Source of the DNA: Rhododendron vialii
Taxonomy: Eukaryota > Streptophyta > Magnoliopsida > Ericales > Ericaceae
Direction of reading: 5' to 3'
Assembly (NCBI RefSeq): GCF_030253575.1
Contig: NC_080567.1
Coordinates: 17,301,001 to 17,365,000, forward strand
Length of the DNA: 64,000 nucleotides
In this document: positions 1 through 64,000 of the stretch, piece after piece
Numbering within the stretch: the stretch's first letter is position 1
Layout of the letters: every line of letters starts with the position of its first letter
The notes under the pieces: model-generated
Database searches by the model: none
The model's input: only the letters and a program-made list of their open reading frames with translations
Told to the model about the DNA's origin: nothing
Program-made: the position numbers and the translations under genes

Positions 1-1314
1 TCTTCAACGCCACTGTTGCCCACCCCCACCACGCTCAACGCCCTCTCCCCCATGTCACCGACACCGGTCCGGTGTAACCATTGCCGCCATCCCACCGTCA
101 CCGCTGGTCTCTATCACAGATCTAAGATTCAAAGTCGGGAAGGCACACTGGATTTGAATCAAGCATCGCTTGTCCAAAGCTCGAATCTTGGTCAAGTTTC
201 TGAATGGTGGCCTTGTGCATGTCCAGATAGAAGTGCAGAAGAAGCCTAAGATTTATGAAGTACTTTTTGTAGATAATATAAAATCACAAATGTAGTACTT
301 TTACTTGGTGATGGGGCGAAACCCATTTTTTGGTGTGAGGTGAATTTTGAATTGATGCACAAAAATTGAAACCATTGATCAAGGTTATTGTTCCACTTGC
401 AGGCTGTTTCTGATTCTTTTGTAATTTTTATATTTCATCACCCCCATGGTATTGGATTAGTCTTATCCCAAGAACAAACAAGTGATAATAAAAAACAGAA
501 AAGAAAAAGAGATTTGCTAAATAGATTCATGTTGTATTGTTCAATGCTATATGCCTATGGACTCATCATGAATTGGCTGTGTTCTTACTTATGTGGATTA
601 TGGTCAGCAGCTAATGCCATGCTGTCTTCAAAACATCTATCTTCTCTGGAGTAAGTGCTCTGTTTTTTTGCATTCCGTTCAAATTCTTAATGCTTGGTAG
701 TTGGTAGTGTTTTTGTTCCGAATAATTTTTAACATCGTGGTGGTGGTTTGTATTGGCAAATGAGCCCTGTTTTCTTATCCCAACTAAAGAGGGTTCTCTA
801 TTTCTTTCAATATTGACTTTGCATCCAAAGGCAGTGCGTATTTGCAAGTTATTTAGCCATAATCCATTCACCATATCTCTAAGGTGTGTCAGGATAATAT
901 TTTCATCAAATAAGAAAAACCACATCTCTCTTCATTAAAATAAGAAAAAAAGGAACACCACATCTTTATCACGGTTATGTGTGGACAATATATTATTCGT
1001 TTGGTGTACAGGAATGCCCCTACACATTTACATGAAGAAAATGAATTCATAACTTTCTTAAAATTCTAAACCATAAAACAGCGACGGAGGGCCGGTGGGA
1101 GGTAGGTAGCGACAGAAAGAGACGGGCAATGACAGTGGGAAGGCGAGAGATAGGCCACGATGGGAGAGAAGCGCAACAGTGGAACGGCGAGATACCGGCG
1201 GTGACGGTGGGACGGTGGACGGCGGTGATGGTTACGAACTTACGATCGGACCGGCTTCGTTGACGCGGGGGAGAGGGCGTTGAACGTGGTGGGGGTGGTC
1301 GACAGTGGCGTTGA

Positions 1315-1317
<3 letters not shown>
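1..1317. repeat. Inverted-repeat element in COG6 intron 4 (left end at or beyond window start)
   Basis: Positions 1-111 are an imperfect reverse complement of 1317-1196. Both arms carry TTCAACGCCACTGT, CCACCCCCACCACG and CAACGCCCTCTCCCCC. The right arm abuts a (GA)26-type microsatellite at 1318-1369. The arms lie about 1.1 kb apart with AT-rich non-coding DNA between them. This could be a terminal-inverted-repeat transposon (a MULE-like element is possible) or a foldback element. No transposase is visible, and the true left end may lie outside the window. Confidence 0.45.

Positions 1318-1369
<52 letters not shown>
1318..1369. repeat. (GA)n microsatellite
   Basis: Uninterrupted GA dinucleotides. 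They produce spurious Ser-Leu and Arg-Glu open frames on the two strands. Confidence 0.95.
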
Positions 1370-1371
<2 letters not shown>

Positions 1372-1836
1372 GTTTCTGGGAATGAGGAGAAACATTTCTG
1401 AGATGGGAGAGACTTTTGGGAGCAAAACCAATTCGTGGGTCTATAATCAAACCCAAAAAATTGAATTTGAATTTTCCTCAAAATTTTACCCGCCAATACT
1501 TTCGGCCCAAATCTGTAAAGAGAGGAGAGAGTGTCAGAGTGTGTGGAAGTGGGCCCCCCATAGTCCAGCTCAGAGCGGTACATGGTCGGTATGTGTGGTC
1601 GGTCCTTATAGCATTATTGATTCAAAAAACAAGTATGCATACTATGATTACTACAAGTGAGATAGCCAAGTGAAGATCTCAGCACATGTATTTCATCAAC
1701 CAAAATCAGATGAATAAAAAAAAAATAAAGCAAAAGGCAGGAAGCAGAAACAAGATGAGAAATCATTAAACAACACCCCTCACAAGCTTAAATTAAAAAG
1801 AAAAAAAATGCTGTTGGGATGACAACACGAGATTAC

Positions 1837-4800
1837 CTGATGATGGGTCCGGAGCAATACTTTGCAGTTGGCATGAATTTCTTGGACATGAGAAAGAGCC
1901 TTAAAGAAATTTTCATTCAGGTCTTCCTCCCTTAGAGCATTTATCTATACAGAGAATATTCCATTAGCATTTATACATGCAGTAAGCACCTATATTGTTA
2001 AAGAATCATATCCATACCTCTTCATTAGAAAGCTGATAATCACGAAGGAAGCAAGAGACAATCTCCTGTCTTTGTGTAGTAATTTCAAGTTCCTGTTTTA
2101 GCCTCTCTGTTGTACTGATTATATCTCCCGTTGTAGCATTACAACTGTTCAAAGCCTTTGCAATCCTGCAGTTACAAACTTGAATGATTTCAAATTGCTA
2201 CCTAAAATATAAAACAAGTGCCTTTATACAGAATTTCAAGGTAGTGGCAAGAGCTCAAAAGAAAGATATGCTATAATGTTACTCCACCCAACATCCCCTC
2301 CTCCCAAGTCCCATCCAATAAGAATTAGGGAATGTACAATTGAACCACAAACCCTTTGCAAGGCAAGTAAGTCATTACAGAGGTACAATTGAACCACCCA
2401 ACATCCCCTTCTCCCAGTCTCATCCAATAAGAATCAGGGAATGTACAATTGAACCAAAAACCCTTCGCAAGGCAAGTGAGTCACATTTAATCAAGTTATT
2501 ACAAACCGGATTAAATGTGACTCCTCCCAACATCCCCTTCTCCCAAGTCCCATCCAATAAGAATCAGGGAATGTACAATTGAACCACAACCCTTTTGCAA
2601 GGCAAGTAAGTCATTACAGAGGTAAAATCAACTAGAATGGTTAACAGAAGAAAAGGCCAAAGAAACTAAAGGGAAAATGCAGAGTAAGAGGGAAAGAGAA
2701 AGTTTGATGCTAATGGAACTATAACCACCTCAACTTCCTGCAAACTTGTAAAAAATCACCCTGATTCATCAATATCACCTGAGTACCCTGCAAGCATACA
2801 TCAATACTGACCTTGTTTTTCAATACCCTAACGCTAAGAAGCATGGACATAGACATGAAACGATACTGACACGTCGCATAAAGTATATATTTTGCATTAT
2901 ACAGGTACCTCGTAAATATATAAAGATCAAAAACATCATTTTTATCAATTAAGATAAACCCATCAATAGTAGTACTACTATGAAGAAAAAAGGTCACCCT
3001 ATAAGTATTCATGAACTAAATATCTATGGAAAGTTTGACTCTGAACCAAGTATTAAAAATTACATTTTCACCTCGTAATGCCCTTAACCTGCCCCAAGAG
3101 TGTCCCAACGTATCTGAGTAACAAAGATATAATAAAAAAAGTGGATATGCATTTAGGAATGTTTGACATGTGTCCAAAGAGACTCGTGCCACATCTGTGT
3201 TGGACACGCGTCAGAGACAGATACTTGAGGCTGGTAAACGTGTTTGTGCTTCTTATACACTTCTAGTTTGAGAGTCAATGTACAACCCTGGTATGTGAGT
3301 TGAGTTTTGTTCACCCTCCACTTAAGAGGGTGAACATTATCCTCTTTCTATTGGTTGAAATGGTATGGATCCCACCACAAAATGATGTCATGCTTACCAA
3401 AAAGTGTATTGCATAGTAAGCATGACATCACTTTGTGGTGGGATCCACAGCATTCCAACCAATAGGAAGGAGGGTAATGTTCACCCTATGTTAAGGAGGG
3501 TGAACAAAATTGCACTCCTGGTATGTGACGTTCGGCGAGATGTACATGTTACATAGAACAACATTTCCCGACCTCTGATCCTGATAGTTCAAAAATGGAT
3601 CAACATACTTCAAATTCTCCGAAATTCTACTATACCCAGACAAATCCTAATGATTCTGCTTCTCCCAAGACCAAAATCCAAGAACACGTTAAAGGTTCTA
3701 GTAGCCATGACCTAGTTGTATTCCTAACATAAGTGAAGGAAAAGAGCACTTGTATCATCCAGTTTCATAGTGGTCATCAGGGGGCATTTCAACTAAAGAT
3801 TTTGGACTACAAGTTATTTTATTTTGCCATGTTGTTCACACTAACCCACAACTTCTTATTCTTCATTTTTCCCTCTATTTTTTCACTATATTTTCCCCAT
3901 TCACCCACCCATATATCATCTACAACTTACAGGTTAGTGGAAACAACTTGACATTTTTCAACAACAAGAAGCTGTCCATAACTTATTGGCTAGCGGAAAC
4001 GCTCACACTTTGTTTGGTTGTCATCTTTGAGATAAATTTTTAAGATAAAAAAGTTCTATAGGTTTGCGTATTTTTTCGTCTGTAGTCATTTTTTTTTTTT
4101 TAACATTTTAACAAACTCTTTTACTTCTTGAATAGAGGTATGCTATATACATCCAAAAACTAAAAACTAAGTAAAAGTTTTGATAAAAAATCACTAAAGA
4201 CGAAAAAACACGGATGATGAAAAAGTAAATTTTTTTGAAGAGAATATTTTTGAGTGAAGTACCAAAGAAAGTGTCAGTGTTCTAAAAGACAGCTGCCTAG
4301 ACCAACTAGTCCCCGCCAAGTTACTAGGCAGTGGTCCAGTGCCTAAATTAGGCATTACCCGCCAAGGCACGAGGTGGTGGTCCAACGCCTAGAGTAGGCA
4401 GCCAACTAGTCGGCGTCAAGGCGCCCCTTTTCCGCCCGAGCAGCACATAGCGTTTTTAAGACCATTAGTGATCATTCTGTATAACATTGCGGTATTTAGA
4501 TAGTACGGCAACCAAACCATCCAAAATGAACTAAACACACAATACGGCATTGCACAAGAAAACATAAAAGTCGAGACAATAAATATCAACACAATTCAAG
4601 AGAAATGAAGCCACAAAAAAAAAAGAAAAAAGAAAAAAAAAGAATGAGAGAGAGATCATGATCCTACTTGTCACAGCAATCGGCCAGCGCATTGACCTCC
4701 TCCTCAACCCGATCCAGAGCCTACAACCAAAACACCACACGAATCAAAATCATTTCCTAGAGTGAGATGGAGAGTTTTAGAGAGAGAATTCGGGTGAAAC

Positions 4801-5016
4801 CTGTTGGGCGGCGTTGGAGGCGAGGAGGAACTCGTGGTTGATGGAGAGGGATCGCTTCTCGATGGTCGATCGGAGGTTTCGTCGGGCGTGGGGGTTGTTG
4901 TCGGTGTAGAACGAGGATAGAGTGTTGAGCGACGCCAGCAGATCAGGCGTGTCCGTCCTCGTCTCCAGCACCTTCTTCAGCTTCCGGGACAAACCTGGCG
5001 CTAGTGCTGTCCCCAT
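1837..5016 (-). CDS. COG6: COG6, conserved oligomeric Golgi complex subunit 6 (5' four coding exons; continues beyond the left edge)
   Basis: COG6 is a subunit of the COG tethering complex, which supports retrograde vesicle traffic at the Golgi. Four coding exons are visible on the minus strand: 5016-4801, 4720-4668, 2165-2018 and 1944-1837. Every intron is GT-AG, and codon phase holds across each junction (0, 2, 0). Exon 1 begins MGTALAPGLSRKLKKVLETR and includes the run RRNLRSTIEKRSL, both hallmarks of plant COG6. Exon 2 encodes ALDRVEEEVNALADCCDK, exon 3 IISTTERLKQELEITTQRQE and exon 4 INALREEDLNENFFKALSHV. About 175 residues of the roughly 680-residue family are present. This is the N-terminal coiled-coil part that assembles with other COG subunits. 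No further exon is seen between 1836 and 1, so intron 4 is over 1.8 kb and the rest lies outside the window. Intron 2 (4667-2166) is swollen by MITEs and a tandem repeat. Confidence 0.93.
2270..2630. repeat. Three-copy tandem repeat in COG6 intron 2
   Basis: The motif CCCAACATCCCCT, then CATCCAATAAGAAT, GGGAATGTACAATTGAACCA and TTGCAAGGCAAGT, occurs three times, at about 2286-2385, 2397-2485 and 2524-2625. The copies differ by a few substitutions. A short inverted copy of ATTTAATC..GATTAAAT lies between copies 2 and 3 (about 2485-2520). It is non-coding and lies within an intron. Confidence 0.8.
3305..3509. mobile_element. Foldback MITE (205 bp) in COG6 intron 2
   Basis: The segment is almost entirely self-complementary. 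TTTTGTTCACCCTCCACTTA at the left matches the reverse complement of the right end (GGAGGGTGAACAAAA). Internally, GTGGGATCC, GATGTCATGCTTAC and CCTATTGGTTGGAA are mirrored around about 3407. No coding capacity. A clear target-site duplication was not identified. Confidence 0.75.
3995..4250. repeat. Dispersed AT-rich MITE-like repeat (copy 1, COG6 intron 2)
   Basis: The reverse complement of this block recurs at about 49750-50015 inside a CIR1-like gene intron. Shared strings include TCTATTCAAGAAGTAAAAGAG-type sequence, CTTTAGTGATTTTT and AACACTTTG/CAAAGTGTGA. It is a non-autonomous repeat family with no coding capacity. Confidence 0.55.
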
Positions 5017-5127
5017 TATTATACCCCCCGTATATGCACGTATACTATATATATACACACGCAGAGAGAATGCAATGAAAAGCAGCTGAATTCTCGATTT
5101 CTGCCTCTTCTTCTTCGATCTGATTCT

Positions 5128-5182
<55 letters not shown>

Positions 5183-5252
5183 CTGTACACACACGCAGAG
5201 AGAATGCACTGAAATCAGCTGAATTCTAGATCTCTGCCTCTACTTCTTCTGC

Positions 5253-5285
<33 letters not shown>

Positions 5286-5290
5286 CTTGT
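5017..5290 (-). promoter_or_regulatory. COG6 5' leader/promoter with tandem duplication and (CT/GA)n tracts
   Basis: Directly upstream of the COG6 ATG, a block of about 95-110 bp occurs twice (about 5057-5125 and 5187-5250). It contains CACACGCAGAGAGAATGCA, CAGCTGAATTCT and a TTCTTC-rich stretch. Each copy is followed by a (CT)n run, at about 5130-5178 and 5251-5281 (GA in the sense of the gene). The block was probably duplicated together with its microsatellite. GA-rich leaders are common in plant 5' UTRs. The transcription start cannot be placed from sequence. Confidence 0.5.
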
Positions 5291-5481
5291 TCTGCTGCAA
5301 CTGCAAGTATGCAAAAGAAACCGGCGAGCGGGTCTGTGTGGGCCTGTCTGAGATGGCCCAATTGGGTTCTTATGACCCAATCCAGTTTTGGATCAATTAA
5401 GTTCCAACCAGGACTGCTCTCCATTGCCCAAAAAACCTTCAAAGATGGGCTTTTATGTATAAAACTTGTGGAAGAGAGGAG

Positions 5482-5926
5482 GGGCTCCGTTTGTTTGGAT
5501 GTAAAATATTTTTGAGTAAAATGTTTTACACATTTCTGTTGTTTGGCTAGAAAAAGAATGGGAAAAATATTTCTAGGTAAGATATTTTACACCATCGGTG
5601 TGAAAATATTTCTCTAGTTTTGGTCGCAAGTCATTTTTGCATTTCACTTTCAATGGTCTAACATTTTCCAAAACGGCATATTTCTTTCCCTTCTTTTCCC
5701 AAATCATATTAGATCCATAATGAAAGAGGAGGAGAAGAGAGAGAAAATGCTTACTTGATTAAAATATTTCAGAACCTACAATTTGTCATTGTTTTTTTTT
5801 TTTTAAAAAATTCATTTGCCAACCAAATATCGGAACATAAAAATTTAAAGTTCGTTTTCTAAAAAAAATATTTTACATGAAAACATTTACATTATAAAAC
5901 ATTTTACATTGAAACAAATGGAGCCG
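5482..5926. mobile_element. MITE with terminal inverted repeats (hAT-like ends possible)
   Basis: The left end reads GGCTCCGTTTGTTTGGATG and then TAAAATATTTT. The right end is its imperfect complement (AAAACATTTTACATT, then GAAACAAATGGAGCC). The interior is AT-rich with repeated TAAAATATTTTAC motifs in both orientations. It is non-coding. The superfamily is a guess from the end sequence, and no 8-bp duplication was confirmed. Confidence 0.5.
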
Positions 5927-6584
5927 AAAAGAAAAATTAAAAAAAAATTCTCTCATGTATAGTTTTGTTTGGTTTGGAGATAAAGAGGAGAGAATCTAAA
6001 AGGTTTTAGTATAGTGCACAGTATAATTTTCCTTCCATTTTCCTCTTATTTTTCTCTCATTTTCTTTTCTTTCCCCAAGGTTATTTAAAAAAAAAAGAAG
6101 AAATTAAATAAAAAAAGTACAATTAGTGTTATTTTTTAAGGGCGGAAGAAAATTTTCATTTATCAAAAGCATAAAAAGTGAAATAAGTACAATTACAATT
6201 ACTAACACATTTTTTTTAACAAAGATGTTTTTTTTTTTTTTTTGTCTTTGGTTTTAAATGTTTGGTCCACCGGACCTGAAGTTGGTCTACACACCATTAG
6301 GCACGTGAGAGTAACAGCTTCACTTAAAAAGCTAACAAGGGTTTTTGTCTCCTGGCAAGAAGCAGCCGAAGAAGTGGTGAGAGAGAAGGGAAAAAAAGAG
6401 AAACAGAGTGTGCATGTGTGTGTTCGGTGGAGGAAGGAAAGCTCCAAGTACAGTCTTGTTCTACAAATCTCGGCAACTGCTACGTGAGTTTTCGGGGCCG
6501 ATTTGTTCATGTTTTTAGCTCTCTGTTTCAGCTGATATTAAAGGGTTTTGGTTCATCATATTGGTGAGATCTTTCCACTATCTT

Positions 6585-6765
6585 GTTGTTATTGGTTGAA
6601 TACATTTAGGGTGTTTGTGAGATCCTAGAATATCTTTGGAAACCTACTTGTAAATCTTTCTATCTTGTTGTTATTGGTTGAACATTTAGGGTGTTTGTGA
6701 GAACATTTAGGGTGTTTGTGAGATCCTAGAATCTCTTTGGAAACCTACTTGTAAATCTTTGGTGA
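6585..6765. repeat. Local tandem duplication (about 90-110 bp unit)
   Basis: ATCTTGTTGTTATTGGTTGAA, ACATTTAGGGTGTTTGTGAG and GGAAACCTACTTGTAAATCT each appear twice. The block with GTGTTTGTGAG also carries an extra short copy. No coding potential. Confidence 0.75.
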
Positions 6766-7311
6766 TGGTGGAAATTGCTTTCTCTCTCGTGCATGTACCA
6801 AAGTTTGAGGAACTACGTATATTGGTTGTTCTCTTTGTGCCTTGTTTATTGCGTGTTTAATTTTTCCGATTACACTTCCATTTGCGTGTGAGATTGTTTA
6901 GGGGGAAAAATACAAACACAAATAATTGCTCGAGCAATTTTTGACTATTTTGGGCAAAAATTCTTTTAAAAAATATCTACATAAAGAGGGGGCTAGTAAA
7001 CTTTCATAATACTGTAATATTCTTAGTCCACCTTCTGACTATTATGGCTGAGATGTGTCGCCCTTCTCAGTAATGTTCTGGTTATATCAAACGGCCTAGT
7101 AGTATTTTGATGTTTATGCTAGTTTAGTTCGTGGGTTTCCCGATGCGATTTTTTGGGTGTTTTTATCACGGTACTTATAGACTTATCTTTGTTGATTTTT
7201 GGCATATCGCTCATCATTGCTACTTTTTCTTTTTTGATGCATGTTGATTAGTTGGTCCATGCCTTTCTTATGATCTTGGTTCCTTAGATTGCTTGGTATT
7301 GTATTGGTTTT

Positions 7312-7316
7312 CATTG
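7312..7316. repeat. Target-site duplication CATTG, left copy
   Basis: Identical to 19346-19350 and directly abuts the TGTAAGG start of the 5' LTR. Typical Ty3/gypsy integration gives 5-bp duplications. Confidence 0.9.
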
Positions 7317-8089
7317 TGTAAGGGGCCGAAATATCCGAAGGGGTCACAAGGTCCAGAAAGGGAGAATGAGGGTTCACACGCTGTTTGACCCATCATCTAA
7401 GCTATGTCAGTTCACCTGTAAATATCTTCGGAACCACGAATACTTCACCGAACGTTACAAGCTTTACCCGAACATACCACACTTGAGTTCGCTCGGTGTC
7501 TCATCAATCGCACGGGTGGGAACATCCGCTTGTTCGGCTAGGTTTTTCTTCGGTATGGACATCCTACGCTCGGATAATTCGTATGGCGGAAGTGGGTCCC
7601 GCCGAGCTTAGACGATTGTGGAACCTTCCATAAATATCTACTGATAAGTAAGTTGTCTTTTCTGATATTCGAAGTGACATCTCTGGATGATGTGACCTTT
7701 CTGACATCAACCCATGTGGCTCTGAAAGACTAGGAAAGTGGTGTTCATTAAATGGCCCTGCTACAAGGCGCCAACCGAGCAGAACGTGACACGTGGAAAG
7801 TATGACCAGCTTGTTCAGCACTCCACCTCTTTGCCTATAAATAGAAGAGCAACACCACTAAGAAGGGGGCCTGGAGGAGAACAAGAAAAAGGAAAACAAC
7901 AACATTCTTCTCTCTTCCAAGATATTTTCTGATTAAACTTCTTCTCCCCTTCTCCACCTACTGACTAGTTCGTCGGAGCTTCTTCCCGGAGGAACAACCC
8001 CCTCCGGTTCTGCAGGTACATCGAGATTGGCGCCATTTCACATGCAGATAGCTACACAAGAAGGATCACAAAGAAACCACGCCCCCACA
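7317..8089 (+). repeat. 5' LTR (773 bp)
   Basis: Begins TGTAAGGGGCCGAAATATCC and ends CGCCCCCACA. It carries a TATA box TATAAATA at 7836-7843, so transcription should start about 30 bp downstream. About 10 substitutions and one indel separate it from the 3' LTR. Open frames inside it (such as the one starting at 7366) recur in the other LTR and are not genes. Confidence 0.95.
7836..7843 (+). promoter_or_regulatory. TATA box of the 5' LTR promoter
   Basis: TATAAATA in the context GCCTATAAATAGAAG. The same box is at 19093-19100 in the 3' LTR, from which it would read out into flanking DNA. Confidence 0.75.
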
Positions 8090-8091
8090 AT

Positions 8092-8109
8092 TGGCGACTC
8101 TGCTGGGGA
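8092..8109 (+). promoter_or_regulatory. Primer-binding site
   Basis: TGGCGACTCTGCTGGGGA, two bases past the end of the 5' LTR. It begins with TGG, complementary to a tRNA 3' CCA. I have not assigned the tRNA species from memory. Confidence 0.8.
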
Positions 8110-8233
8110 ATAGAATAATTATTGACTTAAAGTTCTGGGGTGTTCTTCGAGTTCTTCGTGTTCCTAACACCAGTTGAGGGCTTGAAACGATCTTCTGCTC
8201 AAGCTGCCTGTTCCTCGAGTCTCAACAGAACAA

Positions 8234-9343
8234 ATGGCTCAACGTATTTCACCTCCGGGTCCAGAAAATTTTACCCTTGGGTTGGAGGGCTATGGGTCTA
8301 TCGGCCTTGAGCCTCGTCCCACGGCTCGGACGGTTCCCCATGTGGCCCGGCAGCTAACTTTTCCGCCAACCGAGTTGGATTTAGCCTTAGCCGAACAGAA
8401 GCGTCAGGCGGCGGTTATTGCCATGCTACAACAACGGCTGGAGGAACGGGACGGAGGGGTGACTACAACTCCCGAGCTCGGACACCAAGCCGAGCCTAGT
8501 CAGCCGAACAAACATCGCAAACGAAGCAGACCTTCTCATCCAGCCCAAACAGCCGAACCCGTAGTATCCAAGCAGCAAACTGTATTTGAACGTCTTGACA
8601 AAGGAGATCCAAGACCTCGTTTGGCAAGCGTTATTCGTACCGAGAACTCACGATCCTCGGCTACGGGCTCCACTGCTGGCACCAATAAAGGGGGTGCATT
8701 AGCTCGAGCACAATTTCGTTCCGAGCGACAGATGAATCCAAGAAGTGGGAAAAGGCCCATGGATTTAAATAATCCACCTCGGCGCGCACGAACCAGCAGC
8801 AACAGGGAATATTCGGTTCGATCACGACACGACTCTGAACGCCATGAAGAAAGGCGTTCGGTTAACTCTGGCAGTCGCCACCGAACGGACAGCAAAGGAA
8901 ATCATTCGGAACACGATAATACGATCGTTTTGTACGATCAGTTCACGGGCTTACCAACCGTATACCAACCCGTCAACCCAGGTTTTCAGACTCGCCATGC
9001 TCGCTTGATGGGATCGAGAGTAACGGTGCACGAGCCTTCGGTTTCAGCCACTCGGCAGCTGAAGGGGAAAGAGGAGCACGGCCGGCATCATCGACGTGAA
9101 CGGAGAAAAACTCCTGAACCGCCAGCGAAACTTCCTCTCCCTATTGTCATGCCAACTCCAGTTCAAGAAGATAATTCGAAGCTCGGGAAGGCAAAAGCTT
9201 CCCCCTTCGTGGACTCAATTCAACAGGAGCGGCCCCCGGACAGGTTTGTCATGCCGAAGCTTAAAACGTTACGAGGCAAAGGAGGACGCAGTCGCGTTCG
9301 TTTGTCGCTTTCGACAGACTATGAGCCTCCACAACTTTTCTGA
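8234..9343 (+). pseudogene. gag, N-terminal part (frameshifted)
   Basis: Opens with MAQRISPPGPENF at the first ATG after the primer-binding site. The 5' two thirds is a hydrophilic, Arg/Ser/Pro-rich region with a short coiled coil (LALAEQKRQAAVIAMLQQRL). The conserved capsid-like domain begins near DRFVMPKLK at about 9240. There the frame is lost in the A-run at 9259-9265, and the homologous reading continues one frame over. The residues after that point, up to the stop at 9343, are therefore out-of-frame noise. Gag forms the virus-like particle that packages element RNA. Confidence 0.8.
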
Positions 9344-10949
9344 CGCTCTTATGTGTAAGATCTTCCCACTCACTCTCAGCGAGCCGATCATGTTGTGGTA
9401 CAACCAGTTGAAACCCAAATCCATCTCTTGCTTCAACGAGCTGGAGTTGGAATTCAGTAAATGCTTTGTAACCAGCAACATACAACTGAAGACACTATCT
9501 ATGCTGGTGAACATGCGGAGAGGTGCCAGTGAAACCTTACGGCTTTATACCAAGCGATATTGGGAAGTCTACAATCTTATTCCTGACTGTGATCAAGGAG
9601 TTGCGGCGGAATCTTTTATGAACGGCTTGGATCCGACCTCGGCCATGTTCCGTGACCTGTCACGTAATCCACCTAAGACGATGGAAGAGCTCATGGCCAT
9701 AATCGAAAAAGATTGCGTCCATGAAGAAGCAATGGCCGAGCGAAATCCGCCAAAGGCTTCGGAGCCCCCAAAAACCTCTGGACCGAAGAAGCAAGTTTCA
9801 AACGTTCGCCAGGGGCAAGGGGGCCAAGGCGGCTCAAGCCAACCAACCACAAAGCCGACCAACGGCGGCCGACCTCCGCAACACCCTCGGCCACAACCTT
9901 GGCAGCAAACCAAACGAGAGCCACGGCCAGACGAGTACATTGCTGAGCATACGGTATTCACTGAACCAATTTACAAGCTCCTTAACATCATTGGCAAATT
10001 GCCATTTTTTGTTTGGCCAACTGTACTCTTAGGCACCGTCGGGAGCGGACCAGGGATGTGCACGTACCATAAGGAACGTGGCCATTATACTACGCAATGC
10101 CCACCTTTTAAAAGGTATCTAGAGGAACTGGCAGCGGCTGGGCATCTAAATCAATGGATCGACGTTCGGCGGAACCCGCTCCCGCCGCCTCCTCCTCTCA
10201 TCGGCAATCTCGTAAGTGTAATACAGGGATTGGTTTCCGAAGGGAGGGTGGCCGAGCTTCATTTAGAAATTGACAGGGCCGTCTTCTCTCAATCCGTCTG
10301 CAACATCGGCACTTCTGGCAAACGAAAGTGGGAGGATCCGAGCTTCAACAGCGATATTACTTTTTCATCCGACGACTTGAAAGGGGTCCAACTCCCTCAT
10401 ACAGATGCCCTCGTCGTTACTATTGCTATTGAAAAATCAACCGTACAGCGAGTATTGATAGACCAGGGAAGCTCGGCGGACATGATGTTTTACTCAACAT
10501 TCCTGAGCCTCGGATTATCTCCCGCTCAGCTTTGGACAGCATCAACTCCACTTGTAAGCTTCACTGGAGCCCCGGTTTGGCCGCTCGGCCTGGCCACTCT
10601 TCCTGTGCGGGCGGGATCACGTGTTCTCCAAATTGAATTCGTGGTGGTCGCTTCTCCGAGTCCATACAACGTCATCCTCGGCCGAACCTGGTTGCATGAA
10701 ATGAAGGCAGTCGCCTCCACCTATCACCAGGTGGTCAAATTTATTGGATGGAATGGGCGTCAGGAGAGCCTACGAGGAGACCAAATCCAATCGAAGAGAT
10801 GCTACATCAGCACTGTAACGACCAAACAGAGCTGTATGGAAGTACAATGTGTGGCCGCCACTCCCACTCCATTGATTGAAGATATTGGAGTGCCGGCCGA
10901 ACAAAGGTCGGCTGAAGAACTAATACGTTTTTCCATTCCGGGGGGCTAA
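9096..10949 (+). pseudogene. gag C-terminal part, zinc knuckle and aspartic protease
   Basis: The true homologous stretch starts near 9263, in frame 3. It holds the retrotransposon gag domain (FRQTMSLHNFSDALMCK..., LTLSEPIMLWYNQL). Near 10057 is a CX2HX4HX4C knuckle, read as CTYHKERGHYTTQC. Around 10455 is a retropepsin-like active site, LIDQGSSADMM (D-x-G-S-S). Protease would cut the Gag-Pol polyprotein. The frame ends at TAA 10947-10949, but the same frame continues with pol-like sequence on the far side. Homology does not end there, so the TAA is a premature stop, not a gene end. Confidence 0.85.
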
Positions 10950-11174
10950 GGAAGATATTTTTTGATTGGGAATTCATTAAGCGTAACCCAGCGTGAGGAG
11001 ATGTACGACTTTTTGATACGAAACATAGAAGTTTTTGCTTGGACTCCACGAGACATGCCAGGCGTAGACCCATCGTTCGCGATGCATTCATTAAATGTCG
11101 ATCCAAATAGGCGGCCGGTGGTGCAGTAAGTTCGACGCTCATCAGCCGCTCATACCGAAGCTGTAATAACCGAA

Positions 11175-13280
11175 GTGAATCAACTGTTGGACGCTGGCGT
11201 CATTCGGGAAGTGCTATATCCCACCTGGCTTGCCAATCCAGTGGTTGTCCCGAAGAAAAATGGGAAATTAAGGGTATGCATCGATTACACGAACCTCAAT
11301 GATGCCTGTCCTATGGATCGATTTCCCCTTCCTCGAATCGAGCAAATGGTAGATGCAACAGCAGGATGCGAACGTTTGAGCTTTATGGATGCGTACCGGG
11401 GCTATCACCAAATAGCCTTGGACCCGGAAGATCAAGAGAAGACGGCCTTTATTTCTCCTCGGGGCACTTACTGCTGCAAGGTCGTGCCGTTCGGCCTGAA
11501 GAATGCTGGTGCGACCTTCCAACGCTCAATCACAAAGATGTTTCCTGGAATGCTCGGCAAAAAAGTAGAAGCTTATATCGATGATCTGGTTTGCAGAAGT
11601 AGGTTCGCTCAGGACCACCTTCGGGACTTAGGAGAAGTCTTTGCTATTTTGAAACAACGAAAGCTTCGTCTTAATGCCGAAAAATGTGCGTTTGGCGTAA
11701 GCTCGGGAAAATTTCTTGGTTACATGGTACGCCACCGAGGGATCGAGGCTGATCCAGCACAAATCCTGGCCGTACAAAATCTCCGAGCTCCCACTACTAT
11801 CAAAGAAGTGCAACGACTTACAGGGATGGTGGCTGCTTTGAACCGATTCATTCGACGTTCGGGAGACCTTTGCCGTCCATTTTTCCGAGCGATCACCACC
11901 AGCCGACACAGATTCATATGGACCGAAGAATGTGAGCAGGCTTTGAAGTCTTTGAAGCAATACCTGTCTCACGCTCCCTTGCTCGTCAAGCCCCTACCCG
12001 ATGAAGATCTATATCTTTACCTTGCTGTTTCCGACCACGCAACGAGTGCGGTTCTTGTTCGAAGAGAGGGGATGGAGCATCAACCGATCTTCTATTCCAG
12101 TAAAACGATGACGGATTCTCAGACGAGGTATCTGCCTATGGAAAAGTTGGCATTGGCTCTCGTTTCTGCTAAAACGAGCCTCTTGCCTTACTTTCAATCC
12201 CATAGGATTGTGGTCCTCACTGAGTTTCCTCTCAAAGCTGTTCTTCGGAAGACGGATACGTCGAGCCGAATCCTGAAGTTCTCTCAAGATTTGGCCAACT
12301 TCAACATCCAATTCGAGCCTCGGACAGCAATCAGAGGGCAGGTCCTGGCCGACTTCTTTGCCGAACTCACTCCCGGCTTACAAGACGAGGCCAATGCCTT
12401 GGCAACAGCCGCTGAAGAAGCTCGGATTCAGGAAGCAGAGGTTTTGGAAGGGCCGTCCAACTGCCCTGCCGAACCACTACGTGCTCGATATTCCCTCGGA
12501 CGCAAGAAACCCAAACGACAATGGAAGCTCTTCTCCGGCGACGCTTGGCGACTGACAGTCGATGGAGCTTCTAATGTTCATGGAGCTAGTGCAGGCATCG
12601 TCCTTGTGTCACCCGACGGGACTGTTCATGAAAGCGTGGTTTCGATTGGGTACACGGCGACGAACAATGAGGCGGAATATGAAGCTCTAATTGCAGGCCT
12701 CCAACTTGCTCTTCGGCTGGATGCGGATTCGGTTCATGTCTTTTGTGACTCTCAGCTCATTGTGGGGCATTTAAACGATGATTATCAAGCCAAAGATCAA
12801 CGTATGAATGCTTACGTGAGCCACGTCTTAGATTTGTTCGGAAGATTTGGACGCGTAGAAGTGGAATGGATTGCTCGGGAGCATAAGGCCCATGCTCACG
12901 CCCTTGCAGGTCTTGCTTCAGTCTACAATACCTCGGGCAGTCGCACTATCACCTTCAACGAGGTCCCCAAACCAAGCTTCGAAAAGCCATGTGAACAGGT
13001 TATGGCCATCACCCTCGGTCCAAGCCAGCTGGATTCTGTGGTTGTTTACCTGAAGAACCAGATCCTACCGACGAACAAGCGCGAAGCGTACAAAATCCGT
13101 TGCCGAGCTGCCAACTTTTTCCTGGGACCGAACGACAATCTCTACCGGCGAACTTTCACTGGCCCCGATCTGCGTGTCGTCCACGACGATCTTGTGCCAA
13201 CCGTTCTGGAGGAACTTCATTCGGGTAGCTGTGGGGCTCACTCAGGAGGACGGTCCCTTGCACAGCGTGCCCTGACATAA
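11175..13280 (+). pseudogene. pol: reverse transcriptase, RNase H and second (archaeal-type) RNase H
   Basis: Same frame as the protease segment, separated from it by stops at 10947 and 11127. Counting from 11175, the RT catalytic residues are D72 (FMDAYRGYHQ) and Y134-I-D136-D137 (YIDD). FPLPRIEQMV, FGLKNAGATFQ and FLGYMV are also present. A first RNase H follows (YLAVSDHATSAVLV...), then a second one from LTVDGASN (about 12556), with EAEYEALI and VFCDSQLIV. The final catalytic Asp of the second RNase H is replaced: the usual ADALA reads AHALA at about 12893-12910. The ORF closes at TAA 13278-13280 in the middle of the integrase zinc-binding region, so this is also a premature stop. Confidence 0.9.
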
Positions 13281-13298
13281 GGCTATTGGTGGCCGAAG

Positions 13299-14255
13299 AT
13301 GGTCAAGCAATCCGAAGAATACGTGAAGCTCTGTGTTCGGTGTCAAAAGCAAGCATCTCTCATCCACCAGCCTGCATTTCCCCTTAAAATGATCACCAGT
13401 CCGTGGCCGTTCGCGGTTTGGGCTTTTGACATAGTTGGCAAAATGCCGAAGGCGCCTGGAGGATTTAAGTATATGCTCACTGCCACAGATTTGTTCACCA
13501 AGTGGGTAGAAGCTTCCCCCATGATCAAGACCACCGCCGGGGACGTGGAGCGCTTTATTTGGAAGCACATCATCTCAAGGTTCGGCGTACCGTACGCCAT
13601 CCTTTCTGATAATGGCTCCCAATTTGTTGTCTCTGCTCTCAAAGCTTTTTATGCGAAGCGCCACATCACCATCCATAATTCCTCGGTGGCCTATCCACAA
13701 GGTAATGGCCAAGCCGAAGCATCAAACAAGACTATCACTCGGGGGCTGAAGCGCCGTTTGGACCGGAAGCTCGGTAAATGGGTGGAAGAGCTTCCACACG
13801 TCTTGTGGGCCTATCGAACAACACCTCGGCGGTCCACCGGCCGTAGTCCGTTTGCTATGGCCTACGGTATGGAGGCTGTCCTCCCTTTATCTACTATGAT
13901 CCCTACGGCCCGCACGGAGAATTTTAACCCTGTAGATAACAATGCTCTTGTGGGCGCCGAGTTAGATTTAGCCGAAGAACTACGTGATAATGCTAACCTT
14001 CGGCACGCCACGTACCAGCAAGAAGTTGCAAGGGGCTACAACCGCAATGTTCGTGCTCGACCATTCAACGTCGGGGACTTAGTCCTTCGGATGGTTACCG
14101 AAGCGTCAAAGTTGACCAAGTTGAAGGATCCCTATGAAGGCCCTTACCGAGTGGTAGAGAAGATCGGGCATGGTGTCTACAAGCTTGCTGAGATGGATGG
14201 AACGCCAATCGCTAATCCATGGAATGCCCAAAAGCTTAGGAAATTCCATGGCTAG
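13299..14255 (+). pseudogene. pol: integrase
   Basis: Same frame as the RT segment and separated from it only by the TAA at 13278. The HHCC zinc-binding domain spans that stop, with CVRCQKQA at 13332-13355. The catalytic triad is intact, counting from 13299: D44 (AFDIVG), D104 (LSDNGSQF) and E140 (GQAEASNKT), which gives the D,D35E spacing. The C-terminal GPY/F-type motif (YEGPYRVVEKIGHGVYKL) is present and no chromodomain follows. Integrase inserts the cDNA into host DNA. The natural stop is TAG 14253-14255. Confidence 0.88.
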
Positions 14256-14391
14256 TATTGGCCTCTTTTGTATTTACATTTTTGTTTGGCCCATGCGCTT
14301 TTTTGAGCATCATGTACTTAATACAAATTCGTCTTCACTATTCCGCTTTATTTTTATACATGGGGTATTTCATCTAGCTCCGGTTACATCG

Positions 14392-14715
14392 TTTGTTCGG
14401 GTGAAACTCTCGAAGCCCATGATAATTCGTTTGTTCGGGTGAAACTCTCGAAGCCCATGATAATTCGTTTGTTCGGGTGAAACTCTCGAAGCCCATGATA
14501 ATTCGTTTGTTCGGGTGAAACTCTCTTTGTTCGGGTGAAACTCTCGAAGCCCATGATAATTCGTTTGTTCGGGTGAAACTCTCGAAGCCCATGATAATTT
14601 GTTTGTTCGGGTGAAACTCTCGAAGCCCATGATAATTTGTTTGTTCGGGCGAAATGCTCGAAGCCCATGATACTTTGTTTGTTCGGATGACAATCCCGAA
14701 ACCCATGATAACTCG
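14392..14715. repeat. 38-bp tandem array (nine units) downstream of integrase
   Basis: The unit starts TTTGTTCGGGTGAAACTCTC and ends CATGATAATTCG. Full copies start at 14392, 14430, 14468, 14526, 14564, 14602, 14640 and 14678. A 20-bp truncated copy lies at 14506-14525. The last unit is the most diverged. Its reverse frames give repetitive open frames that are not genes. Short arrays in the 3' region are common in Tat elements. Confidence 0.92.
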
Positions 14716-15084
14716 TTTGGCTTAGTTTACCCCTCCTACTGCCTTATTCTATTCCCCCAGTCATACAATAGGGCAGGGGGCTACTATATGGGTAAACCTG
14801 AGTTCATCCCTTAGTAACTTCAAAATCACATATTCAGTCCTTCCGAATAAACAGACTTTGAAAATTTATGAGTTATGATGTACCTACCGAATAAAAAGAC
14901 TTGGCAAATATTTGTATGTGTGGAAACAACATCCATACCGAACGAAAAGACGACTATCATTCAAAAAGAAATTCTCCAACATGTCTTAGTTACATCCAAT
15001 GGTTGGCAGGGTTCCCATTGTTCGGAGCCAACCATATTTTCTAAAATAAAAAATAAAAAAGAAGAAGAGAAAACGACAACAAAT

Positions 15085-17667
15085 TTAATCTGCTGCAGCG
15101 TCGATAGGGGCTGGCAGGGTTGGAGCGTCGGCAGGGGCTGGCAGGGTTGGAGCGTCGGTAGGGGCGGGTAGGGTGGTCGAGTCGGCAGCGTTAGCTGTTG
15201 CCTCTTCTTCCGCAGCTTTGGCAGAGGCGAGCAATGGTACTTCCACTAGACACCTCCTCTCGTCGTCAGGCTCAACGCCTGCGTCGTCAAGACCCCTATT
15301 GTAGCCGACCATAAAGCTCTTTTTGTGCTGGCCCTCCTTGATCTCATCCTGCACTTCAAGGATTTGATCGGCCACATCTTCTTCGGCCTGGGCATATCCT
15401 TTCTCGTACTGCCCCAGCATCTCTTTCTCCATCTCCTTCTTCGTTTCTTCTCTCCCTAAGGCTCTCCCCTCAGCCAGCCCCTCATCTTTGCCTTCAGCTC
15501 TGGTTTGCTCGGCCAACTCCTGCAACCCCTTGATGAGGTCGTTTTGGTTAGCAACCTGGACCTCGAGGCTTTGCCTCACGAGCTCGGATTGCTCCAAGCC
15601 CTTCTTGTAATCCTCGGCAAGGCCCTTGTTGTACTCCACCGACTGCTTCATCAGTTTTGACTTTTTGTCATGCTCGGTGAGATGAAGTTGGGCACTCATT
15701 ATGGACTGGGTGGCCTGTAAACAAAGCAAAATGAAAGTCATTCCGACGAAATAAGGCATATGTGCAGAAAATCATTGCAAGTATGAAAGAATTTACTTAC
15801 CCTTCCGACATGGTAGTAATATTCACTCAGGGCTGCTTTCAAAGAGGGGGGACTCTGCACATCCCTCGGCAAAGCTAGCCCCGAGTGGAGAGTGAAAGCC
15901 AAGGAGGGATCCTCCCTCAGGCTGTCAGATTTGAGAACCTGTTTCTTGCCGGGGGTGATGAAGTTTGGCACCCATGGGATGTCAAGCTCAGAAGCAGGCG
16001 CCTTCCCTTCTCCCTCTGCTGAGGCTTTCTTCGGCAGCACCACATCCTGGCCCTTTCCCTTCAGGGCCGCCCTTGTCTTCTTGCTCGCGGGTGGTTCCTT
16101 CGGGGAAGGAGGGGCGCTCAGTGGTCTTTTTTTGGAGGGTGGGGGAGGTGGGGTTTTCTTGCTTGGGGCCGAGCCCGAAGCACCCGAGGCTCCAGCCTTT
16201 CGAAGTTGGGCCTTCTCTCTCTCTTCTTCTTCCAGTCTCTTCTGGAGAACATCCTTGATATTCCTTGGAGGCATATCTTCTTTTTCAGGGAAAGGTTCTT
16301 CTTCGGTTGGTAGTCGGATTGTCCCTCGGAGAGGTTTATCGATGCTCGGTTGTAGCTCTTCTGGGATTTCCTCAGATTGCTCGAGCTCTTCGGTCACCTT
16401 CCTTCGGATCCGACCGCCGTAGGTAGCTTTATATTTGAGGATGGTTGGGGCGTCTCTCTCTTCCGCTGGGATGGTGAGTAGTGATTCGGCAAGACCGCAA
16501 TCTCTCGCCGCCCTTAACAGTACCTTGTTAAGCCTAGTGGTATCTGCCGAAGTAAAGCATGGAATCGTCAGTCAAATTTTTGATAAGAGAAATAAGAGCA
16601 ACAGAAGGAATAAACATCTGAAATAACGGGCAAGTGTACTTACTCGGCGTTCCCCTTCGTGTGGCTATTTCAAATTGGCCATATTTGTGTTCGGGGAACT
16701 GGAAATTTCCCCGAACCTCGACATAGTCGGAGGCCCACTTCTCCGAGTCGTACATGCCCTCGGGAATGATCTTTTGCATCTTCCTCCGGGAGTAGAGGTA
16801 GTATCGGGAGTACCGAACGTTTCTAGACACCATATAATTTTCAAATAAGTGAAAGGCTTTTAGTCGGAACATCTTCACCTCAGCAAGGGTGATTACCGAG
16901 TGAATGATGCGGTAGGAGTTGACGCTCAGCTGGCACGGAGTGAGATTGAAACGGTGAAGTATCTCTCTCAAAACTCTATGCATCGGGAACCGAAGGCCCC
17001 CTTCTGTGATTGCCATCAAGGGGATGGTGACGTGTTCGTCACTGTAACTTATTCGGTTCCCTCGGACGGGTGTAATGACAACGTCGTTGGGGATGTCATA
17101 AACAGCTCGGAAGGTGTCCAGGCTCTTCTTGTCCTGGAAGCATTCCAAGTAAGGGCAGGGGTCCTTCCCCGTTCGGTCAGGAATCACATCGGAATCCATT
17201 GGGACGATTTTTCTCTTCTCCTTCGGCGGATGCGACGAGGATTCCCCTACAAATCCTGTTCCCTCACTCGCTCGGCTTGACGAAGCAATTGGAGTCTCTC
17301 GTCCCGACTCGGCTTCGTCAGCCTCTTCGGCCTCTTCTTCCTCTTCGACTTTGTCATGGGGAAGCTCCCTTTCGGACGACGACTCGCCTATATCTATAAT
17401 ATCGGGGTCCGGCCCCACTGTTCGGAGGGGCGTCACCCTGGCGGGGTAGTCGATTCCCTCTACTCCCTCGGGACCCTTGACACTTGACCCCGTTCGGTAG
17501 TTCCTGGCGAAGTCTCTGATAGCTTCGGATAGCTCTGGATCAGATCTACCAAAATTCGAAGCTGCGGAGTCCACCGACCGATATGATTCAGCCGAAGAGG
17601 TTGACTTTGAAGACTCCGTACCTAGAAACAAACAAGTGCAGGGGGTGAGACCGTTAGCGATTTGCAT
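15085..17667 (-). CDS. Antisense spliced gene in the retrotransposon 3' region; Transposase_28-like (putative gypsy-type transposon protein)
   Basis: Three exons join in phase: 17667-16644, 16543-15801 and 15714-15085 (798 aa). Introns of 100 bp and 86 bp have donors GTAAGTAC and GTAAGTAA and acceptors TTCGGCAG and TTTACAG. Exon 1 is acidic and Ser-rich, then carries a globular region (LRFPMHRVLREILHRFNL, ENYMVSRNVRYSRYYLYS) resembling the plant Transposase_28 family of gypsy-associated proteins (PF04195, from memory). Exon 2 has Pro/Lys tracts (SKKTPPPPPSKK) that look like nuclear-localisation sequence. Exon 3 is a long Glu/Lys coiled coil ending in TLPAPADAP repeats. Extra ORFs here are known in Tat elements and their role is unknown. 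An acceptor-like TTTCTAG at 17622 leaves open a different first exon. The frame is intact although gag-pol is broken. Confidence 0.78.
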
Positions 17668-18230
17668 GGCCAGGAATCTAAGTGCCTATGTTCGGTGATC
17701 TATGTTACTCGGGGGTGTCAAGTCTGATCGGTGACTTTCGTCCGAACGATACCCCTTCGAAAGAAAATCCGAAGAAGGGATTCCTGCCTACCGCTCAGGA
17801 AAGCGATGAGGGGCCCTACGCATTTCCAATGAAGAAACAGAGATTAAGAAGCTTAACACGGCGTGCTAGGCTTCTTGAAAATTGTCCCTTTGGAAAAACC
17901 CACACTTGAAGATGCCCTCGTGTTCGGAAGAACACGATTTCAAGGTGTTCGTATGCTCGGAAGAACACATGAACACCTGGGTATCAGGCGGTTGTTTCAG
18001 TCCAGACAAAGAGGAAAGAATCGACCAAAAAGGGGGAAAAACATTCAAAAAACACTCAAAATGCATCAAGAAATGGAGGGGCTCAAGAAATACCTGAGAA
18101 ATCAAGAAAAAACTGTGATCAAAACCTTCAAATATGCAGATTTCTGGCGATTTCAGTCTGGAATGGTGCTTGAACAGTAAAACGATCGAGAGTCAGAGAG
18201 AGAGTAACCTTCTCTCTCCTTCCTTCTCCC

Positions 18231-18238
18231 CTTTTATA
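18231..18238 (-). promoter_or_regulatory. TATA box for the antisense retrotransposon gene
   Basis: Read on the minus strand, TATAAAAG lies in the context CAGTATAAAAGGGGAG. It is about 560 bp upstream of the antisense ATG and faces it. It is inside the element but outside the LTR, so the antisense gene would have its own internal promoter. The TATA consensus is strong, but no start site has been measured. Confidence 0.55.
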
Positions 18239-18550
18239 CTGGGTGTAGAATTCAAAGCGGTCTCTAACCCTGGCCGTTGGATTTGGGCGGGACACTGATG
18301 TGCCGCTCGATGAGGGACACGTGGCAGGTGTGAAGCGTGCCGTACCACTACCCAATGAAATCGTGACACCTGGCATCGATTCAAATCGACGGTTACAGAA
18401 GCATTTAATGAAAGCTGCGCACACATATCGAAGCGCTCCAAACATTTCTGTCCGTTCAACTTCAACGGTTCGTCCAGTCGATCGTTCTTCGGATTTATGT
18501 TTACGTTCAGCCAGATTCTTATTCAACTCCTCCTTCTATTTTCGAGCAAG

Positions 18551-18573
18551 AAAAGAAGGAGTTGAGGGGCTAT
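18551..18573 (+). promoter_or_regulatory. Polypurine tract
   Basis: AAAAGAAGGAGTTGAGGGGC followed by TAT, directly before the 3' LTR. It is the expected primer for plus-strand synthesis. Confidence 0.7.
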
Positions 18574-19345
18574 TGTAAGGGGCCGAAATATCCGAAGGGG
18601 TCACAAGGTCCAGAAAGGGGGAATGAGGGTTCACACGCTGTTTGACCCATCATCTAAGCTATGTCAGTTCACCTGTAAATATCTTCGGAACCACGAATAC
18701 TTCACTGAACGTTACAAGCTTTACCCGAACATACCACACTTGAGTTCGCTCGGTGTCTCATCAATCGCACGGGTGGGAACATCCGCTTGTTCGGCTAGGT
18801 TTTTCTTCAGTAGGGACATCCTACGCTCGGATAATTCGTATGGCGGAAGTGGGTCCCGTCGAGCTTAGACGATTGTGGAACCTTCCATAAATATCTACTG
18901 ATAAGTAAGTTGTCTTTTCTGATATTCGAAGTGACATCTCTGGATGATGTGACCTTTCTGACATCAACCCATGTGGCTCTGAAAGACTAGGGAAGTGGTG
19001 TTCATTAAATGGCCCTGCTACAAGGCGCCAACCGAGCAGAACGTGACACGTGGAAAGTATGACCAGCTTGTTCAGCACTCCACCTCTTTGCCTATAAATA
19101 GAAGAGCAACACCACTAAGAAGGGGGCCTGGAAGAGAACAAGAAAAAGGAAAACAACAACATCTTCTCTCTTCCAAGATATTTTCTGATTAAACTTCTTC
19201 TCCCCTTCTCCACCTACTGACTAGTTCGTCGGAGCTTCTTCCCGGAGGAACAACCCCCTCCGGTTCTGCAGGTACATCGAGATCGGCGCCATTTCACATG
19301 CAGATAGCTACACAAGAAGGATCACAAAGAAATCACGCCCCCATA
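18574..19345 (+). repeat. 3' LTR (772 bp)
   Basis: Matches 7317-8089 apart from about 10 substitutions and a 1-bp deletion in the CATTCTT/CATCTT stretch. It ends CCATA instead of CCACA, so the canonical CA terminus is mutated. The TATA box is at 19093-19100. The target duplication follows at 19346-19350. Confidence 0.95.
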
Positions 19346-19350
19346 CATTG
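19346..19350. repeat. Target-site duplication CATTG, right copy
   Basis: Perfect match to 7312-7316. Confidence 0.9.
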
Positions 19351-19926
19351 CTTAATTGTTGCTACGTCAATTACTCATCGTGTTGGATATAAGGACATTG
19401 GCAAATTGATTTTGATCAGGTATATATGAGAATTGTTGGGCATGTGGACTTCGTGGATCCTTTGATGCTTCTGGCTGCTTGATATTTATTGAATCTAAAA
19501 AAAATCCTTGTTTCCCTGTTTCCCCTCCCCTTTAGTCGTTATAGAAGAACACAGAGAGAGAGAGGAGAGGGCGACACCACACCCAACCCAACGCACCGCC
19601 AACCACCACTACTATCGACAATGCCGATGAAGAAGACGCCTCCACGACTGCCGACCACCACCGCCGCCGAGCTTCGAACCACAATCACTTGCCTCGATCT
19701 TGAACGCTAACGAAGGTCTCGATCACTACCGCCGCCGCCGTACACTGACAAAGGTCTCTCTCTCTCTATCTCGAACGCTGGTATTGATCGAACTAGGGTT
19801 CCATTTTCAATTCGTAGGTATTGGGGATTTTTGCACAGAAAATTAGGGTTCCAATTAGTGTTCCAATTCAATCAGTTTTGGTTGTTCAGGTGCTGGTGGT
19901 CACCAGAGGTGGATAGGGAGGGTCCA
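19351..19926. other. Non-coding stretch between retrotransposon and palindrome
   Basis: Contains GAGA and CT tracts and a CCGCCGCCG-rich stretch near 19660-19745. I see no recognisable gene. The short frames here are composition artefacts. Confidence 0.5.
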
Positions 19927-21778
19927 ATGGTGGTCGGTGCTGGCAATGGTTGGCTCCCAGTGGATGGTATAGTGCGTCCAACGTTGTTTTGGAGAGGTAG
20001 AGGATGGTATAGTGGAACTGTGTAGGGTACGTAGCATTTCTCTTTTACATATACATAAAATATATATCTAAATTTAAGAAATAGATAAAGATGGATTCTT
20101 AAAGAGGAATAGATAAAGATGGATCCTTGAAGCAGAAAAAAGAAGATAAAATAGAGGTTATTTTGTATTGTTTTCTAATTATATGTTTGTTTTCCAATTG
20201 ACTTTCAATCAATAGTTAAATAGCCTAATAGACCATGAGATCTGGGAGGCCCAATAAGGAATCATTATTTATATGGGTGCTGGATTTGTTGAAGGGTTCA
20301 ATGCCATCATAAAGTAACTATGTAGTTTGAATGAGAGGGGAATTCAAGGGGAATTTACAAGCTTTTGCACGCTTCTCAAGGAAAAATGTGGGCTGTCGAT
20401 CGCGGATTGTTGTTTCATTCGATGGGCCACTGAACTAGTTGAACGTCAACAATCACCTTCAAGGTCCTTTTGAGGGTGGTTGAAGGACTTAGGGCTGATC
20501 TGGATGACTTGGGAAGCATGGTCAATGCAATTGCAGCCAAATTTGTGAAGCCACTCCGCCCGAAAAATTTCTTTTTTTCAACAATGCGGTGTATGCGCTG
20601 CCTCATCCGTGGGTGCCTCAACAGTTGTCGTCTCGTCGGCTTAAGGAGATGAATAAGTATGCCTTGCAAATTACTCTCACCCCCTCTTTTTAACTAAAGC
20701 AAAGTGGGTAAAATTCGTATACAATTGCCACGAGATAGAAAAGAAGAACCGATGTCAATTTCGCTCTCATGTGTTCCTGAGCGCTGCTCTCGTTGACATG
20801 ACTGGTTGGGCCTACTCAATTTCGATTTCTAATCACTATTGGAATTGTTCCGATTTCTAATCACTATTGGAATTGAGTAAGCCCAACCGGTCATGTCAAT
20901 GAGAACGACGCTCAAGGACACATAAAGAGCGAAATTGGCGTCAGTCCCTCTTTTCTATTTAATGGCATTTGTATACGAATTTTACCCACTTTGCTTTAAT
21001 GAAGAATAGGGGGTGAGAGTAGTTTGTAAAACACAGTTTATTCATCTCCTTGAGCCAACGATCCTGCAATTGTTGAGGCACCCACGGATGAGGCGGTGCA
21101 CACACCACGGTGTTGACAAATAGAAGATCCTCTGGGCGGAGCGGCTTCACAAATTTGGCTGCAACTGCATTGACCATACTTCGCAAGTCACTCAGATCAG
21201 CCTTAAGTCCTCCAGCCACCCTCAAAGGACCTTGGAGGTGGTTGTTGATGTTTAGCTGGTTGAGTGGCCCATCGAATGAAACAAGAATCCACGATCGATG
21301 ACCCACATTTTCCCTTAAAAAGAGCACAGAAGCTTGTAATTTACCGTTGAATTCCCCCCTCATTCAAACTACAGAGTCCTTTATGACGGCATTGAACCCT
21401 TTAACAAATCTAGCACCTATATGAATAATGACTCCTCGTTGGGTCTCCCGGATCTCATAGTCTATTAGGCTACTTAACCACTGATTGAAAGTCAACTAGA
21501 AAACAAACACATAATTAGAAAACGATACATAATAACCTCTGTTTTATCTTCTTTTTTCTGCCTCAAAAACCTGTTTTTATCTATTTCTTTCCAAGAATCC
21601 ATCTTTTTTTATTTCTTATATTTAGATTTATATTTTATAAAAGATAAATTCTACGAACACTACACCATCCACTACCTCCCCAAAACGAGAGGTCCCAAAC
21701 AAAACAACGACGAAAATCTCAAAAGCATGGGGAAGAGAGAGAGAGAGAGAACTGGGAATTACCACCGCCGACCACCAT
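19927..21778. repeat. Large palindrome: two arms of about 0.9 kb around a 48-bp loop
   Basis: The left arm (19927-20822) and right arm (20871-21778) are imperfect reverse complements over essentially their whole length. Shared strings include TTTGTGAAGCC, CCTCATCCGTGGGTGCCTCAA, AAAGCAAAGTGGGTAAAATT and GTTTCATTCGATGGGCCACT. The loop (20823-20870) is itself two direct copies of CGATTTCTAATCACTATTGG separated by 8 bp. The arms have diverged by substitutions and small indels, so this is an old inverted duplication or a foldback transposon. The right arm holds a 134-codon open frame on the minus strand (21363-20959) that I do not recognise. The matching left-arm frame is broken. Confidence 0.88.
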
Positions 21779-24700
21779 CGAAGAAGAAATGCTGGATGGC
21801 ATCCTTTTATGCTATGGTTTGGACAAGCAACTTTCAAGTAGGGTTTCACACGGTCCGAATTTGTACAGTTGTATAGAAATCGAGTAGTCCGACCATTCCA
21901 AACCGTTCTAGGAAGATGAGAACTAAAACCTAACCACTATCTATGTGGCTGTTTCAAGACCTCTTTTGTAGTACCCATTTATCTACTCCTTTATGGGCAT
22001 GCAAGTTATCCAAACACTACTATAATTATGTAGCCAATTAATAACTAGATTAAAATGCCCTTTTGCTTATCATCAGCATGCATTAGTTAATTATCGTTTG
22101 GTTATCACCAAGATTAGTTAATTAATCGTGTTAACTTTTTGACAAGATAATAAAGCTAGAGGTAACTTACGTAATCCATGAAATGGGTTGGCGTTTTAGT
22201 CATCTCCAACTAAAGTTGCATATATATAGATATCTCTGTGTGTGCGTGCGTGTGTCTGATTCGGCAATAATCCAGACAGTGCGAAATGTTGACCTATGGC
22301 CTCCTCAATTGGCGATTTGAATATTGGTTAATTGCCTTTGAGATTTATAAGAACCTAAAAATAAAAAAAAAAGTTCAATAAGTACTGTCACACCTAGAAA
22401 TATATAGTCCAAGCAACTGTGAATTAGAAGAAGCAGACAAACATATTAGAATTCCTCTCTTTCATGCATAATTATCTTTTAAACGTGTTTGATGGGCCTG
22501 TGAGCATCTTACTAAAGATCAGGCAGTGACGGATCCAGAACTTGATTTAGGGGAAATCATTCATGATAATCTTCCGAAAAGAATTCTCACAATCATTTGT
22601 ATCATTATTTTTTTAGAAACCAAAATCCCTAACTGGATATACTTATACACCAGCTCAAAAATATGTTTCGTTTCAACAAAGCCCCTAATTACCCCCAAAA
22701 AAAAGAGTCTAATTGGACGTTTATCAATATAATCTTCTCACTTTTGACCAAAAAAAATTGTAGATTAAAACCGAGCATCAAAATCTGAAGTTATATTAAA
22801 GACAAAAAAAAAAACTTTAGAATTCGTAGGAGGGCATGCTTATTAAGTTCATACACTTAGGAGAACTACATAGATTTTTAAGGGGATGAAAGAAATTAAC
22901 ATAAGTCAAAATTCATTGGGGACCGATAGTCGTTACCAAAAAATCAAGGGGCACAAGGGAACTGCTTTTGGCATAGCGGGCCCCTAATGGGAGCTTGCAA
23001 AAAGGGTGGGTTTCAAGTGAAAAAATAATTTAGTGTGGTGACATTATAAAATTGTAATGGGTTATTTATTATTTCGAAAAACAAAATTCGGTATGGTAGT
23101 AGTAGGCTTTGTTTGGATCCTATGGAAAAGAAAGGAAAAAGTGAAAATAATTTTCCCTTGTTTGGTTTGAGAGGAAACAAAAAAGAAAATAACAAAACAA
23201 AGAAGAATTTTCCTCTCCATTTTCCTTTCATTTCCTTTCCTTTCTTCGACTTGATTTATCCCATGTTTTTTGGAATGTTAACAGCCCCTTTGGATGGAGG
23301 GGTGAGAAAATAGAAGAAATTGGTGTGTTCTCCCTTATTAGTGAGAAAAGAAAAGAAAGGGGGTGTGATTTCTCACCCTCCCATCCAAATAACAGTGAGA
23401 ATTCAAATTCTCAAGCGACTAATCTTTTCTCCGGCGACTCTCCGGCAAGCTGAAACTCTCTCCCTCTCTTCTCCGGCAAACCTGGTACTCTCTCTCTCTC
23501 TCTCTCTCTTTTCTCCGGCGATGCACAGCCACTCGTCTGACGACGATCCGAATCATCCGATGAGGGGTGGACCACACGCTCCCCTTTCTCATGGAATCTC
23601 GCCATTTTTGGTGAGAAATGGAACTGGGCTTAGGAGGGGTTCTGGTCTCCCTCCGTCTCTCACCCTCGATCTCTCGCCTTGTTTCCCTTCCAAACGAGGG
23701 AGAGATTGAGCTCTCTCCCCGTCTCCTTTCTTCTCGCGCGAACTCTCGTGTACCAAACGGGCTGTAAAATCAGTACTTTGAGGGCAAATGTGATAATCAG
23801 TAATTTGAGAGAGTTAACAGTAATGAATCCTTGTCAAAAGAACACCAACCGGGATCTGGCAAACCTGGGAATGGCGTGGCAATTGCAACAAACGTTCCTC
23901 TCTTCTGCCTCTCCTTGTTCGTTACCTCCACGGCAGAAAAGAAGCCTTGCTCTTTCACTAGATAATCCTCTGTTCAAGGTGACTATTTTATCAGCCATTT
24001 TATGCTCAATTGGTGTTACTCTTCTCGCTTCTTTCTGTATTACATGTCCAAGATTTTTAATTGTGAATGTGAATTTGCCCCTCTGAAATAGTTTTCATCC
24101 TCAAATCGACTCCTAGATGCTTCTATTCATCGCAAGGTTCCGGAATCTATTAGTAGTTAATTGGTTTGGTTTAGATTGTGAGGGAAGTTTTTTGGTAATC
24201 AGTGTAGAGAAATAGAAAGAGAAATTAGATTAATTGAAGAAAAAACTTATAAGAGAAATTAGATTAATAATTGAAGAAAAAACTTATGAGAGACCATGTG
24301 CAGAGAGAGGAATAGGGTTTGGTGACCCAAAACAAACACATTGTTAAAGCATTTAAATATCTAAATAACACCCAATACAAAATACAATTCTTAACAACCA
24401 AAAACAACAACAAATTTTAATATTAAATTTTGAAAAAAAAAACCCCGAAACAATGAGGACGCCTTGGCCCCCATATGCCCTCAAGTAGACCCGTCTCTAA
24501 CTCAAGTAGCTACATTCGTCTATGCCATTAGACATGAATTTATTTGACCGGGATTGAACTCGGCTCAAAAATATTTCCCTCATATGCAAACAATCTAAAT
24601 GCCTTAACCAGTTAACCTGGTAGTAGTTAGTGGACCACAAAGGTATTTTACAAGATGGCTTCAGGATAGCAAGCACTCTTTCTCAAGTTAGGTTGCAGTG

Positions 24701-26205
24701 GTGAGAACAAATGGGAACCTTTCAACACCTTAATTAAGAGAAGTGGCAAATCATTATTAGAACAAAAATGGGGTTGTTGGAAAGCCCAATTTGCTCAAAT
24801 CACAAAAAAAAAAAAAAAAAAAAAAAGACAACAAGAGGAGAGGGAGGGAGAGGAAATCAACTGGTAATAATGATTGCAAAAAAGTGGGGATTCCGTGATG
24901 GGCGGGTGGGACCTGAAAGTCACATAATTCGCGTGCGGAAGCGTGAAAGCGTTTTTGAAATACATCTTGATCTACTAAAATTCGCGAGAACGAGGATTGA
25001 AAGCACGAGCGCAATATGAGAATTGAGAACGCTGACACGAGATATTTTGAAGGATTATGTGACTAATGGTGAGACTCAAACTTCATCTAACAAATCATTA
25101 TCCAGCATAAAATGATCACACCAATTTCTTGGTACGATCTCCTCTGTCCTGAAAATCTCTATGCTTTTGTGTCGAGGGGTTTCCAACATATATAATGACG
25201 ACACCTATTTCTCCCATCAGTTCGACGTTTCTCCTACACCTCCTCCACCACACAACCCACTAGGAGTGCGAGCCACGTGTCAACTTTCCAACTCCTTCCA
25301 TGAACTCAGAAATGCCATTAATCATTAGCACCTTCACTTGTGGATATCATAGTTAATTCAAAAGGTCTCTGCGCACATACCAAGCACGTTAGATGGAGTA
25401 AAATTTAGGACCCAGTGCGGCGCCATCCTTGGCGTATGTCTCCAAACCGCTTACTTTGGGTCGTTAACTTGACTAAAGCTCGTTTATGATCGATTCACTC
25501 AATAAACAAGTCATGCTAGAAAACGTTTTTAAACTGGTTAAGTTTTTGTATTAAACTAGAACAATTCATTGCTCTACATTAAAATATATTCAATCTTAGC
25601 ATTTGATTCAATCATAGCATTTGACTCAATCATAGCATTTGACTCATTGGGTTTTAATCGAGCTGATCAATAGCCGCCCTGAGTAATTTCAAATTTTTAT
25701 ACATAATAAGTCAAACAAGCTGGTTTACGTAGCAACTTGTTCAAGCTAGATTTAAAATATTGACGAGCTTGAAAGAAATATTCAAACTTGATTTATTTAT
25801 GTAACAAATTAATACTATTAAACAAGCTTTTAACGAGCACAAACTAGGCCAAACTTGATTTGTTTGGCCGCCCTACTCAGAGAATGTTGAGCACTTGCAA
25901 AATATTGAGCACTGGTTCAAATCTTACTTTTGTTAACTTTTCTTTCTAATATTCTCCTCCTGCAGAGAAATCATTTGTGACAGAAACCAATAGCCACATA
26001 AAAAATGGATAACTGATTTTATAATTTACCACAAAATCTTCCCTAGTCCAATATGCCAATATGGGATACACACATCTATAAATCAGCATTGCACTCTTTC
26101 AGTGTATTGGTTGAGAGGAACACTGTCATTTAATTAGTGGTTATGTTCAGTAGTTGTTAGTGACCAGAAAAGCACTGATTTTGGAAAACAAAATTTTACC
26201 GGTGT
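21779..26205. other. Intergenic region, no gene recognised
   Basis: AT-rich DNA. It includes a GT-rich patch (about 22239-22256), a Lys/Phe-rich low-complexity stretch at 23100-23260, a (CT)n run at about 23486-23511, and an A-run at 24805-24826. A 22-bp motif with TAGCATTTGA occurs three times at about 25595-25645. No splice-linked coding exons were found. Confidence 0.5.
25480..25870. repeat. Dispersed repeat related to sequences in the SWIB introns
   Basis: Shares GAGCTTGAAAGA, ATATTCAAACTTGA, TTTTTAACGAG/CTTTTAACGAG and CTTGATTTGTTT with 54560-54825 and 60890-61280. This is a high-copy non-coding family, and its class is undetermined. Confidence 0.45.
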
Positions 26206-26210
26206 ACAAG

Positions 26211-27826
<1,616 letters not shown>

Positions 27827-30118
27827 AGTGATAACCACTTTTATGCACTAGGTAGGGAACAAAGAGCTGGAAACGAGTCGAGTCGAGTTGAGTTTTGCTG
27901 AGATTGGCTGGAAAAAATTAGTTCAATCCGAGCTTGGCGGCTCGAGCTCAAATAATCGAGTTCAAGCTTGTCTAGTGTTTGAGAAATTGGAGCTGTCTCG
28001 AGCTCTAGACAAGCTTATGTAAATGAGCCAAGCTCGATCGTGGACTCGGAGGTTGGATAAGAGGAATCAAGCTCTGACTAAATCTACAAGGATTGTATAA
28101 TAATCTATGAAGCACGGATACTTCTAGATGAGAATCGTATCTGTATCAGATACAGATACTCCTTCGATACTCGCGGATACGAATCCTAGAAGTATCCACA
28201 ATATATATGAATATTAATCTTTTAAAGCTAGTTTGAAATATCATATTCTTTTTGGATACTTGAACGTACACGTATCCGAACTTTATTGCATAGTAGTAGA
28301 GTAAAATTGTTAGGAATAAAGAAAATGATATATTTGTAGCACTTAACTTAATTTTTAGAGAGAGGGAGACATAGTGAGATTCTAAGAAGTATCTTCTTTT
28401 TAAATGTTATCGTACCACCGTATCCGTATCGTCACCATACCACATCATGTCGTGTTCATATCCCATACCAATATCCATGCTTTATAGATCATAATTGGGG
28501 TTTTTAGAACACGAGCCGAGCTCAAGTATGCAAGCAAGAATGTACTCAAGCTCAACTCAATTCCTAAACGAGTCTAAAAACACTAGGTTCCAGGTTCGTC
28601 TATCAGGTAAATAACCTAAGCTTCAAAGAGCTCTTTCTAAGAAAATTATAAAAACTAGACATAGCAGAAATTAGATCGCACTAACCTTTGACAAATGTTG
28701 TTCAAGATGAACACCAACCCTCACACTCTGTGGATATAGATATAGGTGTGTTCTAACCTATGCAAGACTTGCTGCTTTGATTGATGGATATCACAAGCTT
28801 ATATAGATGTTAGATTAGGGACCCGGCCTCAGACTGTATTCGGTTTGGGTTACCCAACCATTTCTCTCCACACACCATTTCCACTAGTTTTCTCCCCAAT
28901 TGTTACTCCCGTTTTTCAATTCTCTCTCCACTCATTACACCAAAAATCTTCATCAAAATTCAAACCAAACATAGCCTTTTAAGTTTCCTTCCACCAAAGA
29001 AACTTAAACTTGTAAAATGGAACTTAAACAGTATGATGGAGAAAGTGGAAGTATTGCCGTGACAAGGAAAAATAATAAAAACCAGTGAGTTAGAAAGGAA
29101 GAAAATTGGTCGTTTAATTTGGCCGTTGCATTTTGGGTGGTTATACACCAAGATGAGATATTGAGCTAGAATCGTACGGCGAAATGCAATCTGATTATTG
29201 TGGAATTTCAGGATGTCGTACATGGTGAAGAGACTTAAATATTCTACAGGCATGATCGTAACTTGAGGTACTGGGTAGTATATAATACATTTTCTCTAAA
29301 TCTCTATGCAAATGTATTCTATTGATTATTAGGTATTTGAATTTATTTGATTTACGAGCTCACATTGTTAAATCCTGTGGTTGTCACTTTTTGGAATGAT
29401 TCGAAAAATATTTGGCTAAAAGTCATGGAGAAGATAGGTACCACTGTAACCCACCGAGTAGAATGAGAAGATACCCACCGAGTAGAATGAGTAACGAGAT
29501 GTGATTTATTCCCTTGAGGAAAATCCAGTGTATTTTTCATGCTGCCCTAGTAGCACCCACAAGATTTGACTTTGGGGTGTTCGCATATAACCGAGATGGC
29601 GGTAAGAATGCAAAATGACAATGCACGGCAAAATCAATATACACGGCAATAAATAATGTGCATTTTATTTTGCATTCTTACCATAAATAAAGTGCATTTT
29701 GTTTATTGCCATGTATATTGATTTGCATTTCTTACCATAAATAAAGTGCATTTAGTTTCCATCCATTTTGCCGTGTATATTTAGTTGCCTTTGATTCCAT
29801 AAATAAAGTGCATTTTATTGCCGTAGAATTAGGAATAGCAATAGCAATAGCCTTTGATTTGCCTTACCGTAAATTATTGTTGTGAGAGCCAATTAATTAC
29901 AGGGGTCTTAGAATGAGAATGAATAAAGGGTGAAGATTTATGTAGAAAAGTGTGTTACAAATCCAACGGTGGAGGAAAAAAATATGGGCCACCACACCGT
30001 CGCGATTTGTATTATAGACATTACGAATTTTCCATTCCATTCTTTGTGTGATCAATGTTTTTGCCATTTTTTAATTTATATTCTCAAACTCTTGTTTCCT
30101 CTAATTAATAAAATAGTT
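27827..30118. other. Intergenic region, no gene recognised
   Basis: A GAGTCGAGTTGAG-type low-complexity stretch lies near 27875-28060, and a short hairpin around TATCTGTATCAGATACAGATA near 28138-28158. From 29640 to 29825 the string CCATAAATAAAGTGCATTT recurs. No coding exons are evident. Confidence 0.45.
29640..29825. repeat. Short interspersed tandem motif (ATAAATAAAGTGCATTT)
   Basis: The CATAAATAAAGTGCATTT string occurs three times, at about 29682, 29733 and 29799, with a fourth degenerate copy (AATAAATAATGTGCATTTT) at 29649. GCCGTGTATAT and GCCATGTATATTGAT elements lie between copies. Confidence 0.6.
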
Positions 30119-30274
30119 GTGATAATGCCAAAACTATTTTTGTTAGTGCCAAAATTCCAGTGCATAAAAGACTTGCGTTGCCAGTGCATAAAAGACTTGT
30201 GTACACTGAACATGATACAAGCCTTTTATGCACTGGAATTTTGACACTAACAAAAACAGTTTTGGCATTATCAC
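30119..30274. mobile_element. Hairpin MITE (156 bp) with near-perfect arms
   Basis: GTGATAATGCCAAAACTATT at the left is mirrored by AACAGTTTTGGCATTATCAC at the right. TTGTTAGTG, CAAAATTCCAGTGCATAAAAG and their complements continue inward. The stem is about 52 bp with few mismatches. The loop contains a second direct copy of CCAGTGCATAAAAGACTTG. Confidence 0.85.
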
Positions 30275-32175
30275 TTCCCATAAAATATTGCGAAATCAAT
30301 TACGTTATATTGGATCATAAATTCCGTCCCAGCCCAGCACTTAGTACCCACCCATATATTTTACTATGATATAAGCAATCTTCTTATTTGTTGACCTAAC
30401 TTATATTCAGTCAAAAGAATCAAAACGAACCTCTCTTTTTTTAGCATAAACTTTTTGTAATAATTAATAACCTAAATGCTTTGATGTCTATTTTTTTTTA
30501 TTGTTTTGAAAATCTTGACAGAACAGTTACAAAACTCGATTTTATTCGAGTAGTGTTTTCGAAAAAAAATGTCAACCCAATTCTTGATTGAATTCACGAT
30601 TTGACTATCTTTGTAAGATTTGCTGAGAATAAATTTGGGTAACTGTTTGGTGCTCTTACTTAATTTGACAAGTTCCACATCAAATTCCTATTGCAAGGTT
30701 TTGCAACAAGTACCGCAAGGGAATGGGAGATAAAAGTCACAACAATTTTTTTACTTTCTTAGATTCCTTTTGTCGAGACGGATGATTAATCAAAAAAATA
30801 TAAAGCAAATCTAATAAAAAATTTAAAAAAAAACGAACAAAACACACTAAACGAAGGGAAAAAAAAGTTTACAAGAACCCACCCTTAATAGTATCGCAAG
30901 ACTTAAGAGTGTTTGCTTACTAACCCTCTCAAACTTCGTAAGCGAGAGACTTAACTGGGCATTGGATGCATTCTGAGTAGTTGATGATACCAATTATTTA
31001 TTTTTTAATTATTTATTTTTTGTCAAAATGGCAGAAATTTTGTTGATATCAAGCAATCCAATAAATAAAAGAAAATGGTTATCTTGCCCTAGAGAATCAG
31101 TTCAAAAAATAAATAAATAAATCTTGCCTTGAGAACACAATAATCAATCAGGAGGTCTAGCTTTCCAAGTCTTCCAAAGTTGAAATCCCGGTATACATGG
31201 GATTGTTTCTATGTTTGCCCATTCCACAATTGTTTGCGATGTTGATATAGATTTTGATTCTACCATCAAATTCTGCTGTAGATTTTAAATTTCATATTTT
31301 AGTAGAAGCATATTCTACAATTTGGTAAACCCTCCAAATTGATTCTATAAAAAGCTAGAATCTAAAAATCTGCAAAAATATTTCATCAGGCCAGCTGTAT
31401 GATGGTGAAATTGGTCTACTAGGACCAACTAATATGAAAATGAATGTGCGGTACAGAATAAGTCGACATATGAGATATGGATGCAGAGAATGCTGGCAAA
31501 CAAGTTTGGAGAGAGAGAGAGAGGGAATATGGGAAATATGTCAAAAGGGTTGGGCACTAAGGGAAGGAAAAAATTATTTGCTTATCAGATGGATTAGGAA
31601 AAGGATAACGTACCATAACAAAAAAAGATTAGAATTGCGCACCTTGTAGTATTTTAAAGTAGCCAAGGACTGAACACCATATGCAGAAAAAGACTGGCTC
31701 CACCATTGTCCTCTTATATCTCAGTGCATGCTCTGCAAATAATATAAACACAATTTCATGGACACAAATTGGAATCCAACTTATGGGTTCTCCTTTAATC
31801 ATTCTCACCCTTCTTCAGTCTAAAATAATACTTAGCAGATAAAAAGGAAGAGAAAGAATATTGAGGAAAGACTTTGCTGATAAGTTCGGCCTATATTAGT
31901 AGTTACTCAAGTCAGTGGAAGCTATCGATGTTTAGTGATCTTTTGTTTAGTTTTTCGTAGATTGTTATTCTATAACTAACAGGGAAAGCATAAATTCTCC
32001 CACCCGCTGCACGGATATCCTACGCTTTTTATCTGAGAAGTGACAGGTGCAGATACAAAGTTTGGGAACAAATTTTTTACTCCAATTCTTGCCCATATTG
32101 TAGTAGAAGCTTAATTTGTGTCAAGCAAAAAGATGCCAAGCATCTTCATCTATGCTTTTTGAGAAAGAGTAATGC

Positions 32176-32298
32176 TATATAGCAACAATAAGGACCATTA
32201 ATAGAGTCACACTGAAATTTTGGAACCGGGACCCTGTAGTGTAGGGGTGCATTACAGGATCCCGTGTCCCAAAATATAACACTGCAGTTGCTAAGAGT
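32176..32298. repeat. Possible foldback MITE
   Basis: TAGCAAC..ACTGAAATTTTGG..CGGGACCCTGTAGTG is imperfectly mirrored by CATTACAGGATCCCG..CCAAAATATAACACTGCAGTTGCTA around a short loop at about 32247. Confidence 0.45.
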
Positions 32299-32821
32299 CA
32301 TCCCAAGTAGGAACCACACAACTAGAATTTTGAAATGATTCATCAGAACTTTGGGGACACAATTTTTCACACAGTCAACAAATAGAGAAAAGTTAGAGCA
32401 TCACTGTTTCAAATATAAGACCTGTATTCTGTGGATTACGGACACGAATCCGGTTCTTTTTTGCTACAATAAAAACCAAAAAAGAGATTTAAGGGGAAAA
32501 AAAAGAGACTTTCCCTCTCCATTATAATTGTGAAGCTTATTATATGGAAACTTCGTTTTTTCTCAAATTTTGTAAAAGTTAAAGGAATCTAAGTGTCCAA
32601 TTTTGTTATGTGATTGGACAAGACTAACAACTTTACCCTCGTCGTATCAGGTTGACAGCAACGCGTAGTGGGAATAGAAAACTCCATGCATCATTGACCG
32701 AAACAAAATTGTGAATGCAAACATAAAAATAGGTTCAAGAATATCTTTCTCAGAAGATTACCATTAAAAGTTGGAAAGAACAGATCACAGATTGAACTTT
32801 ATTCCTGATGATAAAAAGGAA

Positions 32822-33270
32822 AAAGATTGCTCTTTGTTCCTGGCTTTCAAATGTATGGTGCATCAGTTCGAAAATTGCATTGATCGTCCTAAGTGATGGC
32901 CTATTGCCTATTGACTGATCAAAACAAAATTGTAGACCTATTGCCTGGGCAGCTACTGCAAGAGTTGCGTATCCAAAGGAGTTCGGAATAATCCTATTCA
33001 AAAGATTGCTCTTTGTTCCTGACTTTCAAATGTATGGTGCATCACTTCGAAAATTGCATTGATCTTCATAATTTTACACTCTGATATTTTCCTAGGCCTA
33101 ATTTAATGAACATTTCACCAGAAAAGCGTCATCAATTATTAGACCTATTACTTGTAGGTATAACAATTGATGACCTATTGCCTATTGACTGTTAAAAAAT
33201 AAAATTGTCAGACTTATTGCCTAGGCAGCTACTGCAAGAATTGCGTATCCAAAGGAGTTCAGAATAATCA
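32822..33270. repeat. Direct duplication, second copy interrupted
   Basis: AAAAGATTGCTCTTTGTTCCTG begins copies at about 32822 and 33001. Further on, GACCTATTGCCTATTGACTG and GGCAGCTACTGCAAGA..TTGCGTATCCAAAGGAGTTC also recur. About 100 bp of unrelated DNA splits the second copy near 33070-33170. Confidence 0.75.
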
Positions 33271-34208
33271 TTTTTAAATCAGAAGCCTGGAAGCCTAGTA
33301 TATGTTGCTGACAGTTCGACAAAAAAAAAAAAAAATTTTTAGCAGATTTTAACCTATTAGCAAATTAATTTTATAATTTAAGGTCAAATCTAACACTACG
33401 ATGTATAGTAAGTCGCTGAATGCAGCTATATATATAAACAGTTCAAAGACAGTATAAACCACCCAACAACAATAACAAGACAATAAAACAAAAGAATATT
33501 GTTTTCGGCAAGAGCAAAGGAAATAAAATGATAGCAAAAGAACAAGGATTTACAGAAATGCATGTCACATCAGGATCCATTTGGAAGGCCATACACAAAA
33601 TCCCAATCTTAAGATGCATGGAAAGGAGGAAAGGACTATATGTTGTCCATTGAGGTACCGAGAACTCTGTACAGACTGTACTGTCAAATGAGAAAAACTT
33701 ACGTACATGGCATGCATAAACGACACACATTATCGAAACAATTACGTCAAAACAATTAAAACACCAAATGAACAAAGAAATGTTTGTGAACAATCTGGCT
33801 ATCGTTGTACTGAGATTTGAGGTGCTCCCACTTCCCTCACATATATATCATGACAAAGCTTCTTAGCGTTCAATATGATGGTTCTATGCATGGAATGTAT
33901 TTAATATGGCCAACCATTCACAATAGTATTCATCTGTCGCACGTTCTCATTTTTCACCAGTTGTTTAGAATTTTTCGTCTGCAAGGCAGTTGAGAATAAT
34001 TTCATATGAGGACGGCATACACGATGAGAGACAGAGTGAGTGAGAGAGCGGGATGATGCCAATCTGATAAAGGGAAAATGAAATCAGAGAGTGGATTCTG
34101 AGATGGTGTTGGAATACTTTAAGATACAAGGTGGGAACCCACCATGGAGGCTAGGCCTATCACAGAACCTTTTACCATGTAAGATCCTCGTTCCTGTGCC
34201 GGCCATTG

Positions 34209-34215
34209 TATATAT
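34209..34215 (+). promoter_or_regulatory. Candidate TATA box of the ABCG14-like gene
   Basis: TATATAT in the context CATTGTATATATATGTG, about 190 bp upstream of the ATG at 34402. The position is plausible, but no transcript start is known. Confidence 0.3.
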
Positions 34216-34401
34216 ATGTGTTGTCCAGTTCACTTTGAGAAGCCAAGTTAAAAGCAACTGCTTAACTTCTCTCCTTTTGCCCCCCAATTATAACCAACGC
34301 ACTACCTCCAAAAAAAGAAAGAAGAAGCATTACCATCGGTTGAACTTGGACATTCCCTTCCAGTGTGTCGTCTCAAACCAGAACGTAGAAGCAGCAACGC
34401 C

Positions 34402-34513
34402 ATGGCGACTCCGTCAATTGCGTCGGAAACCCATCATGAAGCTGTCCTTGCTAACCCTGTACAGGCCAAATCAAAATCCTTTCTACAGCTCCCTTTACAT
34501 CAAATAACTTTGA

Positions 34514-34561
<48 letters not shown>

Positions 34562-37500
34562 CACGCAATAAACACAGTTTCACGGGCACCAAAAAAGGAA
34601 CGTCGTATGCCACATGTCCTAAATTGTGGTACGGTAGGAGTAGGCTTCTAACAGAATTCGAACTCACTTTTCCAAGAGACAAACAACCAATTGAACTATT
34701 GTTTTCCAAGTTATTTATGCAAAGCACGTTTCTAAGAGCATAGCATGCAATTATTCAGTTTATTATATTCGATTTTCTGAAGAGCATATTATGCATAGTA
34801 TCACCATTTTGGAACAAAGTCGTGTCGTACCATATTTCAGAAAGTACGTACGAAAGCATAATTTGTTTGGGTATTTGCGTTTCCTGATAGCACTAGCTTG
34901 TAATTTACTAAACTAACCAAAAGTAACCAAACTATTACTGTTTTCAACTAAGCTACAATTCTAGCACCTCTTTCTCGTGTGAGGTTTATTTATGCAGATT
35001 TTCGCAATTTACTTGCAGTTTGAGGACGTGGTTTACAAAGCGAGGTTGGAGCCAAAAGGATTCTGCTGTGGTGCAACATCAAGCTCTAAAGAGAAGACCA
35101 TATTAAATGGGCTGACGGGTATGGTTTGTCCAGGAGAGCTACTAGCAATGCTTGGCCCAACGGGGAGTGGAAAAACCACTCTCCTTACAGCCCTTGGAGG
35201 CCGACACACTGGAAAGCTGTCCGGAAAAATCACATACAACGGTCAGCCCTTTTCTGGTTCCATCAGACGGAGAACAGGATTTGTCGCGCAGCAGGATACC
35301 CTATACCCTCATCTTACTGTAACCGAAACTCTTCTATTCACTGCACTTCTAAGGCTACCCAATAGCATGGCCAATGATGAGAAAGTTGAGCACGTAGAGC
35401 GAGTTATCACTGAGTTGGGACTAACTCGGTGTCGGAACAGCATGATAGGAGGACCACTGGTTAGAGGGATATCAGGTGGGGAGAAGAAGAGGGTGAGTAT
35501 AGGCCAAGAACTGCTAATTAACCCAAGCTTACTATTGCTTGATGAACCCACCTCAGGTTTGGACTCAACCACAGCTCAACAGATACTGACCACAATCAAA
35601 CAGCTTGCTAATTGGGGTAGGACTGTGATCACTACCATTCACCAGCCCTCGAGCCGACTCTACCATATGTTTGATAAGTTAATATTGTTGTCAGAAGGAT
35701 GCCCCATCTACTATGGTCCTGCATCCACTGCTTTGGAGTACTTTTCCTCGATTGGTTTTTCTACATCCATCACAATCAATCCGGCTGACCTCTTACTCGA
35801 TCTTGCCAATGGTAATGTTCGATCACTCTTTGAATTTATAGGCAGAAAGCTCTTGTTTCTTTGTGTTTTCTCGAAAAAGTTGAGGAAATTAAAGGGGCCA
35901 TCTGTGCAGAGTGGAACCGACCTTTAGGCAGCAATTGTTCCAAGCTTTTTTTTCATCAACATGAGACACACATATGACCGGCCTAACTGAAAGTGGTTAC
36001 AACAATATCTTTATATTAAAGCATAACGGTAACCCAACAACAAATTTTTCCCAGTGTTCAGATTCGTGTACAACGGTGAAGTTAACGTCATCCGCAACTC
36101 TCACCGAGCATAATCTGATCCTGAAATCTGTAGCTGACGGAAACACAATGGCAAACACTGATATTACAATTGATAATGTATACAGTAGTCGGGGGGACCA
36201 TGTGCTAACGTATATTTTAGTATGAAAAGAGATTAGAAACCAAGTTACTGTAGGCTCATGAGAACTGTGATGAAATGACAGGAATTGGAGCTGACTACAA
36301 TCAATCAATCGAGCAAGGAGATAAAACGGAACAAGAGCGCAAGAGAGTGAGGGATGATCTAATCTCTGCCTATGACAAGAACATTTCTACGAGATTGAAA
36401 GCTGAATTATGTAGTTCGGATGTCAATAACACCACTTATACCCAACATGCATCCACAAGTAAGTTCCTCCCTTCTCACCATTGAGAAATCAGCACATTAG
36501 CTTCAAATATCTTCCCCTTCCCCTAATTTTTATAAGTTCTTGACAAGTCTCAAGGGTCTTCTGATTTTAAATGAAACAGGGAGCAATGCAAAGCCAGAGC
36601 AATGGTGCACAAGCTGGTGGCATCAATTCAATGTGCTACTTCTGAGAGGGCTGAGGGAGCGACGACATGCAACCTTTAACAAGCTAAGAATCATCCAAGT
36701 CATAAGTGTCGCATTTCTTGGCGGACTCCTGTGGTGGCAAACTCCGACATCACATATTGCAGATCGTGTAAGATTAATGAAAACATGTATACTGTATGAT
36801 TCTATCTATAGACCTAGAGAAAGAAAACGAAAAAAAAAAACAGAGGAAAGGTTACTTAGAAAACTAAAGATCCATTTTATCTTTGAAAACAGCCAAGGAA
36901 CAGTCAAAGTCATTGAAATAGAAAACCTTAATTCCTATAGATGCTAACCGAGGGTTTCGTCTTGACTGCAGACTGGCATGATTTTCTTCTTCTCTGTGTT
37001 CTGGGGATTCTACCCTCTACACAATGCTGTTTTCACATTTCCTACAGACAGAGCAATGCTAATCAAAGAACGTTCATCTGGAATGTACCGCCTCTCCTCC
37101 TACTTTTTAGCCAGGATTGTTGGAGACCTGCCACTGGAGCTCTCGTTGCCAACTGCATTTACCTTCATATTCTATTGGATGGGTGGGCTCAAACCCAATC
37201 CAGTCACTTTCATCCTTTTCCTCCTTGTAGTCCTTTTCAATGTTCTTGTTTCACAGGGTCTTGGCTTAGCCTTTGGTGCCATTCTCATGGACCCCAGGAG
37301 TGCCACTACTTTAGCCTCAGTTACAACCATGGTCTTCCTTATGGCTGGAGGGTACTATATTCAACATATCCCTCCTTTCATAATGTGGTTGAAGTACTTG
37401 AGCTATAATTACTATTGTTACAGGCTCCTTCTTGGGGTTCAGTACAATGAGGACGCTTATTATGAGTGTTCAAATGGAACCTACTGCCGGGTTGCAGATT

Positions 37501-37616
37501 TTCCTGCCATCAAGGCAGTGGGCCTGAATCATTTGTGGATAGATGTGTCCGCAATGGCCGTGATGTTGGTGGGTTATCGTTTTGTTGCTTATCTAGCCTT
37601 GTGCAAGGTGCGGTGA
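34402..37616 (+). CDS. ABCG14: ABCG14-like half-size ABC transporter (cytokinin exporter family), five exons, 638 aa
   Basis: Exons 34402-34515, 35019-35811, 36282-36458, 36580-36767 and 36972-37616 join in phase at GT-AG sites (1917 nt including the stop), the usual length for a plant ABCG half transporter. The nucleotide-binding domain has Walker [10 protein letters not shown] (about residues 84-92), a Q-loop region ([12 protein letters not shown]), signature [12 protein letters not shown] (near 189) and Walker [14 protein letters not shown] (D213, E214). Exons 4-5 carry the six-helix membrane domain, with [28 protein letters not shown] and [11 protein letters not shown] runs. Closest by memory to Arabidopsis ABCG14, which loads trans-zeatin cytokinins into the xylem at the plasma membrane as a dimer. 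Family membership is firm; orthology and substrate are inferred. Oddity: exon 1 ends directly against a (CT)n run, giving the unusual donor AAG|GTCTCT. Confidence 0.92.
34516..34558. repeat. (CT)n microsatellite at the first splice donor of the ABCG14-like gene
   Basis: About 20 CT units begin at the GT of intron 1, so the donor reads GTCTCTCTCT. Confidence 0.9.
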
Positions 37617-39066
37617 ATTAAGTTTTGCAGAACGCATTACAGACAATGTTTGAAGAGTTTCCCCTGTGGGACCATTTTCGAAAAATGTTTGAAGAGTTTC
37701 CATTTCTTCAACTGACGAGTAATGTTAGATTTGATGGGTACACTATTGCCAGATTTTGATCGTTTCCCCATGAGAATAACATGTACCATCCTTTGGCTTT
37801 CGCCAAATACTTATATGGAAATTACAACTTCAGAATTTTGTACTTCGGTCATATAGGCATACTTTGAAAAGGGAAATAATTTGACATGTTCAATTCTGAA
37901 GAAGAAGAAGAAGAAGGTTAAACAACAGACCTCAAAGGCACCATCTGTCGGTAGAACCAGATCCTGTAGCTGAGTGAGGATTTTGAAAGCCGAATGGGTT
38001 TAAATAAATAGCTTCCTGCAAGTGCATTGAAAACAACAAGAGATCAGTGTCCGAAAATTGCACTATTTGGGTAGCAAGTGAACTTGAGATATATATGAAT
38101 AATCGTAGACTTCAGCATTAGTGGATGATTCATGGTAGGCCAAGGAAGATGATACAGTACCACCATAACCTTTACTACAATATGTCAAATACGCCTACTT
38201 AACCATGGCCCGACACGATGAGAATAGCATGAAGTGAATGCCTGAGTGGTGTAGATACAGTAAGTGGTGGAGGTCCAAGCAGAGAACAAGAATGAACTTG
38301 AAATCCATGTCATCTCCTACTTTAGAATACAGGACTAACCCCGGCCAAATTTTTTTGGGAAAGTCCATTTTATCCTTTAGTGGTATAAGTCGGGTGCGAA
38401 TTACCTCCCGGCGTTTAACCTTGACCACATAAGCGCCATGTGGTTCATGGATTAAAACGCACGGTGGAAAATACCATCCAAAGTTACAGTACGCTTAGCA
38501 TACACACCTATCAAACGAAAATTTTACCCCCAGTGATAAGGGCAAACCTGCGCCTACACCACGGCATGTTCAATTCACCTTGGAGGCACTCACAATTTAA
38601 GTGGGGGTCGTGGCGGTGGGTTGCTACGCTAGTTCCCTCGTAGGTTTACATTGCAAGGGTGGGTCCAATGTGGCCTTTGGTGGTTCTTACGTCATAAAAT
38701 TCTCTCAAACACGCATTTTTCTACCAAATAAAATGCCAAAACTACCCTCCTACAACTCGAGACAAACCCAATAACAAAACCCTCTCCGAGTCCATCTCTA
38801 TCTCTAAATGCTCACTCTGCCATCATTTATCAATAACTTTCTGTTAAGTTACCAATAGTCTCAAAAGCTTAGGCTGTTGGAAAATGGGTCAAACAATGTA
38901 TATCAGGCTATCTAATACCCTCCCTCACGTGCAACTTCATCTTACACGTGGAGATACAAACATCCATACATATTGTGATAGAATGCAAATGGGAGAAGCA
39001 TAATTCAATCGGGGACCAAACGAATGCAAACAGAGAGACTTGAACCCAAGACCTCTTACAATCTGA
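37617..39066. other. Intergenic region 3' of the ABCG14-like gene
   Basis: The first 300 bp or so should be 3' UTR. A (GAA)n run lies near 37900-37918. No further coding exons are recognised. The segment 38800-38950 (TGTTAAGTTACCAATAG, AAAAGCTTAGGCTGTTGG) resembles diverged LTR sequence, at low confidence. Confidence 0.4.
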
Positions 39067-39186
39067 GCTCTGATATCATGTTAAGGCATCCACCTCAAAA
39101 TAAATTGGCAATGAGATGAGAGGCCGCCTAGGCTCATATTCTAGTTTTCGAGGTGAAAATTAACCGATGTGGGACAATTTCTAACA
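39067..39186 (-). mobile_element. TRIM-like or copia-like LTR with adjacent primer-binding site
   Basis: On the minus strand the sequence starts TGTTAGAAATTGTCCCACAT (39186 downward) and ends CCTTAACA at 39079, giving a 108-bp LTR with TG..CA ends. Directly next comes TGATATCAGAGC (39078-39067), one base off the TGGTATCAGAGC primer-binding site for initiator Met-tRNA used by plant copia and TRIM elements. No second intact LTR was found, so it is a fragment. Confidence 0.6.
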
Positions 39187-40157
39187 CTTTCCACTTCTCT
39201 CACCTCCCACTTATCCTTTTTCCCATCAATGCCCAACCTTTGTTTTATTTCATTTGCTAAGGAGTAAGGAACTACGTATGTCTCTAGAATTTCATACATG
39301 GAAATCAATAAATGGCATATTGACATCATGGAGTCAAAAAGAAGATCAAGGGAGTACCTTTCTTGAAGCTCGTGAGCATAATAAGGGAGGTAATTAAAAG
39401 GGGGAAAAACCTCAATTCTAGTCGATTGAACCGAAAATTCATCAAGCTTCAAATGCTGCACTTGAATGCTCAAGTCCGCATACCAAACCTAGGTGCGAAT
39501 GCTGTTAATGTTTGAGGAATTAATTTGGGTGGCAAAAAAAAATGAAGTGGATTGCAGTTAAAGACAAAAAAAAGTTTAGATACACGACAATCCAAACATA
39601 ACACTATCTCACAAGTGGGGCCCACATACATACAAGTGGGCCCACACACGCAACAATTCAAAAGCAACACCATCCAAAACCCCTCACATACACACGGTTC
39701 AGGTTCTGCTCATTTAGTATCCGAATCGAACTTAAACGAGCTCGACCGAGTTGAGCCTCGAATAATTTACGAACAGCTCGATTCATTTGCAGCCGTGATA
39801 AAAATAAAATAGTGCGCCATATAGGTACGATGAACAAAATTGGCGGAAGGACACTAATTTTCCCTTTTTCTATATTTTAGCGCATTAAAGTTTTTTTCAT
39901 ACTCGAAAGAAACACACCATGGAAGAAGAAAATTCATTAATCAAGTCATACGGCATCTACGGAACACCGCACAGGACATACAACAAGTATAGATTTTCAT
40001 CCAAATATAAAGAAATAGAGACACAATACAAGAAAAGACTAGTAGACGAAACTAGTGTCTAGCGCCGATGCAAGAGCCAAAACGCTCACTTCTTCACACC
40101 GTCAACATGGCCGGCTAACGTGGAGCTAGTACCTAGACACGACCGTCTCGGGATGGT
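39187..40157. other. Intergenic region, no gene recognised
   Basis: AT-rich, with a GTGGGCCCACA-type repeated patch near 39615-39650. The segment just before 40158 reads on from 43405 once the solo LTR between them is removed. It forms part of an older repeat-like sequence. Confidence 0.4.
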
Positions 40158-41266
40158 GGAGCTGTAACGATCATGATTTTGGGTAAATAAAAATTTCGTT
40201 AAATATTTAAATTTTATTTTAATTACTTGGATTTGCTACTAAAAATTTCTTTTTAATTTTTATAATCCGTCATACTTAGATTTGAGACTTATAAAATTAT
40301 ATCTTTCACGCCGAGCAATCTAGTCATTTTCTAAAAACAAGTATGCTTATAAAAGCACTTGTATATTTCCTAACGAGTTAGATAAAATCTTTAAATTATA
40401 TTTCTTGGCTAGAAATCCTACTTGGCGAGTAAGGTTAGTTTCCAACCGACTTATTGGACAAACCAAACTACCATTTCTCCTAGTTACACTTCCCGAACCC
40501 TAATTGGACCTTTTTGACCGTCTTGGAGCCTTTTGAACCCCCAAACCCTAATTGAACCCTTAGACTTTTAGGGGTAATCATTATACCCCATGACAAGTCA
40601 TTTCAAACCCTAATTATGACCAATATTCCTTTACCCCTTGGACTATAATTGTTAGAAGAATTTTTATCCCTTGAATATTAGACCTTTGACTTGCCAATAA
40701 GCATGACAAGACAAGTCATACAAAGAATCCCATCATTTTGCTTCCAAAAGAAGCAAGACTAGCCATGCATGCATGCACACCTATGTCCTAGCCTTAAGCC
40801 TAACTATCTTAGGTTTTACTTTCCTAGATGAATATATACATATACTTATATACCTATATATGTCTATACATAGAACAAGAGAAAGAGAGAGGGAGAGGGA
40901 GAGAGAGAGAGAAAGAGAAGGCCGAATGGGAGAGGAGGTGGAGTGTGTGATTGTGTTTTGGACACTTACACAAGCAACCTTAATAGCCCTAAGCCTATTT
41001 ATTACATGCCAACCCATTCTAGTCTTCCAAAGTACAAAGCTAGCCCATGATTATATTATTTCTTGCAAGCAACCTCCCCATAGACTTGACAAGTCAAAAA
41101 CCCTTCATGATGGCCTAAGATTTGGCCTAAATTGGAAAAGACAAGTCATGGAAGACTTGGCATGCTTTCAAGCTTGATTGGACATGACAATGGAGCAAAA
41201 TCCATGGGAGAAAGGAGAGAAGGGGGGGCCGGCCATAGAGGAGGGAGGAGGAGCTCAAGTGTTGGC

Positions 41267-41274
41267 TATAAATA
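41267..41274 (+). promoter_or_regulatory. TATA box within the solo LTR
   Basis: TATAAATA in the context TGGCTATAAATAGCACC. This orients the LTR on the plus strand and could still drive read-out transcription rightward. Confidence 0.6.
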
Positions 41275-41339
41275 GCACCCCATGCCTTCCATTCAACTCA
41301 CACCTTCACTCCTTTGCTTTCACTTCTCTCTAGAAACCA

Positions 41340-41690
41340 TTTCCATTTTCAGACAGCCTACTGCCCTTCACGAATCTCCATTTTTCTCCTGCTTAGAGTA
41401 GTTTTTAGAACCAACTCCCTCCGGGAAAGTTGTAGAGAACTTTGAAACCTTCAAGTTAGACCCAAGAACCACCCCAATCGGTGAAGAAATGACAAAGATA
41501 TTGGCATTCGAAGTTCAGTAAAAATCTCGGATTTCCATTTCCAGACAGCATACTGTCTCCTCCTTTATCACCATTTTTCTTCTGCCTAAAGTAGTTTCTA
41601 GGATCAACTTCCTTCACGAAAGTTGTAGAGCACTTCGAGAGCTTCAATTTCGACCCAAGAACGATCATATTCGGCCAAATATTGACTGAG
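41340..41690. repeat. Tandem duplication inside the solo LTR
   Basis: CATTTTCAGACAGCCTACTG.., TCCATTTTTCTCCTGC, GAAAGTTGTAGAG and GACCCAAGAAC recur about 195 bp downstream as CATTTCCAGACAGCATACTG.. with about 20% differences. Confidence 0.75.
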
Positions 41691-42542
41691 TTACTGCCAT
41701 CCAAAGTTTGGTCCAGATTCGCGAGTTTCACCGCCCGTAGAAAACTTCCAACTAGCTTATTCGGCCCCGACTAGTTTCGGATCAAGGTAGATAAATCTCT
41801 ACTCATTCTCCCTAGTATAACTTTAGTTATTTTTGTTTATGATAAGGCAAGTTAAAGTATTAGGAATAATTAGCAAGCTCGTTTTACAAAATCTTGAAAC
41901 GACATTACGATCATGTAGATTTTCTCTACTCACTTCCCTAAGTATAAGTAGAGTCCCTCGTCCACTAACTCAACGCATAGCATAGAACCGTATGTGAAAA
42001 AGTATATAAGGTTATCTGTTGTCTGCTAAAGTTATTTGTCATAAGTATATGAGGTTATCTGTTGCCTGAAATATTAGAATTTCATGAAATACTTGAATGG
42101 AGTTTTCTTTAAAAAAATGAAAAGGGAGGGAAATATGTTGAATTAATCAACTTGTTACTCGAAATAAACATATGTTGCTTAGAATTTCTCAAAAGAAAGA
42201 AAGAATGGTTTTCGAAAGATAGAATTTGACACTTGAATAGAAGTATTCGTATTTTGATCTTTAGGATGGTTATGAGCATGATTATTAATATAGAATTGGA
42301 TGATCTTGCTAGTTTAGTTTCAAGATTACAATGAATGATTTATGTTTGTAAAAAGTCCTATCGCGGAGTCTTTGCCTGTAACAAGACACGAGAATCGAGA
42401 AAGTAAAAACATGACACCTAGGATGTGATTAATGAAAGGAAATATTTTTCGAGGAAGAAAATATTTTAAAACTACATAATGACCGATTTTGGGTGGCATT
42501 ATGTGAGTTGTGTGCGTGTGCAAAAGTAAGATTTGTGAAAAA

Positions 42543-42870
42543 TCCAATGAGAACGCGGAGCGGCAGAATCATTGTGGGGATACTCGGGAATCCGGAGCGG
42601 CGGAACCGAGGGTTTAAATTTTGAAAACCTCAAATGGGAACCCGGAGCGGCGGAACCATTGTGGGATACTCGAGAACCCGGAGCGGCGGAACCGAGGGTT
42701 TTGAATTGTGTGCGTTCCCATGGGAACCCGGAGCGGCGGAACCATGGTGAGGTATGGCTTGGTTATCCGCGGTACGGAGCCAATGCAATCGTGTGCCAAT
42801 GGGAACCCGGTGCAGCGGAACCATTGTGAGGATACTCGGGAACCCGGAACGGCGGAACCGAGGTTGGGTG
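42543..42870. repeat. GC-rich minisatellite in the solo LTR
   Basis: The core AACCCGGAGCGGCGGAACC recurs about seven times in alternating spacings, each followed by ATTGTGGGATACTCG or GAGGGTT. One degenerate block (about 42740-42790) lacks the core. Both strands give long but spurious open frames. GC content is far above that of the AT-rich surroundings. Confidence 0.88.
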
Positions 42871-43409
42871 TGTTAAAAACGGATTTTGAAAATGTTGATT
42901 TGGTGATAAAAGGTGAAAATGGAGACACAGTCTACGATGAGTCGCGTAGGAGAAACACAGAAAAATATGGACACCAACAATACTTGAATAGTGAATATGG
43001 AGGTGCTATCGTTAATCGTTTTTGTTAAACCTGCTTGTACTCTGTTGATTTTATGACCTATTGTTTGTAAGTTAAGGGTTAGTGGGTTTGGATATTCTAT
43101 TGAGCTTTTGTAAGCTCACGGTGTTACCTTTGGTGACCCTGACATATTATATCGATGGCGACGCTGATATAATGTGTCAGACCTTATAGATTATCAAGAT
43201 GAACAGTACACTTTGGAGGCTTTTGGAGCTGAGGAGCTGGCTAGGATGGAGGAGCAGGTGGAGTTGTAGATAGGAACCCTAGTCTACCCTCCTTTTGTTG
43301 AATAAGATTACTCTTTTGAGAATATTCTGTAATATTGAGCCAGACTCCATTTAGTTTTTCAATGAAATTGCCTATTTAACGTACCCAAAATTGGGGGCGT
43401 TACAGGAGC

Positions 43410-44527
43410 TCCGAATCAAAGATAACATTAAACCTGTGGAAATCAGTCACCCTATCTGGGAAAACTAGATTAAAACAAAGCCACCCGGGAAGACTCATCG
43501 GAACAAAAATCGGACCCAACATCTGGACATAAACCGGACAAGAGTCCGAACAAAACAAAAATGAAACACAAAATCAAAACTCTAACCTGCTGAAACACTC
43601 AAAACAACCACTGTAGCACCGCCGCCACAACCACCGCACCAACCACAAGAATCACGGCAACCCCTACTGCCGCCATGCCCAATCCCAACACACCATATCC
43701 ACTCACAGCATCACCACCTACAACCCAGCAAAATCGCATCATCCACCACCTGAAACGGCCAAAGCGCCGCTAGGCAAGAGACAGCCACCTTCAACAAGGT
43801 AAAATGGCGGTCCACAATGGGATCCAGAAGGCCAGGGGAATGGGATGCACCCAACAGAGTATCTGACGGGATCATACCGGGGGTGGAAATGAGGAATGGG
43901 TAGGGAAGGGGAAGAGGGAGGGGGGAACAAGATCCCACAAAGGAGAGGAGCGCGGCAATGGTAGGGGTGTGCACGGGTCGGGTTTGACCCCGACCTCGAC
44001 ATGGTCGGGTAACAACATTTTAGCCCCGAAAACTGAACCGAACAGGTGGTAAGAACCGTCCGCGAGTTTGATTATTTTGGTCGGGTCGGGTCCGACCAAA
44101 AACCGAATTAATCTTTATGAATTGGTCGGATTTGGTCGGGTTTGGTCGGGTTTGATCAGGTCGAGTCGGGTAGGGTAAGAAACGCACCAATCCGAGCCCC
44201 GAACAGAAATTTAATTTTTAACAAAAAATGAACCCGTACCCATCTGAACCACATGTTCGACCCCGCTCAAAACCCTTCTGGTCGGGTCAGGTCCGTGAGT
44301 GGACGGGTTTTTTGCACAGGCCTAGGCAAGGGAAGGGGAGAAGAAAAAGGAAGAGACAGAGAAAGAGAGAGAGGCGCCCGGGGGAGGAGGTGGCGCCTCC
44401 CCCAAGCAAACAAGGGCGACTAGGGTTTATCTGGTAAAAGTTTAGAGAGAGAAAGAAGAGATGAGAGAGCTCCAAAACGTTTGATGTAAACACCGTCAAG
44501 TTAGGGAGAGAGAAATTGGGATTAATA
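43410..44527. other. Non-coding repeat-like DNA
   Basis: ACCACCGCC-type triplets lie at 43610-43690. GGTCGGGT is repeated at 43974-44180 in a degenerate array. A GAAAGAGAGAG stretch lies near 44340-44372. No gene recognised. Confidence 0.45.
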
Positions 44528-44752
44528 CTCCATCCGTTCGGATATAATAGTCTTTTTTTTGGAGTTTGTGCCATTTTTCAATCGATTATATCTTTCAATT
44601 TATAATGTTTTACGTGATTTCAAAAATGTTGTATTATAAAATTAATTGAGATCTATCAAACAAGATCCATATTCGATACGGATTCAAAGATATAACTCAT
44701 TTTTTAGCCGGTTGAAATAGAATTAGGAACAATTAAATCCGAACAGAGGGAG
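44528..44752. mobile_element. Stowaway-type MITE (225 bp)
   Basis: The left end is CTCCATCCGTTCGGATA and the right end TCCGAACAGAGGGAG. They form a terminal inverted repeat of the CTCCCTCCGT type and are flanked by TA on each side (44526-44527 and 44753-44754). These are the marks of Tc1/mariner-derived Stowaway elements. Confidence 0.85.
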
Positions 44753-44778
44753 TATTAGGGAAAAGTTATCGGTACATA

Positions 44779-45130
44779 TGAGCTTGTACATACCATGTAC
44801 ATATGAATTTTGTGGGGTGAGCCACCTTGAGTCCTACAAAGATTATTTCAACCGCCTATTATTTTTAAAATATTTTTTTATGGAGCTCTATAAAAAATCA
44901 AATCAATCCAATATCAGTAACGATTTTTCCTGAATTTGTGGGGGTGAAACCATTACTCAGTTTTGCTACTAAAAATTTAGAAAAAAAAATCTTACTGATA
45001 TGGGGTTGAGTTGATTTTTTACAAGACTCCGTAAAAAATATTTTAAAAATAATAGAAGGTTCGAATCATCTTTGTGGGACCGAAGTGGGCTCCCCAAAAT
45101 CCATATATATATGGTATGTATGTACACATA
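44779..45130. mobile_element. Foldback MITE (about 350 bp)
   Basis: The arms carry ATATGAATTTTGTGG.., CTTTGTGGGAC/GTCCTACAAAG, TATTATTTTTAAAATATTTTTT and TAAAAAATCAA in inverted orientation around about 44950. Confidence 0.7.
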
Positions 45131-45180
45131 GTAGTAATCTGTCCATGGTGAAAACTCCAAGTTTTCCACCACCACTACTA

Positions 45181-45512
45181 ATTGTGGGTCCCATCGTGCT
45201 TATATTGTAATAATCTGAACCGTTCATCTTGTAAGGCTCGCAGAGTAGTAAATTTTCTCACAAAATCAACTTTATCAGACATGGATAGGTGTATGAAATA
45301 ATTGAATTTTAGTTTATAAAATCGACAGTAGATAAGTTTAAAATTAAACTATCTATGACCTATTTTATAAACCAAATTGTTTAATTTTTGATGTACTATC
45401 AATATCCGATAAACTTAAGTTTTTGGGTAAATGTACTATTTTGCGGACTCTACAAAATGAATGGTTCAGATTACTAAAAAAATGAACGGTGGAACCTACA
45501 ATGAGTGATGGA
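45181..45512. mobile_element. Foldback MITE (about 330 bp)
   Basis: GTGGGTCCCATCGT and AATCTGAACCGTTCAT..TTGTAAGG at the left are mirrored by TACAAAATGAATGGTTCAGATT and ACGGTGGAACCTACAAT at the right. Centre near 45345. Confidence 0.7.
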
Positions 45513-45540
45513 AATCATGGAGTTTTAGGTGGAAAGAATT

Positions 45541-45653
45541 AGGAAAATGATATTGATATTCTAAAAATTGATGCAGGCACTCCAAAAAACAAAAGAAAGT
45601 GGCTTTGGAGTTACAGTGCCTGTATCAATTTTTAGAATGCCAATATCATTTCC
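45541..45653. mobile_element. Hairpin MITE (about 113 bp)
   Basis: GGAAAATGATATTGATATTC, TAAAAATTGATGCAGGCACT and CCAAA are mirrored by TTTGG..AGTGCCTGTATCAATTTTTA and GAATGCCAATATCATTTCCC. The loop is about 20 bp. It lies about 180 bp upstream of the CIR1-like start codon. Confidence 0.8.
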
Positions 45654-45832
45654 CAAGAATTAAAGTCTAATATTAGAAGTAACAAAATCAAAATCTTTTC
45701 TAAAAGTATAAATCTGGGATGAAAGTGTAATCATGGCAACTCCAGGGAAAATAAGTTTCCTATTTGTCTACCCTGTAAGATCGACCCCCAATACTAATCG
45801 GGGGTCACAGAGAAATAGAGCATTTAGAGGGA

Positions 45833-46060
45833 ATGGAGGAGGAAGAAGGAGGGTTAAGGCTGAGCAAGAGGTTCTCCGACCAAGGCGGCGAGGTTGATCT
45901 CAAGACCAAATCCGGCACCGCCTGGTCCCACAACTTCCTCAACCAGAAGCCATGGCACCCTCTCTCCTACCCCAACCAGCGCCGCAAGTGGATCGCCGAG
46001 CAAACCCACGCCCAGCGCCAGCGCCGCGCCGAGGAAGTCTCCCGCGAGGTACCAATCTCT

Positions 46061-46096
<36 letters not shown>

Positions 46097-47338
46097 CTGA
46101 TACATATACCTATATATGTAGTGTCTTTTGAATTTGATTGTTGACTTCTCTCTGTTAACTTTCGTCATCAAACCCATATCTGCAGTTCGCCCAGGAACAG
46201 GAGTTCTTTCGCCAGGCAGCTCTTGTGTCAAAGAAAGAGAAAGAAAAGGTAATCACTTATACCCCGATGTCGATTCTAATATTAGGCATGAAAGAATGTA
46301 TATGTGATTTCAATTTATTGGAAATTGGTGATAGTGAGTGCAGTTGGACACCGTTAGATAACGAGAAAATCTCCATGAATTCTCTCAATTTGAGTAAAAA
46401 AAAATCTAGTAAAACCTTGATTTGATATCAAGCACTCAGAAGGATAAAGGAATGCTTAAGCGTAAATTTGTGTAGAGTCTTTTGTAATGGCGAAGAGTCG
46501 TAAATTTGGAAGCTTCAACATTGCCGTGAAACTTTTGAGTAAAGAAATGGTTCTCCCCCAATGAGTTTAATACAAGTTTGATAGAGATTTGGGTGAGTTT
46601 TTTTTTAACTAAGATTTTAGTTTGAGAAAGGGTTGGAGATCTCCTTACATGATATTTGTGAATATGGGTATGTAATGATTAAGTGGTTTACATAATAGTG
46701 CGTGATTTTGTATATAGTTGGAGACGATGAAGGCAGTGAGCTTCATGTATGTTCGCCCGCCGGGTTATAATGCTGAAAGTGCAAAAGCTGCTGAAATTTC
46801 TGACGAAAGGAAGCAACAGGAAGACCCATCTTTGGAGGGGACATCAACTTCAATGTAATGATGCATCAGAATAAATGGATATGTTTGGTTTTATGTTTAA
46901 TAAGTGGTTAGTAGTTCAAAAAATAGCTTCTTCTTCTTTTTTCTGTTCTTGTTTCTTACCTGAGGAGTACATTTTGTAGGCCTCTTGAAGCCTTATCCAG
47001 CAAGGATCAATCACATGACGAGAAAAGGAAAAAAGTACCAAAAGATGTTTTTGGTCGCGCTTTACCAACTGAAGAGCAATTCGAAATCCTTAAAAATGCT
47101 CCACGGTATGTCTTAATGACAAATTTTCACATTGGCGAATTGTGAAATTGTTTTTGTTTCTACAAAATACTTTTACATGTATATTCCAAAATAGGGAGGG
47201 TTGAATGTTTGTATGCCAGGGTTACAAACAGATATGCGATGTTCATCAAATTGAGTATTCAGTCAAGAAGATATATCCAATCTTAATATAAGACATCGTT
47301 AAGGTCCTTATCACTTTGCAAGTATATGAGCTTCCGAA

Positions 47339-47380
<42 letters not shown>

Positions 47381-48582
47381 AATTTTGCTGTCTTGGTAAT
47401 GTTTCACCTACATGGCTTCGTTAACTGACTCCAAATGACAAACTGCAATAATTTTTATGTGCTGCTCCTCTTTTATAGTACCGATGAATAGTACTTCCTC
47501 TCTGCTTTTCTTCTGAATTGAAGTTTAGGCATAAGATTTGTCTGCTGCTAATCATCACTCTTAACTAGCACAATGTCGTGGATAATGTTAAGAAGGTATA
47601 TATGAACGCCATATCTTTGTACCCTCCAAGGATCATATCTACATCTATAAAGTCGTATATTATGCTGTGCAAGGTATATGCGCTGGCAATCTTGGTAGAA
47701 CTGACGCGGTAGTTTAAATTTACATTCGTGATTAGCATGTAACAAGTTGGCCCGACTTTATTGAAGACAACATATTCGTCTAGTGGAGAAGCAGTTCAAA
47801 AACTAACTGCAAGTCTGCAAGGTTTTCAAGTGGCCTAAGAAAGGCAAATGTTGGAGGGTTCTTTGCTCTATTGCAGACTGTAGTATACACTATCCTCGGA
47901 CATCAATATGGATAAGTGGATAACCAACTTCCTTTGCAAAGACCACTCAGAGTACCTTTGAGGGCAAAAACAATTTTAGTTCATATTGAAGCTATAACAA
48001 GGCCCCAATGAAGGCCACAAAGGATATTCGTTAGGCATTAGTCAGGGCCATGGGATATGTGATTTGAAAGAAAAGAGCCTATTGAGTTGTTTCTTCTTCT
48101 CACCTTCCCTCCGCTTCCTCTTCAGAAATATGATGATGTGACTCATTTACCTAGGGAATCATAGTTTAATTTCATATAGGCCTTCTCTTTCAAGCTAAGC
48201 GGATGGAATGAACTGTTTTGGAGAAGTAAGCTTTGTAGGTTTTTGAAGAGTCAAAACAAAATAGGTTGTGACATCTCTTGTACCAGTGAACATCTGTAAA
48301 AGCCCGCCCCAATATGAAACTGCACAATAGGAGGTCATGATTTTGATAGCAAACTAATAGTTACATTCTTTTCCGTAAAACATCATTCATCATCTTTAGA
48401 GATGATCGGAACTGTGTTATGTGGATCGGGGGCGTGTAACTGTGTATTACATGGGGTATATTTGTCTAGTCATAAAGTCTCCTTGAACCCCAAATCCCAC
48501 TAATCAGTGTTTATTTCCAAGAGTTGAAAAACATCCTACACTTTCAGATGTTTTGTGTTTTATGATAGACTAGAAATTAAAA

Positions 48583-48667
<85 letters not shown>

Positions 48668-48797
48668 AACAGGTGTTTGTTCTTTACTAATAATTACCTG
48701 CAAGTGGACCTCGTACCTTGTTTGGATATGTCTGGTTAAACCTATATAAAGATATGTGTGACTTGGTTCCATGCATTAGTTTTGTGAGGTGACTTGT

Positions 48798-48865
<68 letters not shown>

Positions 48866-50342
48866 GTCTGTGTGTGTGTGTGTGTGTGCGTGTGTGTGTC
48901 AAACAGGTGTTTGTTCTTTCCGAATAATTACCTGCAAGTGGACCTCGTACCTTGTTTGGATATGTCTGGCTAAACCTATATAAAGATATGTGTGACTTGG
49001 TTCCATGCATTAGTTTTGTGAGGTGACTTGTGGAACCATCATATATCTCATCTTTGTCATCTAGATGCATTTTTTTCACCTTGCGACGCATTTCTTTCAT
49101 CTTGTCCTCTATGTACTTCTCATGTCTCACCAGTGCATTCATTTCTTTCCCCACAGGATGGGGATATATTGACGTATTGCTGTGTCAAATTATTTGTTGA
49201 ACTCTATGCTTGATGTTTTGTTCCATTGTGGTAGCTTTTATTTAGTTACTACTTACAATCTCCTCAGTAGTTGTCTTATGTTATGCTCGATCCTCATTAT
49301 CCATAATGTTGTTTTTAGGCTGGAAACAGGTGCTCCTGCAAGGGTGAAACCATTTGCAGTTGAAGTGCGCAATGTTAAATGTCTAAGATGTGGAAATTAT
49401 GGCCACCAAAGTGGTGATCGTGAATGTCCGTTGAAGGATGCAATAATGCCTAATGAAGAGAGTCGATTGAAAAGAAATGATCCCTTGACAGCTATGCTGG
49501 CGCACACAGATTCAGGCGAGGTAATGTTACATAGTTAATAGGGTTATAAGCTCCATATTAATACTAGACGAATTTGTGCGTGATTTTCCCTCACAATAAG
49601 CAAGGTGTAAAGGGCACAAAAATTTAGGACTACTTGATTTGGTAATGGGAATAAGAGAAGTCTTTAACATTTGTCAAATTGTTTTAGATAAGTGAATGTG
49701 GAAAGGGGATAACAAAATCAGTAGACACTAGACAAAATTATGTGAATAACAGATCACTTTGTTTGGTTCCCCTCTCAGAAATAATCTCTCCAAAACTTTT
49801 GACTGTTACGTCATACATGTTTTTTTGTCTTTAGTGATTGTTTGTTAAATTTTTTACTTATTTTATACTTTTTGGATGTGCATAGCGTATCTCTATTCAA
49901 AAAGTAAAAGAGTTTGGCAAAATATTAAAAAAAATTACTAAAGATGGAAAAATACGCAAATCTATGGAACTTCTTTATCTAAAAAATAAATCTCAAAATT
50001 GCAAACCGAACACAGTGTCAATGTTTGAGGGTTACAGTGGTAAACATATTAGATAAAATTCCCTTTAGCCCATTTATTTTAGCCTGTATTTGGAACTGTT
50101 GCAGCTTTCCTCGTATTGAAATGATAAGATATAGACATATACACCGCCCTTCTCCTAAGGACGCCCTTACAGTGGGAAAATGCGGACTTTTGATCTCAGC
50201 CGTTGGATTGTGTTTTCAATGGGTCCAGATCTGTGTGAATAGATTGTCCGCGAAGCCAGACCATTCAAAACACAATCCAACGGCTGAGATCGACGTCCGC
50301 AAATAACTAAAATAAGGGCGCCCTTTCCTGAAACTGACTATA

Positions 50343-50402
<60 letters not shown>

Positions 50403-51874
50403 TCTAATAAAAACAAGGGTGTATTTTATTTTATTCCTGCATAAGTTACTAGTCTGTATCTACTGGATCTTGCAAGTTGCATTGAAAATAAGATGGACTA
50501 CTCTATTAACCTGTTTCATTGTTTAGTTGCATCAAGTATCTAGAATTTATGATCTCTAAATGTGTGTGAATATAACTCTAGGTGTTTATAGATGTGGAGC
50601 TCTAGCAGTTTGCTAATCATTCTCTCTCTCTCTCTCTCAATGCGAAAGTCATGGTCCTGTGTGCGGCCGGTTTATTAAAACAATATCCAGTTGTTGATTG
50701 GTGTTCTCTGGCTGATTTTGCAGCCTCTGAAGTGGGAGCTTAAACAGAAACCAGGAATGAGTCCTCCCCGTGGTGGGTTCAACCCAGACGATCCAAACCA
50801 GCAAATAGTTGCCGAGGACATATTTGATGAGTATGGAGGTAGAAACTTTTTCCCGTGTGAGATTTGTATATAATATCAAAAGAGAATGAATGTTAATCTC
50901 GTTCCCGTCCATGTGTAGGATTCCTTAGTGGAGAGAACATCCCTGAGTTGTTGGTTAACTTCTCTTCTAGCAAACCCGATAAGAGCTCCAAGACTAAGAA
51001 GAAGCACAGAAGGCACTCACCACCTACTTATAAGGAATCAAAGCATCGTAGAGGGGAGGGGACATCCCATGATGATGATGATGAGAGGAAGAGGTTAAAC
51101 AAAAAAACTCATGAGACAAAGAAACAGAAGAATTACGAGCCAAGTCAATCAGTTGATGCCGTGTTCGATAGGTGGGGTGGATCGTTTGACGATGACAATG
51201 AGAGGAGGAGGTCAAAGAAGGGGGATCATAGAAGGCGGTCACCACCCACTTATACTGAATCTGAATCAAAGCATCGGAAAGGGGAGGGGTCATCCGGTGA
51301 GGATCATGAGAGGACAAGGTCAACAAAGAGGAAACACAAGACAAAGGAACGAAAGCACTATGAATCTATTGCAGCAGATGATGAAGAGTTTGATCGGCGT
51401 GACGGGTCATGTGACAATGACAATGAGAGGAGGAGGTCAAAGAAGGGGGATCATATAAGGCGGTCACCACCCACTTATACTGAATCTGAATCAAAGCATC
51501 AGAAAGGGGAGGGGTCGTCCGGTGAGGATCATGAGAGGACAAGATCATCAAAGAGGAAATGCAAGACAAAGGAACGAAAGCATTATGAACCTATTGCAGC
51601 GGATGGTGAAGAGTTTGATAGGCGTGACGGGTCATGTGACGGTGATAATGAGAGTAAGAGGTCAAAGAAGGGAAATCATAAAAGCAAGAAGCAGAAACAC
51701 TCTGAATCGATTTCATCGGAGGAGGGTGCGGAGTTGGATAGGTATCATAAATGGAGTAGACACGGGCATTCTTATTCAAGCTCATCTGACGATTCAGACT
51801 TCGACAGGCGGCGTAGTAGTAAGCACAGTCATTGCTCTGGCCATCGCCATCATCGCAACCGCACTGATTCTTAG
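45833..51874 (+). CDS. CIR1: CIR1-like protein (CBF1-interacting corepressor N-terminal domain, zinc knuckle, RS-like tail), seven exons, 604 aa
   Basis: Exons 45833-46048, 46186-46248, 46718-46854, 46980-47105, 49319-49520, 50724-50838 and 50919-51874 are all in phase with GT-AG introns (1815 nt). The N-terminus has the CIR_N pattern: SHNFLNQKPWHPLSYPNQRR, KWIAEQ and a following coiled coil. FMYVRPPGYNAES corresponds to the FMYEAPPG element of animal CIR1. A CX2CX4HX6C knuckle (C202, C205, H210, C217) sits in VRNVKCLRCGNYGHQSGDRE. The tail is Lys/Arg/Ser/Asp-rich, with a 75-residue unit repeated about three times, like nuclear splicing proteins. Animal CIR1 bridges a transcription factor to histone deacetylase and also associates with splicing factors. 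The plant role is inferred, not known. Intron 4 (2.2 kb) carries microsatellites and a duplication. Confidence 0.9.
46064..46095. repeat. (CT)n microsatellite in CIR1-like intron 1
   Basis: Starts about 15 bp after the donor of intron 1. Confidence 0.9.
47342..47380. repeat. (CT)n microsatellite in CIR1-like intron 4
   Basis: Uninterrupted CT dinucleotides. Confidence 0.9.
48583..49034. repeat. Tandem duplication carrying (CT)n, (AT)n and (GT)n microsatellites, CIR1-like intron 4
   Basis: A unit made of a (CT)n run plus about 140 bp of unique sequence (AACAGGTGTTTGTTCTTT.., CCTGCAAGTGGACCTCGTAC.., TTGTGAGGTGACTTGTGGA) occurs twice. Copy 1 has (CT)n at 48583-48656 and unique part 48661-48800. 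Copy 2 has CT, AT and GT runs at 48801-48898 and unique part 48901-49034. The unique parts are nearly identical, so the duplication is recent. Confidence 0.88.
49750..50015. repeat. Dispersed AT-rich MITE-like repeat (copy 2, CIR1-like intron 5)
   Basis: Reverse complement of the block at 3995-4250. TCTCTATTCAAAAAGTAAAA, ATACGCAAATCTATGGAACT and CTTTAGTGATT are shared. Confidence 0.55.
50152..50325. mobile_element. Foldback MITE (about 174 bp) in CIR1-like intron 5
   Basis: AGGACGCCCTTA..TGCGGAC, GATCTCAGCCGTTGGATTGT and TTTTCAATGG are mirrored by CCATTCAAAACAC.., AATCCAACGGCTGAGATC, GTCCGC and AAGGGCGCCCTTT. The intron also carries an (AT)n run at 50348-50399. Confidence 0.85.
51017..51690 (+). 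repeat. 225-bp (75-codon) tandem repeat in the last CIR1-like exon
   Basis: GTCAAAGAAGGGGGATCAT-type strings recur at 51211, 51436 and 51661, exactly 225 bp apart. Each unit encodes SPPTYTESESKH..KGEGSSGEDHERT..KERKHYE..EFDRRDGS..ERRRSKKGDH. The first unit (from about 51017) is the most diverged and the later two are close to identical. Confidence 0.9.
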
Positions 51875-54115
51875 TTTAGAACGAGGTTTTATGCGCCTTG
51901 GCTTTTACCCTGTTGTGTTAGATTGAGGAAAACATAGATTGGCTTTAACTGTTGTGTAGTTTGAGCAAAATGAAGACGCTTTCTGGTGCAAAGGTGCATC
52001 CGACTATTCCATGTCTACAGAAAATCTGAAGAATCTTTTGTTACTTGTTACTACTTGTTGCTTTGTAAATAATCCTTCATTTCCTCTCTATAGTCGAACA
52101 GATTTGCTTTCTGATTCTGAGCTATGTCAATGTCATGTAGTAGTTTAACTTTATAGCCATCTACCTTCTCAATGAATGGCTAAGATTATGTTGTATAGTA
52201 GTTTAGTACATTTTTTAGTAATATACATACCTTTTGTTTGGAATCTTTCTTTTTATAGACATTCACCTCCCCAATGAACGGCTGAGATTAACTTCATCCA
52301 ATGGCCCACATTGTAGATGCATACAATATTGTCTCCTATAGCTATTTTAAAAGATAAAATAATAAACATAATATATTATTTTTTTCTTAGGCGGGTGAAT
52401 TAATATGATTTTAACATTTTAAAAACAAAAAACTACTATGACATTACAAAAATTTGGAAACTTGGGTAGGGCGGTTGCCCGGTCTCATCCACCCCTTAGT
52501 CCGGCAAATAGCCCCATACGGGGAAGATATAAACTAACAATGAAACACTCCAATATAGGAAAACTGTAGTCCCAATTCTCCCTCTATTTTTTGTCTGGTA
52601 TATTTTTTTGATATTTTTTACTTTTTTTAGTACTTTTGTCTTGACCTTTTGATTCATTTGTGTTGACGAGAGAAATAAAAAATGTATACAAATGTGGATC
52701 AAAGTTTAAAGAAGTTTATATACAAGAACAAAAATACTAAAAAAAATATATATATATATACTCTCTCCGTCCAATTTAAGTGTCTACTACAGTTCTGCGT
52801 ACCATTTTCAATGGCTTATATCTCTCAACATATATTATATTTTATATTTTTAAAATCATTATCTTATAGAAATAATTGAGATATCAAACAAGATCTATAT
52901 TGCATATTTTTAGCAATATACATTGAGAAATATAAGCAATTGAAAATAACATGCAGAACCATAGTGAACACTTAAATTCAGACAGAGGGAGGACTAGTTC
53001 TTTGGGTTTTTTTTGTCTTCAGTAAATTCTTTTTGACTTTTGGTCATAATTTTTTAATTTTTTGATACTCTCGTCCAGAGAGATGAATCCAAGAGAAATA
53101 ATGCAAATATAATAAGATTCAAAAAAAACCCGAACAAAATTAAAAAAAATATATATATATATAAGAAGAATGGGGCCATTTATTAAGTTTAGCTTAAGTT
53201 TATTCCTTGTAGGGGTAACAGAGGAAGCTTTTAGTTAAACTTCTACTCGAATTTGAGTTCAAAAATATCAGCAACCATTCTGGAACCGCATCCAATTTAC
53301 ATACTCAATCACACACACTCACATGCTTGTTTTGTAGCCCCCATGAATAATTATTTAGTGGTCTTAGAGTATCGCCACATGGTGCTCAACATCCACATCT
53401 ATTAAACCTTTTTGTAGAGTCAACACTAAGTATTGGGCGCATAAAAATGTGCTGTGAAGAACAGTGTTAGAGCACCACGTTACGATGCCTCAAGACTACT
53501 TAATTTTTTTTTGAAAATTGGTTGTGGTCCTCCGTCCCTAGACAAGTACCAAAACAAAGCCACGCACATAGTCACAGACAACTCGAAGATCCCGTTCCAC
53601 TTTCTCAAATAAGTACTTAAAAAATAAGGACCTGTTTTCAAGCTTATAAATAATGGGCTTAAAAAAATAATTTTTAAATTTTTTTTGCAGGGTTTGATAG
53701 ATCTCATCAAACAAGATCCATATTGCATATTTTTTATTTCAGTAAGCTTATTATTTTTAAGCTTAAAAATTACAAATAATGACTTATTTTTTAAAGGGGT
53801 AAACTGGAACACACCCGAAACACACCCGAAGTCTTGAAACATACCGTAACAAATTTCCGGATGACTTGGCAAAAAATGAAATACAAGTAAAAGCTTGTGG
53901 GTCAATGTGTTTAAAACTAAAACCTAACATGGAAAAATGATAAATAGTAGAACTAACTGGAGCTCTCTGCAGTGAGAAATTTTTGGGGGCAAATTGGGTA
54001 TAGTGCCACTCCACTCTCTCTCACACATTGCTCACATACAGGCACACTGCCGCACACACTCCCTCTCTCTCTTCTAGGGTTTTGCTCCCTGCGAGAGAAT
54101 CAAGGAAATAGGAAA
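51875..54115. other. Intergenic region between the CIR1-like gene and the left SWIB copy
   Basis: The first 300 bp or so is the likely 3' UTR of the CIR1-like gene. From about 52440 the sequence is the upstream part of the left tandem-duplication unit and aligns with 59035-60425. It includes a Stowaway MITE (52761-52991) that the right copy lacks. No coding exons. Confidence 0.55.
52761..52991. mobile_element. Stowaway-type MITE in the left duplication unit only
   Basis: Ends CTCTCTCCGTCC and GACAGAGGGAG form a Stowaway-type inverted repeat. AATTTAAGTGTCTACT is mirrored by AGTGAACACTTAAATT. A TA precedes the left end. The corresponding region of the right unit (59240-59320) does not contain it. 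Confidence 0.78.
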
Positions 54116-55202
54116 ATGGCATCGTCAACCAGGGTTTTCGCGAAGGGTTGCGGCTCTCTAATGGCGGCTGCTAGGCATTCCGCCGCCGCTGCTTCCTCCC
54201 AAGCCGGTGGCGCCGTGCCCAGCACGACGCGTTGTCCGGGCGGCATTCTGAAGCCGTCGCCGGTCTCTCCCTCTCTTCGTACATTTCTCGGTGTTTCTGA
54301 AGCATCACGCACTGACGTCATCAAAAAGGTCTGGCAGCCCATCAAGCTGATTAACAATCTCCAGGTATTCGTAGTTCATACTACACCATAGTGTGTTGTT
54401 TGATAGTCCTTTTTCCAGTTAGATGTCGTTCTTTCTACAGATGGTTTCTTATATCTGTAAATGGGTATTTGCACATGGATCTAGGGGTGATAAACAGCCA
54501 AGCAGTTGGTTGTTCAAGCTTGGATGGAAAAACTTCATGAGCTTTAAAAATACTGTGTTCAATGCTTAGTTTGGTTATGAGATGAGCTGATCTCGGACGG
54601 GCTTTAATCTACTGAACACGAGCTGATCTCGGGTAGCTTGGATTTTATATAACTTATAACCCAAACGAGCCAAGTAGTAGATTGTTTGAGCTTTGATTGA
54701 AAGCTTAAACGAGATTTTGAAAGATATTCAAGTTTGAATTGTTTACTTAACAAACCTATATTGAACGAGTTTTTAACGACCGATTACGAGCTCAAACTCA
54801 AGTAGCTTGATTTGTTTAGCAATTTTTACCTTTTTTTTTATACAGGACCGGCAAAGAAATTTTGAGTTCATGCCACGACGATTTATATGCAAGGGAAGTT
54901 TTCTTGATGCACAACGATCTATATGGAAGGGAAGTTTTCTTGATGCATTCCTGTTGAAAATGAAGAAGAAGAGAGATCCTCTTTCGAACAGGAAAATTTG
55001 GTCACGTAGATCTTCTATTACGCCGGAATTCGTTGATTCCACTGTACGGATTTACAATGGACAAACTTTTGTTCGTTGTAAGATCACTGAAGGAAAGGTT
55101 GGTCATAAACTTGGCGAGTTTGCTTTTACACGGAAACGAAGACCTTTGAGAACAGTTATTGGACAGGGAAGCAAAAAGGGGACTGGGAAGAAAAAGGGGT
55201 AA
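54116..55202 (+). CDS. RPS19: Mitochondrial ribosomal protein uS19 (RPS19), nuclear gene using a SWIB exon as presequence; two exons, 201 aa
   Basis: Exon 1 (54116-54364) is SWIB exon 1: 83 codons beginning [20 protein letters not shown], Arg/Ala/Ser-rich and typical of a mitochondrial presequence, ending in half a SWIB domain. Exon 2 (54846-55202) follows a T-rich acceptor (TTTTTTTTATACAG) and joins in phase 0. The rps19 reading starts with Met at residue 92. It contains the S19 signature (residues about 154-178, [22 protein letters not shown]) and a basic tail. Plant mitochondrial RPS19 is about 94 aa; here it is 110 because a 36-bp tandem duplication repeats KGSFLDA. RPS19 is a small-subunit protein at the head of the mitoribosome. 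Frame, signature and splice phase are all intact, so it looks functional; expression and import are inferred. The paralogous intron at 60666-63250 lacks it. Confidence 0.82.
54560..54825. repeat. Dispersed repeat in the left SWIB intron
   Basis: Same family as 25480-25870 and 60890-61280 (GAGCTGATCTCGG, TTTTTAACGACCGATTAC, CTCAAGTAGCTTGATTTGTT). It ends about 20 bp before the rps19 splice acceptor, and the right SWIB copy shares it, so it predates the duplication. Confidence 0.55.
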
Positions 55203-55295
55203 ACCAATGTAATCATGACATTGTAGGTGCTTACGAGGGGACGTATGTGTGGATCCATAAGCAAGTGGTGGCATGGGTGCACACCTTCATAAGAT
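54830..55295. other. Insert unique to the left unit: rps19 and short flanks
   Basis: The left and right introns align up to TTTGTTTAGCAAT (54810-54829 / 61270-61283) and again from TATGTTTG.TTTGATAAG (55296 / 61407). Between these points the left copy has about 465 bp holding rps19. The right copy has about 125 bp of unrelated sequence. This delimits the transferred mitochondrial segment to within a few tens of bases. Confidence 0.7.
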
Positions 55296-57407
55296 ATGTT
55301 TGTTTTGATAAGTGTATGGATTCAGATAAAACATTTCTTTTGTGGTTTAATAAAAAACTTTAGTTGGGTGCTAGTGATTACTGCTTTAGCAATAAATTGT
55401 ATGGGGTTTGTATTTTTAAACTGATATACTCAAAGTAGGTTTGCTCTTTGCCCTAGTATATTGTGATTCACTGTTTTTTGCCTCATTTAAACTGATGTGA
55501 AGCTGATCTGTGTTAGCAAACATTGATATTATTTTTGGTCTGTGTCTCTGTGTATGCATTGTTGGAACGTTCAAGTGTTTTCTTTATGATGCAAATGAGG
55601 TGAAGCTCTGCACTTTTTGCACAATAATTAGCGGAAGGACTATGGAAGTTTTGCTGGACCAATCAATCTCCAAACTTGTGATATAACATTATCTTGAGGG
55701 ATATGGCATTAGTAATCCTCTCACCAGTCATTAGAAATACCAATCCTCTCATCATTGGCCCACCAGTCAAACACGACCTTGAGAGACACAGAAGCTTGCT
55801 TGAGTTTGTGGAAAATGGTGACCGAAAGTCACATAAAGGGGGAGGGGTTGTACAACATCTATGAAACATGTGAGTAGGATAATGCCCATTATTGAATGAG
55901 ATATGTATGTTTTACGAGGCTTATGAGCAAGTGCTGTGAAAAACAGAACCGGCAGTGTTATTGTTTGACAATGGATCCCCGCGTCAATCTCACCAAGTGA
56001 TGAAAAAGAGAGAAATGTTACAAATAAACGGTGACTTTGGGAGGGGCATTTATAGTCTGCATTCTCTGCATCCTTTATTACGTGATAGTCTCCTTATTCC
56101 TTGATATTCTCCTACGTCCCTACCTACAACAGGCTAACAGCAATAACCTTGCTTCATGGTTTAGCTACTCTGTCGCGTAGTACGATTTGGTTGGCAAGGA
56201 TTTTATGAATTGTTCTGCAATTCCGTCGTGGAATGAGGAGGTTTGGTGGTTAGAAGCATATGTGCTTCTTCTTTTTTTTGAATTAGTTATCTTTTACTTC
56301 TTGGGAAAGAAATGGGGGAGTATTGCACAGCGATTCATTCTATCATTTCTTTCCCAGGGCTACTCATCATACCCCTTAGGTTAACACTAACTGCGTCTGC
56401 AAGTGAGGGAGATCTGCAATTCGCTAATTTGGGTTCAGGTGGACCTCTGGGATGTGGTGGTAAGTTTGGAATTGTCAAGTCAATGAATCACTGGTATAAG
56501 CATCTCCAACCCATCTCCAAAACTCCAAAATGGAGAATGGATGTTACATATTGAGGGGAGATTTTGTAATTTATCTCCTCTTTTCTTCACTTTCAGATGT
56601 TAACTTTTGTGATAGTGATGATATTGTCATGCATGAATGAGTCAGCTGGAAATGCAAACTAGAAGCCCAGGGTTAGACTACCTTGTTGGGCTATTACGGG
56701 GCATTGAACTCATATCTGATGGCTTAAGGAAGTTTCATCTTTTGTGACCAAGCATAGGTTTCTCAGCCCTTTCATTCACTAACCATCTGTTTATGTCAAA
56801 GTAAAATATTTCGTACTATAAAGTATTTTCAGCAGTTTGAATGTTTGGTTAAATGTAAAATGCTAATACAGTAATTAGTTGGACGTGTTTATTTTAATAT
56901 TTCTACTGATTTAATGTAGTATCTTGAAGTACTGATAGTTTGTGTCGTATCTTGTGGGGCTCTTTGATTTGTGCTGATTTGGCTTGAAATCTTTCCTGTG
57001 CTCTAATGTTAGTTCTTTCTTTCGTGTGTTCTGATATTAGTTCTTTCTTTGAAAATGTCCACACACACAAGTTCAGTTACAGAGGGGTTACTGAATATTG
57101 CAAATATTCAAGAAGCTTTCACCGAGATTCATGATTCCCCTATTTTTCTAACACTTGTTTTGAACTTGTTTAATGCTATTTGCTTTCTGAAAACATAGTG
57201 ATTATGATAGATTCAATTAGCTTTTGTGGTGGTGATTGGATTATAGGTTTATGCTCATTTGTTGCTTGGCTTTAGGATGAATTGGCCGGGAAGGAAACCG
57301 TTAGATATCCTTTGTCAGACTTTGTACAACACTTAAAAAAGTGTTGTTGCTACTCTACTTGGGTTAGAAACTCTCTTGTTTTTCGCCCATTTCTGTTTTC
57401 TTTGCAG
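55203..57407. other. rps19 3' flank and remainder of the left SWIB intron
   Basis: AT-rich and colinear with 61420-63250 of the right copy. The rps19 polyadenylation site should lie in the first few hundred bases. AATAAA-like strings such as TTTAATAAAAAAC occur near 55347. No other gene. Confidence 0.5.
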
Positions 57408-57530
57408 AATCCTCAAAACGAGGAGGAGATCTTTGTGACGAGAAGCTGAAGACACTTTTTGATGGTAAAAAACAAAGTCGGGTTTTTGGAGTTTGCAAAA
57501 CTGTTGAATCCACACTTCATTAAACCTTAA
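57408..57530 (+). pseudogene. Degenerate SWIB exon 2 of the left copy
   Basis: Follows an intact acceptor (TTCTTTGCAG) and aligns with the functional exon at 63251. A T is missing in ATCTTTGTG (right copy ATCTTTTGTG, near 57432). The frame therefore shifts and meets TGA at 57447-57449. A further extra base in the GGTAAAAAACAAAG stretch (about 57466-57475) restores the old frame too late. Spliced to exon 1, it would give a truncated protein lacking the second half of the SWIB fold. SWIB function has been lost here, while exon 1 is kept by rps19. Confidence 0.85.
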
Positions 57531-60425
57531 TCGTGCTCCTCCTGGACAAAGGGGATTCAAATGGACTTCACTTTTTTGTTGTTAGTTATGGCTGTCCATG
57601 TTTGAGTCCGTGGACATGAATTTGGTTCAGATGCTTTAGTATAATTCATCTACTTGAAAATTGACTTGCATGGCTTGTCAGAGTGAATCCTAGCTAGGAC
57701 TTTCGCTCTCTCCGGATATGTTTATATAGGTCAAAATGGATGATATGTTTTGTTTGTCATTTTGGCACAAAACTCAAGTTCACTTAAAAGGCTTTAGGTA
57801 GCAACTACTTGCCAGCATTGCTCTAATTCTCTGATTGTGGACTTCCAGAAAAGCAGTTCGTCAAATATATGAAGACATGGCCTTTCAGAATACGGTTCTG
57901 AACAAGCTGAGTTGAGCAGTGGGTTGTTCAATCTTTGACATGAAAACCTTACAATCTTGAAAGATGTATTCAAATTTGCTTGTTAGGTCTAATACGAGTT
58001 TAATATATTAACTAGTCATACACGGATCTAGCTTTGAGTAGATAGGCGACCTAATTAGCTCTCATGGAATGATGGTCCTGTTATCACATATTTTGGGTAC
58101 TGTATGTTTGATTCAATCCTATGTCAGTAAAGCTAAGGGGACGGACCACCACCATACCGATGGGGTACCGACGGGCACGCAGGGCTTACTCCGGGACCTG
58201 CACGGATGATCCGAGCTGTTAAATAATTTAAAAAAAAAAATTGAGCGGGCCTATGAAAATCAACTCAATCCAATATGTATAGGTGTTCGATCCAATGTTT
58301 CATTTTTTCATAAATCCTGGCTTTAAATTATATGTAGCTCAAGGTTGTGAATACCGTTCCATACCGGCCGGTACGCATCGGTTTTGTGTGAAAACTGTGC
58401 TCTAGCCCTACAATACCGTCCCGGCCTCAATATTGGGTCTTACCAGCTGGCAAGGGCAATTCCGGACAATATCGGGCAAGATGGTGTTACCAGCAATTTC
58501 GGCCCTGTATTTTGCAAAGTTGGGCAGAGAACTGAAAAAAATGGGAAAATAGGAAAAGAAGAAAATCGAAGCAGGGAAAATAACCAGAGAACGGAAAAAA
58601 TGGTTGATATGTGTGTGAAGTCTTCTTCTATCGATCTGTGTGTGAAGTCTTCTTCCATCTTTAGATTTGCACGCCTCTTGAACCTCTGGTCGATCTGTGC
58701 AAGAAGTCTTCTTTCAAAGTTTTAAACTAGGATTGATTCGATTGAACAACCAACTAATTGGCTCATTCAGCTTGTTCATCACCTCTAGTCCCTTATGCCA
58801 AGGTAATTTGCCCGAGCAATGTGGCGGGAGAAGTATCAGCGTCTCCACAAACGTTAGTCTGTAGGAGCATCTCCAGCCTCCACTCGCTTTTGAATCAGAA
58901 CTAAAGTTTTAGAGTAAAAATCTTTTACAACTCACTCCAATTTCTTGCTCAAACTTCTACCTGATTAATGAAGCTTTTTATCCAAATTTAAGGGTAGCTT
59001 AAGGTTTTTTATTTTTTTTGATATCAAGAGGTAGGAGAATTACATTCAAAAATTTACAATAACAAGACACTATATCATTCATGTGAGGCCCGTGTTAATT
59101 ACATCAAGCTCAATACTCTTTAACGGGTAACCCCAATAGGAGAAAGACAACAACTAACAATGAAACATTCCAAATAGGGGAGAATTTTAGCCTTATTCTT
59201 CCTACCTGTTTTGTCTATTATTTTTTTCAGTATTTTTTAAATGTGGACTGAAGTTGAAAAAGGTTTATATAAGACAACAACAATACCAGTTGTTTGGTAC
59301 TATTTTTTCAGTTGTTTGGTATCTTTCATCTTTTGCAAACTTTTTATCGCTTTTGGTCATTTTGTTTTACAGTTTAGACAACTCTCTTCAAGACGAACGA
59401 TTATCAGAAAAAATTAGCGTGAATCTATCAAAATTTTTGAAAAGGTGAACAAAATTATCAAAAATATAGGAAGAATAGGGACATTTACTAAATTTAGCTT
59501 AAGTTTATTCATTGGAGTGGCATAACAGAGGAAGCTTTTAGCTAAATTTTCTCAAATTTGAGTTAAAAAGTTTCAGCAACCATGCTAGAACGACACTCAG
59601 TTTACACAGAAACTCACATGTTTTGTAGCCCCAACAAGCAATTATTTAGTAGTCATATGGCACTGTCATATGGTGCCCCAGCATCCTCGTATATTACACA
59701 TTCTTGTAGGGTCCATACATCGCTTGGTGCCCCCATCATCCTAGTCTATTACACATTCTTGTATGGTCCACACATTTAATATTTGCCCCATAAGATTGTG
59801 TAGTGCAGAATGATGTTTGGGAACCACTTGACAATGCCTCAAAGGCCATTGAGTAATTTTTCATGCAAATTGGAGAGCTGCTACTGGTAGAGCAGTGGGC
59901 GCACAGATAGCGCGTACGATGCGCTTTTGGGCCCATCTCGGGTCTAACAAAGATAATTGGAGCCGTTCATTTTGTTCAATATATTTTGTTTAAGGTCCCC
60001 GTAAAAAAAAAATCAACTCCATCTAACATCGATAAAGGCGTTTACGAAACGTCAATTGCTTCAGATTTTAGCCTAAATTGGGTGCGTTTATCAGTCCTTT
60101 CAAAAGGTATCAAAATAAAGTCACGCACAGAGAGTCACATTGGGTTTGGGGATGACTTCTTTTTTTTTTTTTTTTTTGGGGTAAATCAGCTTATTGGGGA
60201 TGACTTGGCAAAACATAAACAATAAAATCAAAGCTTGTGGGTCAATGTGTCAAAATTAAAACCGAAGTAGGAAAAATGACAAATAGAACTAATTGGAGCT
60301 CTCTGCGGTAAACCCAAAACGGAAACCCAAAACCCCTCCTCGAGTCACTTCACATTTATTCCCTCCGCTCTCTCTCACACATTGCTCACACACGCTCTTC
60401 TAGGGTTTTTGCTCGCTGCGAGAGA
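57531..60425. other. Spacer between the two SWIB units and upstream region of the right copy
   Basis: 57531-57990 finishes the left duplication unit. 57990-59035 is unique spacer with no recognised gene, including a TACCGTTCCATACCGGCCGG stretch near 58352. From about 59035 the right unit begins. 59930-60110 carries extra sequence not seen in the left copy. No coding exons before 60426. Confidence 0.5.
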
Positions 60426-63373
60426 ATGGCTTCGTCAACAAAGGGTTTCGCGAAGGGTTGCAGAGTTCTCATGGCGGCTGCTAAAACTTCCGCAGCCGCT
60501 GCTTCCGCCCAGAAGACCGGCGCCGCCGCGACACGTCCTCCGACCGGCATTCTGAAGCCGTTGCCGGTCTCACCCTCCCTTGGTGCGTTTCTCGGTGTTT
60601 CTGAAGCCTCTCGCACTGACGTCATCAAAAAGGTCTGGCAGCACATCAAGCTTAACAATCTCCAGGTATCCACTGGTCCATACTAGTATATCATTTTTTT
60701 TTGTTGATTGATTATCCTTTTTTCAGTTATAAGTTGTTCTTTGAACGGATGGTTTCCTATATCTGTGTGTATTTGGGCATTGATCTAGGGGTGATAAACA
60801 AACCGAGTAGTTGGTTGTTCAATCTTGGATTGTAAAACTTTTTTTTTGAACGGCAAAAAAAAAAAAAAAAAAAACCCTGTAACGATAGCTTGTTTATGAG
60901 AGGAGCCGATCACGGACGAGCTTTAGTTGACAGAACACGAGCTTATCTCGGGTAGCTTGGATTTTTTAGTAGATTGTTCGAGCTTGGTTTGAAGCTTAAC
61001 GAGTTTTAAAAAGAATAAGTTTGGTTTGTTTACTTGACAAACCTAATTTGATGAGTTTTTAACAACCGATTACCAATGTTTTAAAAGTCGCTAGACGCTA
61101 GTTGGACGGTCGGCCACCTTTTAACTATTAATCGGTGCATATGAATTAATATTCGGCGATTAATCGTTAGTCGACCTAATCAGATAGGCCCCGCCAGCGA
61201 TTAAACATCGATTAATTTCTTGTTTTAGAACACTGCCGATTACAAACTCAAACTCGAGTAGCTTGGTTTGTTTAGCAATCCTACGTAGATCCGTGAGCAA
61301 GGGGTGGCACGGTGTTGGGCTCACCCCTTCCTAGATTCGACCCTCATTCCTAAATATGTAATACATACAGATACGAGATATATTTACAAATAAGTGTATG
61401 TGTAGGTATATATGTTTGATTTGATAAGCATAAGTGTGAATGGATTCAAATTCAATTAAACATTTGTTTTGTGCTTTAATCAAAAACTTTAGTTGGGTGG
61501 TAGAGCTTTAGCAATAAATTGTATGGGTTATGTATTTTGAAACTGATATACTAAAAATAGGTTTGCCTTTTGTTCTAGTATTTTTTTTTGTTTCTCTGCC
61601 TTTTGCCCAATTTGAGCTTCTGCGAAGCTGATCTGCGCTAGCAAATAAATTGTGTGGGGTTATGTATTTTGAAACTGATATACTAAAAGTAAAAATAGGT
61701 TTACCTTTTGTACTTCTCTGCCTTTTGCCCCATTTGAGCTGCTGCTAAGCTGATCTGCGCTAGCAAATATCAATATCATTTTTGGTCTGTGTCTCTGTGT
61801 ATACATTCTTAGAACGTACATGTCTTTTCTTTATGATGCACATGAGGTGAACTTGGGGTATGTTTGATTAGGTTGGTTAGACATGGATTGGATTGCAAGT
61901 CCATAAACTCAATAATTAGCGGAAGAATTATGCAAGTTTCGTTGGACAACCAATCTTGTAAAACTTGTGATATAACATAATCTCGAGGGATGTTGTATTA
62001 CCATATTAGTAATCCTATCGCCATAGTCATGAGATTACCAATCCCCTCATTATTGGCCCACCAGTCGGACATGGCCATGAGCGATGGAGACGTTTACATA
62101 AGTTTGGGAAAAATGGTGACCATAAGTCTCATAAGGGGGGAAAGGTTGTACTACATCTATGAAACGAATGAGGAGGATAATGCCCATTACCATTTAACGA
62201 ATGCTTTATAATGTTATGAGGAGTGCTGTGAAGAACGGATCTGCAATCCTGTTGTTTGACAGTGGTACACCACATCAATCACACTGAGTGATGGAAAAGA
62301 GAGAAACACTACGAATAAAGGGCGACTTTGGGAGGGCTTCTATATTTATGCATTCTGCATCTGTTATTACTTATTACATGGGAGTCTCCTTATTCCATGA
62401 TATTCTCCTACGTGGACCTATGGCAGTAACTTTTGCTTCATTGGGTTAGCTACTCAGGCGTGTAGTACGATTTGGGTGGCTGAAGGGTTGTATGAATTGT
62501 TCTGGAATTCCAGCATAGAATGATTTTTGGTGATTAGAAGCATAAATGTGTTTTTGAATTAGTTATCTTTTACTTCTTGGCAAAGAAATGATAGGATGGA
62601 TAGCCCTGTGCTATACACCCCCTTTTCTTTCCAGGGTTACACATCATAGCCCTTGATGTTAACACTAACTATCGGTGAGGGAGATCTGCTATTCACTAAT
62701 TCAGGTGAACCTGGGGATGTGGTTGTAAGTTTGGGAATGGCCAGTCAATCAATCACTGGTGACTAGTATAAGGCAGAACTCAGATGTTAACTTTTGTCAT
62801 ACTAATGATGAGTCATCTGGATGTGCAAACTTGAAGCCCAGAATTAAACTATCTTGTAGGGCTATACAGGGCATCGAACTTATATCTGGTGGCTTGAGGA
62901 AGTTTCAACTATCGAGACCGAGTGTAGGTTTCTCAGCCTTTTCGTACACTATCCATCTGTCACACAAGTTCTTATACAGAGAGGTTGCTTTTAGCGAGAT
63001 TTTGTGAACATTTGTTTTGAACTAGTTTAATGCCTTTTGCTTTCTGAAGATGTAGGATTGATCATGACGATTCAATCAGCTTTTGCGGTGGTGATTGTAT
63101 GTTCATGCTTATTTGTTGCTTGGTTTAGGAAAAAATGGCCGGGAAACCGTTTAATATTCTTTGTTGAACTTATTTCAACACTCAGAAGTGTTATTTCTAC
63201 TCTACTTGGGTTAAACTCTACCTTGTTTTTCGCTCCTGTTTTCTTTGCAGAATCCTCAAAACAAGAGGGAGATCTTTTGTGACGAGAAGTTGAAGACGCT
63301 GTTCGATGGTAAAGATAAAGTAGGGTTTCTGGAGATTGCAAAACTGTTGAATCCGCACTTCATTAAGTCTTAG
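60426..63373 (+). CDS. SWIB/MDM2-domain protein, organelle-targeted type; two exons, 120 aa, intact
   Basis: Exon 1 60426-60665 (80 codons) and exon 2 63251-63373 (40 codons plus TAG) join in phase 0 across a 2.6-kb GT-AG intron. Residues 1-37 (MASSTKGFAKGCRVLMAAAK..) are Ala/Ser/Arg/Lys-rich with no acidic residues, as expected of a mitochondrial or plastid transit peptide. Residues about 38-118 form a SWIB domain: [56 protein letters not shown] and KVGFLEIAKLLNPHF. Plant SWIB proteins of this size act with chromatin remodellers or in organelle nucleoids. Which applies here cannot be read from the sequence. It is the intact paralogue of the left copy, whose exon 1 now serves rps19. Confidence 0.92.
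60666..63250 (+). other. Intron of the intact SWIB gene
   Basis: AT-rich, with an A-run at 60855-60876 and the dispersed repeat at about 60890-61280. A short local duplication (about 61505-61620 and 61640-61770) contains GGTTTGCCTTTTGT, CTGATCTGCGCTAGCAAAT and TATGTATTTTGAAACTGATA. No rps19 and no other gene. Confidence 0.65.
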
Positions 63374-64000
63374 TCATGCTCCTCCCGGAGTAACGGGATT
63401 CAAATGAACTTCTCTTTTTGTTAGTTATGGTTGTCCATGTTTGAGGCCGTGGTCATGAATTTGGTTCAGATGATCTACTAGGAAAAATGACTTTTATGGC
63501 TTGTCAAAGTGAATCGTATGACTTTTGCTCTCTCCAGTTATGTTTATATAGGTCAAATTGAATGTTTTGTTTGTCATTGTGGCACGAAACTCAAATTCAC
63601 TTAAAAGGCTTTATGTAGCCTAACTACTTGCCAGCATTGCCCTAATTCTCTGATTGTGGACTTTCAGAAAAGCAATTCTTCAAATATATGAAGATAGAGC
63701 CTTTCAGAATACGGTTCTGAACGAGCTGGAGTTGAGCAGTGGGTTGTTCAGTCTTTGACATGAAAACCTTACCATCTTGATAGATATGTTCAAATTTGCT
63801 TGTAGCTTGAGCTGAGTTGAGCAGTGGGTTTGTTCACGAGTTTAATTGAGCGGAGCAGGAGCTCAAAGTAGCCTGAAATTTAGTATCATATAATATAGAT
63901 AAGAGGTGTTTAGAGCTGAGTACTCAGTTATACAAACTCGGACTTAATAAGTGGATTACTAAAAAGTGTGCTAAAGATGTAGATTTTATTAACATTCAAC
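63374..64000. other. 3' flank of the intact SWIB gene
   Basis: The likely 3' UTR is followed by sequence colinear with 57531-57990 of the left unit up to about 63800. No gene recognised. Confidence 0.5.

Follow-up and report, generated by a model that had tools for sequence, protein, structure and literature searches.

Grasses offer one of the closest described cases of a ribosomal-protein gene moved into a nuclear host intron: rps14 lies within an intron of sdh2, and the first exon of the host is spliced on to it for targeting, as described in PMC1543663. The SDH2-RPS14 precursor keeps part of the host protein and is then processed (Figueroa 2000, as cited in PMC1543663). For rps19 itself, many of the nuclear Brassicaceae proteins among the matches listed in our searches carry PF00076 (RRM) together with PF00203. 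The mitochondrial uS19m chain 6xyw_Br, which we take to be from Arabidopsis, is 212 aa long with S19 at residues 133-206. Cusack and Wolfe are said to have described in 2007 a fusion of rpl32 with SOD in mangrove and poplar, in which the fusion came first and a later duplication separated the two functions.

Here we analyzed 64,000 nucleotides of the Rhododendron vialii genome (C11:17301001-17365000, hereafter the window), in which rps19 is found inside the intron of a SWIB gene. Based on the arrangement of this locus and of its relatives, a functional transfer of rps19 from mitochondrion to nucleus in Rhododendron, by way of capture in a SWIB intron, is highly probable. In the literature searched, mostly outside subscription journals, we found no report of a SWIB-rps19 pairing or of this transfer among the entries listed.

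A mitochondrial-type rps19 within a SWIB intron

The original prediction had described an intact uS19 frame in the intron of a SWIB copy that resembles mitochondrial RPS19, and both parts of this description held. The rps19 exon (54846..55202, plus strand) is open throughout and encodes 118 aa of a mitochondrial-type uS19 followed by a stop codon. Residues 24-99 of the product match positions 1-79 of the 81 positions of the Pfam profile PF00203, Ribosomal_S19 (E 1.4e-25, 89.4 bits, with the Pfam cut-off at 27 bits). Among the best 60 of 153 PDB matches, the mitochondrial chain 6xyw_Br ranked first (2.6e-31), ahead of bacterial S19 (2.4e-17 at best) and plastid S19 (1.8e-10). The exon is located on a nuclear contig (C11, 39.5 Mb, one of 13 contigs of a 532.6-Mb genome) and within a nuclear SWIB gene; it is a mitochondrial-type gene now residing in the nuclear genome. 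Inside the exon, a 36-bp tandem duplication (54879..54950, plus strand; 31 of 36 bases identical) repeats KGSFLDA in the S19 N-terminal motif, and the same repeat is seen at the protein level in all three species that carry the fusion, i.e., the window species and the orthologues of R. molle and R. williamsianum. At the 3' end there is another short near-repeat, GGGAAGCAAAAAGGGG / GGGAAGAAAAAGGGG.

SWIB exon 1 of this gene, which we call copy A (54116..54364, plus strand), encodes 83 aa, consisting of a presequence-like N-terminus and the first half of the SWIB domain, and ends on a complete codon. The intron between this exon and the rps19 exon (54365..54845, plus strand) is predicted from the sequence and its splice sites and runs from GT to AG, with the donor TCCAG/GTATTC and the acceptor TTTTTTTTTATACAG/GAC (the slash marks the splice site); splicing would join exon 1 to rps19 in phase 0. 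A strong polypyrimidine-AG acceptor in phase 0 had been proposed at this place. Sites and phase are as described, but the tract is not unique: with 14 pyrimidines in 16 positions it shares second place with the original SWIB acceptor and a further site among 172 AG sites scored across the whole copy A intron, and one site has 15. The gene model of R. williamsianum joins 7 codons further in than 54846, at 54867, likewise in frame, so that the acceptor at 54846 is provisional.

The segment that contains rps19 was delimited by alignment of copy A with a tandem twin, copy B. From 54824 to about 55242 (plus strand), copy A has ~419 bp that are missing from copy B, where the sequence continues uninterrupted near 61279/61280; both edges are uncertain by several bases. 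This segment is made up of a T-rich acceptor tract, rps19 preceded by a short stretch of mitochondrial 5' flank, and a tail of ~40 bp. The T-rich tract is not seen in the twin in the copy A/B alignment. In one of the alignments, ATACAGGACCG around the acceptor lies opposite ACGTAGATCCG in copy B, and 6 of 11 positions agree, so that the acceptor AG itself could predate the insert. Directly ahead of the native S19 start the frame reads RNFEF, which resembles RNSEF, the in-frame residues that precede mitochondrial rps19 in other sequences; therefore, some mitochondrial 5' flank appears to have moved along with rps19. Over 50 bp, the final codons of the insert together with its tail (55188-55237) are 92% identical to C5:38913290-38913339 on the minus strand. 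The same query found no further rps19 at that place, and the match is possibly filler DNA or a shared repeat. An AATAAA at 55349..55354 (plus strand), 147 nt past the rps19 stop, could tentatively be proposed as a poly(A) signal of copy A; the twin reads AATCAA.

SWIB exon 1 and the predicted destination of the precursor

Residues 46-83 of copy A exon 1 correspond to positions 1-37 of the 74 positions of the Pfam SWIB profile PF02201 (E 1.2e-7). As the original prediction had it, the fusion keeps half a SWIB domain ahead of RPS19. In this half, copy A has R55, T56 and P75 as well as one extra residue; at these places G, A and H, without an insertion, are common to copy B and Vaccinium. Half a SWIB fold is probably unable to adopt the SWIB structure. 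The R. molle fusion was modelled from a 25-row alignment, and the model (mean pLDDT 49.8) was set aside as too poor.

The first 40 residues of exon 1 contain 4 K/R and no D/E, with the first acidic residue at position 62, and the composition count of the exon gave 11 Ala and 7 Ser. The best hydrophobic moment over 18 residues of the N-terminus was equalled by 402 of 5000 shuffles and is not outstanding; therefore, amphipathicity alone is no evidence of targeting. Arabidopsis SWIB relatives act in organelle nucleoids, as described in PMC10707152 and PMC7209962, and SWIB5 is placed there in mitochondria. In PMC7209962, SWIB-6 is assigned to both mitochondria and plastids and SWIB-4 to plastids, to which the table of that paper adds M and its text the nucleus. 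Taken together, the composition of exon 1 and the organellar location of these relatives make it likely that the N-terminus is a mitochondrial presequence. That the precursor would be sent mainly to plastids, or to both organelles, is in our view a rather unlikely but real alternative. The short plant SWIB family does have plastid and dual-targeted members in SWIB-4 and SWIB-6 (PMC7209962), and a Ser/Ala-rich N-terminus fits either organelle. However, SWIB5 is mitochondrial, and the cargo is a mitochondrial-type S19, which is needed where mitochondrial rps19 is missing.

A tandem SWIB twin and decay of the captor

The tandem twin, copy B, occupies 60426-63373, 6.3 kb downstream of copy A; it is an intact SWIB gene whose intron lacks the rps19 insert. 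Copy B was located by tblastn with the R. simsii SWIB protein P0124 (Rhsim11G0036900): its exon 1 (60426..60665, plus strand) matches that protein at 79 of 80 residues, and its exon 2 (63251..63373, plus strand) is intact to the stop. Copies A and B can be aligned in head-to-tail order for several kb, and the alignment breaks at the rps19 exon, with one blastn block pairing 53859-54787 with 60198-61073. An upstream and 5' leader region (53859..54115, plus strand) is common to both copies and represents a duplicated promoter region. We compared divergence over 53859-57983 and 60198-63803. The Jukes-Cantor distance was 0.26 upstream (53859-54111) and 0.24 for the 5' intron together with the first middle block. 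The two blocks that follow gave 0.17 and 0.20, and the last exon with its 3' flank gave 0.11; the lower divergence toward the 3' side may reflect later local gene conversion. For exon 1, dS between the copies was 0.28, while dN was 0.28 in the presequence part and 0.05 in the SWIB half.

The twin shows no trace of an insert at the insertion site, and duplication therefore most likely preceded insertion; this order is the simplest one. Precise loss of the insert from copy B is a less probable alternative. The intron of copy B has an addition of its own, ~160 bp at 61066-61244 that are missing from copy A and are flanked by a direct repeat, CCGATTAC, which is single in copy A; this segment looks like a small mobile-element insertion. 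In the 30 kb of flanking DNA examined (20 kb to the right and 10 kb to the left), no further SWIB copies were found beyond one weak match (E 0.16). Across the genome, 20 SWIB-like matches were scored, four of them the exons in the window and the others at most 67% identical. Elsewhere in the window, 8234-14255 is an LTR-retrotransposon-like coding region, with Pfam reverse transcriptase and RNase H domains in 11175-13277, and 34992-37616 holds pieces of an ABC transporter gene (PF00005 in 34992-35924, PF01061 in 36978-37613).

The SWIB last exon of copy A (57408..57524, plus strand) has decayed. Compared with copy B it has a 1-nt deletion and a 1-nt insertion, i.e., two frameshifts, and it reads NPQNEEEIFVTRS before a stop after 13 codons. 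Because of these frameshifts and the early stop, copy A of the window species cannot encode a complete SWIB protein, and the twin carries SWIB. A complete SWIB domain is absent from copy A, with 37 of the 74 profile positions in exon 1 and a broken last exon. In R. griersonianum, a gene model (P0123, 106 aa) that is annotated as SWIB joins a near-identical exon 1 to a SWIB exon and ends at profile position 58 of 74.

The original prediction had drawn on grass sdh2-rps14, in which one gene yields two products by alternative splicing. Capture in an intron, in frame after the first exon, is what we find. The dual-product part of the analogy fails, because the captor has frameshifts in its last SWIB exon and SWIB is supplied by the intact gene next to it. 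It is accordingly very unlikely that the locus still makes both a SWIB protein and an RPS19 precursor by alternative splicing. In favor of such a dual product, copy A retains a recognizable last SWIB exon with its acceptor, and R. griersonianum P0123, apparently from the same locus, does connect exon 1 with a SWIB exon. Against this stand the broken exon in the window, the early end of the R. griersonianum model, and the departures of copy A exon 1 at R55, T56, P75 and the added residue, with copy B supplying SWIB.

The fusion in other rhododendrons and its conservation

Among related species, for which a search had been suggested, gene predictions of a SWIB-S19 fusion were found in R. molle (Rhmol11G0088900, 201 aa, 95% identity to the window fusion) and R. 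williamsianum (C3L33_21824, 194 aa, 93% identity), the acceptors of the two models differing by 7 codons. These two species were the only ones with both SWIB and S19 domains among the matches listed (best 120 of 148), and a second protein search again gave only those two Rhododendron rows (best 120 of 244).

Within the fusion, the S19 core (residues 97-201) is conserved relative to the rest. Compared with R. molle, 1 of 105 core residues differs as opposed to 9 of 96 elsewhere (Fisher p 0.007); for R. williamsianum the counts are 1 of 105 and 7 of 89 (p 0.025). We simulated neutral drift from the present exon with the indel and substitution rates of the copy A/B intron (43 indel events, 38 of them non-multiples of three, over 2002 aligned sites). 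The rps19 frame survived in ~0.7% of runs at a branch of 0.114 substitutions per site, and for a younger insert in ~4% at 0.073 and ~11% at 0.05. For an insert that dates back to the duplication, neutral survival of the frame thus appears unlikely.

The pairwise dN/dS of the rps19 exon against L008, the single mitochondrial DNA compared, was 0.76 over 81 codons and not clearly below 1; part of this value is due to edit-like sites and to two codons at which L008 differs from the remaining mitochondrial proteins in the alignment. L008 is a 53-kb contig (NZ_CADDZT010000059.1) in an assembly of Candidatus Frankia meridionalis and encodes a plant mitochondrial rps19 with an rps3-like start after it. 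The contig is apparently mitochondrial DNA of the host plant, presumably Coriaria, that contaminates a bacterial genome record.

A tree of 30 rows (31 were chosen and Aconitum was dropped), in which 14 of 27 inner branches are open and joined long branches were warned of, groups the three Rhododendron sequences in a single clade (100/99), whose stem is 0.30 and whose tips are 0-0.015. The long stem and short tips would be consistent with change followed by stasis.

Mitochondrial rps19 in Ericaceae and origin of the nuclear copy

Published gene lists assign 33 genes each to the mitogenomes of R. simsii and R. x pulchrum, with rps19 missing from both in Table 3 of PMC9532937, and for R. x pulchrum also from Table 1 of that paper. 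These lists are annotations of two congeners, in which a missing entry does not prove that the gene was lost. For R. simsii, the paper on its mitogenome likewise reports 33 protein-coding genes, its main section giving no full list of them (PMC7995824). In the same Table 3, rps19 is present in all three other Ericaceae, namely Monotropa hypopitys, Arctostaphylos glauca and Vaccinium macrocarpon (PMC9532937), and the mitogenome of Vaccinium bracteatum also includes it (PMC11593731).

A protein-level search of the host genome for rps19 gave five matches, of which only 54846-55202 is full-length; the other four are broken by stops or 36 residues long. At the DNA level there were 17 other matches, all partial and covering at most 155 of 427 bases, two of them overlapping each other's place and one covering the tail only. 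All of these counts are lower bounds. Four pattern matches in viral contigs were unrelated to mitochondrial RPS19.

Among the matches listed, the rps19 product was most similar to Chimaphila and Moneses (82% identity over 76% of the query). The 30-row tree did not place the rps19 donor inside Ericaceae, so an origin in this family rests on the highest identity and on the host. The signs of RNA editing, which bear on whether the transfer was mediated by RNA or DNA, are mixed. Two sites are edit-like, with T here and C in other plant mitochondrial sequences or local NUMTs: the codon for F (KTP to QTF; CCT in L003) and the codon for L (PSRT to PLRT; TCG in L004). Other codons look non-edited, i.e., ACG here where the local NUMTs L002 and L005 have TCG, and the proline codon CCT at RDP.

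A chance, non-functional NUMT that landed in an intron, stayed open by luck and was picked up by gene predictors is very unlikely. The many other rps19-like fragments (4 protein-level and 17 DNA-level), the dN/dS against mitochondrial DNA and the survival of a young neutral insert would suit it. Against it, the two congeners' mitogenome lists without rps19 lead one to expect a nuclear copy, and 54846-55202 is the only full-length one that the searches of the host genome gave; moreover, all three species retain the fused frame, and the S19 core is conserved relative to the rest of the fusion.

Discussion

The reading put forward in the original prediction, that rps19 was captured by a SWIB gene, is supported by the fusion predicted in two congeners, by two congener mitogenome lists without rps19, by the low neutral survival of the frame in an old insert and by the twin without an insert. 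We propose the following course of events. A short SWIB gene was duplicated in tandem, and later ~419 bp with mitochondrial rps19 would have been inserted into the only intron of one of the two copies; the insert either brought or acquired its pyrimidine-tract acceptor. Splicing would then join exon 1 to rps19 in phase 0, as suggested by the sites and by the predicted models of two species. The SWIB promoter, 5' leader and presequence would now serve RPS19, the captor copy having become an RPS19 gene. By analogy with SDH2-RPS14, the precursor would be imported, cleaved after the presequence and perhaps cleaved again before S19. Mitochondrial rps19 would have been lost, as the lists of two congeners suggest, and the captor SWIB last exon has decayed, presumably because the other twin keeps SWIB.

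If the second cleavage did not occur, the half-SWIB extension and the duplicated S19 N-terminal motif would stay on Rhododendron uS19m as a stable lineage-specific addition, an outcome to which we give little weight. In that case, the retained half-SWIB could perhaps be a nucleic-acid-binding counterpart of the RRM extension of Brassicaceae.

An empty twin, a filled twin, a broken host exon and a new acceptor within 10 kb form a compact record of an organelle gene turning nuclear, and illustrate one way in which duplication of the host gene can offset the cost of capture. Rhododendron contains more than 1000 species (PMC7995824), and its mitogenomes can be scored for rps19 across this large genus. 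Sampling of relatives could date the duplication, the insertion, the mitochondrial loss and the decay of the host exon.

The capture of rps19 by SWIB is a new case of a well-documented evolutionary process. As in grass sdh2-rps14, a ribosomal-protein gene lies in a host intron, in frame after the first exon, as judged here from the sequence, and part of the host protein, half a SWIB domain, precedes the ribosomal protein in the predicted precursor. In contrast to sdh2-rps14, the cargo is rps19, the host is SWIB and the lineage is Rhododendron; the host function is kept by a tandem twin instead of by alternative splicing, and the host exon of the captor is broken. With the rpl32-SOD fusion the locus shares an organelle ribosomal-protein gene within a host gene and a duplication that ends with the two functions apart; in that fusion the duplication came afterward, whereas in Rhododendron it most likely came first. 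Brassicaceae rps19 has the same cargo and likewise carries a foreign domain ahead of S19; however, the added domain there is an RRM, while in Rhododendron it is only half a SWIB fold.
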